This document shows, piece after piece, positions 1-64,000 of a stretch of 64,000 nucleotides of DNA. Origin of the DNA: Polynucleobacter sp. 71A-WALBACH (GTDB lineage: Bacteria > Pseudomonadota > Gammaproteobacteria > Burkholderiales > Burkholderiaceae); contig NZ_JACVOP010000001.1 in the NCBI RefSeq assembly GCF_018882365.1, positions 1,301,341 through 1,365,340 on the forward strand, given 5' to 3'. Under the pieces are notes generated by a model. It saw only the letters and a program-made list of their open reading frames with translations. It did not search any database and had not been told where the DNA came from. A program made the position numbers and the translations under genes. Each line of letters begins with the position of its first letter. Positions within the stretch are counted from its first letter, which is position 1.

Positions 1-837
1 TACACCATTTATTAATACGGGACTTCCGGCTGATGGGTTGTCTGCTACTTGAGAAAAACTTTCCAACTTACCCGTGGATACTCCGTAATTTTTATTGCCA
101 TTGCCGGAGTAATAAGGGGCCTGAAACATAAAAATTAATTCAGTAGCTGCTGCCATTTCTGGATCGCTGTCTACCGGTCCGCGAACCATTAAGGCCCCAG
201 ACATGAAGCTCGCCACCTGCATGGCTGTTGCACCGTGAAGATGGGGGTGATACCAAAATGGGCCATTAGGATGATTTGACGGAATGTTATATTGGTATTG
301 ACGACTCTCGCCTGGTGCAACGCCCTGTCCGAGGCCATCAACTACGTAATCTCCATAAAGGGAGGAGTTAAACATCCCCGGATAAACATGTAAACCATGC
401 GTATGCATGTTTGTATTGTTTGGGTAGCCCAAATAGCTTGGATTTAAAGGTTTGATGGGTGGGTTTGCGGGTAGCGAGTTGTTTAGCTTGATACGCAGGG
501 TGTCACCGGCATTAACCATTAAAGTCGGTCCAGTAATAACGGCTTGACCACCAGATATTCCGTATGCTCTTAGGGATACGTTTTGGGTGACAGCTGGATT
601 TGCAGTGCCGATAGTGGTGTCAAGATAAGAAACTGATAGCGAGACATCGAGCAAACCATTAACAGACTGAAGGGCCTGAGGTTGTACAAAAGTTTGTATG
701 GGTGCTGTTGTCCCATCACCATTGCTACCACCTCCGCAGGAGGAAAGTAGTGGAGGTAGCGCAAGGCCAGCCGAAAGTGAAATACCAAGTTGCAGAAAAT
801 CACGACGAGTAACAGGTTTATAGTTTGCCGGTTTCAT
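1..837 (-). CDS. Multicopper oxidase, Tat-exported (C-terminal part outside window)
   Basis: The reading frame is open from an ATG at 837 to the left edge, giving the first 279 residues. It starts with a twin-arginine motif (TRRDFLQLG, residues 10-18), a hydrophobic stretch and a lipobox-like LSSC (Cys34), so a folded, Tat-exported, possibly lipid-anchored protein is expected. Two copper-ligand motifs of the laccase/CueO family are visible: HTHG (His145, His147) and HPHLHG (His197, His199, His201). The C-terminal type 1 copper site lies outside the window. AGG sits 7 bases before the ATG. The gene follows the RCC1-repeat gene by 8 bases and is probably cotranscribed with it. The family oxidises metals or phenolics with O2 in the periplasm; the substrate cannot be told from this fragment. 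Confidence 0.9.
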   Translation of the reverse strand, partial: MKPANYKPVTRRDFLQLGISLSAGLALPPLLSSCGGGSNGDGTTAPIQTFVQPQALQSVNGLLDVSLSVSYLDTTIGTANPAVTQNVSLRAYGISGGQAVITGPTLMVNAGDTLRIKLNNSLPANPPIKPLNPSYLGYPNNTNMHTHGLHVYPGMFNSSLYGDYVVDGLGQGVAPGESRQYQYNIPSNHPNGPFWYHPHLHGATAMQVASFMSGALMVRGPVDSDPEMAAATELIFMFQAPYYSGNGNKNYGVSTGKLESFSQVADNPSAGSPVLINGV

Positions 838-845
838 ATCAGACC

Positions 846-1928
846 TTAAGCAATAGAAAGAAATGAATTGGGGCGACTTACTTTTGAGCTAGTGCTACCA
901 ATTTGACCAGAGCTATTGTTGCCCCAACCTAAAAGATCTTTTGATGTGAGGGCTACAACATATGTATGTCCGGCAGAAATCGATTTCACAGCCGCTAAGT
1001 TCTTAATCATGGTTGGCTGGAATCTATCAATGGAATCCCCAAGACCAAGCTGACCAAACCCATTCCAACCCCAGGCATAAATATTCCCTGTATTGGATAA
1101 GGCTAGAGAGAAATGTAAACCTGCAGTGATTCCTGAGATCTTTTCTGGAAGGTCCAGTTTTATAGGTGCTGGTGAGTAGTTGACTGCTTTTGTACCTAGC
1201 TGACCCTTATTATTGCTACCCCAAGCAAATACCTCTCCAGCGGGTGATAGGGCTAATACATGAGTAGCGCCAGCTGCTAGGGCGGCCGGCTTCATAGAGG
1301 TAATCATTTGCACGGGCTTCGATTGAGACTCCAAATTACCTAGGCCCAATTGGCCCGCGCTATTACTTCCCCAAACAAAAATATCACCCTCTTTTGATAG
1401 GGTAAATACAGAGCCTTGACTCATAACAATCGACTTAATGGGAGGCAGGTCCTTGATCACATCTGGTCCGGTATTCAGCTGGGCAGTGGGACGTCCTAAA
1501 ACACCATCTACATTCATGCCCCATGTATGTACACGTCCTTCTAAGTCGACGATTGCAAAGTTGTGCTCACCCGATGCAATCATCTTTGCATCGGGCAGGT
1601 TTGGCAGTAACTCTGGATCTGAGATTGCGACTGATTGGTTATTGCCACCAATGCCTATTGAAGAATTTCCCCAAGATACAACCTTATTATTTTCTGTTAA
1701 ACCCAGATTGATGCCAAATCCAGCTGATACTAGTTTTAGTTTAAAGCTGGCATTGATTTCAATGGGACGATTTAAGGCGAGGGGGGTTGCACAGATATCT
1801 GTTGGACCATCAATAGTTCTTCCACTTCCAATGCCTCCCCATGCCATCATTTTTCCTGAGGAAAGAAGGGCAATGACATGGTCACGGCCGCAGCCGACCT
1901 GTAAGACTTGATATGGCGCATTACGCAT
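846..1928 (-). CDS. Seven-repeat RCC1-like beta-propeller protein
   Basis: 360 residues made almost entirely of RCC1 (regulator of chromosome condensation) repeats of about 50 residues. Seven can be counted by the recurring pattern of a small-residue/Gly turn, an alternating hydrophobic strand, G-x-[VI], then WG (for example MMAWGG, VVSWGN, VHTWGM, IFVWGS, VFAWGS, IYAWGW, LLGWGN). This matches the seven blades of a closed propeller. No signal peptide or membrane helix is visible at the chosen ATG, and the first repeat starts within about 10 residues, so an upstream export signal has been lost or the protein is cytoplasmic. AGGGT lies about 9 bases before the ATG, and a -10-like TATAGT (1947-1942) lies further upstream. 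In bacteria such proteins have no settled role. Tight linkage to the multicopper oxidase suggests a shared function, which is inference. Confidence 0.85.
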   Translation of the reverse strand: MRNAPYQVLQVGCGRDHVIALLSSGKMMAWGGIGSGRTIDGPTDICATPLALNRPIEINASFKLKLVSAGFGINLGLTENNKVVSWGNSSIGIGGNNQSVAISDPELLPNLPDAKMIASGEHNFAIVDLEGRVHTWGMNVDGVLGRPTAQLNTGPDVIKDLPPIKSIVMSQGSVFTLSKEGDIFVWGSNSAGQLGLGNLESQSKPVQMITSMKPAALAAGATHVLALSPAGEVFAWGSNNKGQLGTKAVNYSPAPIKLDLPEKISGITAGLHFSLALSNTGNIYAWGWNGFGQLGLGDSIDRFQPTMIKNLAAVKSISAGHTYVVALTSKDLLGWGNNSSGQIGSTSSKVSRPNSFLSIA

Positions 1929-2020
1929 TAATATGACCCTGACTATATTGTTCCTGAAGAATAGCTGGGTATTTCATTTAATGCAATTTGTAACCAGATG
2001 TGACGCATTTCTACTAAATA

Positions 2021-2052
2021 AAAAACCCCAGCAATTACCTGCTGGGGTTTTG
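2021..2052 (-). terminator. Rho-independent terminator of the 2092-2673 gene
   Basis: An inverted repeat AACCCCAGCA / TGCTGGGGTT with a short loop. On the minus strand it is followed by a T-rich run. It lies just past the stop codon of the minus-strand gene at 2092 and before the RCC1 gene. Confidence 0.8.
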
Positions 2053-2091
2053 TCTTTCTAGTGGCTAGAAAAGAACTACTACATTCCTACG

Positions 2092-2673
2092 TTACTTCTT
2101 AGCAGCTGGTGCGCTTACTACGGCAGCAATCGCTTCTGTGTAAACCACTTTAACTTGGTCATTTACAGCAATGTCTTTCATCAAGTCAGGATTCTGAACT
2201 TTAACTTTGAAGATGTTGCCTTGTGGGCCCTTTAAAGACACGATATTTTTTGCTGCATCAATTGCTTCAACATTGGCAGTTGCCGTGATGGTGTTGGTAG
2301 TGATCATGCCTGGCTTATCGCCTTGTGGGGCAGTAGCAGTGCTAGTTGTAACTTGCTCACTAGTCGCGCCTGGGTTTTTCACTTTAACCAATTCAATCGC
2401 TACAGCGAGTTCGTAGACCACATCAAAACGGTCACCCACTTTAATTTCAGCAAAGTTCTTTACTTCAGGACCGGCAACGATAGAGGTTTCGCCATCTTTG
2501 TTTTTAAGAGTGACAGTGCGAGTTGCAGCATCAATCTTGATCACTTCACCGTCATAAATAAGAGCGGCTTCTTGAGCAGCTACGCCAGCGATAGGTGCCT
2601 TTGGTTTGGTAAGTACGAGGTAAGCGCCAATTGCAATAGCAACAATGACGATGGCAATAATAATTTTTTTCAT
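2092..2673 (-). CDS. Membrane-anchored periplasmic protein with two internal repeats, function unknown
   Basis: 193 residues from the ATG at 2673; an ATG 30 bases further upstream is in frame but would put charged residues ahead of the membrane segment. The protein starts MKKIIIAIVIVAIAIGAYLV, a single N-terminal membrane helix or uncleaved signal, so the rest should face the periplasm. The body seems to contain two related beta-rich units. Each starts with a D-A-x-x-x-x-V-x-L-K-x-x-x-G strand pair and ends with a D-x-[FV]-x-V-V-Y strand followed by an alanine/valine-rich stretch. They are joined by a Thr/Ala/Gly-rich linker near residues 105-125. I do not recognise the family. It is transcribed alone, divergent from the SHP cytochrome operon, and ends at a clear terminator. 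Confidence 0.75.
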   Translation of the reverse strand: MKKIIIAIVIVAIAIGAYLVLTKPKAPIAGVAAQEAALIYDGEVIKIDAATRTVTLKNKDGETSIVAGPEVKNFAEIKVGDRFDVVYELAVAIELVKVKNPGATSEQVTTSTATAPQGDKPGMITTNTITATANVEAIDAAKNIVSLKGPQGNIFKVKVQNPDLMKDIAVNDQVKVVYTEAIAAVVSAPAAKK

Positions 2674-2719
2674 AATAATTTGATCCTTAAGATATTGAGT
2701 CACATCACCTTTAAGCGGT

Positions 2720-2756
2720 AATGCAGTAATTGATAAATGCAGTTTTCGGCATTTAT
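2720..2756. promoter_or_regulatory. Dyad and direct repeats in a divergent promoter region
   Basis: ATAAATGC (2733-2740) and GCATTTAT (2749-2756) form a perfect 8-base inverted repeat around an 8-base spacer. AATGCAG also occurs as a direct repeat at 2720-2726 and 2736-2742. The region lies between the divergent repeat-protein gene (start 2673) and the SHP cytochrome gene (start 2908), where an operator would be expected. No regulator can be named. Confidence 0.35.
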
Positions 2757-2907
2757 TGAGATTGTATTACTCATGTGAATTATCAGAACCATTTTTTCAT
2801 CTAGATTTATTGATTTAACTCAAAATACCCGACTATTTTGCTTATTTACCCAAATAATCTGTCACATCCATGGCGCATACTAAGCATACAGACTAATAGG
2901 AATATAT

Positions 2908-3291
2908 ATGTTTTTGAAGTCATTTTTGGGGTCCGCCTTAATAGGCTTAACACTTTCTGCTGGTGCGGCGACACCATCCGATTTGCTAAAGTCTTATGAA
3001 GCTCAGTCTGGCAAAGCCTCTCCTGCCAGGGGAGAGCAATTTTTCAACACCAAGCATGGCAAGGAATGGAGTTGCGCATCCTGCCATGAAAATCCCCCCA
3101 ATCACGACACCAAACATATTGTTACTGGTAAGGTGATTAAACCCTTGGCCCCAAGTGCTAATCCTGCACGCTTCACCGATGAAGCTAAGACTGAGAAGTG
3201 GTTTAAGCGAAATTGCAACGATGTACTCGGTCGAGAATGCACTGCACAAGAAAAGGCTGATGTGCTTTCCTGGTTAATGACGGTTAAATAA
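2908..3291 (+). CDS. SHP-type monohaem cytochrome c (DUF1924 family)
   Basis: 127 residues with a cleavable signal peptide ending near AGAA (about residue 21), so the protein is periplasmic. The haem-binding motif is CASCH (Cys56, Cys59, His60). The C-terminal part holds RNCND...GREC with two further cysteines (Cys103, Cys111). In the sphaeroides haem protein (SHP) family an Asn next to such a disulfide is the sixth haem ligand, so Asn102 is the probable counterpart here (inference). SHP proteins are known to bind O2 and other small ligands transiently and to take electrons from a dihaem cytochrome c. AGGA precedes the ATG. It is the first gene of a three-gene cluster, 6 bases before the dihaem cytochrome. 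Confidence 0.88.
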   Translation: MFLKSFLGSALIGLTLSAGAATPSDLLKSYEAQSGKASPARGEQFFNTKHGKEWSCASCHENPPNHDTKHIVTGKVIKPLAPSANPARFTDEAKTEKWFKRNCNDVLGRECTAQEKADVLSWLMTVK

Positions 3292-3297
3292 GTCCCT

Positions 3298-3765
3298 ATG
3301 AAAATCAAATATACGCATTACATTGCCATCTACCTCTTACTCTTAGCTTCTTCTGCCTTTGCAGCGAAGATGCCAATGCCTGCTGATGCACCAGCTTCGT
3401 ATGAGGCAGAGTGTGCAAGTTGTCACATGGCCTATCCACCTGGCTTATTAAGTGAGCAGAGTTGGAAAAACGTCATGTCTAGCTTGTCAAAACACTTTGG
3501 TACAGATGCCAGCGTGGATCAAAAAACACAGGCTGAGCTTACTGCTTGGTTAGTAAAGAATGCGACTACTCGTCAGAAATACAAGGAGACTGCCCCAGAT
3601 AATCGAATTACTAAAACTGCGTGGTTTATTCGTAAGCATGATGAGATTAGGCCTGAGGTTTGGAAGAGGGCGGGCATAAAAAGCCCGGCAAACTGTGGTG
3701 CTTGTCATATCGATGCCGCTAATGGCATCTTCAGTGAAAACAATATAAAGATTCCTACAAAATGA
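3298..3765 (+). CDS. Dihaem cytochrome c (DHC family), partner of SHP
   Basis: 155 residues with a signal peptide cut near AFA-AK (about residue 22). There are two c-type haem motifs, CASCH (Cys39-His43) and CGACH (Cys133-His137), at the two ends of the mature protein as in the DHC family. In Rhodobacter and Shewanella such proteins pass electrons from a membrane cytochrome b to SHP. The same three genes are in the same order here. Its end overlaps the cytochrome b start by 4 bases (ATGA), which indicates translational coupling. Confidence 0.88.
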   Translation: MKIKYTHYIAIYLLLLASSAFAAKMPMPADAPASYEAECASCHMAYPPGLLSEQSWKNVMSSLSKHFGTDASVDQKTQAELTAWLVKNATTRQKYKETAPDNRITKTAWFIRKHDEIRPEVWKRAGIKSPANCGACHIDAANGIFSENNIKIPTK

Positions 3766-4436
3766 ACAATCAAGCAACTGACTTAATTGGCACTACTGGC
3801 AAAACGCGGGAAATGATTTTGGTATGGGATATGCCAGTGCGAGTGTTTCACTGGCTACTAGTGATTTGTTTCGCAGGTGCCTGGCTTACTTCTGAGAGTG
3901 AGCGACTAGCCATGATTCACTATGCGTTTGGCTATACCGCCTGTCTGCTGGTATTGATCCGCTTGGTGTGGGGTCTAGTTGGAACAAGATATGCTCGATT
4001 TACCCAGTTTCTGAAAAGCCCGCGGGCCGTATTGGGGCACTTTCTGGCCATGCTTCGTGGCCATCCGCATCATGATGTTGGGCATAACCCCGCTGGTGGC
4101 TTGGTGATGTTTGCTCTCATGCTGTTGATATTGCTTATTGGCTTCACAGGCTACCTAACGGTCAAAGAGTTCCTGGGGGGTTTTGTATCCGAGATTCATG
4201 AGGCAGTCGCTAGCATAGCGCTCGCAATAGTTGTAGTTCACATCATCGCGGCGATTGGGGTGAGCGTGATTGAAAAGCAAAATCTGGTGAGATCGATGGT
4301 GACCGGTAAGAAAAAAGGCTTCCCAGAGCAGGGCATTCGGTATCCGCAATATCTGATTGGCTCCATGATATTAATGGGGGCACTGTATTTCTTCTACTTA
4401 GTTGTTGGCGGATCCTTGCCTGGATTAACTCAGTAG
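3762..4436 (+). CDS. Membrane cytochrome b (cytochrome b561 / hydrogenase cyt b type)
   Basis: 224 residues with four or five hydrophobic helices. Candidate haem-ligand histidines are in VFHWLL (near residue 28), in the next helix (MIHYAF), in SEIHEAV and in VVHIIA. The WDMPVRVFHW start is typical of this family. In the SHP system it is the quinol-side donor that reduces the dihaem cytochrome c. The C-terminus has one further helix after a basic cytoplasmic loop (KKKGFP). It overlaps the upstream gene by 4 bases and ends 49 bases before the histidine kinase. Confidence 0.87.
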   Translation: MNNQATDLIGTTGKTREMILVWDMPVRVFHWLLVICFAGAWLTSESERLAMIHYAFGYTACLLVLIRLVWGLVGTRYARFTQFLKSPRAVLGHFLAMLRGHPHHDVGHNPAGGLVMFALMLLILLIGFTGYLTVKEFLGGFVSEIHEAVASIALAIVVVHIIAAIGVSVIEKQNLVRSMVTGKKKGFPEQGIRYPQYLIGSMILMGALYFFYLVVGGSLPGLTQ

Positions 4437-4450
4437 AGATCAGGCACCTA

Positions 4451-4478
4451 TTGGTTAAAGGTCTACTCCCTGTACGAT
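4451..4478 (+). promoter_or_regulatory. Candidate promoter of the histidine kinase gene
   Basis: TTGGTT (4451-4456), a 16-base spacer and TACGAT (4473-4478). The -10 ends 7 bases before the ATG at 4486, so transcription would begin at or next to the start codon. There is no Shine-Dalgarno sequence in the gap. A leaderless mRNA is inferred. Confidence 0.45.
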
Positions 4479-4485
4479 AGAGTGT

Positions 4486-5928
4486 ATGAAGCTTTTGATC
4501 GCCCTGTATTTCTACATACTTGCCACTATTCAACTTGGCTTATTGTTAGGCGTCTACCATTACTATCGCTCCCAAAACGCAGTTAAGCCAAGCTCATATT
4601 GGTTAGGCTCGTTGGTGATCAGTATTTTGGCTTTAACCACGTTCGGAACAGGAATTGTCACGATTGAGGATGTAGCAAGGCCAGAATTCAATTTCACCGT
4701 ATCGAATACATTGTTTTATATAGCGGCTACCCTGCAATTTTTATTTTGCAGGTCACTCGTTAAGCCAATTAGCAATCCTATTAAGTACGCCTTCATAGCA
4801 TCGGTATTTATTTTCATACCTGCTTTTGAATGGATGCGTATATATGGCACATTTGAAGGCCGTACTGCTTTCATGTGCATTATTGCTAGCATATTTTTTA
4901 TCTGGCAAATTATTGAGCTTAAAGAAAAAAGAAGATCGGCGCCCTCGCAGCAGCTAATTTATTTACAGTACGCCACTACAGCTGAATTATTTTTCGCACT
5001 AAGTCGCATATTTGTTTTGCTTGCATCGGGATTAACCATTCGCCAGGTGGAGCAAATTCCTCAATTGCTGATTCTTCTTACCGTAACTCAGCTGGTGATG
5101 AATACGCTTTCATACATCGCGTTGGGCGGATACTGGTCTGAGAAGATCGCCTTTGCGAATGTAAGAACTGAGAGTGAAAACCAAGAAATTAAATCTTTGT
5201 TGGTAGAGCGCGAACGTTTAATCTCTAACTTACTTAAGGCTAACAAAACCGCAGCAACAGGCGCCTTATCGGCTTCCATTGCTCATGAACTAAATCAGCC
5301 TTTAGGCGCATCTCAGCTCAATATCCAGTTTTTGCAAAAGAAATTATCAGATGGAAATTTAACTGCCGAGCAAAACCAGGAAGTACTCACTGCATTACTT
5401 GCCGACAATCAACGCGCCGCAAATATTATCAAATCGTTGAGATCCATTTTTTCTGATGAAAAGACTGGGGTTGAGGAGGTCGATGTAAAAGATCTTATTC
5501 AATCCGTTTTGCAGATTGCGCATTCTCAAGTCCATGCTAAAAATATTCAAATTGTGTTGCGTTTAACTTCAACCGTTTTAATTAAAGTCAGTCGCAGTGA
5601 AGTGCAACAAGTAATTTTAAATTTAATGAACAATGCAATTGAGGCTTTATCCGAATCCGATAGGCCCAATAAAACGCTCATCATGGAAACCCGAGATGTA
5701 GATGACGGCATAGAGCTGATTTTTTCAGATAATGGCAATGGCGTCGATCCCGAAGTTCAGCCCCATTTATTTGAGTTGTTTAATGGCTCAATTAAAAAAA
5801 CTGGCATGGGTTTAGGTTTATGGCTTTGTCAGCATATTGTGACGCGCCATAGTGGGCATATTCATTACGAAGATGTGCCGGATGGTGGGGCTCGTTTTAC
5901 TGTTTTCCTGCCCCTTGCTCAGGACTAA
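4486..5928 (+). CDS. Membrane sensor histidine kinase
   Basis: 480 residues. The N-terminal half (about 1-220) has roughly seven hydrophobic helices with no large periplasmic domain, resembling 7TM-type or intramembrane sensors. A short coiled coil (about 222-255) follows, then a HisKA region with SIAHELNQPLG, in which His267 is the phosphorylation site. The ATPase domain has an N box (LNLMNNAIEAL), a G1 box (DNGNGVDP), a G2 box (GMGLGLWLCQ) and ends at FTVFLPL. The kinase appears complete. No response regulator lies on either side, so its partner must be elsewhere. It follows the SHP cytochrome genes, and kinases are known near SHP operons, so it may sense redox, O2/NO or quinone state and control them (inference). 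Confidence 0.88.
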   Translation: MKLLIALYFYILATIQLGLLLGVYHYYRSQNAVKPSSYWLGSLVISILALTTFGTGIVTIEDVARPEFNFTVSNTLFYIAATLQFLFCRSLVKPISNPIKYAFIASVFIFIPAFEWMRIYGTFEGRTAFMCIIASIFFIWQIIELKEKRRSAPSQQLIYLQYATTAELFFALSRIFVLLASGLTIRQVEQIPQLLILLTVTQLVMNTLSYIALGGYWSEKIAFANVRTESENQEIKSLLVERERLISNLLKANKTAATGALSASIAHELNQPLGASQLNIQFLQKKLSDGNLTAEQNQEVLTALLADNQRAANIIKSLRSIFSDEKTGVEEVDVKDLIQSVLQIAHSQVHAKNIQIVLRLTSTVLIKVSRSEVQQVILNLMNNAIEALSESDRPNKTLIMETRDVDDGIELIFSDNGNGVDPEVQPHLFELFNGSIKKTGMGLGLWLCQHIVTRHSGHIHYEDVPDGGARFTVFLPLAQD

Positions 5929-6018
5929 TTTATTAGCCCTAAGGCTAATTGCCACCAGCAAAGGCTCTCTTTAAATTAAGCAAATCTGCCATTTTTTTGC
6001 TTTTAAGCTAGGAAACCC

Positions 6019-8121
6019 ATGAAAACTCAACTTACTTATATTGCAATTGCGATTACCCTAATTTCTGCTAATTCTGTATTTGCCGCTGGCGGGGGTGGGG
6101 TGGTAGTGGATCCAGGCGCCATGCAGGGTAAGCATTTTGATCCCAAGGGTAAGGCGCCATCAACCTTTACTGTTGACCTCCAAAATGGCTTGCGTAAAAC
6201 CTTGCCATTCGAGGATAAGCGTGACTTTGAAGAGTCTAAGAAAGGTTTTATTGCGGCACCTGCTTACAAGACCATCATGGCTGACGCTGGTAACGTGGCT
6301 TGGGATATGGGTAGCTATGAGTTTTTACTTCAGGGCAAAGATTTTGATAGCGTGCATCCTTCCTTACAGCGTCAAGCCATCCTCAATATGGGTTATGGCT
6401 TATATGAAGTGGTTCCAGGAAAAATCTATCAGGTTCGCGGCTTTGACCTAGCCAACATTAGCTTTATTAAAACCGACACTGGCTGGATCGTTTTTGACCC
6501 ATTAACTGCTAAAGAAACTGCACGTGCAGCACTTGAATTGGTAAATGAAAAATTAGGCAAACGCCCCGTTGTTGCGGTAGTGTATTCGCACTCTCATGGC
6601 GATCACTTTGGTGGGGTGCGCGGAGTTGTGGATGAGGCTGATGTGAAAAGTGGCAAGGTAAAAGTAATTGCACCCGCTGGCTTTATGGATCACGCGGTAG
6701 CTGAGAATGTCTATGCCGGTAATGCCATGACTCGCCGAATGTATTTTCAGTATGGCGTTTTATTACCCCGTAGCCCGTTCGGTCACGTTGACCAATCGAT
6801 TGGTAAAAATACCGCAGCAGGCAATCTGGGTCTGATCGAGCCTAATGTCTACATCAATCAGCCGTTCGAAAAGATGACAGTAGATGGCGTTGAGATGGAG
6901 TTTCAAAATACGCCAGGCACTGAAGCGCCAGCTGAGATGAATACGTATTTCCCGCAGTTCAAGGCATTCTGGGCTGCTGAGAATATTACCGGAACTATTC
7001 ATAATATTTACACCTTGCGCGGCGCACTAGTGCGTGATGCTTTGGCATGGTCCAAGAACATTAATAACTCTTTATACCGTTACGGCAATGAAGCGCAAGT
7101 GATGTTTGCCTCACACTCATGGCCACGTTGGGGTAATGAGCGTATTCAGGAAGTGATGCGTACGCAGCGTGATAGCTATGCGCACTTGAATAACGAAGTA
7201 CTGCATTTGGCTAACAACGGTGTGACCATTAATGAAGTGCATAACGTCTACAAGCAACCAGAGAGTTTGAAGTCTCAATGGGCTGCGCATAGTTACCATG
7301 GCTCCGAAGAGCACAATAGCCGCGCTGTCATTAATCGCTATTTAGGTTACTGGGATGCAAATCCGGCAACATTGATTCCTTTGTCGCCAAAAGACTCTGC
7401 GCCACTCTATGTCGAGATGATGGGTGGTTCCGCAAAAATTATGGCCAAAGGTAAGCAGCTATACAACCAGGGCAAGTACCGCGAAGCCATGGAGATTATG
7501 AATAAATTGGTTTACGCAGAACCTAACAATACTGCCGCTAAAGATTTGCTTGCTGATATTTTTGAGCAAATTGGCTACCAAAAGGAAAGCCCTAGTGTGC
7601 GCAATAGTTTCTTGGGAGCTGCTTACGAGTTACGGCATGGCATGCCATCTGGTGCATCACCCAAGTCTAATGGCCCAGACATGATTAAAGCCATGACGAC
7701 TGAGCTTTGGCTAAATTCTTTGGCTATCAGTATGGATAGTAAAAAAGCCGCTGGTATGAAGTTTGTCATCAATCTTGATACCCCAGACAATGGTGAGAAG
7801 TTTGTAGTTGAAATGAGTAACTCTGCTTTGACCAACATCAAAGGACAGCAGGCCAAGAATCCAACACTAACCATTGTGATTAATCGCAGTGATTTGGAAA
7901 AAGTGATGGGTGGTCAAACTACTTTTGACAAGCTGCAAGCTGAAGGTAAGGTGAAGTTTGAGGGTGATCGCAAGGCATTCGAGCAATTACGTAGCACTCT
8001 AACTACCTTTACTCCAGACTTTGAATTAATGCCTGGTACCAAGGCTAAAAAGGCAGCCCCTGTTAAGCCCAATAAAGACCCATTTGAGGCGCAGGAGATG
8101 GCTATTACTGCTGGTGAGTAA
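6019..8121 (+). CDS. Alkylsulfatase-like metallo-beta-lactamase fold hydrolase (SdsA1/BDS1 type)
   Basis: 700 residues. The signal peptide ends near VFA-AG (about residue 23), so it is periplasmic. A metallo-beta-lactamase domain carries HSHGDHFGG (His191, His193, Asp195, His196), the binuclear zinc motif. It is followed by the helical dimerisation region (TPR-like, QGKYREAMEIMNKL near residue 490) and a C-terminal SCP2-like lipid-binding domain (about 550-680). This order and length match linear primary-alkyl sulfatases, which release sulfate from alkyl sulfates such as SDS and allow sulfur and carbon use. AGGAAA precedes the ATG. It stands alone and ends at a strong terminator. The exact ester substrate is not established by sequence. 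Confidence 0.85.
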   Translation: MKTQLTYIAIAITLISANSVFAAGGGGVVVDPGAMQGKHFDPKGKAPSTFTVDLQNGLRKTLPFEDKRDFEESKKGFIAAPAYKTIMADAGNVAWDMGSYEFLLQGKDFDSVHPSLQRQAILNMGYGLYEVVPGKIYQVRGFDLANISFIKTDTGWIVFDPLTAKETARAALELVNEKLGKRPVVAVVYSHSHGDHFGGVRGVVDEADVKSGKVKVIAPAGFMDHAVAENVYAGNAMTRRMYFQYGVLLPRSPFGHVDQSIGKNTAAGNLGLIEPNVYINQPFEKMTVDGVEMEFQNTPGTEAPAEMNTYFPQFKAFWAAENITGTIHNIYTLRGALVRDALAWSKNINNSLYRYGNEAQVMFASHSWPRWGNERIQEVMRTQRDSYAHLNNEVLHLANNGVTINEVHNVYKQPESLKSQWAAHSYHGSEEHNSRAVINRYLGYWDANPATLIPLSPKDSAPLYVEMMGGSAKIMAKGKQLYNQGKYREAMEIMNKLVYAEPNNTAAKDLLADIFEQIGYQKESPSVRNSFLGAAYELRHGMPSGASPKSNGPDMIKAMTTELWLNSLAISMDSKKAAGMKFVINLDTPDNGEKFVVEMSNSALTNIKGQQAKNPTLTIVINRSDLEKVMGGQTTFDKLQAEGKVKFEGDRKAFEQLRSTLTTFTPDFELMPGTKAKKAAPVKPNKDPFEAQEMAITAGE

Positions 8122-8140
8122 AGGCAATCCGCATCAAATT

Positions 8141-8168
8141 AAAGGGACTCCTCGGAGTCCCTTTTTTT
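8141..8168 (+). terminator. Rho-independent terminator after the alkylsulfatase-like gene
   Basis: AAAGGGACTCC / GGAGTCCCTTT, an 11-base perfect stem with a 2-base centre, runs into seven T's. It lies between the convergent sulfatase and CoA-transferase genes. Confidence 0.88.
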
Positions 8169-8184
8169 CTTTATCAATTCTTGC

Positions 8185-9399
8185 TCAGGGATTAAAGGCG
8201 CCACCATCTTCAAGGGTCTTGAGTTCATCACCGCTAATCCCGAGCTCCTTGAGTAGCTCATGGGTATGCTCCCCAAGTAGTGGGGGGTGCCTCAAGACTT
8301 GTTGTGGTGTGCCCATCATCTTGACTGCAAATCCAATATTGGGAACCTTACCTTCAATTGGATGATCAATCTCCATACGCATTTTGCGATGCTTGCCATG
8401 CTCGCTATCAAATGCTTCAGGATAGGTATTGATCGGTCCGGCTGGAATTCCAGTTGCCAAAAGAAGTTCAACCCATTCCTCGCTAGTTTTGGTGATGAAG
8501 GTCTTTTCAAGCTCGCTTGCCAGAATTAAACGATTGGCTAAGCGTAGCGGATTAGTTCTAAAAAGAGGATCCTCAAATAATTCTGGGCGACCAATCGTGT
8601 CGCAAAGTAATTTCCAAAGCTTTTGATTGGTAGCGCCCATCACAAAGTAGTCATCAGAGGCTTTCATAGCCTGATAGGGCGCACTCATGTGATTGGCTGT
8701 GCCCAGCTTATAGGGTTCAACGCCTGTGCCCCAGTATTGCGCTGTATCCCAGATGGAGAATGCCAATGCAGAGTCAAATAGAGAGGCGTCGATAAATTGA
8801 CCCTCGCCGGATTTAGTTTTACCAATATAGGCGGACAAAATTCCATAGACTGCAAAGAGGGCGCAACCAATATCTGCTACTGGAACACCAGCTTTTACGG
8901 GAGGACCATCTGGGTAGCCCGTCACACTCATAACCCCTGACATTGCTTGCGCCATCAGATCAAAGCCGGGCCGATCTGCCCATGGCCCTGTTTGCCCAAA
9001 GCCGGAGATGCTGGCGTACACCAAGCCTGGATTGATATTCTTTAGTGACGGGTAATCAATGCCCAGTTTTTTCATCACACCAGGACGATAGTTCTCGACC
9101 AAGATATCTGCAGTTTTAATAAGCTTAAAGAATACTTTTTTACCAGCATCAGTTTTGAGATTGAGCGTCACGCTCCGCTTGTTGCGATTCATATTCAGAA
9201 AGCCCATGCTGTCTGAACCTTTCATCTTGAAACCCATCGCGCCACGAGTTTGATCCCCGGTGCCGGGCGGCTCTATTTTGATGACGTCTGCACCGAGGTC
9301 GGCGAGCAACATGCAGCAGTAGGGTCCGGCCATTACTTGACTCACGTCAAGAACTCGGACGCCAGCCAAGGGTAAAGGCTTGCTGATAGGTGTTTTCAT
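8185..9399 (-). CDS. Class III CoA-transferase (CaiB/BaiF family)
   Basis: 404 residues from the ATG at 9399; the adjacent ATG at 9402 is equally possible, and a longer frame from 9465 would overlap the divergent gene. The N-terminus LAGVRVLDVSQVMAGPYC and the GADVIKIEPPGTGD and NRNKRSVTLNL segments are typical of family III formyl-CoA-transferase-like enzymes. The Asp in FDLMAQAMSG, the usual catalytic aspartate region, is present. The family moves CoA between carboxylic acids by way of an aspartyl-CoA anhydride. It is divergent from a Bug solute-binding protein gene, with an enoyl-CoA hydratase gene beyond that, which suggests uptake and CoA activation of an organic acid (inference). Confidence 0.88.
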   Translation of the reverse strand: MKTPISKPLPLAGVRVLDVSQVMAGPYCCMLLADLGADVIKIEPPGTGDQTRGAMGFKMKGSDSMGFLNMNRNKRSVTLNLKTDAGKKVFFKLIKTADILVENYRPGVMKKLGIDYPSLKNINPGLVYASISGFGQTGPWADRPGFDLMAQAMSGVMSVTGYPDGPPVKAGVPVADIGCALFAVYGILSAYIGKTKSGEGQFIDASLFDSALAFSIWDTAQYWGTGVEPYKLGTANHMSAPYQAMKASDDYFVMGATNQKLWKLLCDTIGRPELFEDPLFRTNPLRLANRLILASELEKTFITKTSEEWVELLLATGIPAGPINTYPEAFDSEHGKHRKMRMEIDHPIEGKVPNIGFAVKMMGTPQQVLRHPPLLGEHTHELLKELGISGDELKTLEDGGAFNP

Positions 9400-9480
9400 C
9401 ATTGTCTCAATTGTTTTTATATGTTTATATTGCAATGCTAATTGATAGCCCTGAATATAAAACAAATAAATGGAGACTGT

Positions 9481-10479
9481 ATGATCAATAAATCCCCTCG
9501 GCGGATTTTGAGTGGCCTTGCTTTCTTGGTGCTAGGCATCTGTGGCGCATTGCCATTCTCTGTTAGCGCTCAAACAAATTACCCAACTAAACCCATTCGT
9601 TTAATCGTTGGATTTGCTCCTGGTGGCGGAACCGATATTGTTGCTCGCGCCATTGCTCCCAAGATGGGTGAAATTCTGGGGCAAAGCGTCATCGTTGAAA
9701 ATAAGTCTGGTGCAGCGGGGACAATTGCAGCAGATCAGGTAGCGAAATCCAATCCAGATGGATATACCTTACTGGTTGGTCACTCTAATTCCAACGCCAT
9801 TGCACCATATGTATTGCAGAGTGTTCCATACAATCCGGCTACCGATTTCACACCGATTACTTATTTGGGCTATGTTCCCAATGTATTGGTTGTGAAGGCT
9901 TCTTTGCCAGTCAATTCTGTGGCGCAATTGATTGCCTTGGCTAAATCGAACCCAGGTCAAATGACTTACGGATCATCTGGAATCGGCAGCACTCAACATC
10001 TGGCAGGCGCTTTGTTTGCCAAGATTGCAGGTATCCAGTTAAACCACGTTCCTTATAAAGGTAGTGGCCAAGCCATTATCGACTTGCTTGGTGGCCAAAT
10101 TACTATGAACTTCGATACCTTGCCACCAAATCTCCAGCAGATTAAAGAGGGCAGCTTGAAGGCCTTGGCTATCTCAACCCCGAAACGACTTTCTATCTTG
10201 CCGAATGTGCCTACCTTTAGTGAGGTCGGCATCAATGGATTTGATGTCACTAATTGGTACTCCGTGATGGGGTCTAAAGCGATGGATCCTGCGGTAGTAA
10301 ACAAGATTGATCAGGCGGTGAGAGCGGCAATGAATGATCCTCAGATTAAGAAAACATTAGATGCTCAGGGTCTACAACCAGAGGGTCCAGCTACGCCTGC
10401 TGCTTTCAGCTTGTTCTTGGCAGGTGAGTTAGCGAAATATCAGCGCCTAGTAAAGAGTCTCAATATCAAAGCTGAATAA
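9481..10479 (+). CDS. Bug-family tripartite tricarboxylate transporter substrate-binding protein
   Basis: 332 residues from the ATG at 9481, preceded by GGAGA at 6 bases; earlier in-frame starts lack a binding site. The signal peptide ends near VSAQT (about residue 30). It has the family markers YPTKPIRLIVGFAPGGGTD, the GAAGTIAADQVAKSNPDGYTL segment and the HVPYKGSGQA segment. Bug proteins bind carboxylates, amino acids or aromatic acids in the periplasm, usually for a TctA/TctB membrane pair. No membrane genes are adjacent, which is common for the many orphan Bug proteins in Burkholderiales. It is divergent from the CoA-transferase with 81 bases between starts, so the two may share a control region. 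Confidence 0.88.
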   Translation: MINKSPRRILSGLAFLVLGICGALPFSVSAQTNYPTKPIRLIVGFAPGGGTDIVARAIAPKMGEILGQSVIVENKSGAAGTIAADQVAKSNPDGYTLLVGHSNSNAIAPYVLQSVPYNPATDFTPITYLGYVPNVLVVKASLPVNSVAQLIALAKSNPGQMTYGSSGIGSTQHLAGALFAKIAGIQLNHVPYKGSGQAIIDLLGGQITMNFDTLPPNLQQIKEGSLKALAISTPKRLSILPNVPTFSEVGINGFDVTNWYSVMGSKAMDPAVVNKIDQAVRAAMNDPQIKKTLDAQGLQPEGPATPAAFSLFLAGELAKYQRLVKSLNIKAE

Positions 10480-10484
10480 TTCGA

Positions 10485-10515
10485 TTGCCTGCAATTGATC
10501 CAACTGCGCTATAGT
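10485..10515 (+). promoter_or_regulatory. Candidate promoter before the enoyl-CoA hydratase gene
   Basis: TTGCCT (10485-10490), a 19-base spacer and TATAGT (10510-10515). Transcription would start near 10522, exactly where the 11-base-pair hairpin at 10523-10550 begins. Confidence 0.35.
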
Positions 10516-10522
10516 ATTTAAC

Positions 10523-10556
10523 AACCCTCTCTCTTGAATGAGGGGGGGTTTATTTT
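10523..10556 (+). terminator. Hairpin: terminator of the Bug gene or 5' stem of the next mRNA
   Basis: AACCCTCTCTC (10523-10533) pairs with GAGGGGGGGTT (10540-10550), an 11-base-pair stem with two G-T pairs and a 6-base loop, followed by TATTTTA. This has terminator shape. However, the G-run of its 3' arm is also the only Shine-Dalgarno-like sequence for the ATG at 10557. The hairpin could therefore both end the upstream transcript and gate translation of the downstream gene. Confidence 0.6.
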
Positions 10557-11369
10557 ATGACCACAGCCAAAGATACAAAAGATACTAATTCAGACCGTAT
10601 TGCTGAAGTTCGCCTAGAGCTTCGCAATAACATTGCTTATATTAGCTTTGATCATGTTGCCGCTCGTAATGCAATGACCGTCGGGATGTATCAGAGCCTG
10701 CAATCGATTTGTGAAAATTTAGCCAAGAACTCGACAGCACGAGTCGCTATTTTGCGAGGCGTTGGTGGCAAATCTTTTGTCTCTGGCAGTGATATCGCTC
10801 AGTTCTCCAGCTTTAGCTCGGGCGAGGATGGGATTTTGTACGAACAAGGTATCGATCAATACCTGACTCCTCTGGCGACATTGCCCATTCCGACGATTGC
10901 TGTGATTGATGGCATGGCAGTTGGCGGAGGCCTTGCGATCGCTAGTTGCTGTGATTTCAGAATCTCCACGCCAGAAGCTCGCTTTGGAGTGCCTATTGCC
11001 AAGACATTGGGCAATTGTTTGTCTGCCGCTAATGTCGCCTGGCTCTTGGCGCATCTCGGAGTGAGTATTGTGAAGCGCATGCTGCTATTGGCCGAGCTTG
11101 TTACTGCACAAGAGCTACTCAATCAGGGTTACCTCTTGGCAACTTATCCTGCTGAGGCGCTAGAGTATGAGGCAAATCAGTTGGCGGACCGTTTAATGCA
11201 GTTAGCGCCCATTACACAGAAATCCAGCAAACAAACCCTTGCGAGATTGATTAAAAATAACTTACCTGATTGCAATGATCTCATTCGGGAGTGCTATGGC
11301 AGTGAGGACTTTAAGAATGGGGTTGCTGCATTTCTGGATGGGAGGCCACCCATCTGGACTGGTAAGTAA
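10557..11369 (+). CDS. Enoyl-CoA hydratase/isomerase family protein (crotonase fold)
   Basis: 270 residues. The crotonase core is visible: ARNAMTVGMYQSL, the oxyanion-hole segment GKSFVSGSDIAQF, the second loop AVGGGLAIASCCDFRIS and ARFGVPIAKTLGNCLSA. The acidic residues that act as catalytic base and acid in hydratases are not obvious at the usual places, so isomerase, hydrolase or another crotonase chemistry is possible. The next in-frame ATG is 39 codons further and would cut into the fold, so the ATG at 10557 is used. It is preceded by a G-rich hairpin arm rather than a normal site. Neighbouring CoA-transferase and Bug genes suggest catabolism of an imported acid. Confidence 0.85.
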   Translation: MTTAKDTKDTNSDRIAEVRLELRNNIAYISFDHVAARNAMTVGMYQSLQSICENLAKNSTARVAILRGVGGKSFVSGSDIAQFSSFSSGEDGILYEQGIDQYLTPLATLPIPTIAVIDGMAVGGGLAIASCCDFRISTPEARFGVPIAKTLGNCLSAANVAWLLAHLGVSIVKRMLLLAELVTAQELLNQGYLLATYPAEALEYEANQLADRLMQLAPITQKSSKQTLARLIKNNLPDCNDLIRECYGSEDFKNGVAAFLDGRPPIWTGK

Positions 11370-11399
11370 TCAGAATTTCTGAGTCTTACTTTCTGAGCC

Positions 11400-12647
11400 T
11401 TACAAAAACAGCTCTTGTAAATTATTGAGATAGCGCAAACCTTGTTCAGTAGCTTTTAGCTTGCTCGGGTTTAGATCGAGTAAACCTTTTTTACTAGCCT
11501 CATCCAATCCTTTGGATACCACATTGAGTGGCAACCCAGTGCGCTCGCTAAAGGTAATGGTGTCGACACCATCGGTCAGGCGCAATGTATTGAGCATGAA
11601 CTCAAAAGGAAGATCTTTAGCGGGAATTTCTCGTGCCTCAATCAAAGCATTGCCCTGAGTCTCCATTGCCTGCATATAGGTTTCTGGATGACGTTCTCGC
11701 ACTTGACGCGTAATTTTGTCTGGGAAAGAGACCTTGCCATGCGCTCCTGCACCAATACCAATGTAATCTCCAAAACGCCAGTAATTCAAGTTGTGTTTGC
11801 ACTCCTGATCTTTCTGGGCGTAGGCAGACACTTCGTAACGACGATAACCTGCCGCTTCTAGCAGTGCTAAGTTTTGCTCAAAGATCGCATCAATTTCATC
11901 CTCGCTGGGGAGCTTAGGCGGAAAGGTGGCAAAGTAAGTATTGGGCTCAAGGGTGAGGTTGTAGAAGGATAGGTGTGGCGTCTTGAAGGAAAGGGCGGTT
12001 TCAATATCGGCCTTCGCAGCTTCTAGAGTTTGGTTCGGTAAGCCAAACATTAAATCGAGATTGACTGACTTGAAATGCTGTAGCGCAATTGCAATAGCAC
12101 GCTTGGCTTCGTCACCGTTGTGGATGCGCCCCAAAGCTTTAAGTTGTTCATCCTGAAAGCTCTGAATGCCCAAGGAGACGCGATTGATTCCTGCTTTAGC
12201 AAAGCCCGCAAACTTTTCCGCCTCAACCGAGCCAGGATTTGCCTCCATGGTGATTTCGCAGTCAGGCTCTAAGTTCACACGTGCCCGAATTGCTGAGAGC
12301 AATTCAGTCATACCATTGGCTGATAGCAAGCTGGGTGTGCCGCCGCCAATAAAAATACTGTGCACCTGACGACCCCAAATACGGGGTAGCTCTGTCTCTA
12401 GATCGGCAATGAGCGCTTTGATATAGCGTGACTCATCAAAGCCTTGCCCAGTTGAATTCTTGTCAGCATCTTTGACTTGATGAGAATTAAAGTCGCAATA
12501 AGGGCACTTCTTTTCACACCATGGAAAATGAATGTACAAAGACAGTGGGGGCAGAGCGGTGAGTTTTGGCGTAGTTGCCAAAACAGGCTTAAGCGGATTT
12601 TGCACGGTGCTGAAGTTGTGCGATGAGTTCGCGTAATGCTTGGCCAC
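11400..12647 (-). CDS. hemW: HemW-type radical SAM haem chaperone
   Basis: Up to 415 residues. A radical SAM cluster motif CEKKCPYCDF (CxxxCxxC followed by Phe rather than the Cys found in HemN) supports HemW, a haem-binding protein that delivers haem, rather than coproporphyrinogen oxidase. IFIGGGTPSLL, EANPGS, RVSLGIQSF and the C-terminal HemN-like domain are present. The start is uncertain: the longest frame uses a GTG at 12647, inside rdgB, with no clear ribosome site. A GTG 42 bases downstream would also retain the whole fold. It overlaps the end of rdgB and so is probably translated from the same mRNA as rph and rdgB. Confidence 0.9.
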   Translation of the reverse strand: MAKHYANSSHNFSTVQNPLKPVLATTPKLTALPPLSLYIHFPWCEKKCPYCDFNSHQVKDADKNSTGQGFDESRYIKALIADLETELPRIWGRQVHSIFIGGGTPSLLSANGMTELLSAIRARVNLEPDCEITMEANPGSVEAEKFAGFAKAGINRVSLGIQSFQDEQLKALGRIHNGDEAKRAIAIALQHFKSVNLDLMFGLPNQTLEAAKADIETALSFKTPHLSFYNLTLEPNTYFATFPPKLPSEDEIDAIFEQNLALLEAAGYRRYEVSAYAQKDQECKHNLNYWRFGDYIGIGAGAHGKVSFPDKITRQVRERHPETYMQAMETQGNALIEAREIPAKDLPFEFMLNTLRLTDGVDTITFSERTGLPLNVVSKGLDEASKKGLLDLNPSKLKATEQGLRYLNNLQELFL

Positions 12648-13194
12648 GATGGCTGATGAGATTTTTCTCAGATGGCTCTAGTTGAGCGGCAGTGCTACCA
12701 AGCCCTGGTAGAAGAAAGTGCGGGTCATAACCAAAGCCATATTCCCCTCTAGCATCATCAATGATTTGGCCATACCAACGGGTCTGGACAATCAAGGGCT
12801 CTGGATCATTGGCGCTATTGACCATGACGAGCGCGCAGACGTAATGTGCCCCACGATTAACTTCCCCTTGGAGTGCTGCAATCAACTTTTGATTGTTAGC
12901 TGCATTGTCCCCATCAGCGCCAGCATAGCGAGCTGAGTAAACACCTGGAGCGCCATCCAATGCGTGTGCGCAAATTCCTGAATCATCTGCAAGGGCGGGT
13001 AATCCGCTTGCAGCGCTAGCATGACGTGCTTTGGCTAGGGCGTTCTCAACAAAAGTATGGTGCGGCTCTTCTGCCGCAGGAATACCCAGCTCACCTTGCG
13101 GGATGATTTGAAAATGGAAAGGCGCCAAGAGTTCCTGAAACTCGCGAACTTTGCCCGCATTATTCGAGGCGAGAACCAGCTTTTGCACAATCAC
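12589..13194 (-). CDS. rdgB: RdgB/HAM1 dITP/XTP pyrophosphatase
   Basis: 201 residues. The substrate loop LASNNAGKVREFQELL opens the protein, followed by ADDSGICAHALDGAPGVYSARYAG and GYDPHFLLP, all signatures of the Ham1 family. The enzyme hydrolyses non-canonical purine triphosphates (dITP, XTP) to monophosphates and pyrophosphate, keeping them out of DNA. It starts 4 bases after rph ends and overlaps hemW, making a rph-rdgB-hemW unit seen in many betaproteobacteria. Confidence 0.95.
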   Translation of the reverse strand: MIVQKLVLASNNAGKVREFQELLAPFHFQIIPQGELGIPAAEEPHHTFVENALAKARHASAASGLPALADDSGICAHALDGAPGVYSARYAGADGDNAANNQKLIAALQGEVNRGAHYVCALVMVNSANDPEPLIVQTRWYGQIIDDARGEYGFGYDPHFLLPGLGSTAAQLEPSEKNLISHRGQALRELIAQLQHRAKSA

Positions 13195-13198
13195 AACC

Positions 13199-13930
13199 TT
13201 ATTTAAATGCTTCTTGTTGCAGCTGAGTTAAATCACGTATGCCTTCTTGCGCAAGATCTAATAGGGCATTTAATTCATCGCGGGAAAAAGTGGCGCCTTC
13301 AGCAGTGCCTTGCACTTCAATCATGCCACCTTTACCTGTCATGACGACATTCATATCGGTATCGCAAGAAGAGTCTTCTGGGTAATCTAAATCGAGTACG
13401 GGCACGCCCTGATAAATACCAACGGAAATCGCGGCAACACTATCGATGATGGGGTCAGCTTTGAGTGCGCCACTTTGAAGAAGCGTATTTACTGCATCGC
13501 GGGCCGCTACATAAGCGCCAGTAATCGATGCTGTTCTAGTTCCGCCATCTGCCTGCAAAACATCGCAATCCAAGTGAATAGTTCTTTCACCCAAAACTTT
13601 TAAATCGAAAACACTGCGCATCGCGCGGCCAATCAAGCGCTGGATCTCCTGCGTACGACCAGACTGTTTACCGCGGGCTGCTTCACGATCGCTACGGGTA
13701 TGAGTAGAGCGTGGGAGCATCCCGTACTCCGCAGTAACCCAACCTTCGCCAGAGCCTTTTTTGTGTGGAGGTACTTTTTCAAGAATGCTGGCTGTGCAGA
13801 GCACTTTGGTGTCGCCGAACGCAATCAGAACAGAACCTTCCGCGTGCTTAGTAAAAGCACGACTGATGCTCACGGGGCGTAACTGCGTCGGAGTGCGGCC
13901 ACTAGGGCGGGTGATGTTGTGCTTAGTCAT
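13199..13930 (-). CDS. rph: Ribonuclease PH
   Basis: 243 residues. [15 protein letters not shown] at the N-terminus, [35 protein letters not shown]-like [12 protein letters not shown] and the phosphate-site region [13 protein letters not shown] show a full-length RNase PH. It is a phosphate-dependent 3'-5' exonuclease that trims tRNA 3' ends. It is the first gene of the rph-rdgB-hemW unit and is divergent from yicC, with only about 33 bases between starts, so the two promoters must overlap. A second RNase PH-fold enzyme (pnp) is present elsewhere in this window. Confidence 0.96.
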
Positions 13931-13951
13931 GGGGGTTTGGTCCTAAAGATC

Positions 13952-13957
13952 TACAAT
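13952..13957 (+). promoter_or_regulatory. -10 element placed for leaderless yicC
   Basis: TACAAT ends 6 bases before the yicC ATG at 13964. No Shine-Dalgarno sequence lies between them, and no strong -35 is visible, so this is tentative. Confidence 0.35.
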
Positions 13958-13963
13958 GTCCAT

Positions 13964-14905
13964 ATGATATCGAGCATGACTGGTTATGGCAGCGCTTCTC
14001 GCCAAGTCTCCCTAGGAGCTGGCGTTGTGGCTGATCTGCAAGTGGAATGTCGGGCTGTTAATAGCCGCTTTCTGGATTTGGGCTTTCGTCTTCCGGACGA
14101 GTGTCGTGGGGCAGAGCCTGCCTTACGAGAAATGGCTACTCAAAGCCTTTCTCGGGGCAAGGTGGAGTTCCGGGCCGCTTGGAGGGTCAATGCGGGTGCT
14201 GCTGGGGCCGCTAAGGCCAACCCACATGCCTTAGGTGCCCTTAATAAAGATCGCCTAGATGCCCTCTATACCCTTCAGGAGCATGCTCAGGTCGCCTTTC
14301 CTAATGCCGAAGCATTGCGAATCGCTGATATTTTGCGCTGGCCAGGGATTGTTTCCGAACCTAGGGGTGAAGAAGAGGGTTGGATTGCCGCCACGGTGGA
14401 GGCCGGTCGCGCTGCCTTAGCCGAATTAATGGATAGTCGTCATGCGGAAGGTAAGGCCTTGGTAGCAGTTTTAACGAACATCACTACCAAGATGCGTGAG
14501 ATTGTTAAGGTAATTGAACCTAAAGTACCCGTCTACGTTGCCCAGTATCAAGGGAAACTCACTGAGCGTCTGGCTGAGGCATTAGCCGCTCAAGAGCAGG
14601 GAAAAGGTAGTAGCGGGTCTGGCACTGAGTTGATGGAGCGTATTCGTCAAGAGGTCGTGCTCTACGCCGTTCGTATCGATGTGGCAGAAGAATTTGCCCG
14701 CCTTAAGACCCATCTTCAAGCCGTAGATACTGCGCTTGCAGGTAAAGGGCCAGCGGGTAAGCGTTTAGATTTCTTAATGCAAGAGCTAAACCGAGAAGCC
14801 AATACCTTAAGCTCCAAATCAGTTTCAGAAGAATGTACACAAGCCGCTCTAGAGCTCAAGCTCTTAATTGAGCAGATGCGTGAACAGGTGCAAAATTTAG
14901 AGTAA
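13964..14905 (+). CDS. yicC: YicC family endoribonuclease
   Basis: 313 residues from the ATG that gives the family N-terminus MISSMTGYG; an upstream in-frame start at 13919 would add unrelated residues and run into rph. The central NSRFLDLGFRLP and the C-terminal KRLDFLMQELNREANTL segments are diagnostic. YicC-family proteins have been shown to be endoribonucleases linked to small-RNA turnover with PNPase in enterics. It precedes gmk by 21 bases, as in many proteobacteria. The gap before the start has a -10-like TACAAT but no ribosome site. Confidence 0.92.
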   Translation: MISSMTGYGSASRQVSLGAGVVADLQVECRAVNSRFLDLGFRLPDECRGAEPALREMATQSLSRGKVEFRAAWRVNAGAAGAAKANPHALGALNKDRLDALYTLQEHAQVAFPNAEALRIADILRWPGIVSEPRGEEEGWIAATVEAGRAALAELMDSRHAEGKALVAVLTNITTKMREIVKVIEPKVPVYVAQYQGKLTERLAEALAAQEQGKGSSGSGTELMERIRQEVVLYAVRIDVAEEFARLKTHLQAVDTALAGKGPAGKRLDFLMQELNREANTLSSKSVSEECTQAALELKLLIEQMREQVQNLE

Positions 14906-14926
14906 TTGATATTCAAATAAATCATT

Positions 14927-15577
14927 ATGGCCAGCCCTAAAATTAAACCCAATCTCTCTCCTGCCTACCAAGGTAGCATGTTGATGATCGTTGCTCCTTC
15001 AGGCGCTGGTAAGTCATCCTTAGTCAATGCTTTATTGCAGGAAGATCCAGCGCTCAAGCTCTCTCTCTCAACCACAACACGTTCACCTAGACCGGGTGAA
15101 GTGGACGGCAAAGACTACCGCTTTATTACAAGAGAAGCATTTGTAGCTGAACGCGACCAAGATAATTTCCTGGAGCATGCAGAAGTGCACGGTAATTTTT
15201 ACGGCACTTCAAAAGCTTGGATTGAAACCCAGATGAAAACCGGGCGCGATGTGATGCTTGAGATCGACTGGCAGGGAGCTCAGCAGATTCGCCAAATCAT
15301 TCCAGAGGTGCAGTGGATTTTCATCTTCCCACCTTCATTTGAGGCTCTTGAGGAGCGCTTGCGTAAGCGAGGGCAGGATGATGAGGCAACTATTCAGAGA
15401 AGATTGGCTGCAGCGCATTTAGAGCTCCAGCATGCCCATGAGGCGGATTTCATTGTGATCAATGACGATTTTGAGCAGGCTTTAATTGATTTGCGCCATG
15501 TGGTCGCAGCCAGCCGTCTGCGCTCAGGGCCGATTATGGCTCGTAACCCTGCGCTTTTAAGGCGCCTTGGGGTCTAA
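14927..15577 (+). CDS. gmk: Guanylate kinase
   Basis: 216 residues. The P-loop APSGAGKSSLVNALL, the GMP-binding segment TTTRSPRPGEVDGKDYRF, the HGNFYGTSK segment and DVMLEIDWQGAQQIR are all present. It phosphorylates GMP to GDP with ATP. It lies in the conserved yicC-gmk-rpoZ-spoT order, placing nucleotide supply, RNA polymerase omega and (p)ppGpp metabolism together. The N-terminus carries about 15 extra residues before the core fold, with the ATG at 14927 the only convenient start. Confidence 0.96.
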   Translation: MASPKIKPNLSPAYQGSMLMIVAPSGAGKSSLVNALLQEDPALKLSLSTTTRSPRPGEVDGKDYRFITREAFVAERDQDNFLEHAEVHGNFYGTSKAWIETQMKTGRDVMLEIDWQGAQQIRQIIPEVQWIFIFPPSFEALEERLRKRGQDDEATIQRRLAAAHLELQHAHEADFIVINDDFEQALIDLRHVVAASRLRSGPIMARNPALLRRLGV

Positions 15578-15622
15578 TCAGTTATCCTATAGGTATTGAA
15601 GCTAAATTTAAGTGAGTTCAGC

Positions 15623-15826
15623 ATGGCCCGTATTACTGTAGAAGACTGTCTAAAAACTATCCCTAATCGTTTTGAGCTCGTATTGGCTGCGACATATCGC
15701 GCACGTCAATTGGTTCAAGGTCACTCCCCACGTGTTGAGTCCAGAGATAAAGCAACTGTTGTTGCGTTGCGTGAAGTTGCTGCTGGTGTAACTGACCGTG
15801 ACATGTTGACCAAAGTACCTTTGTAA
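15623..15826 (+). CDS. rpoZ: RNA polymerase omega subunit
   Basis: 67 residues starting [19 protein letters not shown], the family N-terminus; an in-frame ATG-like start 27 bases earlier lacks conservation. [11 protein letters not shown] and [13 protein letters not shown] are the conserved helices. Omega helps fold beta' and, with DksA, is part of the (p)ppGpp site on RNA polymerase. That fits the position directly before spoT, 15 bases downstream. Confidence 0.95.
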
Positions 15827-15841
15827 TTCAGGGGTTCCGTT

Positions 15842-18187
15842 GTGGAGCTCCCCTTAGGCGACCCAAACACATCGGAATCAAAAGGTAAGGTCTCGCCTAA
15901 AGAGACCGCTAGTAGCGCTAAGTCTTCCATCATCGCGACTTTGTTGGCTCAATCGAGCCGACATTTATTTGGCCCTACCTCTGCGCCAACACTGCCACTA
16001 AAGCATCAAGTTGTTTCGATTGAAGGATTGATTTCTAAGTTGGCTTATCTTAAGCCAACAGAGATTACTCTCATTAGGTCAGCTTTTAATTTTGCCGATG
16101 CTGCCCATCTAGGTCAGTACCGTCATAGTGGCGAACCTTACATAACTCATCCTGTCGCGGTAGCCGAACTCTGCGCTACCTGGCGTTTGGATGCGTCTTC
16201 CATCATGGCGGCCTTATTGCATGATGTGATTGAAGATACGGGCTGTACGCAAGCAGACCTGGTTGGCAAGTTTGGTAGCAAAGTGGCGGAGCTAGTAGAG
16301 GGATTGACTAAGCTCGATAAGTTGGAGTTTCAGAGTCATGCCGAAGCGCAAGCCGAGAGCTTTCGCAAGATGTTTATGGCGATGGCGCGGGATGTCCGGG
16401 TAATTCTAGTTAAGCTGGCTGACCGAACTCACAATATGCGCACCCTAGATGCTGTCCCAATGGAAAAGCGTCGTAGGGTTGCGGCTGAGACTATTGAGAT
16501 TTATGCGCCGATTGCCCATCGTCTCGGTCTGAATATTATTTATCGCGACTTACAAGATCTTAGTTTCCGCTACTCCATGCCAATGCGCTTCAGAGTCATC
16601 GAAGGTGCCGTGAAGCGGGCACGTGGTAATCGTAAGGAAATGGTAGAGAAGATTTTGCAGAATGCCCGGATGGCTTTCGCAAAAGCCAATCTTGAGGTTG
16701 ATCTGCAAGGTCGCGAAAAAACCCTCTTCAGTATTTACAGCAAAATGCGCAGCAAGCATTTGAGTTTTTCTCAGGTGCTCGATGTTTATGCATTTAGAGT
16801 TACCGTTCACTCGATTGATGAGTGCTATCGAGCCTTGGGTATTTTGCACGCGCTTTATAAGCCGATGCCTGGAAAATTTAAGGATTACATTGCGATCCCC
16901 AAGCTCAATGGCTATCAGTCTTTGCATACGACGCTATTAGGCCCATCAGGTGTGCCTGTAGAGTTTCAGATCCGTACGGGTGATATGCATGCAGTGGCTG
17001 AGGCTGGTGTTGCGGCGCATTGGGCTTATAAAGACGGCACTCCTGATATGAGTGAGGTGCAAAATCGTGCACACCAATGGTTGCAATCATTAATTGATAT
17101 TCAAGATAGTAGTGGTGATTCACAAGAATTCTTAGAGCACGTCAAAATTGATTTGTTCCCGGACGCGGTTTATGTATTTACGCCGAAAGGGCAGATCAGA
17201 GCCTTACCGCGTGGTGCTACTGCCCTAGACTTTGCTTACTCTATTCATAGTGATGTGGGTAATACTTGTGTAGCCGTCAAGATTAATGGCATGCAGCTGC
17301 CTTTACGAAGCGAGCTAAAGAACAGCGATATCGTTGAAGTAGTGACATCGTCCAACTCGCAGCCAAATCCAGGCTGGTTAGCATTTGTCCGAACTGGTAA
17401 AGCTCGCGCCTCCATTCGTCATTCACTGAAGACTAAGCACTATGCCGAGTCTTTGCAGTTAGGCGAGCGTCTGCTTGCTAATGCTTTGCGTCAGCAGGGA
17501 GTGGATGCGGGACTGCTATCTCCAGAGATCTGGGAAAAGTTATTACATTGGACTGGCGATAAAACGCGGGAAGAAGCCTGCGTCAATATTGCTTTGGGTC
17601 GCCGATCCCCTCAAGAGTTGGCAATTCGCTTGAAGATTTTGATTGATGATGAGGGTGGTTCAGAGCAAATGCGCTTGGGCGCGGCAGACTGGGTTTCTCC
17701 CCAGCAAGAAATTACCTCTCACCATCATCAGCGTCAGGCTATTTTGGTAGATGGTCGCGAAGGTAATTCCATTAGCTTTCAAACCTGCTGCCATCCGATT
17801 CCAGGCGATAACATCATCGGCTATCTTGGTAAGGGTGAGGGATTGCAGGTTCACACTAACGACTGTCCAGTGGCCCTTAGAATGCTCTCCAAGGACAGTG
17901 ATAAGTGGGTCGAAGTCGAGTGGGGTAAAGAGGTCAACCGAGAATTTGAGGTGGATCTCGCAATCGATACGCGTCAAGGTAAAGGGGTGTTGGCAAGAGT
18001 GGCCAGTAGTGTGACTGCTGCTGACTCCAACATCATGAATGTGTCCATGGATGACCGCTACAAAGAAGATGCTGTCACTATTCGTTTCACCATTCAAGTA
18101 TCAGACCGATTCCATCTCTCCAAAGTCATGCGTAGCTTGCGTACTAACCACGATGTCATGCGTGTGACCCGGGTTCGTGTCGGCTAA
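15842..18187 (+). CDS. spoT: Bifunctional (p)ppGpp synthetase/hydrolase
   Basis: 781 residues from a GTG start. The HD hydrolase domain (about residues 70-230) has YITHPVAVAEL and ALLHDVIEDTG, and keeps the HD and ED pairs, so hydrolase activity is expected. The synthetase domain follows, with EKTLFSIYSKMRSK and KDYIAIPKLNGYQSLHTT. A TGS domain (VYVFTPKGQIRALPRG, near 440), the zinc-finger-like CC...HP...H...C region and a C-terminal ACT domain complete the Rel/SpoT architecture. It makes and degrades the stringent-response alarmone. It is third in gmk-rpoZ-spoT and converges on greB with 7 bases between stops. Confidence 0.95.
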   Translation: MELPLGDPNTSESKGKVSPKETASSAKSSIIATLLAQSSRHLFGPTSAPTLPLKHQVVSIEGLISKLAYLKPTEITLIRSAFNFADAAHLGQYRHSGEPYITHPVAVAELCATWRLDASSIMAALLHDVIEDTGCTQADLVGKFGSKVAELVEGLTKLDKLEFQSHAEAQAESFRKMFMAMARDVRVILVKLADRTHNMRTLDAVPMEKRRRVAAETIEIYAPIAHRLGLNIIYRDLQDLSFRYSMPMRFRVIEGAVKRARGNRKEMVEKILQNARMAFAKANLEVDLQGREKTLFSIYSKMRSKHLSFSQVLDVYAFRVTVHSIDECYRALGILHALYKPMPGKFKDYIAIPKLNGYQSLHTTLLGPSGVPVEFQIRTGDMHAVAEAGVAAHWAYKDGTPDMSEVQNRAHQWLQSLIDIQDSSGDSQEFLEHVKIDLFPDAVYVFTPKGQIRALPRGATALDFAYSIHSDVGNTCVAVKINGMQLPLRSELKNSDIVEVVTSSNSQPNPGWLAFVRTGKARASIRHSLKTKHYAESLQLGERLLANALRQQGVDAGLLSPEIWEKLLHWTGDKTREEACVNIALGRRSPQELAIRLKILIDDEGGSEQMRLGAADWVSPQQEITSHHHQRQAILVDGREGNSISFQTCCHPIPGDNIIGYLGKGEGLQVHTNDCPVALRMLSKDSDKWVEVEWGKEVNREFEVDLAIDTRQGKGVLARVASSVTAADSNIMNVSMDDRYKEDAVTIRFTIQVSDRFHLSKVMRSLRTNHDVMRVTRVRVG

Positions 18188-18194
18188 GTCTAAA

Positions 18195-18695
18195 TTATCG
18201 GTACTGCACGTCTAGGATTTCAATCTCGGTAGGGCCCGTTGGCGTCTGAATTTTGACGCAATCGCCTAAGCGTGCCTTGATTAAGGCTTTAGCAATCGGG
18301 GAGACCCAGCTGACGTGGCCCAACTCTAAGTCAACCTCATCGACCCCCACAATCGTGATAGTCGTCTCTTTATTGGCCTCGGCTCCCTCCAGGTTTACAT
18401 AGGTCACTGTAGCCCCAAAAAAGACCTGCTCGGCATCCGCATCCCCCGATTTTCGGGCTTGGTTATCGACTACTACGGCAAATTCAAGGCGCTGATTTAG
18501 GAAGCGAATCCGGCGATCTATCTCGCGAAGCCGCTTTTTTCCGTAGATATAGTCCCCATTTTCAGAGCGGTCGCCATTCGAGGCGGCCCAGTGAACAACC
18601 TTGACAACCTCAGGCCGATCAAGGTTCAGGAGCTGTAAAAGCTCACTTTTAATACGCTCATGACCTGCGGGTGTGATGTAGTTCTTCTCTTCCAT
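18195..18695 (-). CDS. greB: Transcription elongation factor GreB
   Basis: 166 residues from the ATG at 18695 (MEEKNYITPAGHERIKSEL). Any longer frame runs back through the tRNA-Arg gene and gives the usual spurious tRNA-derived peptide. The N-terminal coiled coil includes GDYIYGKKRLREIDRRIRF, with the acidic-tip D-x-x-E region in SNGDRSENGDY. The C-terminal FKBP-like domain ends near TPTGPTEIEILD. Gre factors stimulate RNA cleavage by backtracked polymerase; the YGKKRLREID segment supports GreB over GreA. The start is 18 bases from the divergent tRNA gene. Confidence 0.92.
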   Translation of the reverse strand: MEEKNYITPAGHERIKSELLQLLNLDRPEVVKVVHWAASNGDRSENGDYIYGKKRLREIDRRIRFLNQRLEFAVVVDNQARKSGDADAEQVFFGATVTYVNLEGAEANKETTITIVGVDEVDLELGHVSWVSPIAKALIKARLGDCVKIQTPTGPTEIEILDVQYR

Positions 18696-18713
18696 GGCAT
18701 AATTATGGCTGTT

Positions 18714-18790
18714 GCGGCTGTAGCTCAGCTGGATAGAGTACTTGGCTACGAACCAAGGGGTCGTGGGTTCAATTCCTGCCAGCCGCACCA
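18714..18790 (+). tRNA. tRNA-Arg (anticodon ACG)
   Basis: 77 bases with encoded CCA. The acceptor stem GCGGCTG pairs with CAGCCGC, the D arm is GCTCAGCTGGATAGAGT, the anticodon stem CTTGG/CCAAG holds the loop CTACGAA (anticodon ACG, expected to be edited to ICG), and the T arm contains GGTTCAATTCC. It stands alone and is followed by a terminator. Confidence 0.97.
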
Positions 18791-18798
18791 AACCTTTT

Positions 18799-18836
18799 AG
18801 GGCCTAGTTGAAAAACTGGGCCCTTTTTCTTTTTTT
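18799..18836 (+). terminator. Terminator of tRNA-Arg
   Basis: AGGGCCTAGTT pairs with AACTGGGCCCT (one G-T pair) around a short A-rich loop and is followed by a run of T's (TTTTTCTTTTTT). Confidence 0.85.
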
Positions 18837-18868
18837 GCCCTTTTAACAGTGCATTCATGCGGATCCCT

Positions 18869-18874
18869 TATAGT
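18869..18874 (+). promoter_or_regulatory. -10 element placed for a leaderless MCE permease mRNA
   Basis: TATAGT ends 6 bases before an in-frame ATG at 18881. It lies downstream of the alternative ATG at 18857, so if it is the active promoter only the 18881 start can be used. The -35 is poor (TTAACA at a 20-base spacing). Confidence 0.35.
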
Positions 18875-18880
18875 GTGTCT

Positions 18881-20053
18881 ATGGGCATTTCTGACGCTAA
18901 TTCGACGAATTTACCAACTCCAGTAGCTATTTGGTCGCAAACTGACGCAACGCATGCGCAAGTCACTTTGAGTGGTGCGGTCAACGTGTATTCCTTGGCT
19001 GGCGTGTGGACTGATATTCGACAAAAGCAAAGCCTCTGGTTAGGGCAGGCAAGTGCTCAAGCTCATGTATTGGTTTTTGATGCATCTAAAGTGAGCTCTT
19101 TAGATGGAGCTGCTTTTGCATTCTTGATTGATGTTGAGGAGGCTCAGCAAAAATCAGGGGGTCAATTTGATATTCAGGGTCTAGATCCGAAGTATCAGCC
19201 ACTCCTGCGTGAATTTGATCCCATTCAAAATCTCTTTCCTGTTCCAAGTCCAAAGCCAAAGCCTAACTTTGTTGTCAGCATCGGAATGGCCGCCGAAGAT
19301 CTTATAGAAGATGCGCGCGGACTAGTTACATTTACCGGTCATCTGTCTGCCGATTTGGCTTGGTCGATACGGAATATCAGGCAAGTGCGTTGGGGTGATT
19401 TTGTGAATGCTGCCGTAGAAGCGGGTATCTCTGCGTTACCAATTGTTGGTTTAGTCGCTTTTTTGATTGGAGTGATTTTGTCCTTTCAGGCCGCTATCGG
19501 TATGCAGCAATTTGGCGCCGTTTCTTTTGTTGGACCGCTAGCTGCCTTGGGGATTGTGCGTGAGATGGGGCCACTCATTACCGCGATCTTGCTGGCTGGC
19601 CGTTCATCAGCCGCATTTGCTGCGGAGATCGGCACCATGACAGTCAATAGTGAAGTGGATGCATTAGTTACTGGTGGTTTAAGTCCCATTCGATTTTTAG
19701 TCGTACCAAGGGTATTGGCGGGAATATTAGTAGCTCCGATATTGACCTTGTTTGCCGATGTCGTGAGCATTTTCTCTTCCATGCTGACAATGCAAATTTA
19801 TGGGATCCCCTTTATTAACTTTTACAACGGCATGTTATCCGCCGTGGATGTTGAGGATGTGCTGTCGGGTTTAGTGAAGGCCACTTTATTTGGAGTGGTG
19901 GTTTCTGCGATGGGCTGTTTACGCGGCATGCAAACAGGTACCGGGGCAGCGGCGGTCGGCATCTCAGCAACTCGCGCAGTAGTGAGCAGTATTGTCATGA
20001 TCGTTTTAGTGGACGGCATCTTTGCTTACATCTCTTACAGGACGGGCTTCTGA
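18881..20053 (+). CDS. MlaE-type lipid ABC transporter permease with N-terminal STAS domain
   Basis: 390 residues from 18881 (398 if the ATG at 18857 is used; neither has a clear ribosome site). The first 120 residues form a STAS-like domain (VLVFDASKVSSLDGAAFAFL), equivalent to a separate MlaB in the classical Mla system. The rest is a MlaE/YrbE permease with GISALPIVGLVAFLIGVILS, MGPLITAILLAGRSSAAFAAEIGTM and a C-terminal helix bundle. The complex moves phospholipids between outer and inner membranes. First gene of a four-gene operon with ATPase, MCE protein and lipoprotein; its stop overlaps the ATPase start. Confidence 0.9.
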   Translation: MGISDANSTNLPTPVAIWSQTDATHAQVTLSGAVNVYSLAGVWTDIRQKQSLWLGQASAQAHVLVFDASKVSSLDGAAFAFLIDVEEAQQKSGGQFDIQGLDPKYQPLLREFDPIQNLFPVPSPKPKPNFVVSIGMAAEDLIEDARGLVTFTGHLSADLAWSIRNIRQVRWGDFVNAAVEAGISALPIVGLVAFLIGVILSFQAAIGMQQFGAVSFVGPLAALGIVREMGPLITAILLAGRSSAAFAAEIGTMTVNSEVDALVTGGLSPIRFLVVPRVLAGILVAPILTLFADVVSIFSSMLTMQIYGIPFINFYNGMLSAVDVEDVLSGLVKATLFGVVVSAMGCLRGMQTGTGAAAVGISATRAVVSSIVMIVLVDGIFAYISYRTGF

Positions 20054-20820
20054 TGGATTCGTTGGATAACGCGATCGACGTTCAAAATCTCACTGTGGGC
20101 TACGGCTCAAAAGTGCTTCTACAGAACCTCAACTTCTCCGTGAAGAATGGCGAGATCTTCGTTATTTTGGGTGGATCGGGCTGTGGTAAATCGAGTCTCT
20201 TAAAGAATTTATTCGGTTTATACCAACCGCTTTCTGGAGACGTGTTGATCGAGGGTCAAAACATCACTACCGCCCAAGGTGCTGAACGTCAAAAAATTAT
20301 GACAAGCTTTGGGGTGATGTACCAGCAGGGCGCTTTATTTGGTTCTATGAATTTGCTTGATAACGTGACGCTCTTCATGGAGGAGTACACGCAGTTAACC
20401 AGAGATCAAATGAATCTATTGGCACGCTGTAAGCTTGATTTAGTAGGCTTACTACCATACGAAACTTATATGCCCAGCGAGATTAGTGGGGGCATGCAAA
20501 AGCGGGCAGCCATTGCGCGCGCAATGGCCCTAGATCCTAAAATATTATTTTTGGATGAGCCTTCAGCAGGTCTTGACCCCATCACATCAGCCGATCTTGA
20601 TAGTACGATTTTGGATCTCTCAAAAAACTTGGGATTTACCTTTGTGATTGTTTCGCATGAGCTGGCAAGTATTTATTCCATCGCCGATAAGGTGATTATG
20701 TTGGATAAGGATGCCAAAGGCATTATTGCCGAGGGCGATCCTAAGGTATTAAGAGATACCAGTAAAGATCCTAGAGTGCATCAATTCTTTAACCGCATCA
20801 TGAGCAAGGACGCAGCATGA
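20053..20820 (+). CDS. MlaF-type lipid ABC transporter ATPase
   Basis: 255 residues. Walker A GGSGCGKSSLL, Q-loop in MYQQGALFGSM, signature SGGMQKRAAIARA, Walker B ILFLDEPSAGLDP and switch His in IVSHELASI are all intact. It energises the MCE-type permease encoded directly upstream, with which it shares the TGATGG stop/start junction, and it overlaps the MCE gene by 4 bases. The MQKR form of the signature is typical of MlaF ATPases. Confidence 0.93.
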   Translation: MDSLDNAIDVQNLTVGYGSKVLLQNLNFSVKNGEIFVILGGSGCGKSSLLKNLFGLYQPLSGDVLIEGQNITTAQGAERQKIMTSFGVMYQQGALFGSMNLLDNVTLFMEEYTQLTRDQMNLLARCKLDLVGLLPYETYMPSEISGGMQKRAAIARAMALDPKILFLDEPSAGLDPITSADLDSTILDLSKNLGFTFVIVSHELASIYSIADKVIMLDKDAKGIIAEGDPKVLRDTSKDPRVHQFFNRIMSKDAA

Positions 20821-21731
20821 GTAATAACTCCAATCCTAATTATTTCCGCCTAGGCATTTTTGTTCTAGCGGCAATCGGTGCATTGCTCGCCATCATTTTG
20901 ATCTTTGGCTCGGGCCAGCTCTTTAAAAAATCATTCATGGTGGAGACCTATGTCAAGCAATCGGTGACTGGTCTAGATGCTGGTGCGGCGGTGCGCTTCA
21001 GGGGTGTAAAGATTGGGCAGGTCACAACCATTGGTTTATCGGGCGATTTGTATGAGAAAGATGTACCGATGGTTCAGAAGCAAGAGTATGTTGTTGTGAG
21101 AATGCAGATTTTTGGAGATGCTATTGAGAAAAGTCATCTCGAAACTTTTATCAAAGACAACTTACGTGCCCGTATTCGTTCGATGGGTATAACTGGCGTA
21201 AATTATGTAGAGTTAGATTTTTATCCCAAAGCTGATCAGATTGTCACCCTCAAATATCCATGGGAGCCTGAATATCCAGTGGTACCATCAATGCCAAATC
21301 AAGCTGATGAAATTATTTCTGGCATTCAAAAGTTGATTGGCGCTTTAAATGGCTTAGACGTAGATGGCACCCAGAAGAAATTTGATGCGCTATTGGGTAA
21401 TCTCAATAAGTTGATGGCTGGAGATGGCAAAGATAATTCCGGCCTGATCAATTCGGTTAAAGATCTCAATGTATTGTTGGATCGCATTGCTAAAGTCACC
21501 GATAAAGATCAGCTGAATATTTTGATGCGTGAATTGGTTGCAACTATGGTTTCTTTACGTCAAACCATCAGTAGCGTTCAGGGTGATACCACTGCGACCC
21601 TTGAGAATCTGCGTCAAGCTAGTGAGCAGTTAAATGAATTTACTCGTGTCGCAAGTCAATCACCATCAACCTTGATTTGGGGTGAGCCACCCGCACGAAT
21701 TACGCCTCCAATGAATGGAGCTCAAAAATGA
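20817..21731 (+). CDS. MlaD-type MCE domain protein, membrane anchored
   Basis: 304 residues. One N-terminal membrane helix (residues about 10-31, LGIFVLAAIGALLAIILIFG) is followed by an MCE domain with TGLDAGAAVRFRGVKIGQV and ARIRSMGITGVNYVELDF, then a long helical tail with repeated leucines (about 165-280). The helical part is longer than in E. coli MlaD, closer to LetB/PqiB-like tube or needle-forming MCE proteins with one domain. It forms the periplasmic lipid conduit of the operon. It overlaps its neighbours by 4 bases on both sides. Confidence 0.9.
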   Translation: MSNNSNPNYFRLGIFVLAAIGALLAIILIFGSGQLFKKSFMVETYVKQSVTGLDAGAAVRFRGVKIGQVTTIGLSGDLYEKDVPMVQKQEYVVVRMQIFGDAIEKSHLETFIKDNLRARIRSMGITGVNYVELDFYPKADQIVTLKYPWEPEYPVVPSMPNQADEIISGIQKLIGALNGLDVDGTQKKFDALLGNLNKLMAGDGKDNSGLINSVKDLNVLLDRIAKVTDKDQLNILMRELVATMVSLRQTISSVQGDTTATLENLRQASEQLNEFTRVASQSPSTLIWGEPPARITPPMNGAQK

Positions 21732-22384
21732 GAATCCAGATGATGAAAAAATCACGCCTCACTAAGTTTGCCGCTTTTGCATTTATTGTTACCGCATTGA
21801 GCGCTTGCTCTCTGCCTAAGCGTCCAGCACTGGAGACAACAAGCTGGATGGTGGCCCCAGAGCGTGCTGGCAGTCCGCGTACACCACGCACAGACTTGTG
21901 GCTCAAGATGGGCTCAGTAAATACAACCCCACCGTTTGATGGCAAGTCTTTGGTCTATCGATTAAGCGATCAACGTTACGAAAAAGATTTTTATAACGTT
22001 TATTCCGCTTTGCCGAATGAAATGGTTGGAAATGCCACTCGTCAGTGGATGAATAATTCCCAGATCTTTGCTATGACGGTAGGGCAGGGGAACGGCTTTT
22101 TCCCTTATTACAACTTGCAGGCTTCCGTAGAAGAATTTTATGGTGACTATCGGGTACGCCCTGAAGCAGTTGTAACCATAGAGTTCTTTCTGACCGTGAC
22201 TGATACCACCAAAAGAAACCCAGTGATTGGCACCAATCGCTATACCGAGCGTGTTCCGCTCAAAGACAACACTCCAGGCGCCCTAGCTTTAGGTCAACAA
22301 GAAGCTTTGGCGAAAATTCTGAAAGAATATGAATCTGAGTTATATAAGTACGCGGGTAATTTGCCTAAGCCCTTGGGGCAGTAA
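21728..22384 (+). CDS. PqiC-like outer-membrane lipoprotein (ABC_trans_aux family)
   Basis: 218 residues. The signal has the lipobox LSAC (Cys27), after which the mature protein would be lipidated and sent to the outer membrane. The body (QRYEKDFYNVYSALPNEM and YNLQASVEEFYGDYRV) resembles the ABC-type transport auxiliary lipoproteins (PqiC/YmbA). GGAG precedes the first ATG, which overlaps the MCE gene stop, so this start is favoured over the two ATGs 12 and 15 bases further. It is probably the outer-membrane dock for the lipid conduit. Confidence 0.87.
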   Translation: MRIQMMKKSRLTKFAAFAFIVTALSACSLPKRPALETTSWMVAPERAGSPRTPRTDLWLKMGSVNTTPPFDGKSLVYRLSDQRYEKDFYNVYSALPNEMVGNATRQWMNNSQIFAMTVGQGNGFFPYYNLQASVEEFYGDYRVRPEAVVTIEFFLTVTDTTKRNPVIGTNRYTERVPLKDNTPGALALGQQEALAKILKEYESELYKYAGNLPKPLGQ

Positions 22385-22447
22385 GAAGCGGTTAGTAATC
22401 CAGCTGCGTGAAGAATGCGTTGTAACTATAAATAAGATGGAGAAGAT

Positions 22448-23233
22448 ATGGATTTAGGACTTCAGGGCAAGGTTGCTTTGGTGATGGCATCTAGTCGTGG
22501 TTTAGGTCAAGCGATGGCCGTTTCTTTAGCTCGTGAAGGGGTTAAGGTGGCAGTGACAGGTCGCAATCCTGAGGGATTAAAAAAATCAGTTGAGCTGATT
22601 GAAGCGGCTGGTGGAATAGCTTTGGCTTTGAGTTGGGATTTATCGGATGCCTCAGTTATTGATGGCCTCGTGAGTAAGGTTGAAAAAGAACTTGGCCCAA
22701 TTGATATTTTGATCAATAACACTGGTGGACCTCCTCCAACATTGGCTGCCGGTCAAGATCCTGCTTTATGGCAAAAAAGTTTTAATGACATGGTGCTATC
22801 ACTGATTAGTATCACTGACCGAGTTCTTCCTGGTATGCGTAAGCGTAAGTGGGGCCGCATTATTACTAGCACCACTTCTGGTGCAATTGCCCCAATTAAA
22901 AATCTTGCCATCTCCAACACCTTACGTGCCGCACTGCTAGCGTGGTCTAAAACTTTAGCGGCAGAAGTGGCTGCTGAAGGAGTTACCGTGAATGTGATCA
23001 TGCCTGGCCGAGTGGCAACCGATCGTTTGCGTCAATTAGACGAGGCGCGTGCTCAACGAGAGAATGTCTCTTATGATTCTGTCGTTCAATCCAGTTTGAA
23101 GCAGATTCCGATGGGGCGTTACGGCGATCCTCAGGAGTATGGTGATACCGCTGCCTTTTTAGCTAGCCAAAGCGCCTCTTTTATCACTGGGTCAGTGATC
23201 CGTGTTGATGGTGGCCAGATTCAGGCGATTTAA
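22448..23233 (+). CDS. Atypical SDR family protein lacking the YxxxK pair
   Basis: 261 residues with a Rossmann fold: GKVALVMASSRGLGQAMA (cofactor loop, with ASSRGLG in place of TGxxxGxG), NNTGG and NVIMPGRVATDRL. The helix that normally carries the catalytic Tyr-x-x-x-Lys reads SNTLR: aligned back from KTLA, Tyr is Ser and Lys is Arg. A conserved SNxLR form is known in some SDR subfamilies, so this is probably a subgroup with different chemistry rather than a damaged gene. GGAGAAG precedes the ATG. It follows the lipid operon by 63 bases and precedes the FtsX-type permease by 11 bases. Confidence 0.85.
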   Translation: MDLGLQGKVALVMASSRGLGQAMAVSLAREGVKVAVTGRNPEGLKKSVELIEAAGGIALALSWDLSDASVIDGLVSKVEKELGPIDILINNTGGPPPTLAAGQDPALWQKSFNDMVLSLISITDRVLPGMRKRKWGRIITSTTSGAIAPIKNLAISNTLRAALLAWSKTLAAEVAAEGVTVNVIMPGRVATDRLRQLDEARAQRENVSYDSVVQSSLKQIPMGRYGDPQEYGDTAAFLASQSASFITGSVIRVDGGQIQAI

Positions 23234-23244
23234 ACGTAGTGTTA

Positions 23245-25716
23245 ATGAGCTTTCTGCAGAGCATTCGGCGAGATCTACGATCTAGCGAGCTGCTTGCTCT
23301 GCTCGTTGCATTGACGCTTTCTGTCGCAGCCTTATCCAGCGTTAGTTTTTTAGCGGATCGGATGCAGCGGGCTTTCCAGTTTGATGCCCGCCAACTTCTC
23401 GCAGCGGATTTATTGCTGGTTTCTGATCAGCCTTTGCCTGAGCAGTTTATTCAAAAGGCAAAAGAGCAAGAACTCAGCTCTGCCCAAACCATTGTCTTTC
23501 CGAGCATGGCCACAGTTGGTGCGCAAAGTAAACTTGCCTCCCTCAAGGCGGTGAGCGATGCCTATCCTTTGCGTGGGGCATTACAAGTCTCGCCCCCACA
23601 AGTACTCTCAACCCCGCCACCTGGTTCGGTCTGGGTAGATCCTGCGATGCTTAACGCTCTGCAGGCTAAGGTGGGCGATCGGATGCTTCTGGGCGATAAA
23701 TCATTTGTGATTAGCGGTATCTTGGAGCGCGAGCTCGATCGAGGTGCCGGCTTTATGAACTTCGCACCACGTGTGATGATGTCGCTTGATGATTTATCTG
23801 CAACGGGCCTCATTGGCCTAGGAAGCCGCGTTACTTATCGCCTGCTTTTGGCGGGGAATGATCAGACCATCTCTGATTATGAAAAGTGGGCTACACAATG
23901 GATTGACTCCAATGGCCTAAGAGGGTTGCGTATTGAGACCCTAGAAAATGCCCAGCCTGTGATGCGTAAAACTTTGGAGCGGGCAGAGCGCTTTTTATCC
24001 TTGGTTGCCTTGCTGACTGCAATGGTAGCTGCAGTAGCCATTGCTTTATCGGCACGTCGTTACGTCTTAAAACAAGCCGATGTTTGCGCCGTCATGAAAT
24101 GCCTAGGCGCAAGCCAAAAGACGATTTTGATAAATCAAATAAAAGTATTGGGCAGTCTATGTATATTGGCCGCCATCATGGGCGCTACTATTGCTTACGG
24201 GGTACAAGAGGTATTGATTCGAATGTTGGGTAATTTGGTATTTGCCAATCTGCCTACGCTATCACTCTGGCCACTAGCCTGGAGTGTTTTATTTTCCTTA
24301 TTTTTATTGATCGGCTTTGCGGGTCCGCCACTCTGTAGTCTGGCGATGATTTCTCCAGTACGGTTGATTCGAAAAGAGTTGGGTTCAGTCAATATTAAAG
24401 TAGTGTGGGTAGCGCTTTTTGGCCTAATTACTTGCCTTGCCTTAATTGCTATCGCGGCGCGGGATTGGAAGTTGGCTTCTTGGGTTGCTGCCAGCTTTGG
24501 CTTGGCTGTAGCTCTTTTTGCTCTAGTTTCTTGGTGTGCGCTACGTATATTGAATTTCCTTTTTTCTAAATGGGGCGCTCAGAGCTTTGCATTGCGTTTT
24601 GCGCTGACTGCGCAAGCTCGACGGGCTGGCTTTGCAGTAATGCAAATTACTGCCTTAGGAATTGCCTTGATGGCTTTATTGTTGATCCTCTTGCTTCGAC
24701 AAGATTTATTGGCGACATGGCAGGGCAATATTCCAGTCGATGCACCAAATCGCTTCATGATTAATATTCAGGAAGACCAGAAACTTAGTATTGCTCAGTC
24801 TCTGACGCATGCAGGAGTATCTAAGCCTAGCTTTAGTCCCATGGTGCGTGCACGCCTAGTTGAGATTAATGGGAAGACTATTGGGCCGAATGATTATGTT
24901 GATGAGAATGCACGTCGCTTAGTTGATCGAGAGTTCAATCTTTCCTATACAGAACAGTTGCCCGATGGCAATCGTATTACTGCGGGCAAATGGATTGAAG
25001 GGAGTGCGCCGCAGGTTTCTTTAGAAGCGGGGATAGCTAAGACATTGAAGTTGAAGCTTGGCGATCAAATGACATTTGAACTCGCAGGAGAGCGAGTCAC
25101 TGCGCCAATTACTTCTTTGCGTAAGTTGGATTGGAGTTCCATGAAAGTGAACTTCTTTGTCATTATGCCGCCTGCCATGCTTGCGCAAATGCCTCAATCA
25201 TGGATTACCTCTTATTACCAAGGTGCTGAGATTGAGGGGCTTGATTACCAGTTAACTCAGACTTATCCCAATCTGACGATAGTGGATGTGGCTACCTCTT
25301 TGCAGCAAATACAAGATGTATTAGATCGATTATCTTCTGTGCTGGGTCTATTGTTTGCTTTCACGATTGCTGCAGCGATTCTGGTGCTAGTAGCCGCAAT
25401 TGCGGCTACCCAAGACGAGCGCTTTAGAAGTGCCGCCCTGCTCAAGGCGGTAGGTGCTTCGCGCGCTTTGCTCAGTAGGATTGCTCTAGCCGAACTCTTG
25501 ATTATTGGAATACTGGCGGGAGCTTTGGCTGGTACAGCGTCTGGAATAGCTGCATGGGCCCTAGGCCGTTTTATATTGGAGATTGAGTTCAATGCATTCG
25601 CGCAATCTATTGCGATGGGCATTGTATTTGGGGTAACTGCTTGCCTTCTAGCGGGCTTTCGTTTTCAGCGAAAAATTCAAACCGCAACCGCCATGGAGTG
25701 TTTGCGAGAGATTTAG
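23245..25716 (+). CDS. Large FtsX-type ABC transporter permease (YbbP-like)
   Basis: 823 residues from the ATG at 23245 (a GTG 6 bases earlier is possible). The arrangement is one N-terminal helix, a large periplasmic domain, then FtsX cores with GASQKTILINQIKVLG and a C-terminal KAVGASRALLSRIALAELLIIG, about 9-10 membrane helices in all. This is the YbbP/LolE-like layout. In enterics the ATPase YbbA and esterase TesA are adjacent; here no ATPase gene is next to it, so its partner must be encoded elsewhere. Role probably lipoprotein or hydrophobic substrate export, unproven. Confidence 0.87.
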   Translation: MSFLQSIRRDLRSSELLALLVALTLSVAALSSVSFLADRMQRAFQFDARQLLAADLLLVSDQPLPEQFIQKAKEQELSSAQTIVFPSMATVGAQSKLASLKAVSDAYPLRGALQVSPPQVLSTPPPGSVWVDPAMLNALQAKVGDRMLLGDKSFVISGILERELDRGAGFMNFAPRVMMSLDDLSATGLIGLGSRVTYRLLLAGNDQTISDYEKWATQWIDSNGLRGLRIETLENAQPVMRKTLERAERFLSLVALLTAMVAAVAIALSARRYVLKQADVCAVMKCLGASQKTILINQIKVLGSLCILAAIMGATIAYGVQEVLIRMLGNLVFANLPTLSLWPLAWSVLFSLFLLIGFAGPPLCSLAMISPVRLIRKELGSVNIKVVWVALFGLITCLALIAIAARDWKLASWVAASFGLAVALFALVSWCALRILNFLFSKWGAQSFALRFALTAQARRAGFAVMQITALGIALMALLLILLLRQDLLATWQGNIPVDAPNRFMINIQEDQKLSIAQSLTHAGVSKPSFSPMVRARLVEINGKTIGPNDYVDENARRLVDREFNLSYTEQLPDGNRITAGKWIEGSAPQVSLEAGIAKTLKLKLGDQMTFELAGERVTAPITSLRKLDWSSMKVNFFVIMPPAMLAQMPQSWITSYYQGAEIEGLDYQLTQTYPNLTIVDVATSLQQIQDVLDRLSSVLGLLFAFTIAAAILVLVAAIAATQDERFRSAALLKAVGASRALLSRIALAELLIIGILAGALAGTASGIAAWALGRFILEIEFNAFAQSIAMGIVFGVTACLLAGFRFQRKIQTATAMECLREI

Positions 25717-25741
25717 ATTTCCCACTTTTGCATATGAATGC

Positions 25742-26281
25742 TTATGAGAGTTTTACCAAGTTCTTTGGTAATTCAACTAAACGGGTACCGCCGAAACGGT
25801 CTGGCAGACTTTGACGGAGTAGAGGACTGACGCGATCTAAGTAAATACTCAATGGCCATAGAAATAAAGCCACCGTGAACAGCATTTCAATAATCTGCCA
25901 TCTCTGAAGCTCAAAGAGCCATTGCAGCAGAACGCAGGGCACAAGCCACAAAGAACCAAATACATAGCGCCAGATAGCCTGTCTGCGAGTTAGGTTGTAA
26001 CCACGAGGACCAATTATGCGCACGCGCCAGGTTTGCATTGCGAGTGTCTGTCCTGACTTGGTCCAATACCAAACAAAGTAAATTCCCAGGACGACATAGA
26101 GGTAGAGGAAGGTGAGCCAGCTTGGTAGGGAGATTCCAAATAGCATGCCCAAGCCTAAATTGGGAACTAGGAAAGTAAAGGCGATGACACCTAATAAAAC
26201 TAACTGCTCATACAGACTGCAAGAGACACGTCGCCAAAATTGCGGAGCAGGTAGTGTATTTAATTCAGCGGGGGTAATCAC
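25742..26281 (-). CDS. RDD family membrane protein
   Basis: 179 residues. An N-terminal RDD-like region (FWRRVSCSLYEQLVLLGVIAF) has arginine instead of the full R-D-D triad, followed by four hydrophobic helices and the LTRRQAIWRYVFGSLW segment typical of the family. RDD proteins are small polytopic membrane proteins, some linked to ion transport. It is the last gene of the ECF sigma operon and lies 3 bases after the DUF3106 gene, an order seen in other Burkholderiales. Confidence 0.83.
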   Translation of the reverse strand: MITPAELNTLPAPQFWRRVSCSLYEQLVLLGVIAFTFLVPNLGLGMLFGISLPSWLTFLYLYVVLGIYFVWYWTKSGQTLAMQTWRVRIIGPRGYNLTRRQAIWRYVFGSLWLVPCVLLQWLFELQRWQIIEMLFTVALFLWPLSIYLDRVSPLLRQSLPDRFGGTRLVELPKNLVKLS

Positions 26282-26284
26282 GGA

Positions 26285-26911
26285 TTAGGGATTGCTTGAA
26301 CTGCTGTCTGCGCTCGGAGCTGGAACCTCTTGAGTAAGGGGGCTGCTTACTGGCAGGGTTGGCGCTAGATTTGATTTTTGTGTGATGGGATGCTGCTGCA
26401 ATGTTGGCGCACTTGCAGCGGTAGGCTTCTTCTTATTCACTTCTGCTTGTGCCAATTTCTTTTTTTGCTCATCACTCAGTTTTTGATACGCGCTCCAAGC
26501 CTCTGCTTTTTTCTCAGCAGGGAACTTCAAGCTGCTTAAATAGTTTTCTCGCGCAATGCGACGATCTTTTTGGGAGAGATTGGACCAGCTCGCCATACGA
26601 GACTGCAGTCGCTGTTGGTCGGTCTCACTCATCTTCGGATACAAATTAGCAACCTGAATCCATTTCTTGCGACTCTCGGGGAGCATGTAATCCCAATCGC
26701 CTTCTAGTGGAGCTAGGATTTTCTGTTGCTCTGGTTTAAGGCCTTCCCAAGTACCGTCAGGTTTTTTTTCTGGGATACCAGTCGTTTTGCCGTGAGCACC
26801 TGCAGGCGTTTGGGCAAATACGCTGGAACTTTGCAGGGATCCAAAAGCGCCGATTGTCAGCACCATGCTGATGCTAAGCGAAGCACTCAAGGATCTTGGG
26901 TTATTTAGCAT
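26285..26911 (-). CDS. DUF3106 family exported protein
   Basis: 208 residues. The signal peptide ends near VFAQT (about residue 34). The core (about 50-155) is helical and rich in charged residues and aromatics: LKPEQQKILAPLEGDWDYM, SRKKWIQVANLYPKM, LSDEQKKKLAQAE. This repeated short-helix pattern, each with W or L before E/K clusters, defines DUF3106. The C-terminal 50 residues are low-complexity Pro/Ser/Ala. The location suggests that it responds to envelope conditions under the ECF sigma factor. Function unknown. Confidence 0.83.
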   Translation of the reverse strand: MLNNPRSLSASLSISMVLTIGAFGSLQSSSVFAQTPAGAHGKTTGIPEKKPDGTWEGLKPEQQKILAPLEGDWDYMLPESRKKWIQVANLYPKMSETDQQRLQSRMASWSNLSQKDRRIARENYLSSLKFPAEKKAEAWSAYQKLSDEQKKKLAQAEVNKKKPTAASAPTLQQHPITQKSNLAPTLPVSSPLTQEVPAPSADSSSSNP

Positions 26912-26936
26912 GCGCTAATAGGACTCGCTTTGAACC

Positions 26937-27401
26937 TTAGGATGGTGACTTGGCCGAATCAAGACTATCTTGATCAGATTCAGCTAAAGGCCCATTTTTG
27001 AGGAATCCCATAAAGCCACTGTCAGCGTAGGCATCTGGTGGTACGTCATCTGTTAAGAGGGCGGCATCCAATTCAGCAATATCGTTAATGCGGGAGTCTT
27101 GCTGCCATTGGGCAATGCCAATCAGACCAAACACCAACACAATCAACGGCGCAACCCAGCCGACGTTATCCCAGAAAGAGCGTGAGCCTGAAGACCAGTT
27201 TCCAGCAGAGCTGGCTAAAACATGCTGCTGAATGCGAACTTTTTCTGGTTTTTTGACAGAAAGTGCCTTTAGGCGAGCTGCGTACAGACGATCTTTAATA
27301 CCTGCTGGCAAGGATTGGGATCCTTGGCGGAGTAGGGCGGCAGCTGTCAGACCAAATTGATCTGCTTCTGTTGTGCTTAGGATGTCTTCATTGCGATTCA
27401 C
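26937..27401 (-). CDS. DUF3619 membrane protein, candidate anti-sigma factor
   Basis: 154 residues. A cytoplasmic N-terminal domain (ADQFGLTAAALLRQGSQSL, then an amphipathic helix around LYAARLKALS), one membrane helix (about 80-102, WVAPLIVLVFGLIGIAQW) and a short acidic periplasmic tail (LDAALLTDDVPPDAYADSGF). The start overlaps the sigma factor stop by 4 bases. Position, single membrane helix and cytoplasmic helical domain are what an anti-sigma factor shows, but no known anti-sigma zinc motif is seen, so the role is inferred. Confidence 0.83.
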   Translation of the reverse strand: MNRNEDILSTTEADQFGLTAAALLRQGSQSLPAGIKDRLYAARLKALSVKKPEKVRIQQHVLASSAGNWSSGSRSFWDNVGWVAPLIVLVFGLIGIAQWQQDSRINDIAELDAALLTDDVPPDAYADSGFMGFLKNGPLAESDQDSLDSAKSPS

Positions 27402-27967
27402 AGCGTAATTCCTTTTAATTTCAATGCTTTAGCTAGAGTCTGGGTGGCTCTTGAGCAGTGGGTTTTGACGCTTCCCTCGCTACAACTCATCGCAAGGGCA
27501 GTTTCAGTAATACTCAGCTCATCCCAATAACGCATTAGGAAGGCTTCTCGTTGACGGGCAGGCAATTTTGATATTTCTGACTCTAGGGACTGCAAAAGCT
27601 GAGTTCGTTCGAGTTGATGTGCCCCATCTTGGTGAATTTCACTGTCATCAGGGGCTGCAAGTGACTCTAGGGGGTCAAAATCATCACTTTCATCCGATTT
27701 CTTGCCCATATTGGAGAAAAGCGTGACCCAGGTATTTCTGACCTTTTGACGCCTAAACCAGTCGTGAATCCGGTTTTGCAGAATTCTCGTGAAAACCAAC
27801 GGCAGTTCAGCTGCCGGGCGATCCCCATACTTTTCAGCCAGTTTGATCATGGCATCCTGAACAATGTCCAAGGCAGCATCGTCATCTCGCACAGCGTAGA
27901 CCGCCTGCTTGAAAGCGCGCTGCTCAACATTACTCAGAAAGTCAGAAAGTTCTTGGGGTGAAGCCAT
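27398..27967 (-). CDS. ECF (sigma-70 family) RNA polymerase sigma factor
   Basis: 189 residues. Region 2 holds AVYAVRDDDAALDIVQDAMIKLAEKY and TRILQNRIHDWFRRQKVRN. After a variable linker rich in Asp/Glu/Ser, region 4 has LPARQREAFLMRYWDELSITETA and SEGSVKTHCSRATQTLAKAL. It lacks regions 1 and 3, so it is an ECF sigma factor. It is first in the sigma-DUF3619-DUF3106-RDD operon and divergent from ilvI with a 193-base shared region. Many ECF factors activate their own operon. Confidence 0.92.
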   Translation of the reverse strand: MASPQELSDFLSNVEQRAFKQAVYAVRDDDAALDIVQDAMIKLAEKYGDRPAAELPLVFTRILQNRIHDWFRRQKVRNTWVTLFSNMGKKSDESDDFDPLESLAAPDDSEIHQDGAHQLERTQLLQSLESEISKLPARQREAFLMRYWDELSITETALAMSCSEGSVKTHCSRATQTLAKALKLKGITL

Positions 27968-28160
27968 TCAGTAGATTAGACCTGAATCAGATGGAATTCG
28001 TCCATTTTAGGGGATTGCTATAGAATATAGGGCTTACTACCTAGAATCTCATTCAAGAAGTGGTTTTTTCCGGTAGCAGCGCCGTTCGAACTCAGGCCAC
28101 AAGCAGGAGACAGAACAGACCAAACAATTTTTTGCCGAAAATTGCAAAGGACGAAAGAAA
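27968..28160. promoter_or_regulatory. Divergent control region between the sigma operon and ilvI
   Basis: 193 bases separate the two starts. TATAGA/GAATAT near 28019-28028 is a -10 candidate for ilvI but no good -35 pairs with it. A perfect 7-base stem CAATTTT (28125-28131) / AAAATTG (28138-28144) ends just before the AAGG ribosome site of ilvI. No leucine- or valine-rich attenuation peptide followed by a terminator was found. Confidence 0.4.
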
Positions 28161-29948
28161 ATGAATACAAGCAGCGCCGAATTTTTAGCTTCTAAAGCTA
28201 ACCAAGACACAACAAATACAAATCCCGTAGTCACTCCACCAGAAATCATTGGTGCTGAGATGCTAGTGCGAGCTTTGCACAAAGAGGGCGTCGAATACGT
28301 TTGGGGTTACCCGGGCGGATCTGTCCTCTTTATCTACGATGAAATTTTTAAGCAGGATAAGTTTGAGCACATCCTTGTTCGCCATGAGCAAGCAGCGGTT
28401 CATGCGGCCGATGGTTATGCACGCGCAACCGGTAAGGTTGGTGTTGCTCTAGTTACCTCGGGCCCTGGCGTAACCAATGCGGTTACTGGAATTGCTACTG
28501 CTTACACTGACTCCATACCGCTGGTAGTCATCAGCGGTAACGTGCCAACGTATGCCATTGGTGAAGATGCTTTCCAAGAGGCTGATACCGTTGGTATTAC
28601 TCGCCCAGTGGTTAAGCACAATTTCTTGGTGAAGGATGTGAAAGATCTTCCTTTGGTTATCAAGAAAGCTTTCCATATTGCGCAGACCGGTCGTCCAGGC
28701 CCTGTATTGATTGATATTCCAAAAGATGTATCTGCAGCCAAAGGACCATTCGTCTACCCAGAAACCTTGGAGATGCGTTCATATAACCCAGTTGTAAAAG
28801 GGCATAGCGGACAGATTCGCAAAGCAGTTTCGTTACTGCAAGAAGCTGAGCGCCCATTCATCTATACCGGTGGTGGTGTGATCTTGGCTGATGCCGCTCC
28901 AGAATTAAAAGAGTTTGCTGACTTATTGGGTTATCCCGTCACCAACACCTTAATGGGTCTTGGTGGCTTCCCCGGCACTAGCCCTCAGTTTGTGGGCATG
29001 CTTGGCATGCATGGTACCTACGAAGCCAATATGGCGATGCAGCACAGTGATGTGTTGATTGCGATTGGCGCTCGTTTTGACGATCGCGTTATCGGTAATA
29101 CCGCCCACTTCGCAAGTCATCCACGCAAGATCATTCATATTGATATTGATCCATCCGTGATTTCTAAGCGGGTGAAGGTAGATGTTCCAATTGTTGGCAA
29201 CCTCAAAGAAGTATTGCAAGAGATGACCGCTCAGCTCAAAGCTGCAGGCCCACGCAAGAACGATGCCAAAGTGGCAGCGTGGTGGGAGCAGATTAATGAG
29301 TGGCGTAAAAAGGATTGCTTGAAGTACGACGAAGCATCGCAAATTGTGAAGCCACAGTATGTTGTTCAGAAGTTATGGGAACTCACTGGTGGCGATGCAT
29401 TTATTACCTCTGACGTTGGTCAACATCAGATGTGGGCTGCCCAATTCTATAAATTTGATAAGCCTCGTCGCTGGATCAACTCCGGCGGTCTTGGCACCAT
29501 GGGTGTTGGCTTACCTTACGCTATGGGTATCAAGAAAGCCTTCCCTGAAAAAGATGTATTTGCTATTACTGGTGAGGGCTCGATTCAAATGTGTATTCAA
29601 GAGCTTTCTACTTGTAAGCAATACAACACGCCAGTCAAGATTGTTTCTCTAAATAATCGTTACCTCGGCATGGTTCGTCAATGGCAAGAGCTGACTTATA
29701 ACAAGCGTTATTCCAGTTCTTACATGGACTCATTGCCAGACTTTGTGAAGTTGGCTGAGGCTTTTGGGCACGTTGGTATGCGTATCGAGAAGAAGTCTGA
29801 TGTTGAGGGTGCCCTCAAAGAGGCGATTCGTTTAAAGGATCGCACTGTGTTTATGGATTTCCAGACGGACCCAGAAGAAAACGTTTGGCCGATGGTCCAA
29901 GCAGGTAAGGGTATTACTGAAATGCTTTTGGGTAGCGAGGATCTCTAA
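28161..29948 (+). CDS. ilvI: Acetolactate synthase large (catalytic) subunit
   Basis: 595 residues. The TPP-activating glutamate lies in VRHEQAAVHAADGYARA (Glu76), GPGVTNAVTGIATA follows, and the C-terminal TPP/Mg motif is GEGSIQMCIQEL...NNRYLGMVRQW. It condenses two pyruvates (or pyruvate and 2-ketobutyrate) to acetolactate (acetohydroxybutyrate) for valine, leucine and isoleucine. The first 30 residues before EIIGAEMLVRAL are an extra low-complexity extension. The stop overlaps the small-subunit start by one base. Confidence 0.96.
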   Translation: MNTSSAEFLASKANQDTTNTNPVVTPPEIIGAEMLVRALHKEGVEYVWGYPGGSVLFIYDEIFKQDKFEHILVRHEQAAVHAADGYARATGKVGVALVTSGPGVTNAVTGIATAYTDSIPLVVISGNVPTYAIGEDAFQEADTVGITRPVVKHNFLVKDVKDLPLVIKKAFHIAQTGRPGPVLIDIPKDVSAAKGPFVYPETLEMRSYNPVVKGHSGQIRKAVSLLQEAERPFIYTGGGVILADAAPELKEFADLLGYPVTNTLMGLGGFPGTSPQFVGMLGMHGTYEANMAMQHSDVLIAIGARFDDRVIGNTAHFASHPRKIIHIDIDPSVISKRVKVDVPIVGNLKEVLQEMTAQLKAAGPRKNDAKVAAWWEQINEWRKKDCLKYDEASQIVKPQYVVQKLWELTGGDAFITSDVGQHQMWAAQFYKFDKPRRWINSGGLGTMGVGLPYAMGIKKAFPEKDVFAITGEGSIQMCIQELSTCKQYNTPVKIVSLNNRYLGMVRQWQELTYNKRYSSSYMDSLPDFVKLAEAFGHVGMRIEKKSDVEGALKEAIRLKDRTVFMDFQTDPEENVWPMVQAGKGITEMLLGSEDL

Positions 29949-30439
29949 TGCGACATATTATTTCCGTATTAATAGAGAACGAACCAGGGGCGCTGTCCCG
30001 TGTGGTTGGCTTATTTTCGGCTCGTGGCTACAACATTGAAACACTCAGTGTTGCGCCTACTGAAGATCCATCACTTTCTCGCATGACGATTGTCACGATT
30101 GGCTCTGAGGATGTGATTGAGCAAATTACCAAACACTTGAATCGTTTGGTTGAAGTGGTTAAGGTGTTTGATTTGACTGAAGGTCCTCATATTGAGCGTG
30201 AGCTCATGATGATTAAGGTACGCGCTGTAGGTAAAGAACGTGAAGAGTTGAAGCGTACAACGGATATTTTCCGTGGTCGCATTATCGATGTGACTGACAA
30301 GAGTTACACCATTGAATTAACTGGTGATGGCACCAAATTAGATGCCTTTATTGATTCGATTGATCGTTCTTCAATTCTGGAAACCGTCCGTTCGGGCGGC
30401 TCTGGTATTGGGCGCGGTGAGCGTATCCTCAAGGTTTAA
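29948..30439 (+). CDS. ilvH: Acetolactate synthase small (regulatory) subunit
   Basis: 163 residues with an N-terminal ACT domain, MRHIISVLIENEPGALSRVVGLF and GYNIETLSVAPTED, which binds valine for feedback inhibition in the family, and a second ACT-like C-terminal half. The start overlaps ilvI's stop, so the subunits are translated together. Confidence 0.96.
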   Translation: MRHIISVLIENEPGALSRVVGLFSARGYNIETLSVAPTEDPSLSRMTIVTIGSEDVIEQITKHLNRLVEVVKVFDLTEGPHIERELMMIKVRAVGKEREELKRTTDIFRGRIIDVTDKSYTIELTGDGTKLDAFIDSIDRSSILETVRSGGSGIGRGERILKV

Positions 30440-30448
30440 TTTTTTTAA

Positions 30449-31507
<1,059 letters not shown>

Positions 31508-31559
31508 GTAGTTAGCAGTTAGAAACTAATGGCAGTAACTTAAAAGGCTCAGAACAAAG

Positions 31560-32207
31560 ATGATGTATCCGCACCCCATTATTGCGAAAGAAGGTTGGCC
31601 GTATTTGGCATTGGTGGGGGCTGTTACTTTGCTGGTCCACTATCTTGGTGGTATTGCATGGTCATGGCCTTTGTGGATCATCTTTATCTTTGTTCTGCAG
31701 TTCTTCCGCGATCCTCAGCGCATTGCTGCTTTGGGTCGTGATTTAGTTTTATCTCCTGCCGATGGCCGCATTGTCGTGGTAGAGGTAGCCAACGATCCCT
31801 ATGCGGGTCGTGAAGCTTTGAAGATTAGCGTTTTCATGAACGTGTTTAATGTTCACTCCAACCGGAGTGCAGTGAACGGCTTAGTAAAAGAGATTCAGTA
31901 TTTCCCTGGCAAATTTGTAAATGCCGATTTAGATAAAGCCTCTACAGAGAATGAGCGCAATGCTGTGGTGATTGATGCCAATGGCCAAATCATCACACTC
32001 GTTCAGGTTGCCGGTTTAATCGCTCGCCGTATCCTTTGTTATATCCACGTTGGCGATAGGCTAAAAGCAGGTGAGCGTTATGGTTTTATTCGCTTTGGCT
32101 CCCGTGTGGATGTATATTTGCCATTAACGGCTGAGCCTTTGGTCAGTGTTGGTGATAAAGTTTTTGCTACGAACACCGCATTAGCTCGCGTACCTGGCTT
32201 AGATTAA
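31560..32207 (+). CDS. psd: Phosphatidylserine decarboxylase, short form
   Basis: 215 residues, the short PSD-A type. [29 protein letters not shown] and the autocleavage segment [11 protein letters not shown] are visible; the Gly-Ser in this last motif is the expected self-cleavage point that makes the pyruvoyl cofactor. One or two N-terminal membrane helices. It makes phosphatidylethanolamine. Start: two adjacent ATGs at 31560 and 31563. It is followed by pssA, which makes the substrate. Confidence 0.94.
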
Positions 32208-32234
32208 TTAAGTCGCTTTAACTGGGAATCCTCA

Positions 32235-33098
32235 TTGAGTACATTTCGTCGTCGTGGCCGTATAGACCGTAGTCGCCTTGCTCCTAAACGCGCAGAGCGT
32301 TCACAGGCTGAGTGGGCTGATGAGTTAGGTGATGGGATCGATTTCGAGGTAGAAGAGTTGCATACCGATAAGCCGCGTCTACGCAGCAAAGGTATTTACC
32401 TTCTTCCCAACGCCTTCACTACCGCGGCTCTGTTCTGCGGTTTCTTTGCCATCGTCAACGCGATGAACCACCAGTTTGAAATAGCTGCTATTGCCATCTT
32501 TGCATCCTTAGTATTGGATGGCATGGATGGTCGCGTGGCACGCATGACCAATACTCAAAGCGCTTTTGGAGAGCAGTATGACTCTCTGGCAGATATGGTG
32601 TCATTTGGTGTAGCTCCAGCACTAGTAGCGTATGAATGGGCTTTAAAAGATTTAGGTAAGTGGGGCTGGTTGGCTGCCTTTACCTATTGCGCGGGTGCCG
32701 CTTTGCGTTTGGCTCGCTTTAATGTCAATACCGGCGTAGTTGATAAGAAGTTTTTCCAAGGCTTGCCGAGCCCAGCTGCTGGCTCCTTAATGGCGGGTTT
32801 TATTTGGCTCGCAGATGACAATAAGATTCCGGTACGCGATACAGCGATTCCCTGGATTACATTCTTTATTGCTGTTTACGCTGGCCTGACCATGGTTTCC
32901 AATGCCCGTTTTTATAGCGGTAAAGCTTTGGATGTTCGCTACCGCGTGCCTTTTGGCGTCATGGTCTTGATGATTCTGACCTTTGTCTTAATCTCCTCTA
33001 ATCCACCCTTAACCCTGTTCGGCCTCTTTGTGGTTTATTCCATATCAGGTTACGTCATTTGGGCCTGGGAGCATTTTAGTGGCCGACGTTTTAGCTAA
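32235..33098 (+). CDS. pssA: CDP-diacylglycerol-serine O-phosphatidyltransferase
   Basis: 287 residues from a TTG start; GGGAATCC lies just upstream. The hydrophilic N-terminal ~55 residues are basic. The CDP-alcohol phosphotransferase signature DGMDGRVARMT...FGEQYDSLADMVSFG (DGxxARx8Gx3Dx3D) is complete, followed by several membrane helices. It forms phosphatidylserine from CDP-diacylglycerol and serine, which psd, 27 bases upstream, then decarboxylates. The non-ATG start may tune its level relative to psd. Confidence 0.94.
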   Translation: MSTFRRRGRIDRSRLAPKRAERSQAEWADELGDGIDFEVEELHTDKPRLRSKGIYLLPNAFTTAALFCGFFAIVNAMNHQFEIAAIAIFASLVLDGMDGRVARMTNTQSAFGEQYDSLADMVSFGVAPALVAYEWALKDLGKWGWLAAFTYCAGAALRLARFNVNTGVVDKKFFQGLPSPAAGSLMAGFIWLADDNKIPVRDTAIPWITFFIAVYAGLTMVSNARFYSGKALDVRYRVPFGVMVLMILTFVLISSNPPLTLFGLFVVYSISGYVIWAWEHFSGRRFS

Positions 33099-33114
33099 TT
33101 TGGAATATTTAGGT

Positions 33115-33120
33115 TATATT
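33115..33120 (+). promoter_or_regulatory. -10 element before the leucine leader peptide
   Basis: TATATT ends 6 bases before the leader ATG at 33127. There is no nearby Shine-Dalgarno sequence for the leader. The -35 is weak. Transcription could also read in from pssA. Confidence 0.4.
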
Positions 33121-33126
33121 TAATCC

Positions 33127-33204
33127 ATGTTGATGAATTTCTCACCCCTTTCTAACTTGCTTCTACTAGCACTAAGCCTACAGCTTGGGGCAGGTAAGGC
33201 CTGA
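33127..33204 (+). CDS. leuL: leuA leader (attenuation) peptide, 25 residues
   Basis: An ATG-to-TGA frame of 25 codons with 9 leucines (positions 2, 8, 11-14, 16, 18, 20). Residues 11-18 read LLLLALSL. Four of these use CTA (positions 13, 14, 16, 18), usually a rare codon, which would sharpen sensitivity to charged tRNA-Leu. It lies 126 bases before leuA and directly ahead of an intrinsic terminator, the classical arrangement for leucine attenuation. It is too short to be called by length alone; the composition and position are the evidence. Confidence 0.85.
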   Translation: MLMNFSPLSNLLLLALSLQLGAGKA

Positions 33205-33270
33205 GTTAATGAGATTAAAGTAATTCATTAGCCACGACATACCAGCCCCAGCAAATTGCTGGGGTTTTTG
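33186..33270 (+). promoter_or_regulatory. Leucine attenuator: terminator and alternative pairing
   Basis: The terminator is CCCCAGC / GCTGGGG (33246-33264, 7-base stem) followed by TTTTTGTTTTT. Upstream, TGGGGC (33186-33191), inside the last codons of the leader, can pair with GCCCCA (33245-33250), which would block the terminator when the ribosome stalls on the leucine codons. A further dyad TAATGA (33207-33212) / TCATTA (33225-33230) may serve as the pause or the competing stem. Folding was done by eye. Confidence 0.75.
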
Positions 33271-33330
33271 TTTTTAGATTCGCATTGAAGTAGTAAACAT
33301 AATTAAGCAATATTGAACCGGAGAGTAGTG

Positions 33331-34878
33331 ATGAGCGACAAAGTAATCATTTTTGATACCACCTTACGTGATGGCGAACAATCGCCTGGCGCCTCAATGA
33401 CAAAAGACGAGAAGGTGCGTATTGCTCGCCAGTTGGAGCGCCTCAAGGTTGATGTAATTGAAGCTGGTTTTGCTGCTAGCTCTGAGGGCGACTTCCAGGC
33501 TATCTCTGCAGTGGCGGCAGCCGTGAAAGATTCAATCGTGTGCTCACTCGCCCGTGCCAACGATAAAGATATTAGCCGTGCTGCTGATGCTTTGAAAGCT
33601 GCTAATGCCAAACGGATTCATGCTTTCTTAGCAACGAGTCCATTGCATATGGCCGTGAAGTTGCGCATGTCTCCTGAAGAAGTATTGGAACAAGCTAAAC
33701 GCTCCATTCGATTTGCCCGAAACTTGGCTGAGGATGTTGAATTCTCAGCGGAAGATGGTTATCGCTCGGAGATGGATTTCCTCTGCAGAGTGGTGGAGGG
33801 CGTTATTAATGAAGGCGCCACTACTATTAACATTCCAGATACCGTGGGTTACGCAACTCCTGAGTTGTATGGCGACTTTATCAAGACCTTGCGCACTCGC
33901 GTTCCCAATTCAGACAAGGCAGTTTGGTCTGTGCATTGTCATAACGACTTAGGGATGGCTGTCGCTAATTCATTGGCCGGCGTCAAAATTGGTGGCGCAC
34001 GTCAAATTGAGTGCACCATTAATGGCTTAGGTGAGCGCGCTGGTAATACCGCCTTGGAAGAGATTGTCATGGCTTTGCGCACGCGTAAGGATTACTTCGA
34101 TATGGTGTGCGGTATTGATGCCACTCAGATCGTTCCCGCATCGAAGTTGGTTTCTCAGATCACTGGTTTTGTAGTTCAGCCAAATAAAGCGGTAGTTGGT
34201 GCGAATGCTTTTGCACATACTTCAGGCATTCACCAGGATGGCATCTTAAAGAACCGCGATACCTATGAAATCATGCGCGCAGAAGATGTGGGCTGGGCTA
34301 CCAACAAGATTGTTTTGGGTAAGTTATCAGGACGCAATGCGTTTAAGCAACGTTTGCAAGAGTTGGGTATCGCGATTGAAGCTGAGGCAGATTTGAATGA
34401 TGCATTTGTCCGCTTCAAATCATTGGCCGATCAAAAATCAGAAATTTTTGATGAGGACATCATTGCCATCATGTCTGATTCTGCTGCTGCTGAAGAAGGT
34501 GAGTTTTATAAATTCATTTCTTTGAGCCAGCACTCCGAAACGGGTGAGCGACCAAAGTCTAAGGTGACCTTCCGTGTTGGCGATAAAGAGGCGAGTTCAG
34601 AGGCTGAAGGAAATGGCCCAGTGGATGCGAGCTTAAACGCGATTGAAGAAATCGTGAAGAGCGGGGCAGAGCAGTTGCTTTACTCTGTCAATGCAATTAC
34701 CTCTGGCACCCAATCTCAGGGCGAGGTTACTGTGAGGCTGGCTAAGGGTGGGCGCATCGTCAATGGTGTTGGAACTGATCCGGACATCATTGCCGCCTCA
34801 GCGAAAGCGTATTTATCCGCACTGAACAAATTGCATGACCCTAGCCAAGCTAAGCTCAACGCGCAGATGACGCCTTAA
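33331..34878 (+). CDS. leuA: 2-isopropylmalate synthase
   Basis: 515 residues from the ATG at 33331, with GGAG 9 bases upstream; an in-frame start at 33313 would lack this site. The HMGL-like barrel begins with [16 protein letters not shown], and has [17 protein letters not shown] with the metal-binding histidines and [16 protein letters not shown]. The C-terminal LeuA dimer domain, the leucine feedback site, covers about residues 365-505. It condenses acetyl-CoA and 2-ketoisovalerate, the first step of leucine synthesis, taking the product of the ilv genes 5 kb upstream. Expected to be controlled by the leader just upstream. Confidence 0.96.
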
Positions 34879-34908
34879 GAAGTTCTCGGCGACATCTGTG
34901 GATCTGTT

Positions 34909-35505
34909 TTACTTATTGAGGTCTGTGTTCTTATAGTACTTCGTGCCTTTGCCGGTGATTTCAGCGGCGAGGCCTGAGTCTGTGAGTTGATACATTAATA
35001 CTCCAGGCGCCACTACCACTGCATCTTGGTAGGCATCCCCATTCTTTTCATATTTGGCTGCAGCGGTAACTTGGCCACCAAAAGTCCAGCCAGAATTAAC
35101 GAAGTCATTGAGTGCTGCTTGCGTTTCAAAAACAAAGATATTTTGGAAGGACTTAACTCCAAAGCCTAGGCCGGCCTGAACCTCAGCCATGTTCATATAA
35201 ATGGGTTTGGCGCCATCTTTTTGGATAACTACGCCGCTACCAGTTCCGCCACCAGCAATCAAAATCTTCATGCCAAAGTTACTAAAGGTGGCATATCCAA
35301 CCGATTTCTCAATCAATTCCTTTGCTTTAGGTTGAGCTTGATACAGCGCCTTTAGGGTGTCATTGCTTGCCTTGAGGATATCCTGACGTTGCTGAGCCAC
35401 CGTTTTCTGAGCCCCAAAAGGGTTGGAAAATTGGGCAAATGCACCAGTTTGAAAGAGGAGGGTGCCTAAAAATAGGGCAATTATGCGAAGAATGGATAGT
35501 TTCAT
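34909..35505 (-). CDS. SYLF/Ysc84-domain lipid-binding exported protein
   Basis: 198 residues. The signal peptide ends near AFAQF (about residue 25). The SYLF domain is recognised from SVGYATFSNFGMKILIAGGGTGSGVV, GFGVKSFQNIFVF and SGWTFGGQVTAAA. SYLF proteins bind phosphoinositides in eukaryotes; bacterial members are periplasmic and poorly understood. It converges on leuA, and the 30 bases between the stops hold no clear terminator. The upstream region (35506-35723) is shared with divergent rpsO. Confidence 0.85.
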   Translation of the reverse strand: MKLSILRIIALFLGTLLFQTGAFAQFSNPFGAQKTVAQQRQDILKASNDTLKALYQAQPKAKELIEKSVGYATFSNFGMKILIAGGGTGSGVVIQKDGAKPIYMNMAEVQAGLGFGVKSFQNIFVFETQAALNDFVNSGWTFGGQVTAAAKYEKNGDAYQDAVVVAPGVLMYQLTDSGLAAEITGKGTKYYKNTDLNK

Positions 35506-35615
35506 TTTGTTAACTTATTGATTTTATTACGTTTTATATAAAAATCTGACTTTGGGGTATAGGCAAAGCATACCAAGTTTCATGTGGCTTGGCTCAATTT
35601 CTGGATTCTCTCTGC

Positions 35616-35621
35616 TACAAT
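35616..35621 (+). promoter_or_regulatory. Candidate -10 of the rpsO promoter
   Basis: TACAAT about 100 bases before rpsO, in an AT-rich stretch. No consensus -35 at the right spacing was found. Confidence 0.3.
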
Positions 35622-35723
35622 TCGAGGGCTTTGATTTTTAAAGCTTTTTTGTTTTATTTGATTAATAAATGCACGACACAAATTGGGTGAAAGCTCAGGT
35701 GTTCGCAAGTAAGGAGTATGAAA

Positions 35724-35993
35724 ATGGCAGTTGCTGATATTAAAACGGCGGAAATCGTCAAAGAAAACGCGCGCAGCGCAAACGATACGGGTAGCCCTGA
35801 AGTTCAAGTTTCATTGCTAACAGCCCGCATCAATGAATTAACCCCCCATTTCAAAGCTAACGCTAAAGATCATCACAGCCGTCGTGGTTTGTTGAAGATG
35901 GTTTCACGCCGTCGCCGCCTTTTGGATTACCTCAAGGGCAAGGATTTGGGTCGCTATCGCGCATTGATCGAGAAATTAGGTCTCCGTAAGTAA
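35724..35993 (+). CDS. rpsO: 30S ribosomal protein S15
   Basis: 89 residues from the ATG at 35724; the AAGGAG site sits 8 bases before it, and is too close to the ATG at 35718. [24 protein letters not shown] and [23 protein letters not shown] are the S15 signatures that contact 16S rRNA. It is followed by pnp, the order conserved across most bacteria. Confidence 0.97.
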
Positions 35994-36010
35994 TTCTTAT
36001 CGGTATTGCA

Positions 36011-36072
36011 ATGCCATCTTTCTTAGGGTTGTTTCGTAACAGAATCAGTCTTAAGCAGATGGCATGTTTTTT
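36011..36072 (+). terminator. Hairpin and T-run after rpsO
   Basis: ATGCCATCT (36011-36019) pairs with AGATGGCAT (36057-36065), followed by GTTTTTT. The loop of 37 bases is long. In E. coli the same position holds the partial rpsO terminator and RNase E processing site; here it probably allows part of the transcription to continue into pnp. Confidence 0.6.
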
Positions 36073-36107
36073 GAGCGCTTCAAGATTATTTGTGTAGGGG
36101 ATCGTGT

Positions 36108-36216
36108 CATTCCAATGAGTTTCTGGGTTGAGAAATCCAGTGTCTCCCTGGAATGGCATCCCTTGTGATCTTCAATCGCTCCAGTGTTGTCGTGACACTG
36201 CTTTATCCCACGACAA
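36108..36216 (+). promoter_or_regulatory. Structured pnp leader
   Basis: CATTCCA (36108-36114) / TGGAATG (36149-36155) closes a hairpin with a smaller inner stem (CTGG/CCAG). Downstream, CAGTGT (36182-36187) / ACACTG (36195-36200) and TTGTCGTG (36187-36194) / CACGACAA (36209-36216) are perfect but mutually exclusive stems. In enterics the pnp leader is cut by RNase III and PNPase then destabilises its own mRNA; these stems are candidates for the same autocontrol. Confidence 0.55.
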
Positions 36217-36264
36217 GCGTGAAATCCATGTGGCTTTTGCGTGAACAATTTGGAGAAGATCAGA

Positions 36265-38433
36265 ATGACTATATTTAAAAAAGCAGTAAAAACGTTTCAA
36301 TGGGGTAATCATCAGGTAGTTATGGAAACAGGCGAGATCGCTCGTCAAGCCGGTGGTGCCGTGATCGTGAACATTGATGACACCGTTGTCATGGGTACAG
36401 TAGTTGCCTCTAAATCAGCTAAGCCAGGCCAGTCATTTTTCCCACTGACTGTTGATTACCTCGAAAAAACTTACGCCGCTGGAAAAATTCCTGGTGGCTT
36501 CTTCCGTCGTGAAGGTCGTCCATCAGAAGGCGAGACGTTGATCTCCCGTTTGATCGATCGTCCATTGCGTCCATTGTTCCCAGAAGGTTTCTTGAACGAA
36601 GTTCAAGTGGTTATTCATGTGTTGTCTATCAACCCGGATGTTCCTTCTGATATTCCTGCTTTGATCGCCGCTTCTGCTGCTTTGGCCGTTTCAGGCATCC
36701 CATTTGCTGGCCCAGTCGGCGCAGCACGCGTTGGTTACGCTAATGGTCAATACCTCTTGAACCCAACACGTACAGAGCAAGCTACTAGCGAGATGGATTT
36801 GATTGTTGCTGGTACACAAGCTGCTGTATTGATGGTTGAGTCAGAAGCTAATCAGCTATCCGAAGAAATCATGTTGGGTGCTGTTGTGTATGGCCATGAC
36901 CAGATGCAAACAGCGATCAACGCAATTAATGAATTAGTCACTGAAGCTGGCAAGCCAGAGTGGGATTGGACTGCAGCTCCTAAAGATGAGCCATTCATTG
37001 CCAAGGTAACTGCATTAGCTGAAGGTCCATTGCGTGAAGCGTATCAAATTCGTCAAAAAGGCGCTCGCTCAGACAAGCTCAAAGAAATTACTAAAGAAGT
37101 AATGGCTAAGCTATCCGCAGAAGGTGATGTTGATGCAGTAGCGGTTAATGACATCCTATTTGAAATCGAAGCAAAGATTGTTCGTAGCCAGATCTTGAAT
37201 GGCGAGCCACGTATTGATGGTCGTGACACACGTACTGTTCGTCCGATTGAGATTCGTAATGGCGTATTGCCACGCACACACGGTTCTGCATTGTTTACTC
37301 GTGGTGAAACACAGGCTCTCGTAGTTGCTACCTTAGGTACGGCTCGTGATGAACAGATCATTGACGCACTCGAAGGTGAGTACCGTGATCGCTTCATGTT
37401 CCACTACAACATGCCTCCATTTGCCACTGGCGAAACAGGTCGTGTAGGTAGCCCTAAGCGTCGTGAAATTGGTCACGGTCGTTTGGCTAAACGTGCATTG
37501 ATTCCAGTATTGCCAAGTGCAGAAGATTTTGCATACAGCATTCGTGTAGTTTCTGAAATTACTGAGTCCAATGGCTCTTCATCCATGGCTTCTGTTTGTG
37601 GCGGCTGTTTGGCAATGATGGATGCTGGTGTTCCAGTTAAAGCACACGTTGCTGGTGTTGCAATGGGCTTGATCCTCGATGGCAATCGTTTTGCCGTGTT
37701 GACAGACATCTTGGGTGACGAAGATCACCTGGGCGATATGGACTTTAAAGTGGCCGGTACTGCTAACGGTATTACTGCTCTTCAGATGGATATTAAAGTT
37801 CAAGGAATCACTAAAGAAATTATGCAAGTTGCGTTGGCTCAGGCCAAAGAAGGCCGCTTGCATATTTTGAGCAAGATGCAAGAGGCGATGGGTTCAGTTC
37901 GCACTGAATTGTCTGCACATGCTCCGCGTATGGTTTCCTTCAAGATTCATCCAGACAAAATTCGTGAAGTAATTGGTAAAGGCGGCGCAACAATTCAGGC
38001 CTTGACCAAAGAAACTGGTTGCAGCATCGACATCAAAGATGACGGTACTGTAACAATCGCTTCTACTTCTGCTGAAGGCATGGCTGAAGCGAAAGCCCGC
38101 ATCGAAGGCATTACTGCTGAAGCTGAAGTAGGCAAGATCTATGAAGGCCCAGTTGTGAAGTTGCTCGAGTTTGGTGCTTTGGTAAATATTCTTCCAGGTA
38201 AAGATGGTCTCTTGCATATCTCTGAAATCTCCAATGAGCGTGTAAAAGAAGTTAAGGATTATTTGCAAGAAGGCCAAGTAGTTCGCGTGAAGTTACTAGC
38301 TGCTGATGAGCGTGGTCGTTTACGTTTATCTCTCAAGGCTGCAATGGCTGATGAGGGTGGCACGATTGCTCCCTTAGCTGGTGCAACTGAAGCTGCAACT
38401 GAAGCGGCTCCAGCATCTAGCGAATCTGCTTAA
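36265..38433 (+). CDS. pnp: Polynucleotide phosphorylase
   Basis: 722 residues from the ATG at 36265, preceded by GGAGAAG; an upstream GTG frame adds 8 poor residues. Two RNase PH domains flank a helical linker ([28 protein letters not shown] and [16 protein letters not shown]). A KH domain ([19 protein letters not shown]) and an S1 domain ([19 protein letters not shown]) follow, with an alanine-rich tail. It is the phosphate-dependent 3'-5' exoribonuclease of the degradosome. With yicC and rph, it is the third RNA-processing enzyme in the window. Confidence 0.97.
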
Positions 38434-38464
38434 GTAAATCACTGAGCAAGCGGGAGCTTTTTAT

Positions 38465-39463
38465 ATGCGCGCAATAGAAATCAAAGAATTTGGTGCCCCA
38501 GAAATGTTGGTGGTTGCCACTCGTCCTGATCCAGTATCTCCGGCTGCTGGCACGGGCGAGATTTTGATTAAGGTAATTGCTGCTGGGATTAATCGCCCGG
38601 ATGTATTGCAACGTAAAGGCCATTACCCAGTTCCAGCGGGCGCATCTGATATTCCTGGTCTCGAAGTAGCTGGTGAGATTGTTGGCGGTGATTTAGCTCA
38701 CGCTGATAATCTGTTTGGACTGAAAGTTGGCGATAAGGTTTGTGCGCTTGTGCAGGGCGGTGGTTATGCAGAATTGTGTATCGCACCGATTGCACAATGC
38801 TTGCCGTATCCAAAAGGATTTACCGATCAAGAAGCAGCTGCATTGCCTGAAACTTTTTACACGGTATGGAGCAATGTCTTCATGCGTGGCGAGCTATCCG
38901 AAGGCGAGACTTTGTTAGTGCAGGGTGGTTCGAGTGGTATTGGTGTTACTGCCATTTTGATTGCTAAAGCCTTGGGTCACAGAGTATTTGTCACGGCTGG
39001 CACTGATGAGAAGTGCGCTGCTTGCGTTGCTCTAGGTGCTGACTTAGCCATTAACTACAAGACACAAGACTTTGTAGAAGAAGTAAAGAAAGCTACTGAT
39101 GGTAAGGGTGTCAATGTTGTACTTGACATGGTTACTGGCGCTTATGTTCAAAAAGAGATCGACTGCTTAGCTGATGATGGCCGTATTGTGATCATTGCGA
39201 TCCAAGGTGGATCTAAGGCCGAAGTAAGCACCAATCAAATTTTGCGTCGTCGCCTAACCATCACAGGTTCAACCTTGCGTCCACGTCCAGTCTCATTTAA
39301 GAAGCAGATCACACAACAGCTGCATGCGCGTATCTGGCCTTTACTAGATGCGGGTAAGTTAAAACCAGTGATTTATAAAACTTTCACCTTGGACCAGGCT
39401 GCTGATGCCCATCGCCTGATGGAGTCTTCCGAGCACGTTGGCAAGATTGTTTTAACTGTTTAA
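38465..39463 (+). CDS. NAD(P)H quinone oxidoreductase (MDR superfamily, PIG3-like)
   Basis: 332 residues. A zinc-free medium-chain reductase: the GAP...IKVIAAGINRPDVLQRKGHYP start, ALPETFYTVWSNVF, the nucleotide loop LVQGGSSGIGVTAI and GSTLRPR-SFK are those of the PIG3/TP53I3 quinone oxidoreductase type. No structural zinc cysteines are seen. It probably reduces quinones with NADPH. It lies between pnp and tpiA with short gaps (31 and 17 bases), part of the conserved string leading to the nuo operon. Confidence 0.9.
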   Translation: MRAIEIKEFGAPEMLVVATRPDPVSPAAGTGEILIKVIAAGINRPDVLQRKGHYPVPAGASDIPGLEVAGEIVGGDLAHADNLFGLKVGDKVCALVQGGGYAELCIAPIAQCLPYPKGFTDQEAAALPETFYTVWSNVFMRGELSEGETLLVQGGSSGIGVTAILIAKALGHRVFVTAGTDEKCAACVALGADLAINYKTQDFVEEVKKATDGKGVNVVLDMVTGAYVQKEIDCLADDGRIVIIAIQGGSKAEVSTNQILRRRLTITGSTLRPRPVSFKKQITQQLHARIWPLLDAGKLKPVIYKTFTLDQAADAHRLMESSEHVGKIVLTV

Positions 39464-39480
39464 GTATTGAATTAGATTTC

Positions 39481-40239
39481 ATGCGTCCACTCACTGTTAT
39501 CGGCAATTGGAAAATGAATGGCAGTCTTGCAAGTAATGCGGACTGGGTCAAAACCGTTTGTCGCGGCATGGAGCAAGGGATGCCAGCAGGTCGCAAGTAC
39601 GCAGTGTGCGTTCCGGCGCCTTATCTATCGCAGTGCGGAGATTTAATTCGTGATTGCTCTTTGGCTTTTTTAAGCTTAGGTGCTCAAGATGCTTCCGCCT
39701 ATGCTGCCGGTGCTTATACCGGTGAGGTTGCTGCATCTATGCTCAAAGAGTTGGACTGTGCTTACGTGATTGTGGGGCACTCTGAGCGTCGCCAATACCA
39801 TCAGGAGACTGATGAACAAGTTGCTGAAAAAGCGCTGCAGGTGCTTGATAACGGCATGATCCCAGTGATTTGTGTTGGTGAGTCTGCAGATGAGCGCAAT
39901 TCTGGTCGCGAAGTTGAAGTGGTAAGAGGTCAAATTTCAAAGCAGGTTGCCATCTTGCAAGATCGACTGGCTGACTGCCTGATTGCTTATGAGCCTATTT
40001 GGGCTATTGGCACCGGTAAGGTGGCAAGTGCTCAGGCGGCTCAGGATATGCATAGAGCAATTCGTTTGCAGCTGGCAGAGTTTGATGAAGACGTAGCTTC
40101 CCATGTGGGAATTTTGTATGGCGGCAGTGTTAAACCTGATAATGCCGTTGAACTGTTTGCAATGCCGGATATTGATGGCGGATTGATTGGGGGTGCTTCT
40201 TTGAACCCGCAGGATTTTCTAGCTATTTGTCAGGCCTAG
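39481..40239 (+). CDS. tpiA: Triosephosphate isomerase
   Basis: 252 residues. VIGNWKMNG holds the catalytic Lys, IVGHSERR the electrophilic His and AYEPIWAIGTGKVAS the catalytic Glu with the flexible loop; LYGGSVKPDNA and GLIGGASL bind phosphate. It interconverts dihydroxyacetone phosphate and glyceraldehyde 3-phosphate. It has the normal length and lies 22 bases before secG. Confidence 0.97.
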   Translation: MRPLTVIGNWKMNGSLASNADWVKTVCRGMEQGMPAGRKYAVCVPAPYLSQCGDLIRDCSLAFLSLGAQDASAYAAGAYTGEVAASMLKELDCAYVIVGHSERRQYHQETDEQVAEKALQVLDNGMIPVICVGESADERNSGREVEVVRGQISKQVAILQDRLADCLIAYEPIWAIGTGKVASAQAAQDMHRAIRLQLAEFDEDVASHVGILYGGSVKPDNAVELFAMPDIDGGLIGGASLNPQDFLAICQA

Positions 40240-40261
40240 ATTTTTTATTTGGAGATAAGCC

Positions 40262-40606
40262 ATGGAATGGTTTAAGACTTTATTGATCGTTTTGCAGGTA
40301 ATTTCAGCTTTGGCTGTAATCTTGCTTGTGTTGCTTCAACAGGGTAAGGGCGCTGATATGGGCGCTGCATTTGGCTCTGGATCTTCTGGCAGCCTGTTTG
40401 GTGCCAGTGGCTCAGCCAACTTCTTGTCCCACACAACTGCCATTTTTGCAGGCGTCTTCTTTGTGTGCACTTTGGGAATTACTTGGATCGGTAATAAGAA
40501 GGAAGTTAGTCCTGGTGTTCTATCTGGAACTGTCGCTCCTGCAGTTGCGCCTGCCGCACCAGTAGCACCAGTGCAAGATCCCACTAAGCCAGCTGTTCCA
40601 AAGTAA
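40262..40606 (+). CDS. secG: Protein translocase subunit SecG
   Basis: 114 residues. Two membrane helices (about 5-25 and 54-75) flank the conserved GKGADMGAAFGSGSSGSLFGA loop. The C-terminal tail is Ala/Pro/Val rich (APAVAPAAPVAPV). It is the small SecYEG subunit that aids preprotein export. Position tpiA-secG-tRNA-Leu-nuoA is conserved in many proteobacteria. GGAG precedes the start. Confidence 0.95.
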   Translation: MEWFKTLLIVLQVISALAVILLVLLQQGKGADMGAAFGSGSSGSLFGASGSANFLSHTTAIFAGVFFVCTLGITWIGNKKEVSPGVLSGTVAPAVAPAAPVAPVQDPTKPAVPK

Positions 40607-40691
40607 AAAATTGGGTTTTTAGTAGTTTCTATCCCCTTTTTTGGGGTAGTAGAGTGGTGCAATGCAGTAGAATTGACGAGTTTTACAAGAT

Positions 40692-40776
40692 GCCGACGTG
40701 GTGAAATTGGTAGACACGCTATCTTGAGGGGGTAGTGGCTTAGGCTGTGCGAGTTCGAGTCTCGCCGTCGGCACCA
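40692..40776 (+). tRNA. tRNA-Leu (anticodon GAG)
   Basis: 85 bases with encoded CCA, class II. The acceptor stem GCCGACG pairs with CGTCGGC, the anticodon stem CTATC/GGTAG (one G-T pair) holds the loop TTGAGGG (anticodon GAG, reading CUC/CUU), followed by a short variable arm and T arm GAGTTCGAGTCTC. It lies between secG and nuoA. Confidence 0.96.
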
Positions 40777-40885
40777 AATTGTAGAATTTGTAGGGGTTTA
40801 TGCTGTAAATCAAGCTTTTATGTACTGGAATAATTGATAATTTGTAGCTTCTTAGGACTTACCAGACGAACGACTCAGGGCCATT

Positions 40886-41245
40886 TTGAATCTCGCTAAT
40901 TACTTTCCCGTTCTGCTTTTTATCCTTGTAGGTATTGGGGTAGGTTTAGTACCCATGTTCCTCGGAAAAATCTTGGCTCCTTCGAAGCCTGATGCTGAAA
41001 AACTGTCGCCATACGAGTGCGGTTTTGAAGCTTTCGAAGATGCGCGTATGAAGTTTGACGTTCGTTACTACCTCATCGCCATCCTATTTATCTTGTTTGA
41101 CTTAGAAACTGCATTCCTATTCCCATGGGGTGTGGCTTTGCGTGATATTGGTTGGTTTGGCTACGCCTCTATGGTGATTTTCCTTCTGGAATTCATCGTG
41201 GGCTTCGTATATATCTGGAAAAAGGGCGCTCTCGACTGGGAGTGA
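40886..41245 (+). CDS. nuoA: NADH-quinone oxidoreductase subunit A
   Basis: 119 residues from a TTG start with CAGGG upstream. It has three membrane helices and the conserved SPYECGFE segment in the loop next to the quinone channel, then [18 protein letters not shown]. First gene of the 14-gene complex I operon. No promoter of consensus quality was found between the tRNA and this start. Confidence 0.96.
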
Positions 41246-41250
41246 TAGAT

Positions 41251-41733
41251 ATGGCATTAGAAGGCGTTCTTAAAGAAGGATTTGTGACCACTACTGCAGA
41301 CCAGTTAATCAACTGGACTCGTAATGGTTCTTTGTGGCCAATGACATTTGGCCTTGCTTGCTGCGCTGTAGAAATGATGCACGCAGGCGCTTCACGTTAT
41401 GACTTGGATCGTTTTGGCGTAGTTTTCCGCCCGTCTCCACGTCAATCAGACCTCATGATTGTTGCTGGCACTTTATGTAACAAGATGGCACCAGCACTGC
41501 GCAAGGTTTATGACCAGATGCCTGAGCCACGTTGGGTAATCTCAATGGGTTCCTGTGCCAACGGCGGTGGTTATTACCATAACTCCTATTCAGTAGTTCG
41601 CGGTTGCGACCGCATCGTGCCAGTAGATATTTACGTTCCTGGCTGCCCCCCAACCGCAGAAGCGTTGATTTACGGGATTATTCAGCTGCAATCCAAAATT
41701 GCTCGCACCAGCACGATTGCGCGGAAGGCTTAA
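41251..41733 (+). CDS. nuoB: NADH-quinone oxidoreductase subunit B
   Basis: 160 residues from the ATG at 41251 ([10 protein letters not shown]); earlier in-frame starts lie inside nuoA. The four cysteines for iron-sulfur cluster N2 are in [20 protein letters not shown] and [11 protein letters not shown]2 passes electrons to quinone. It starts 5 bases after nuoA. Confidence 0.97.
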
Positions 41734-41736
41734 ACC

Positions 41737-42336
41737 ATGTCAGATCGTTTAGTTCAACTCGTCGCCAATCTAGAAAAAGTTTTAGGTAAGCGTGCTCAGT
41801 CTATTGAAGTTGCCTTGGGCGAGGTGACTGTAGTCGTCAATGCAGACGCCTATTTTGAATCCGCCATGTTGTTGCGTGATGAGCCTTCTTTGGCTTTCGA
41901 GCAATTGATTGATTTGTGTGGCGTGGATTACCAAGATTTTCGTGAAGGGCAATGGGGTGGTCAGCGTTTTGGCGTTGTGACACATCTTTTGTCCTTGGCG
42001 CATAACTGGCGTTTGCGTGTACGCGTTTTCGCAGCAGAGGATGCGTATCCAGTAGTAGCTTCCTTGACTCCAGTTTGGGCTGCGGCCAATTGGTTTGAGC
42101 GTGAAGCCTTTGACCTCTACGGTATCTTGTTCGATGGTCATGAAGACTTACGTCGGATCTTGACTGACTATGGTTTTATCGGCCATCCATTTAGAAAAGA
42201 TTTCCCAATCTCTGGCAATGTAGAAATGCGTTATGACCCAGAGTTGAAGCGTGTTGTGTATCAGCCCGTCACGATTGAAGCGCGTGAAATCACGCCACGT
42301 ATCGTGCGCGAAGAGCAGTATGGAGGTCCGGTTTAA
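41737..42336 (+). CDS. nuoC: NADH-quinone oxidoreductase subunit C
   Basis: 199 residues. The 30 kDa subunit signature [24 protein letters not shown] is present. A hydrophilic connecting-arm subunit, encoded separately from nuoD here rather than fused as in E. coli. The gaps on either side are 3 bases. Confidence 0.97.
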
Positions 42337-42339
42337 GTC

Positions 42340-43593
42340 ATGGCACAAATCAAGAACTACACCCTCAATTTTGGTCCTCAGCATCCTGCGGCACACGGCG
42401 TATTACGTCTGGTCTTAGAGCTTGATGGTGAGGTGATTCAGCGCGCTGATCCGCACATTGGTTTATTGCACCGCGCTACAGAAAAATTAGCAGAGACACG
42501 TACTTGGATTCAAAACGTTCCGTATATGGATCGTTTGGACTATGTGTCGATGATGGCAAACGAACATGCTTACGTAATGGCAATTGAAAAATTGCTACAG
42601 GTAGATGTTCCGCTGCGCGCTCAATATATTCGTGTGATGTTTGACGAGTTAACTCGTTTGCTCAATCACTTGTTGTGGATTGGTTGTCACGGCTTGGACG
42701 TTGGTGCCATGGCTGTGTTCTTGTATGCCTTCCGCGATCGCGAAGATATTTTTGATATGTACGAAGCTGTTTCAGGCGCTCGTATGCATGCCGCTTACTA
42801 CCGTCCAGGTGGCGTGTACCGTGACTTGCCTACTCAAATGGCTCAGTACTCGAAGTCTAAGATTCGTAGCGCTTCCGCTATCAAGCGTTTGAATGAAAAC
42901 CGTAGCGGCACATTACTGGATTTTATTGATCAATTTGCCAACGGATTTGACGCTAACGTAGACGAGTATTGCAATCTCTTAACGGATAACCGTATTTGGA
43001 AACAGCGCTTGGTCGGTATCGGTGTTGTTACTCCTGAGCGCGCATTGCAGCTTGGCTTTACAGGTCCTATGTTACGCGGCTCTGGTATCGAGTGGGACTT
43101 GCGTAAAAAGCAACCTTACGAGACTTATGACAAGCTCGACTTTGATATTCCAGTGGGTGTGAATGGCGACTCTTACGATCGTTATTTAGTGCGCATGGAA
43201 GAGATGCGTCAATCCAACCGCATCATTAAACAGTGCGTAGCTTGGCTCAAGGCAAATGATGGCCCTGTCATGAGTGACAACCATAAAGTAGCTCCACCTA
43301 AGCGTGTAGATATGAAGACCAATATGGAAGAGTTGATTCACCATTTCAAGCTCTTTACTGAAGGTATGCATGTTCCTGATGGTGAGGCTTACTCCGCTGT
43401 TGAGCACCCAAAAGGTGAGTTTGGAATTTACTTAATTTCTGATGGTGCTAACAAGCCATATCGCATGAAGATTCGTGCGCCAGGATTTGTGCATTTGTCC
43501 GCAATGGATGAGATGTCACGCGGCCACATGCTAGCTGATGCTGTAACCATTATTGGTACCCAAGATATCGTGTTCGGGGAGATTGACCGCTGA
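42340..43593 (+). CDS. nuoD: NADH-quinone oxidoreductase subunit D
   Basis: 417 residues, the 49 kDa subunit that forms the quinone site with Nuo[22 protein letters not shown], the [14 protein letters not shown] segment and [13 protein letters not shown] are signatures; the family derives from NiFe hydrogenase large subunit but lacks its metal cysteines. Confidence 0.97.
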
Positions 43594-43616
43594 TACAGCG
43601 CGCCAAGGATTAATTC

Positions 43617-44123
43617 ATGACAACAACCCTTCAACTTTCAGACAAAACGCTCGCAGACATTGCGCGCAATGTCGCGAAATATCCTCCAGAGCAAAAGCAG
43701 TCTGCTGTGATGGCTGCCTTAATTGCCGCCCAAACTGAAGTAGGTTGGGTTTCACCAGAGGTGATTGCTACTGTTGCGCAAATTCTAGAAATGCCAACAA
43801 TTGCAGTAGATGAAGTAGCCACTTTCTACAATATGTACGACACCCAGCCGATTGGGAAGTACAAGTTGGTGATCTGCACAAACTTGCCTTGCCAGTTAAC
43901 TCATGGCGAAACTGCGGCAACGTATTTAAAAGAAATATTAGGCATTGGCTACAACGAGACAACTCCTTGTGGCACATTTACCTTGAAAGAAGGTGAATGC
44001 ATGGGTGCTTGCGGAGATTCTCCAGTGATGCTGGTGAATAACAAGCGCATGTGTAGCTTTATGAGTAAAGAAAAGATTGATGCCTTGTTGAATGAACTCC
44101 GTGCAGAAGGGAAAGCAGCATGA
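43617..44123 (+). CDS. nuoE: NADH-quinone oxidoreductase subunit E
   Basis: 168 residues. A thioredoxin-like [2Fe-2S] protein with ligands in CTNLPC and GECMGACG. Part of the NADH dehydrogenase module with NuoF and NuoG. The stop overlaps the nuoF start by 4 bases. Confidence 0.96.
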
Positions 44124-45418
44124 CCAGCTTGCACGATAGACACATCAAACCATTAATCCTTGCTGGATTGAATGGTGAGAACTGGCGTTTAAAGGATTAC
44201 GAAAGCCGTGGCGGTTATCAACAGCTACGTCGCATCATCAATGACAAAATCGCACCAGATGCGATCATTGCTGAATTAAAAGCATCATCATTGCGTGGTC
44301 GTGGAGGCGCAGGCTTCCCAACGGGATTGAAGTGGAGCTTTATGCCACGTCAGTTCCCTGGTCAAAAGTATTTAGTTTGCAATAGTGACGAAGGTGAACC
44401 GGGTACTTTTAAAGACCGCGACATCATGCGTTACAACCCGCATGCCTTGATTGAAGGCATGATTATTGGTGCCTACACCATGGGTATCGCTACAGGTTAC
44501 AACTACATTCACGGCGAAATTTGGGAAGTCTATTCTCGCTTCGAAGAGGCTCTGGAAGAGGCTCGTGTTGCTGGATACCTTGGTGACAAAATCATGGGAA
44601 GTGATTTCAACTTCCAATTACATGCATCTCCAGGTTGGGGTGCATACATTTGCGGCGAAGAAACTGCTTTATTGGAATCGCTTGAAGGTAAAAAGGGTCA
44701 GCCTCGCTTTAAGCCACCATTCCCTGCAAGCTTTGGTTTGTATGGCAAGCCAACTACGATTAACAATACGGAAACGTTTGCTGCAGTGCCTTTCATTATG
44801 GCAATTGGCGGCCAAGCTTATTTGGATCTTGGTAAGCCTAATAACGGCGGTACGAAGATTTTCTCTATCTCTGGTGACGTTACCTATCCGGGCAACTATG
44901 AGATCCCATTAGGCACTCCTTTTGCTGAGTTATTGAAGCTCGCTGGTGGTATGCGTGATGGCATCCCATTGAAAGCAGTCATTCCTGGTGGATCTTCTTC
45001 TCCGGTAATTCCGGGTGCCCAGATGATGGACTTGACCATGGATTACGACAGCATCGCGAAAGCGGGCTCGATGTTGGGATCTGGCGCAGTGATCGTCATG
45101 AATGAAACACGCTGCATGGTTCGCGCTTTAGAGCGTCTGTCTTACTTCTATCACGAAGAGTCTTGCGGTCAATGCACCCCATGTCGTGAAGGTACCGGCT
45201 GGTTGTGGCGCATCGTTCATCGCATTGAGCATGGCGAAGGTCGCCCAGAAGATTTGGATTTATTGAATGATGTGGCAGCAAACATTCAGGGTCGTACGAT
45301 TTGCGCCTTGGGAGATGCGGCTGCTATGCCAGTTCGTGGCATGTTGAAGAATTACATGGATGAATTTGCGTATCACGTAGAACATAAGCGCTGCTTAGAT
45401 TCTGCGAAACCTTTATAA
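44120..45418 (+). CDS. nuoF: NADH-quinone oxidoreductase subunit F (FMN and NADH site)
   Basis: 432 residues. [17 protein letters not shown] binds [18 protein letters not shown] binds FMN, and [14 protein letters not shown] with a later Cys carries the [4Fe-4S] cluster N3. It takes electrons from NADH. nuoE and nuoF are translationally coupled. Confidence 0.97.
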
Positions 45419-45449
45419 GACATTGAGCACGGGACATCTTAAAGTGAGC

Positions 45450-47765
45450 ATGGTTGAAATCGAATTAGATGGTAAGGCAGTAGAAGTTCCGCAAGGTTCG
45501 ATGGTGATGCACGCCGCGAACAAGATCGGCACTTACATTCCTCACTTTTGCTATCACAAGAAATTATCTATCGCTGCTAACTGCCGTATGTGTTTGGTAG
45601 AAGTAGAGAAGGCCCCAAAACCATTGCCAGCTTGTGCAACACCAGTAACGCAGGGCATGAAGGTCTTTACGCACTCCGCTAAAGCGGTTGAAGCGCAGCG
45701 CTCCGTAATGGAGTTCCTTCTCATTAATCACCCTTTAGATTGCCCAATTTGCGATCAAGGTGGCGAGTGCCAGTTACAAGATTTAGCGGTGGGCTACGGT
45801 AAATCGAATTCCCGCTACGAAGAAGAGAAGCGCGTTGTATTTCATAAGAATGTCGGTCCACTCATCTCTATGCAGGAGATGACTCGCTGTATTCACTGTA
45901 CCCGTTGTGTTCGCTTTGGCCAAGAAGTTGCCGGTGTAATGGAATTGGGTATGGTCAACCGCGGTGAGCATTCTGAAATCACTACTTTTGCTGGTCAAAC
46001 CATTGATTCCGAATTATCTGGAAATATGATTGATTTGTGCCCAGTGGGCGCATTGACTAGTAAGCCGTTCCGTTACGCCGCGCGTACTTGGGAATTGGGT
46101 CGTAAGCGTTCAGTAAGTCCACACGATAGTCTTGGTGCAAATACCACCATTCAAACTAAAGCCAACAAAGTAATGCGCGTTGTTGCTTTAGAAAATGATG
46201 CAATTAATGAATGCTGGATTAGCGACCGTGATCGCTTCTCCTACGAGGGTTTGAATAGCGCTGATCGCATCACCACTCCAATGGTGAAGCAGGGCGGCCA
46301 ATGGTTAGAGACCGACTGGGAATCCGCAATGGATTACGTCGCTCGTTCACTCAAAACCATTTCCTCTGAGAATGGTCCCGAAGCGGTTGCTGCGTTAGCG
46401 CACCCGATTTCAAGTGCTGAAGAGTTGTACCTGCTCCAGAAAATGATTCGTGGTTTAGGCTCTAATCAAGTAGAAACTCGCCTGCGTCAAACTGACGTGA
46501 AGGGTGCTTCCTCTGCCCCATGGTTGGGTATGCCTATCGCCAAGCTAAGTGAGCTCGATCGCGTTCTCGTGATTGGTAGTTTCTTGCGCAAAGAGCAACC
46601 ATTGATTGCTACACGTTTACGTGCTGGTGCAAAACGTGGCTTACAGGTCGCACGCATTGATGCTGGTGGTGACGACTGGTTGATTCCTGCGGTCGGTATT
46701 GCTGCTGCTCCAAGTGCATGGCTCAATGCATTGAGTGAAGTTGCTTTAGCAGTTGCTAAGGCGAAGTCTGTTTCCGCTCCAGCAGGCACTCCGAACTTGC
46801 CAGTTTCCGCTACTGCACAAAAGATTGCTGATAGCTTGCTTTCGGGCGCCTCTTCATCTGTCTTGCTAGGTTCTGCTGCAATCGCCCATCCGCATGCCTC
46901 TGATCTGCATGTGTTGGCGCAATTCATTGCAGAGCAAACTGGTGCTACTTTAGGCTTCTTGCCGGTTGGTGGAAATGCTGTTGGCGCTAGTTTGGTAGGT
47001 GCTAATGGGGCTGGTGTTGAGTCAGTCCTTTCAGGCGATCGCCGCGCTGTGATCTTAATGAATATCGAGCCAGATGCTGATTTGCCTAACCCGATGCAAG
47101 CCCGTGCTGCATTGGCTAAAGCGAATACGGTAATTGCCTTAAGTGCTTATAAGAGCGCCGATCTCTTGGGGGTGGCTGATGTGATTCTGCCTATCTCTAC
47201 ATTTACAGAAACAGTGTCTACTTTTGTGAATGCAGAAGGTCGTGCGCAAACGATTCAGCCTGCTGTAAAACCCTTAGGCGATTCTCGTCCAGCATGGAAA
47301 GTGCTTCGTGTTCTAGGTGGTCTATTAAATCTAGATGGCTTCCTCTACAACATGCCTGAAGAGGTGTTGGGTGAGGCGCTTCCAGAAAACTACTGCACTA
47401 AGCTCAGCAATCAATCGAAAACTACTAGCTTGAACAATGCCAACGCGGCTCAATCTTCAGGTTTGGAGCGTTTATCCGATGTTGGCATTTATGCTGGCGA
47501 TCAGATTGTGCGTCGTGCACCTGCATTGCAATTAACGCGTGACGCTAAGCGTGGAAATCAAGTGGGTTTAGGGCAAGCGCTCTTTAACGAGTTAGGCTTA
47601 AAAGAGGGCGATGCTGTCCGAGTGACTCAAGATGGTCAATCGGTAGATTTGCCAGCTACATTAGAGGTGAATTTAGCTAAGCGTGCCGTCAGAATTTCTG
47701 CGGGTTCTCTGGCTAGCGCGAAATTAGGATCGATGTTTGGTCCTGTAACTGTTAGCAAGGCATAG
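45450..47765 (+). CDS. nuoG: NADH-quinone oxidoreductase subunit G
   Basis: 771 residues from the ATG at 45450 ([13 protein letters not shown]); a TTG at 45423 and a GTG at 45444 are possible alternatives. The N-terminal [2Fe-2S] ligands are in [13 protein letters not shown] and LPACATPV. Next are the His-Cys cluster ([18 protein letters not shown]), the ferredoxin-like cluster ([14 protein letters not shown]) and the molybdopterin-oxidoreductase-like domain, which lacks molybdenum ligands. The C-terminal third is alanine-rich. Confidence 0.95.
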
Positions 47766-47773
47766 GGGGCGAG

Positions 47774-48847
47774 ATGGATAATTTCTTGAACCTCGTTACC
47801 ACCCAAGGTGAGGCTATCTTTGGTTCATTATGGCCGCTTGTCTGGGCCCTAGTACGTATCGTGATCATCGTATTGCCGATGTTTGGCGCTGTTGCTTATA
47901 TGACTTTGTGGGAGCGTAAGCTAATCGGCTGGATGCATATCCGCCTTGGACCAAACCGCGTTGGCCCTTTGGGCTTATTGCAGCCTATTGCCGATGCCTT
48001 AAAGCTGTTGATGAAGGAAATTATTTCTCCAACACAAGCTAGCAAAGTACTTTATTTCATTGCGCCGGTGATGGTAATCATGCCGGCTTTTGCTGCTTGG
48101 GCTGTGATCCCATTCCAAGCCAAAATGGTCTTGGCTGATGTCAATGCAGGATTGTTATATGTCATGGCAATCTCTTCTATTGGTGTCTATGGTGTGATCT
48201 TGGCGGGTTGGTCATCTAATTCCAAGTATCCATTCCTCGGTGCTATGCGCGCTTCTGCTCAGATGATTTCGTATGAGATCGCTATGGGCTTTGCATTAGT
48301 TACCGTGCTGCTCACTTCTGGCTCCTTGAACCTCAGTACGATTGTGGCTTCTCAAGAGCAGGGCTACTTCGCTAGCATCGGCTTGAACTTCCTTTCATGG
48401 AACTGGTTGCCATTGCTGCCGATGTTCGTGATTTACTTCATCTCTGGTGTTGCTGAAACTAACCGCCACCCATTTGACGTAGTTGAGGGTGAGTCTGAGA
48501 TTGTTGCTGGTCATATGGTTGAGTACTCAGGAATGGCCTTTGCCATGTTCTTCTTGGCTGAATATGCCAATATGATTCTGATCGCTGCTTTGGCATCTAC
48601 GATGTTCTTGGGCGGCTGGTTGCCTATCGTTGATTTGCCAATCCTCCGTGATATCCCCGGTTTCTTCTGGCTGTTTGCGAAAACTTTCTTCCTATTGTCT
48701 TGCGTCATCTGGTTGCGTGCCACATTGCCACGCTATCGCTATGACCAAATCATGCGTTTGGGTTGGAAGATCTTTATTCCCATCTCTGTATTCTGGGTGG
48801 TTGTGGTTGGTGCATGGGTCGTGTCCCCATGGAATATTTGGAAATAA
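47774..48847 (+). CDS. nuoH: NADH-quinone oxidoreductase subunit H
   Basis: 357 residues with eight hydrophobic helices. [19 protein letters not shown] and the acidic quinone-chamber loop [19 protein letters not shown] are signatures. It links the quinone site to the proton channels. Confidence 0.97.
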
Positions 48848-48858
48848 GTTGATCAATC

Positions 48859-49350
48859 ATGTTTAAGAAAATTTCCCAATTCCTCGATAGCTTGATGTTG
48901 AAAGACATTTTGGTCGGTATGTCGATTACCGGTCGCTATCTCTTTAAGCCAAAAATTACCATTCAATATCCCGAAGAGAAGACTCCACAGTCTGCCCGCT
49001 TCCGCGGATTGCATGCTTTACGCCGTTATGAAAACGGAGAAGAGCGTTGTATTGGTTGCAAATTGTGTGAGGCTGTTTGCCCGGCATATGCAATCACCAT
49101 TGAAACTGCAGAGCGCGATGACGGTACTCGCCGCACTAGCCGTTATGACATTGATTTAACGAAGTGTATTTTCTGTGGCTTCTGCGAAGAGGCTTGCCCA
49201 GTTGACGCTATTGTTGAAACTAATATTTTTGAGTATTTCGGCGATAAGCGTGGTGACTTGTATTTCACTAAAGAAATGCTTTTAGCAGTAGGCGATAAGT
49301 ATGAAAAAGATATTGCCGCTAACCGCGCAGCTGATGCGCCTTATCGTTAA
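48859..49350 (+). CDS. nuoI: NADH-quinone oxidoreductase subunit I
   Basis: 163 residues. Two [4Fe-4S] motifs, [12 protein letters not shown] and [12 protein letters not shown], carry clusters N6a and N6b between NuoG and NuoB. An N-terminal amphipathic region contacts the membrane arm. Confidence 0.97.
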
Positions 49351-49371
49351 TCGAATAGAGCACAACGACAT

Positions 49372-50019
49372 ATGACATTCGATACCTCTACACTCTTCGC
49401 GGCATTCTTTTACGCCTTTGCTGGCCTTTTAGTGCTTTCAGCATTGCGCGTGATTACTGCACGCAACCCAGTGCATGCCGCACTGTTTTTGGTTTTGGCT
49501 TTCTTCTGCGCTTCTGGCCTTTGGATGCTACTTAAAGCGGAGTTCTTAAGCTTGGCTCTCATACTCGTATACGTTGGCGCCGTCATGGTGCTCTTCCTGT
49601 TCGTGGTGATGATGCTTGACCTTGACCTCGAGCATTTACGCCGTGATTTCAAGAAATTCTTACCTGTAGCATTCCTAATGGGTGCGGTCATCGTATTAGA
49701 GCTGTCAATCGTTTTGATTCGTAGCTTTATCGGTACTAACGCACCAGTGCAGCCAATGCTAGAAGAGATGGCAACGAGCAATACTCAGGCCTTGGGTATG
49801 TTGATCTTTGTTGATTATGTTTATGCCTTCGAGGTTGCTGGTGTCATTCTGTTGGTGGCCATTATTGCTGCTGTGGCATTGACTTTGCGCAATCGCAAAG
49901 ATTCCAAATCTCAAAATATTCATGAGCAAGTCAATGTGAACTCTGCGGATCGTATGCGGATCGTGAAGATGGGCTCTGATATGGCTGCAAAGCAAGATGC
50001 TCGTGGGGAGAAGAAATGA
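49372..50019 (+). CDS. nuoJ: NADH-quinone oxidoreductase subunit J
   Basis: 215 residues, five membrane helices including the third with the pi-bulge segment [19 protein letters not shown]. The C-terminal 40 residues are hydrophilic and longer than in E. coli. It overlaps nuoK by 4 bases. Confidence 0.96.
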
Positions 50020-50324
50020 CTATTACCCTGGCTCACTACTTAGTGCTTGGCGCAATTTTGTTTGCGACTAGCGTGATTGGCATCTTCTTAAATCGTAAGA
50101 ACATCATCGTGCTTTTAATGGCCATTGAATTGATGCTCCTTTCGGTGAACATGAACTTTGTAGCCTTCTCCCATTATTTGGGTGATATGGCTGGTCAAGT
50201 ATTCGTATTCTTTATTTTGACTGTGGCTGCTGCTGAGGCAGCAATCGGTTTGGCAATTTTGGTTGTTCTCTTCCGTAAGGTCGACACCATTAATGCTGAA
50301 GACCTTGACCACCTAAAAGGCTAG
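50016..50324 (+). CDS. nuoK: NADH-quinone oxidoreductase subunit K
   Basis: 102 residues, three membrane helices with two conserved glutamates (in [11 protein letters not shown] and [10 protein letters not shown]) used for proton transfer. Normal length. Confidence 0.97.
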
Positions 50325-50326
50325 TC

Positions 50327-52384
50327 ATGCAATTCACCTTATCTCTTCCTGTTCTCTGCGCAATTCCGCTGGCGCCATTATTTGGCTCCGCTATAGCAGG
50401 ATTCTTCGGTACTAAATTAGGCGGTAATCGCATCGGTAATGGCGCCTGCCAGTTTGTGACTATTTTGGGTGTGATGATCGCTTTTGTCCTATCTTGCTTT
50501 GTATTGGTGCAGGTGATGGATGGCTTCTATTTCAACGGCACTGTCTATCGCTGGATGCAATTAGGTGAGCTCAATTTAGATATTGGCTTCTTAATTGATC
50601 CGCTGACAGCAACCATGATGTGTGTGGTGACCTTTGTTTCTTTGATGGTTCACATTTACACCATTGGCTATATGCAAGGTGAAGAGGGCTATAACCGTTT
50701 CTTCTCCTACATTTCACTCTTTACCTTCGCGATGTTGATGTTGGTAATGAGTAATAACCTCTTGCAGCTCTTCTTCGGTTGGGAAGCGGTGGGTGTGGTT
50801 TCTTATTTGTTGATTGGCTTCTACTTTGAGCGTCAATCTGCTGTATTCGCAAACATGAAAGCCTTCTTGGTTAACCGCGTTGGCGACTTTGGCTTCATTC
50901 TCGGTATTGGCCTGTTGTTGGCTAGCACTGGTTCCATGAATTACGACGTTATCTTTGCCCAGAACACGGCATTGGCTGCTCAAACATTGCCAGGAACTAG
51001 CTGGAATTTAGTCACTGTTGCCTGTATCTGTCTCTTTATTGGCGCGATGGGTAAATCAGCTCAGTTCCCATTGCACGTTTGGTTGCCAGACTCCATGGAA
51101 GGCCCAACCCCAATTTCTGCATTGATTCACGCGGCGACCATGGTTACGGCCGGTATCTTTATGGTTTCACGCATGTCACCTCTATTTGAGTTGTCTGATG
51201 CGGCATTGAGTTTCATTTTGGTGATTGGTTCAATTACTGCGCTCTTCATGGGTTTCTTGGGCATAGTCCAAACCGATATCAAGCGCGTAGTTGCTTATTC
51301 AACACTATCGCAATTGGGTTACATGACTGTTGCTTTAGGCGTTTCTGCCTATCCAGTGGCTATCTTCCATCTGATGACGCATGCATTCTTCAAGGCGCTC
51401 TTGTTCCTTGCGGCGGGTAGCGTTATCTTGGGTATGCACCACGAACAAGATATGCGCAAGATGGGTGGTCTCTGGAAATACATGCCAATTACTTGTCTCA
51501 TGATGTTGCTGGGTAACTTGGCATTGATCGGAACGCCATTCTTCTCTGGCTTTTACTCAAAAGACTCCATCATTGAAGCGGTAGCGGCTAGCCATATTCC
51601 TGGCTCTGGTTTTGCTTACTTTGCAGTCATGGCCAGCGTCTTTGTAACGGCTTTGTATTCCTTCCGCCTGTACTTCTATGTATTCCACGGCAAAGCCCGT
51701 TGGGGTCATGCAGATGCTCATGCACACGATCATCATGATCATGCGGAGCAGGGTGATGATCATGCGCATCATGGTTTAGCTCCTGGTCAGAAACCACATG
51801 AGTCACCATTTGTTGTGACCTTACCTTTAATCTTGTTGGCGATTCCTTCAGTCATCATCGGTTACTACACAATTACACCTTTGTTGTTTGGCACGTATTT
51901 CGGTGATTCTATTTTTGTGGATATCGGCAAGCATCCTGCTATGAAAGAGCTCGCTGAAGAGTTCCATGGCCCGATTGCCATGGCGATGCATTCCTTAACT
52001 TCGCCAGTATTGCTATTGGTAGTCTTGGGTGTGTTGACTGCTGCGATTGGTTATCTCTGGGCTCCTAAGTTGCCTGGTGTAGTTGCACAGGCCTTCGCAC
52101 CAATCAAGAAACTCCTGGATAACAAATACTATCTCGACGATTTAAACCAAGCAGTATTCGCTAAAGGTTTGCTATGGATCGGTGGCGTCTTATGGCACCG
52201 CGGTGATCAGCAGGTCATTGACGGCTTCTTGGTTAACGGTAGTGCGCATGCAGTAGGGCGCTTCTCTGGGCTTATTCGCCATTTGCAATCCGGTTATCTA
52301 TATCACTATGCCTTCGCAATGATTGCGGGCTTGGCGGTATTGTTGGCTTGGGTTTTGTACGCTTACCTGCCTTTTGTTCGCTAG
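50327..52384 (+). CDS. nuoL: NADH-quinone oxidoreductase subunit L, with His-rich loop
   Basis: 685 residues, the distal antiporter-like proton pump. GWEAVGVVSYLLIGF, the HVWLPDSMEGPTPISALIHAATMV core and a long C-terminal lateral helix are present. An unusual loop at residues 461-482 (51707-51772) has nine His among 22 residues, mixed with Asp and Ala. It interrupts the helices after FRLYFYVFHGK. The loop does not disturb the conserved pump residues. It could bind metal ions, or simply be a variable loop. Confidence 0.96.
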   Translation: MQFTLSLPVLCAIPLAPLFGSAIAGFFGTKLGGNRIGNGACQFVTILGVMIAFVLSCFVLVQVMDGFYFNGTVYRWMQLGELNLDIGFLIDPLTATMMCVVTFVSLMVHIYTIGYMQGEEGYNRFFSYISLFTFAMLMLVMSNNLLQLFFGWEAVGVVSYLLIGFYFERQSAVFANMKAFLVNRVGDFGFILGIGLLLASTGSMNYDVIFAQNTALAAQTLPGTSWNLVTVACICLFIGAMGKSAQFPLHVWLPDSMEGPTPISALIHAATMVTAGIFMVSRMSPLFELSDAALSFILVIGSITALFMGFLGIVQTDIKRVVAYSTLSQLGYMTVALGVSAYPVAIFHLMTHAFFKALLFLAAGSVILGMHHEQDMRKMGGLWKYMPITCLMMLLGNLALIGTPFFSGFYSKDSIIEAVAASHIPGSGFAYFAVMASVFVTALYSFRLYFYVFHGKARWGHADAHAHDHHDHAEQGDDHAHHGLAPGQKPHESPFVVTLPLILLAIPSVIIGYYTITPLLFGTYFGDSIFVDIGKHPAMKELAEEFHGPIAMAMHSLTSPVLLLVVLGVLTAAIGYLWAPKLPGVVAQAFAPIKKLLDNKYYLDDLNQAVFAKGLLWIGGVLWHRGDQQVIDGFLVNGSAHAVGRFSGLIRHLQSGYLYHYAFAMIAGLAVLLAWVLYAYLPFVR

Positions 52385-52408
52385 GCCTTTGTTACTTAAG
52401 TAGCCATC

Positions 52409-53875
52409 ATGATTCTTTCTTACGCCATCTGGATCCCGATTTTCTTCGGCATCATTATTTTGTTCTACGGTTCGGAGAAGCCGACTGCCGGAGTGCGCTG
52501 GTTGGCTCTAGTAGGCTCTATTCTTGGGTTCATTGCCACTCTGCCCCTAGTAATGCAATTTGATATTGCCAACCCTGGTATGCAGTTTGTAGAAAAGCTC
52601 AGCTGGATTCCTCGTTATGACATTAACTATCACCTAGGTATCGACGGTATCTCTGTTTGGTTCATCGTCTTGACCGCATTCATCAATATTTTTGTGGTGA
52701 TCGCCGCATGGGAAGTGATTGATAAGAAGGTTTCGCAATACATGGCTTCCTTCTTAATCCTTTCTGGGTTGATGATTGGTGTATTCGCAGCTTTAGATGC
52801 CTTGTTGTTCTACGTTTTCTTTGAAGCAACCTTAATCCCGATGTACATCATCATCGGCGTGTGGGGCGGTCATAACCGTATCTATGCTGCATTTAAGTTC
52901 TTCTTGTATACCTTGCTTGGCTCATTACTTACTTTGATTGCCATGCTGTACTTGTACAACGTAACGAATACATTCGACATCCTGGCTTGGCATAACGCTC
53001 GCCTTGATATCGTTGAACAGATTCTTCTCTTCTTTGCCTTCTTCATGGCATTTGCTGTAAAAGTGCCAATGTGGCCTTTGCATACTTGGTTGCCTGACGT
53101 TCACGTTGAGGCTCCGACAGGTGGCTCTGTCGTGTTGGCTGCGATCATGCTGAAGTTGGGTGCATATGGCTTCTTGCGTTTCTCATTGCCTATCGCTCCA
53201 GATGCAAGTCAGTATCTCGGACCATTCGTTATCTTCTTGTCTTTAGTTGCCGTGATCTATGTTGGCGCGGTAGCTTTGGTTCAAAAGGATATGAAGAAGT
53301 TGGTGGCTTACTCATCAGTCGCTCATATGGGTTTTGTAACCCTTGGCTTCTTCCTCTTCAGTCCTCTCGGTATTGAGGGCGGTATTGTGCAGATGATTTC
53401 TCACGGCTTTGTAGCTGGTGCAATGTTCCTTTCTATTGGCGTGTTGTATGACCGCATGCACACCCGTCAAATTGCTGATTACGGTGGCGTTGTCCACCGC
53501 ATGCCTGCATTTACTGCATTTGCAGTTTTGATGGCGATGGCAAACTGCGGTTTACCCGCTACCTCCGGATTCGTGGGTGAGTTCATGGTGATTTTGGCTG
53601 CTGTGGATTACGATTTTGTAATTGGTATCTTGGCCGCCACTGCGCTTATTCTTGGTGCCGCTTATTCCTTGTGGATGGTGAAACGTGTTTTCTTTGGTGC
53701 GATCACCAACAAGCATGTTGAGGAATTAAAAGATCTCAATGCACGTGAGTATTTCATGATGGCTGTGTTGTCCATCTGCGTAATCGGCATGGGTGTATAT
53801 CCAAAGCCATTTACCGACATCATCCATCCTGCTGTGATTAATCTGTTGCAGCATGTTGCTGTCAGCAAACTCTGA
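52409..53875 (+). CDS. nuoM: NADH-quinone oxidoreductase subunit M
   Basis: 488 residues, about 14 membrane helices, antiporter-like. FFEATLIPMYIIIGVWGG (with the conserved Glu) and PLHTWLPDVHVEAPTGGSVVLAAIM-type segments are seen. Middle proton pump of the membrane arm. Confidence 0.97.
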   Translation: MILSYAIWIPIFFGIIILFYGSEKPTAGVRWLALVGSILGFIATLPLVMQFDIANPGMQFVEKLSWIPRYDINYHLGIDGISVWFIVLTAFINIFVVIAAWEVIDKKVSQYMASFLILSGLMIGVFAALDALLFYVFFEATLIPMYIIIGVWGGHNRIYAAFKFFLYTLLGSLLTLIAMLYLYNVTNTFDILAWHNARLDIVEQILLFFAFFMAFAVKVPMWPLHTWLPDVHVEAPTGGSVVLAAIMLKLGAYGFLRFSLPIAPDASQYLGPFVIFLSLVAVIYVGAVALVQKDMKKLVAYSSVAHMGFVTLGFFLFSPLGIEGGIVQMISHGFVAGAMFLSIGVLYDRMHTRQIADYGGVVHRMPAFTAFAVLMAMANCGLPATSGFVGEFMVILAAVDYDFVIGILAATALILGAAYSLWMVKRVFFGAITNKHVEELKDLNAREYFMMAVLSICVIGMGVYPKPFTDIIHPAVINLLQHVAVSKL

Positions 53876-53885
53876 GTAAAAGCTA

Positions 53886-55391
53886 ATGCAAGCATTTGAC
53901 CTATACGCCGTCCTGCCGGAACTCGTTTTACTCGTAGTCACCTGCCTTTTGTTGGTGGCAAGCGTTTATGTCCCCGAGCGTCAGCCCGCCACCCCTGGTG
54001 TAGAGCAAGATATTTTCCATACTCCGCGTGGTGTTGGCTTCGTTTACTTCTTCTCGATCATTTTGTTGGTGTATTTGATCTTTGCATTTGTTGGGCGTAT
54101 TGGGGATGTCTCTGTTGTAGCAATGAATGGCTTGTTTCAGTCTGATCCATTCTCCAACTTACTCAAGGCCTGTTCATGTGGCGCGGTATTAGTAAGCTTG
54201 GTCTACTCTAAGCAGTACCTCTCTGTTCGTGCGATGTTCCGCCCAGACTTTATTGTTTTGGCTTTGCTGGCCTTGTTAGGGCAGTGCGTCCTGATCTCTG
54301 GTGCAAACCTTCTCACTCTGTATTTAGGTCTGGAGTTGATGGCTTTACCTACCTATGCTCTGGTAGCTATGCGTCATAGCAATGAGAAGAGTGTTGAAGC
54401 GGGTATTAAATATTTTATTCTGGGCGCTTTGGCATCTGGTTTCTTGCTCTACGGTATGTCGATGTTGTATGGCGTAACGGGATCACTCGATTTAATTGAA
54501 ATCTTTAGAACGGTTGCTGATCCCCGTGTCAATCATCTGGTGATGGCCTTTGGTTTGGTATTTATTGTTTCTGGCCTGGCTTTCAAGTTGGGTGTTGTGC
54601 CGTTTCATATGTGGGTTCCTGATGTGTATCAAGGGGCTCCAACAGCGGTAACCTTGATGATTGCCGCAGCACCGAAGCTTGCAGCATTTGCTTTGTTATT
54701 CCGTTTGCTAGTCAATACCTTATTGCCACTCTTAGGCGATTGGCAGCCAATGCTAGTCTTGCTGGCAGTCCTATCTCTAGTGGTAGGTAACGTTACTGCT
54801 ATCGCGCAAACTAATATCAAGCGAATGTTGGCTTACTCAGCAATTGCTCAGATGGGCTTTGTACTGCTCGGTATGCTGTCTGTTTTTGATGATCATGCTT
54901 TTAGCGCCTCCATGTTCTATGCCATCACTTACGTACTAACTACATTGGGAAGCTTCGGCCTCTTGATGATGTTGTCACGCAAAGGTCATGATTGCGAGAC
55001 GATTGATGATCTCAAGGGTTTAAATAAGCGTCACCCTTGGTTTGCTTTTATTGGCTTGGTGATGATGTTCTCTTTGGCTGGTATCCCGCCAACAGTCGGC
55101 TTCGCTGCTAAGTTAGGCGTACTCGAAGCCTTGGTGGATGGTGAGCATACTTTCTTAGCCATCATTGCTGTGATCGCATCTTTGATTGGCGCCTTCTACT
55201 ACCTGAGAGTAGTGAAGGTTATGTACTTCGATGAGCCAAAAGAAGAGCATGCTGCGGAGATATCTGGATCTGGATTTGCACGTGGCCTCTTGAGTCTCAA
55301 TGCGGTTCTGGTGCTTGCATTGGGAATCTTCCCTGCGGGCCTAATGGCTGTTTGTCTAGATGCGATGCGCCGCACTTTATTGGGCTCATAA
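53886..55391 (+). CDS. nuoN: NADH-quinone oxidoreductase subunit N
   Basis: 501 residues, about 14 membrane helices. [18 protein letters not shown] and [20 protein letters not shown] are signatures. Last gene of the operon, followed by a terminator. All fourteen nuo genes are intact and on one strand, so a full type I NADH dehydrogenase coupling NADH oxidation to proton pumping is expected. Confidence 0.97.
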
Positions 55392-55415
55392 GTAGATACA
55401 CGACTGGCTGCTGAT

Positions 55416-55447
55416 AAAGGCTCCGAATAGGGGCCTTTCTCTTTTCT
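55416..55447 (+). terminator. Terminator of the nuo operon
   Basis: AAAGGCTCC pairs with GGGGCCTTT (9 pairs with one G-T) around the loop GAATA, followed by CTCTTTTCT. It lies 24 bases past the nuoN stop. Confidence 0.8.
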
Positions 55448-55488
55448 GTCATCTGGATTTTGTATGATGGGCATTCAATTGATGAAAG

Positions 55489-56097
55489 ATGGTGATGACT
55501 GAAAAATCCTTTAAAGACCTCCCAGTTGGCGATGCCCATTTGAAGGAAGAGCGCCTGTCTGGCGAGGACATCTACGGCGGCATCTTTTTGAATATGAAGC
55601 GCGATCAGGTAAGTTTGCCCGATGGTAAGCAAGCGGTGCGTGAGTACCTTACGCATCCCGGTGCAGTCGCTATTTTGGCTATCTTGGATGATGGTAGGGT
55701 GTTGATGGAGCGCCAGTATCGCTACCCAATCGCCAAGGCATGCATTGAGATCCCTGCGGGTAAGTTGGAAATTGGCGAGGATCGATTACTTTGTGCCCAG
55801 CGAGAATTGGAGGAGGAGACGGGCTATTCCGCAAGCAGGTGGAGTTTCATACGCCGGATCCATCCAGTGATCTCCTATTCGACTGAATTTATTGATATCT
55901 ATCTGGCTGAAGGTTTGGTCTCTGGCAAAAGCCACTTAGACGATGAAGAGTTTTTGGATGTATTTGCTGCGCCCCTGGAACAATTATTGGACTGGGTAGA
56001 GCAGGGTGAGATAACAGACGTCAAGACCACGATTGCGACCTATTGGCTGGACCGCTATCGTCGAGGCTTAGTAAGTCCTACGCTAATCTCAGGTTAA
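55489..56097 (+). CDS. NUDIX hydrolase, ADP-ribose pyrophosphatase type
   Basis: 202 residues (or 200 from the ATG at 55495). The NUDIX box is complete from GKLEIGED to RELEEETGY. Preceding REYLTHPGAVAIL and ERQYRYPIAKACIEIPAGK are those of ADP-ribose pyrophosphatases (NudF type), which split ADP-ribose to AMP and ribose 5-phosphate. TATGAT at about 55462 is a -10 candidate. It follows the NADH dehydrogenase operon, a position that fits nicotinamide nucleotide housekeeping, though the link may be chance. Confidence 0.9.
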   Translation: MVMTEKSFKDLPVGDAHLKEERLSGEDIYGGIFLNMKRDQVSLPDGKQAVREYLTHPGAVAILAILDDGRVLMERQYRYPIAKACIEIPAGKLEIGEDRLLCAQRELEEETGYSASRWSFIRRIHPVISYSTEFIDIYLAEGLVSGKSHLDDEEFLDVFAAPLEQLLDWVEQGEITDVKTTIATYWLDRYRRGLVSPTLISG

Positions 56098-56117
56098 TTT
56101 AGCAATCCTATTAAAAT

Positions 56118-56157
56118 AGACCTATTGATTTTGGTATTTTTGCCCCTATATAGGTCT
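56118..56157 (+). promoter_or_regulatory. Promoter with flanking inverted half-sites before DUF1178
   Basis: TTGATT (56125-56130), a 16-base spacer and TATATA (56147-56152), ending 6 bases before the ATG at 56159. AGACCTAT (56118-56125) and ATAGGTCT (56150-56157) form a perfect inverted repeat that brackets the promoter with 32 bases between corresponding ends, about three helical turns. Transcription would start at the ATG, so the repeat is more likely a DNA operator than an RNA hairpin. Confidence 0.5.
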
Positions 56158-56158
56158 T

Positions 56159-56686
56159 ATGAAAGTTTATAACCTCGCTTGCCCATTGGATCATCGCTTT
56201 GAGGGATGGTTTGCCTCGGAGGAGGATTGCCTTGCTCAGCAAGACAAGGGGATGCTGGCGTGCCCAATTTGCGACAGCACTGAAATTACCCGGATGCCAT
56301 CAGCCCCCCATATTGCTAAATCGGGCTCTAGTAAAGAGACTCCGACCTCAACTGAGCTGACCATTCCCAATGCTTCGGCCGCTGATAATAGCGGTGTGAG
56401 CGGCGCCCTAAGTGGGGATGTTGTTGCACTCACTGGGAGCGATCATTCCCAGTTGGAAGCTCAGGTACAGGCAGCCTTTTTAAAGGGCATGCGCGAATTA
56501 ATGGGTCGCTCAGAAGATGTCGGCAGTTCTTTTGCTGAAGAGGCTCGAAAAATCCACTACAAGGAATCTCCTGAGCGGAGTATTCGTGGTCAAACCACTT
56601 TAGACGAAGCTGAGGCTTTGCGCGAAGAGGGTATTGAAGTCATGGCGATGCCCATGCTCCCCGCCTTCAAAAACACCCTGCAGTAG
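56159..56686 (+). CDS. DUF1178 family protein
   Basis: 175 residues. MKVYNLACPLDHRFEGWFAS and a CPIC pair (CxxC) near residue 38, with the earlier Cys and His, suggest a small zinc ribbon at the N-terminus. The middle is a Ser/Thr/Ala-rich linker (about 58-95), and the C-terminus is helical with IHYKESPERSIRGQTTLDEAEALREEGIEV, the conserved part of the family. Function unknown. Probably read from its own promoter, possibly as a leaderless mRNA. Confidence 0.87.
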   Translation: MKVYNLACPLDHRFEGWFASEEDCLAQQDKGMLACPICDSTEITRMPSAPHIAKSGSSKETPTSTELTIPNASAADNSGVSGALSGDVVALTGSDHSQLEAQVQAAFLKGMRELMGRSEDVGSSFAEEARKIHYKESPERSIRGQTTLDEAEALREEGIEVMAMPMLPAFKNTLQ

Positions 56687-56701
56687 CCAGCGCCCGCTTA
56701 A

Positions 56702-57520
<819 letters not shown>

Positions 57521-57567
57521 GTCCATCAAGTCTTAACAGCCGATAATAGTAGTCGAAAGCCTGCCCT

Positions 57568-58221
57568 GTGACTTTTCTGGATATTCTTGCCCAGTTAGCC
57601 CAGGGCATTTCTTATACGGTTGTGGTGACGCTGGTTTGCTCGCTGACGGGCTTGGTAGTGGGCTTACTCCTTTCAAGTCTGCGCCGGCTCGATATCTCTT
57701 GGCTCATCCCTCTGATTGACTGCTATACCTATGTCTTCAGAGGTGTGCCAGTTTTAGTTCTGTTATTCATGGTGTACTTTGGTTTGCCTGGCATTGGCTT
57801 TAAGGTTCCACCTCTGATGGCCATGGCGCTCAGCTTGGGTCTTGTGGCATCAGCCTATTTAGCGGAGGTGTTTCGTGGGGCATTTAATTCAGTAGATCCT
57901 GCTGAAGTGATTGCTGCTCAAGCTATGGGAATGACTCGCATTCAAGTACTACGATTTATCGAGTTGCCGCAGATGTTACGATTTTCGATTCCGGGTATGG
58001 TGAATGAGTTCACCTCAGTTTTAAAGTATTCACCATTTGCCTATACGGTAGGGATTCCAGAGATTACAAAACAAGCTATGACTTTGACCTCAACAACGCT
58101 GCGCGGCATAGAAGTATATCTAGCGGTCGGTATCTTATATTTCGTGATTTACCGAATTTGCTTGGTCGGCGTTCAATTGCTGAGCAAGCGTTATCAAATT
58201 CCTGGAATGGCTCCTGCATGA
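57568..58221 (+). CDS. Amino-acid ABC transporter permease (HisM/GlnP type), first
   Basis: 217 residues from a GTG start. About five membrane helices with the EAA loop region EVIAAQAMGMTRIQVLRFIELPQMLRFSIPG (Glu-Ala... Gly at the ATPase contact) and VFRGVPVLVLLFMVYFGLP. Forms the membrane pore together with the permease at 58984; a two-permease arrangement on either side of the ATPase gene. Confidence 0.92.
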   Translation: MTFLDILAQLAQGISYTVVVTLVCSLTGLVVGLLLSSLRRLDISWLIPLIDCYTYVFRGVPVLVLLFMVYFGLPGIGFKVPPLMAMALSLGLVASAYLAEVFRGAFNSVDPAEVIAAQAMGMTRIQVLRFIELPQMLRFSIPGMVNEFTSVLKYSPFAYTVGIPEITKQAMTLTSTTLRGIEVYLAVGILYFVIYRICLVGVQLLSKRYQIPGMAPA

Positions 58222-58255
58222 GTGCCCATATGACATTATTCAAAGAGGTAATCCT

Positions 58256-58987
58256 GTGGCGTTAATTCAAGTGAGGGATTTGGTCAAAGAGTTTGATGGG
58301 CAAACTGTCTTGTCAAACATTAACCTTGATTTAAAAGAGGGCGATGTACGGGTATTGATGGGTGCCTCTGGCTCTGGTAAATCTACTTTATTGCGCTGCC
58401 TTAATCGACTGGTTGAGCCCACCTCGGGATCCATCATTTTCAGGGGCAAGGAAGTATTGGGTCCTGATGTGGATGTAAGAGAGTTGCGTAAGCAAATTGG
58501 TTTTGTATTTCAGCAGTTCGCCTTATATAGTCATCTCACTGTATTGGATAACGTCTCCTTGGGGCTGCGCAAGCTACATAAGATGGGTAAAGCGGAGGCC
58601 AAAGAAAGGGCCTTACTTGAGTTATCCCATTTTGAAATGACACCCCATCAAGATAAATATCCCTCACAGCTTTCTGGCGGACAGAAACAGCGGGTTGCCA
58701 TTGCTCGTGCGCTAGCAATGGATCCCGCGGTCTTGGTTCTGGATGAACCTACCTCTGCGCTTGATCCCGTGATGTCTAGAGATGTTGCGGACCTCATTAA
58801 TCGCTTGCATAGCGAGGGCATCACCATGATTTGCGTTACGCATGATCTCAACTTAGCGCGCAATATTGCAGACACAGTGATGTTCTTGGATCGTGGCGTA
58901 ATTCGGGCCGATGACCGCATCGAGGTGTTGAGTCAGCATTCCGATCCAGACATTCAAGCCTTTTTTGGTGCCGAGGAAAAGCTTTGA
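58256..58987 (+). CDS. Amino-acid ABC transporter ATPase
   Basis: 243 residues from a GTG start. Walker A GASGSGKSTLLRC, Q-loop FVFQQFALYSHLTVL, signature LSGGQKQRVAIARA, Walker B VLVLDEPTSALDP, switch VTHDL. It is the polar amino-acid transporter type (GlnQ/HisP). It overlaps the next permease. Confidence 0.94.
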   Translation: MALIQVRDLVKEFDGQTVLSNINLDLKEGDVRVLMGASGSGKSTLLRCLNRLVEPTSGSIIFRGKEVLGPDVDVRELRKQIGFVFQQFALYSHLTVLDNVSLGLRKLHKMGKAEAKERALLELSHFEMTPHQDKYPSQLSGGQKQRVAIARALAMDPAVLVLDEPTSALDPVMSRDVADLINRLHSEGITMICVTHDLNLARNIADTVMFLDRGVIRADDRIEVLSQHSDPDIQAFFGAEEKL

Positions 58988-59652
58988 TAGGAGGTTGGCC
59001 ATCCTTTATTCGTGATCTCATGGAGCAGATGCCCTTGATTTTAGCGGGGCTTGTGAAGACCTTGCAGTTGGCGGGTTTGATTAGCGTGTCAGGATTGCTT
59101 TTGGGGATAGTAGTGTTTTATCTCACGCTGAGCAAAAATATATACGTGCGAAGTGTCATCAATTCCTATATCTCCTTTTTTATTGGGATGCCCTTAATTG
59201 TTCTGTTGTTCTTAATGTATTACGGCTTGCCACAGTGGGGCGTTCGACTTTCACCCTTTGTGGTTGCCTTCATCGGTTTTACATTTAACGTGGCGGCTTA
59301 TAACGCAGCTTATCTAAAAACAGCCTTCAATGGATTGGATAAGAGTCAGCTGGAGGCGGCTAGCGCGCAAGGGTTTAATCCTCTGCAGATTTTTCAGTTG
59401 ATTACTTTGCCGCAGGTGATTCGTCTTTCTATTCCAGCATTAACCAATCAAGTGATTGCGAACCTAAAAGATAGTTCCGTTGCTTTCTTAATTCAGTACA
59501 CCGAATTCTTTGCTCGCGTGCAAGAGTTGGCTGCAACCAACTTCCAGTTCTTTAAGGCATATTTGATGGCTGCCTTGGTTTATCTGGCCTTGGTGTCAGT
59601 GATCGTGCTCTTTGCTCGCGCTATTGAGAGGCGTTACTTTATTCCGGCTTAA
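58984..59652 (+). CDS. Amino-acid ABC transporter permease, second
   Basis: 222 residues from a TTG start overlapping the ATPase stop by 4 bases, with GAGGAAAA about 6 bases upstream. Five membrane helices and the EAA loop QLEAASAQGFNPLQIFQLITLPQ, similar to the upstream permease. Both permeases are expected in one heterodimeric transporter. A bidirectional terminator follows. Confidence 0.9.
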   Translation: MIGGWPSFIRDLMEQMPLILAGLVKTLQLAGLISVSGLLLGIVVFYLTLSKNIYVRSVINSYISFFIGMPLIVLLFLMYYGLPQWGVRLSPFVVAFIGFTFNVAAYNAAYLKTAFNGLDKSQLEAASAQGFNPLQIFQLITLPQVIRLSIPALTNQVIANLKDSSVAFLIQYTEFFARVQELAATNFQFFKAYLMAALVYLALVSVIVLFARAIERRYFIPA

Positions 59653-59674
59653 CCGATCAGTTTCGAGGGGATAA

Positions 59675-59704
59675 AAAAATAGCGACCCGAGGGCCGCTAT
59701 TTTT
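59675..59704. terminator. Bidirectional terminator
   Basis: AAAAATAGCG / CGCTATTTTT, a perfect 10-base stem around GACCCGAGGG-type GC-rich loop, with T-runs on both strands. It serves both the ABC permease and the convergent mmsA gene. Confidence 0.85.
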
Positions 59705-59740
59705 ATCTGCAGATGCTGACTGCTTTACTGCTGCAGCAAA

Positions 59741-61261
59741 TTACTTAGAGGTTGGCATCACAAACTCTGCGCCCTTATCAATACTCTCAGGCCAGCGCTG
59801 CATGACACTCTTTTGCTTGGTATAGAAACGAACGCCTTCTTTGCCGTAGGCATGCATATCGCCAAAGAGGGATTTCTTCCAACCGCCAAAACCATGCCAA
59901 GCCATTGGAACGGGGATAGGTACGTTGATACCTACCATGCCGACCTGAACACGGCGTGCAAATTCACGGGCAATATTACCGTCGCTTGTAAAGCAAGCCA
60001 CTCCATTACCAAACTCACAGGAGTTCACTAAATTCAATGCCTCAGTAAAGTTTGCTACGCGCAAGCAAGCCAATACTGGCCCAAAGATTTCTTCTAGATA
60101 GATCTTCATGTCGGGAGTCACACCATCAAAGAGGGTGCCGCCGATAAAGAAGCCATTCTCATGACCTGGCACTTTCAAGCCGCGACCGTCTACTAATAAC
60201 TTCGCGCCTGAGGCTACGCCACTCTCAATGTAGCCAGTGATGCGCTCTAAGGCCGCTTTAGTCACGATTGGACCCATTTCAGCGTCGAGCTCCATGCCGT
60301 TCTTGACCTTCAAGGTCTTGGTGCGCTCAATTAGCTTTGGCATGATCTTTTCCGCCACATCTCCTACCAAAACAGCCACTGATATTGCCATACAGCGCTC
60401 ACCAGCGGAACCATAAGCTGCACCAATCAAGGCATCAATTGTCTTGTCGATATCGGCATCGGGCATGATGACCATATGGTTCTTTGCGCCACCCAAAGCT
60501 TGGGAGCGCTTACCAAAATGAGCACAACGCTCATAGATGTAGTTCGCAATTGGAGTTGAACCTACAAAGCTCACCGCCTTGACATCGGGATTCTCAATCA
60601 AGGCATCCACTGCTTCTTTGTCGCCCTGAACCACGTTAAATACACCATCAGGCAAACCAGCATCTTTTAAAAGCTTGGCCATAAACAAAGAGGCTGATGG
60701 GTCTGTTGGGCTCGGCTTCAGAATGAAGGTATTTCCACAGGCAATGGCAACTGGGAACATCCACATTGGCACCATTACCGGAAAGTTAAATGGCGTTACA
60801 CCAGCCACTACGCCTAAAGGCTGGCGCATAACCCAGTTATCGATACCAGTAGACACTTGCTCGGTGTAGTCGCCTTTAAGCAACTCTGGAATGCCGGTAG
60901 CAAATTCCACAATATCAATGCCGCGGGTAACTTCGCCCTGAGCATCGGTAAATACTTTGCCGTGTTCCGCGGTAATGATGGCAGCTAATTCGTCGCGATT
61001 GGCATTCAGTAGCTCAAGATACTTGAACATGATCCGTGCACGGCGTAGTGGGGAGGTTTGGCTCCAGCTTTCAAAGGCCTTTTGGGCATTAGCCACAGCG
61101 GCATCCACCTCTTTACGGCTGGCGAGCGCTACGCGTCGGGCCACAGCTCCTGTGGAGGGATTAAATACATCGGCAAAGCGACCATCTGCTGGGTTGACAA
61201 GCTTGCCGCCAACAAAGTGGCCAATATCTTCTTTTGATTCAAAGGCTTGTGGTGCATTCAT
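59741..61261 (-). CDS. mmsA: CoA-acylating methylmalonate-semialdehyde dehydrogenase
   Basis: 506 residues from the ATG at 61261 ([12 protein letters not shown]); a longer frame from 61300 lacks a site. [34 protein letters not shown] and the catalytic [11 protein letters not shown] segment are those of MmsA. The enzyme oxidises methylmalonate semialdehyde (and malonate semialdehyde) to propionyl-CoA (acetyl-CoA) with NAD and CoA, in valine, inositol and beta-alanine breakdown. It is transcribed alone, divergent from the old-yellow-enzyme gene. Confidence 0.93.
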
Positions 61262-61410
61262 AGTATTTAGCTTAATAATGATTTCTAGTTTTAGGTTCAA
61301 TAAACTAATAGTGCGACAGAAGCACAGAAGTTTATGGTCTCGTTTATCCTACTGACTCTATTTTATCGCTTTCATCACTTTTACGCATTTCAGGATCCAA
61401 AGGCATTCAA

Positions 61411-62532
61411 ATGAGTCTTCTGTTTTCAAGCTTCACATTGAGCTCTCCTAAAGGGCCGCTAACTCTCCCTAATCGTATTGTCGTGGCGCCTATGTGCCAG
61501 TATTCAGCCGTCAATGGGGAGGCGCAGGATTGGCATCTGATGCACTGGGGCAATCTCTTTAATAGCGGGGCAGGCCTATTCATTATTGAGGCCACTGGCG
61601 TGACGCCAGAGGGGCGTATTACCCCTGCTTGTCTAGGTTTGTGGGATGACAAGACCGAAGCAGCCCTCAAAGACAAACTGGGTAGAGCGCGTAAGCTAGC
61701 GCCCAAAATACCTGTATTTATTCAGCTAGCGCATGCCGGCCGAAAAGCCTCCAGTGCTACTCCTTGGGATGGCGGGCAGTTGCTATCTACAGAGCAGGGT
61801 GGCTGGGAGACAGTCGCCCCCTCAGCGATTCCGCAACTCAAGGATGAGCGCTTACCTCATGAACTCTCAAAGACTGAGTTAGATGAACTCATTGCCGCAT
61901 TTGTTGTTGCGGCGCAGCGAGCTGAGCGTGTTGGCGTAGATGGTATTGAATTACATGGGGCTCACGGCTATCTCTTGCATCAATTCTTATCGCCGATTGC
62001 TAATCAGCGCACTGACGAATACGGTGGCTCACATGAAAACCGCATCCGCTTTCCATTGGAATTATTTGCGGCGGTACGCAAGGCTTATCAAGGTGTATTA
62101 GGTATTCGGATTTCCGCAAGTGATTGGATTGAGGGTGGCTGGACTCCGGAAGAAACGGCTGACTTCGCTTCGCGTCTGAAACCGCTGGGCTGTGACTTTG
62201 TTCACATCTCATCAGGGGGGATTTCACCATTGCAAAAGATTGCGATCGGACCAAACTATCAAGTGCCATTTGCAAAGATTGTCAAAGATCAATCTGGCAT
62301 TCCGACCATGACAGTGGGCTTAATTACCGAGCCTCAGCAAGCTGAAGATATTTTGCAAGCAGGGGATGCGGATCTGATTGCCTTGGCTAGAGCATTTTTG
62401 TATAAGCCCCGCTGGGCCTGGGAGGCTGCGGCAGCCTTGGGCGGCATAGTGCCATCTAACGAGCGTTACTGGCGTTGTTTACCGCGTGAGGCACAAGCCA
62501 TCTTTGGTGATGTCAAAGTAGGGCAACGATAA
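61411..62532 (+). CDS. Old yellow enzyme family NADH:flavin oxidoreductase (YqjM-like)
   Basis: 373 residues. LPNRIVVAPMCQYSAVNGEAQDWHLMHWG has the redox-tuning Cys of the thermophilic-like (YqjM) class. GIELHGAHGYLLHQFLSPIANQRTDEYGG and IALARAFLYKP complete the FMN barrel. These enzymes reduce alpha,beta-unsaturated carbonyls or nitro compounds with NAD(P)H. AAAGG precedes the ATG. It is followed by a Bug protein after 43 bases, so the pair may be cotranscribed. Confidence 0.92.
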   Translation: MSLLFSSFTLSSPKGPLTLPNRIVVAPMCQYSAVNGEAQDWHLMHWGNLFNSGAGLFIIEATGVTPEGRITPACLGLWDDKTEAALKDKLGRARKLAPKIPVFIQLAHAGRKASSATPWDGGQLLSTEQGGWETVAPSAIPQLKDERLPHELSKTELDELIAAFVVAAQRAERVGVDGIELHGAHGYLLHQFLSPIANQRTDEYGGSHENRIRFPLELFAAVRKAYQGVLGIRISASDWIEGGWTPEETADFASRLKPLGCDFVHISSGGISPLQKIAIGPNYQVPFAKIVKDQSGIPTMTVGLITEPQQAEDILQAGDADLIALARAFLYKPRWAWEAAAALGGIVPSNERYWRCLPREAQAIFGDVKVGQR

Positions 62533-62575
62533 TTAAATTTACTCAACACAAAAGATTGAGTCATTGGAGACTAGT

Positions 62576-63553
62576 ATGAAAAAAAGTAAATCAATTTACC
62601 GTTATTTAGCCAGCATGAGTTTTGCATTGGGATGTAGTCTAGTCCAGGCTCAATCATTCCCTGATCGACCGATTACTTTGGTTGTTCCCAATCCACCGGG
62701 CGGTCTAGTCGATACCTCAGCGCGTCTATTAAGCGAGCCACTGACTCGCGTCATTGGTCAGCCAGTGATTGTCGATAACAAGCCAGGGGCTAGTGGAAAC
62801 ACTGCCTACCAATATGTCGCTAAGGCTAAGCCTGATGGCTATACCTTGCTCATTTCTTATTCGGGATATCACGTTGGCAATCCCTCGTTGATGGATAAAT
62901 TGCCATGGGATCCAGTTAAAGATTTTGCTCCTGTAGCACTCCTCACGGTTTCTACGAATGTAATTGCAGTGCATCCTTCCGTGCCCGTGAATAACTTAAA
63001 AGAATTGATTGCTTATGCCAAAGCCAATCCTGGAAAGTTAAATTACGCCTCCCAAGGTAATGGCTCTGTGTCTCACATTGGAACTGAAATCTTTAAGCAA
63101 AATACGGGTGTTGATATTGTTCACGTGCCATATAAAGGCTCTGGCCCTGCAGTGCAAGATGTCTTGGCTGGTCAGGTGCAATTGTTTATTACGACACCAC
63201 CTTCGGTAATGCAGCATGTACAAAGTGGCAAGCTAAAAGGCCTAGCGGTGACTGGAAAAAATCGTCATCCGGGCATGCCTAATGTGCCGACAACTACCGA
63301 GGCCGGTTTACCTTCATTCCAGTTAGAGTCATGGGTAGCCTTATATGCTCCAGCAGGTGCACCCGCACCAGTCATTACTAAACTGACTGAGTCAGTGAAG
63401 AAAAGCCTTGCTTTACCAGAAGTGAAAGAGCGCTCTGATGCTGCTGGTGTTGAGTTGCGTTACCTCACACCCACACAGATGGATGCCTTACTGAAAAAAG
63501 AATTACCTTATTGGGATAAAGCAATTAAATCGGCCAATATCAAGCTGGATTAA
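62576..63553 (+). CDS. Second Bug-family tripartite tricarboxylate binding protein
   Basis: 325 residues from the ATG at 62576, with GGAGA 5 bases upstream; a TTG frame 12 bases earlier is not needed. The signal peptide ends near VQAQS (about residue 26). Markers include FPDRPITLVVPNPPGGLVD, PGASGNTAYQYVAKAKPDGYTL and HVPYKGSGPAVQDVL. No TctA/TctB genes are near. Partly similar in layout to the Bug protein at 9481, but different enough to bind another carboxylate. Confidence 0.88.
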   Translation: MKKSKSIYRYLASMSFALGCSLVQAQSFPDRPITLVVPNPPGGLVDTSARLLSEPLTRVIGQPVIVDNKPGASGNTAYQYVAKAKPDGYTLLISYSGYHVGNPSLMDKLPWDPVKDFAPVALLTVSTNVIAVHPSVPVNNLKELIAYAKANPGKLNYASQGNGSVSHIGTEIFKQNTGVDIVHVPYKGSGPAVQDVLAGQVQLFITTPPSVMQHVQSGKLKGLAVTGKNRHPGMPNVPTTTEAGLPSFQLESWVALYAPAGAPAPVITKLTESVKKSLALPEVKERSDAAGVELRYLTPTQMDALLKKELPYWDKAIKSANIKLD

Positions 63554-63599
63554 CTTTAGCGTAAGTACCCCCTTAATTACAGAATTGAATGAACTGCAG

Positions 63600-64000
63600 A
63601 TGAAGCAACATACCGTACGAGAATCCTGGCTGGAAGACGCCGTAAGACATTTAGAGCCCGTATTTTCAAAAGCGGGGTATGCCATTCCGCCAGTGAGAGT
63701 CTCTTGTGGTTTTCCAGCCTCTAGTAGCCCGAGGACAACACTAGGGCAGTGCTGGCCTCGTGAGCGTTCTGGCGGTGGAGTGAATGAGATCTTTATCTCA
63801 CCTAAGTTGGATGATCCAGTGCAGCTCTTAGATACCTTGGTGCATGAGTTATGTCATGCAGTCGATGATTGCTTCAGCGGTCACGGTGAAGACTTTAAGG
63901 GCATCGCCCAGACTGTTGGTCTAGAAGGGCCCGCCAGAATGGCGCATGCAACTGAAGAGCTGATGGTTCGCTTGATGATGATTAGCCAAGAGCTTGGCCC
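63600..64000 (+). CDS. SprT-like zinc metalloprotein (C-terminal part outside window)
   Basis: From the ATG at 63600 the frame is open to the right edge, giving 133 residues. HELCHAVDD (about residues 82-90) is the HExxH zinc motif of SprT-like proteins, preceded by LLDTLV and followed by GHGEDFKGIA, where another His could complete the site. The family includes SprT and the protease core of Spartan. Some bacterial members are poorly understood. A TTG 15 bases upstream is also in frame. Confidence 0.8.
   Translation, partial: MKQHTVRESWLEDAVRHLEPVFSKAGYAIPPVRVSCGFPASSSPRTTLGQCWPRERSGGGVNEIFISPKLDDPVQLLDTLVHELCHAVDDCFSGHGEDFKGIAQTVGLEGPARMAHATEELMVRLMMISQELG

Follow-up and report, generated by a model that had tools for sequence, protein, structure and literature searches.

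A probable leaderless leucine attenuator upstream of leuA in Polynucleobacter, and related leader uORFs across Burkholderiales

The leuA leader region

The window, by which is meant the entire 64,000-nucleotide stretch of DNA that was analysed from the freshwater bacterium Polynucleobacter sp. 71A-WALBACH, carries on its forward strand a gene for 2-isopropylmalate synthase, leuA (33331..34878; NCBIfam NF002087, 889.5 bits against a cut-off of 729; TIGR00973, 683.4 against 598.7), with the Shine-Dalgarno sequence GGAGAG readable at 33320..33325. Upstream on the same strand the open reading frame list gives a pssA-like gene (32235..33098), the last of a run of genes which we take to be ilv, psd and pssA, following the naming in the original prediction and general resemblance. 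Divergent from the ilv genes is a minus-strand gene (27398-27967), beside a small gene at 26937-27401; its product is presumably an RNA polymerase sigma factor, judged by resemblance only. The interval from the pssA stop (33098) to the leuA ATG (33331) contains first a -10 box, next a 25-codon upstream open reading frame (uORF), then a spacer hairpin and finally an intrinsic terminator followed by its U-tract. By DNA search, this leader sequence is present in a single copy in the genome.

The uORF (33127..33204, forward strand; translation MLMNFSPLSNLLLLALSLQLGAGKA) begins 28 nt downstream of the pssA stop. As the original prediction had it, the frame contains nine Leu codons, four of them CTA; the others are three CTT and two TTG (TTG2, CTT8, TTG11, CTT12, CTA13, CTA14, CTA16, CTA18 and CTT20). 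The candidate control codons form the series CTA CTA gca CTA agc CTA at 33163..33180. Leu tRNA genes with the anticodons UAG, CAG, UAA, CAA and GAG are present in the genome, and that for tRNA-Leu(UAG), the reader of CTA, lies outside the window. The tRNA-Leu(GAG) gene at 40692 had been said to serve codons other than those of the leader, which is correct only in part, as this tRNA would also read the three leader CTT codons. No Shine-Dalgarno sequence is visible upstream of 33127. The -10 box, TATATT (33115..33120, forward strand), ends 6 nt 5′ of the leader ATG. Transcription starts about 7 nt downstream of a -10 box, which here places the predicted start at about 33127, although a consensus promoter scan did not call a -35/-10 pair at this hexamer.

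Downstream of the uORF, a terminator scan and folding agree on an intrinsic terminator (33244..33275, forward strand), composed of a stem at 33244-33266 and the U-tract TTTGTTTTT. The original prediction was right about its presence and short on its size, since the stem has not 7 base pairs but 10, a core of eight Watson-Crick pairs with closing G-U and A-U pairs. It is the one terminator-like site within 32900-33400, where shuffled sequences average 0.4. The terminator 5′ arm pairs best with TTGGGGCAGGTA (region 2; 33185..33196), located in the last codons of the uORF, and the corresponding antiterminator 3′ strand, identified by complementarity and in relatives, is TACCAGCCCCAG (region 3; 33240..33251), which overlaps that arm. 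The predicted pairing of TGGGGC at the end of the peptide (33186-33191) with GCCCCA at the terminator base (33245-33250) was recovered, and it is extended, across one mismatch, by GGTA (33193-33196) with TACC (33240-33243). A protector (1:2) hairpin, CTAAGC-loop-GCTTGG (33172..33188), precedes it and is supported by folding and by changes on both sides of the stem within the genus. The parts on which the element had been called a complete attenuator are thus all present, although this extension and the protector had been missed. A spacer hairpin (33205..33232), also found by folding, immediately follows the stop codon and is nested in the antiterminator loop. One strand is shared by the protector and the antiterminator, and another by the antiterminator and the terminator, a layout that is the same as that of the classical attenuator.

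Folding of the region, suggested earlier as a check, gives the anticipated structures. The whole leader (z = -4.18) and the segment 33180-33257 (z = -4.90) are more stable than any of 200 shuffles; the segment 33180-33275 is weaker (z = -2.75), with 3 of 200 shuffles as stable. The minimum free energy structure of the untranslated leader contains protector and terminator together (-50.5 kcal/mol). RNA 33186-33257, representing the nascent transcript, folds as the antiterminator (-25.7 kcal/mol), and in RNA 33185-33275 the terminator form reaches -30.3 kcal/mol, compared with -27.4 kcal/mol when the antiterminator is forced.

Conservation, covariation and the start of the uORF

Of the 121 Polynucleobacter genomes searched, 119 gave a LeuA, and upstream DNA was fetched for 117 of these (G029 and G075 were left out). 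In all 117 loci a scan for a -10 at 6-9 nt, a Leu-rich uORF and a terminator finds the three features together; the suggested check for conserved Leu codons was likewise favourable. The nearest 16 leuA loci of a named collection (L002-L017) are 81-99% identical to that of the window, eleven being titled Polynucleobacter and five carrying broader titles. Outside Polynucleobacter, a leader of the terminator type was counted in 37 of 64 named loci (L018-L081). The other 27 comprise 22 without a Leu uORF by the criteria used (among them L027 and L059, whose upstream DNA was shortened), four with a uORF and no acceptable terminator (L018, L045, L046 and L069) and one that was left out for its GTG start (L041). 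In two Pandoraea loci (L018 and L019) TATATT is followed 7 nt later by an ATG before leuA; the short frame that follows is poor in clustered Leu codons, no terminator was found, and this is perhaps a decayed leader. One genus locus (G103, L180; G103:C1:1364254-1365783) has a leuA with eight in-frame stops (six TGA, one TAG and one TAA), while its leader, -10 box and terminator are still recognisable.

Leaders differ in the length and sequence of the peptide N-terminal to the Leu run, while the C-terminal codons, which are conserved, are those that form the antiterminator strand. Several species have in common a short insertion, P/A-S-G/R-K, before the Leu run (L004, L005, L123, L124 and L134; for example NLPSGKLLLALSL). 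Codon choice differs sharply between leaders and the genes that they precede, as counted in leuA genes long enough to read. CTA provides 33% of Leu codons in genus-type leaders versus 2% of the 1166 Leu codons in their leuA genes, and 50% versus 0% (of 1321) for the other terminator-type leaders, whereas TTG, which accounts for 53% of Leu codons in genus leuA, makes up only 10% in genus leaders.

Compensatory changes, which the original prediction had proposed to look for, occur in both the protector and the antiterminator stems. Among 115 distinct genus-type leaders (including L002-L017, with the loop length picked per sequence for best pairing), 80 have the protector CTAAGC/GCTTGG with a loop of 5 nt, 12 have CTAGGT/ACCTGG, six CTGGGC/GCTCGG and four CTGAGC/GCTCGG. 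G-C replaces A-T at two pairs in 14 of the 115 and T-A replaces C-G at a third in 13, and the stem has no broken pair in 109 and a broken one in six. Because the sequences are related, these figures are not counts of independent events.

The antiterminator shows a comparable pattern, with the covariants GGGGC/GCCCC, GGGGT/ACCCC, ACGGGC/GCCCGT and CTGGGGTCTGTG/CACGAACCCCAG. Its genus-type register, -20 to -8 from the end of the stop codon, is found in 84 of 152 distinct leaders. The commonest form outside the genus, ACGGGC/GCCCGT, likewise falls within the final codons of the uORF; 21 of the 152 have it at -17 to -11, counted from the stop end. The two terminator arms and the uORF strand change together; written as 5′ arm/3′ arm/uORF strand, the combinations are GGGGC/GCCCC/GGGGT, GGGGT/ACCCC/GGGGT and ACGGGC/GCCCGT/[AG]CGGGC. 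Exceptions are L160, where a one-sided change breaks the pair, and L154, which has an altered terminator. In single sequences the complementarity is weak: at most 1 of 100 shuffles is as good in just 64 of 152 leaders, and most Comamonadaceae-type leaders are individually near chance, so the case for the antiterminator derives from its fixed position and covariation.

The distance from the -10 box to the uORF is nearly constant in leaders that were selected by Leu content and terminator rather than by the -10 itself. Of 113 distinct genus-type leaders, 95 have 6 nt between the end of the -10-like hexamer (defined as TA...T with at least four of six positions matching) and the ATG, 16 have 7 nt and two have 8 or 9 nt; for these same spacings the 37 others divide into 20, 15 and two. 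A spacing of 6 or 7 nt is thus found in 111/113 and 35/37, compared with 29 of 2034 control ATGs (1.4%), and no such hexamer lies 5-9 nt before the ATG of the corresponding leuA genes. Over the wider gap of 6-9 nt all 113 and all 37 have the hexamer, as do 104 of 1640 control ATGs (6.3%), 19% of dinucleotide shuffles of the 40 nt upstream in the AT-rich genus and 4% of those in the other group; given these rates, more weight attaches to the agreement between the groups than to the genus by itself. SD-like 4-mers are found at the leader in 9 of 113 genus-type and none of 37 other loci, and at leuA in 108 of 113 and 35 of 37. Some leaders have at least two in-frame ATGs, and in many genus leaders a second one lies 6 nt downstream.

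The position of the -10 box suggests that transcription starts near the leader ATG, and the uORF is probably leaderless, transcribed from the ATG or from within a nucleotide or so of it. The -10 spacing, and with it the probable leaderless start, is new in the present analysis. The conserved -10 box within the 28-nt gap after pssA also supports the proposal that leuA is controlled apart from the ilv-psd-pssA genes, even though the promoter scan calls no -35/-10 pair.

Related uORFs in other Burkholderiales families

Sampling of the order found LeuA in 168 of 200 genomes and provided 60 upstream stretches from 43 of 49 families, of which 59 were usable (one being too short). A Leu uORF precedes the isopropylmalate synthase gene in 35 of the 59 stretches, representing 29 of the 43 sampled families. 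Thirty of these were detected by a scan requiring a -10, three (L219, L236 and L242) by eye, and two (L252 and L254) are of the terminator type; the scan hits L202, L226 and L251 were excluded as parts of other genes. The alignment took in 23 of the 33 uORFs that are not of the Comamonadaceae type and omitted ten that were more divergent; its consensus is GGCCTGCTGCTGCGCC.CGCGCGCTAA, which encodes GLLLR-x-A-R and variants. Leu codons in the terminator-less leaders are mostly CTG (53%), with 11% CTA.

A terminator-like hairpin precedes leuA in 2 of the 33 non-Comamonadaceae-type loci; in the genus-type and other terminator-type groups it does so in 113/113 and 37/37, but those groups were chosen for having a terminator. 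Single-sequence folds of the terminator-less relatives yielded no common mechanism. In 33 terminator-less loci the first 15 nt after the uORF stop average 49% C and 6% G. A C-rich, G-poor stretch acting as a Rho site was considered and is not upheld over 35 nt, where C is at least three times as frequent as G in just 10 of the 33, which leaves the bias in the first 15 nt as a lead only. By eye, many terminator-less relatives among L203-L257 have a motif like ACCCCCCAATTCGAGYAGTACC about 1-30 nt past the uORF stop; a hairpin without a U-tract, variable in sequence, often comes after it. Leu codons of these relatives could also be paired, by eye only, with a GYAGTA motif downstream, a pairing that is not put forward here.

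When 399 genomes of the order were searched with a sequence-only model built from the 23 aligned relatives, 100 matched at E <= 1e-6 and 279 at E <= 0.01, many of the latter probably by chance. In a class-wide draw the model matched one of 281 genomes, four of which are listed within the order; the sole match outside the order (L289) has a LeuA relative of 29% identity about 0.3 kb downstream. All of the best 30 model loci, 13 of them from training genomes and 17 new, lie upstream of an isopropylmalate synthase gene, 27 of the LeuA kind and three of another. The latter (L271, L277 and L288) precede a LeuA2-type gene whose identity to LeuA does not exceed 29% and which scores above the NF002991 cut-off; L277 alone also passes leuA_yeast, the sequences of L271 and L288 being partial. 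Of the 30, 27 have a -10 at 6-9 nt; among the 17 new loci 15 do, and one of the misses (L284) was wrongly anchored. In the search of the order the model matched neither the window's own genome nor the nine other genus genomes listed there, and so the tie between the two leader types is drawn from place, leaderless start and Leu run rather than from alignable sequence.

The sensor of the terminator-less relatives looks to be of the same kind, with Rho-dependent termination or translation control as candidate outputs. It seems somewhat more plausible than the contrary that the window attenuator descends, as a derived branch, from an ancient leaderless uORF common to the Betaproteobacteria (...GLLLR-x-A-R stop; DNA consensus GGYCTGCTGCTGCGC...GCGCGCTAA), which tracks leucine synthesis before LeuA or a distant LeuA2 gene. 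Most families would lack the intrinsic terminator and act perhaps via Rho at a C-rich, G-poor stretch past the uORF stop or via leuA translation. The narrower distribution of terminators suggests that they were later additions in Polynucleobacter and Comamonadaceae-type genomes, changing the output while the leaderless sensor was kept.

Proposed mechanism, alternatives and known attenuators

Given the anatomy, the conservation, the both-sided changes and the -10 spacing, all directly observed, the window element is very probably a ribosome-mediated transcription attenuator through which charged tRNA-Leu governs leuA, with the uORF read as a leaderless mRNA; the transcription start, the stalling positions and the leucine response are those predicted from these features. 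When leucine is scarce, the ribosome would stall at CTA13, CTA14 or CTA16 (if its footprint is taken to reach some 12 nt beyond the A site) and cover the protector 5′ arm, leaving UGGGGC-N-GGUA free for UACC-N-GCCCCA. The antiterminator would then pair before the terminator 3′ arm is made, and transcription would run on into leuA. When leucine is plentiful, a ribosome at the stop codon would mask the antiterminator strand and the terminator would form. It would likewise form in the absence of translation, with the protector hairpin sequestering that strand, and read-through from the ilv genes would therefore end at the leader.

It is unlikely, though conceivable, that a leucine attenuator operates here with ordinary initiation, the transcript coming from further upstream (a promoter inside pssA or ilv read-through) and the uORF having an SD-less start on a leadered mRNA. 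Such an arrangement would accord with the uncalled -35, the proximity of pssA just 28 nt away, the SD-like 4-mers in 9 of 113 genus-type leaders, the second in-frame ATG 6 nt on in many genus leaders and the 19% of AT-rich genus shuffles with a -10-like hexamer at 6-9 nt. It fits poorly with a -10 at 6 or 7 nt in 111/113 and 35/37 leaders, single-ATG clades included, against 1.4% of controls, and with the -10 at 6-9 nt in 15 of 17 model loci from outside the training set.

Two further explanations are each very improbable. The conserved Leu run, the CTA bias, the covariation of protector and antiterminator, the -10 spacing and the related leaders at LeuA2-type genes elsewhere all speak against a hairpin that is merely the end-of-operon terminator of ilv-psd-pssA beside a chance Leu-rich frame, even if the hairpin does sit after pssA and would also stop read-through. 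Were the uORF product instead a functional small hydrophobic protein, with leuA regulation secondary, its LLLLALSL core would be in keeping, and a trans-acting leader peptide, peTrpL, is described for Sinorhizobium in the accessible part of one report (PMC7298713). Against this stand the variable peptide before the Leu run, the coincidence of the conserved C-terminal codons with the antiterminator strand and the lack of a Pfam or NCBIfam family for the leader peptides: six searched against both gave one NCBIfam match far below threshold (E 0.88, 9.8 of 53 bits). A trans role for the peptide is nonetheless conceivable.

Leucine attenuation is best known from gammaproteobacteria, and enteric leu leaders initiate at a Shine-Dalgarno site. 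The window element is like the E. coli and Salmonella leu attenuator (Rfam RF00512) in that a short uORF carries Leu control codons, CUA among them, and in the alternative hairpins before leuA. It is unlike the enteric layout in that the uORF has no Shine-Dalgarno sequence and is probably leaderless, that leuA follows an ilv-psd-pssA run and that the window has no Rfam match for such a leader. Thus the enteric scheme invoked in the original prediction applies to the attenuator layout and not to the start, as the uORF probably begins at the 5′ end of the RNA. At the gathering threshold the window gave only two Rfam tRNA matches, with no RF00512 Leu leader, T-box or riboswitch, and at E values up to 5 the 20 related loci gave no leader family, only four weak matches far under their cut-offs (for example trpB RF04312, 27.5 of 59 bits). 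For Salmonella, the available portion of one paper describes three CUA codons in the leu leader and discusses CUA as the best leu control codon (PMC1183508).

Leaderless or Shine-Dalgarno-less leaders are reported elsewhere, in sources that were accessible in part. In Streptomyces lividans, RNA-seq identifies leaderless leuL uORFs before leuA and leuS (PMC8079986), which resemble the probably leaderless Leu-rich uORF of the window; unlike the window, with its intrinsic terminator, the leuA leader there is described in the available text as having no typical one. Actinobacterial leuA leaders are reported as the LEU element, in which a Leu run pairs with the leuA SD and a pseudoknot is present (partial text of PMC1262725), and the terminator-less betaproteobacterial relatives look closer to that case than the window does, as judged by appearance. 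The attenuator uORF trpL of Sinorhizobium meliloti, whose ATG is the RNA 5′ end according to the portion available (PMC7298713), offers another parallel, although it concerns tryptophan and an alphaproteobacterium, and the trans roles in antibiotic response reported there have no known counterpart for the window uORF. The Corynebacterium glutamicum ilvB leader, known here from a title cited in PMC4046766, is likewise a branched-chain attenuator whose leader peptide is reported to lack a ribosome binding site, and differs in gene, phylum and sequence.

The literature searched, which leaves most subscription literature outside it, contained no report of a leuA attenuator or a leaderless leuA uORF in Betaproteobacteria. 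Vitreschak in 2004 gave the main older survey of proteobacterial attenuators. A review mentions, in its accessible text, putative leaders before branched-chain genes in various Gram-negative species (PMC6123439), and a survey confined to Rfam models suggests, in the part available, that such leaders arose in gammaproteobacteria with few transfers (PMC3766115). For B. cenocepacia, a start-site paper reports leaderless genes and does not name leuA in the main text, the part available, and a study likewise available in part gives 82 short 5′UTRs. The review, the older survey and this 5′UTR list together make an earlier prediction possible.

The attenuator is kept across the genus Polynucleobacter, and the uORF family to which it belongs extends through much of Burkholderiales, with a start that is probably leaderless. 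The preference for CTA in leaders, when CTA is rare in the same leuA genes, fits the control-codon theory developed for enterics, as far as the accessible part of PMC1183508 sets it out. The expected output is that leuA should be on only under leucine scarcity. A leaderless uORF would allow ribosome loading at the very first bases of the transcript, and attenuators depend on the relative timing of polymerase and ribosome. With terminator-bearing and terminator-less forms both at hand, polymerase-ribosome coupling would become testable by comparison.
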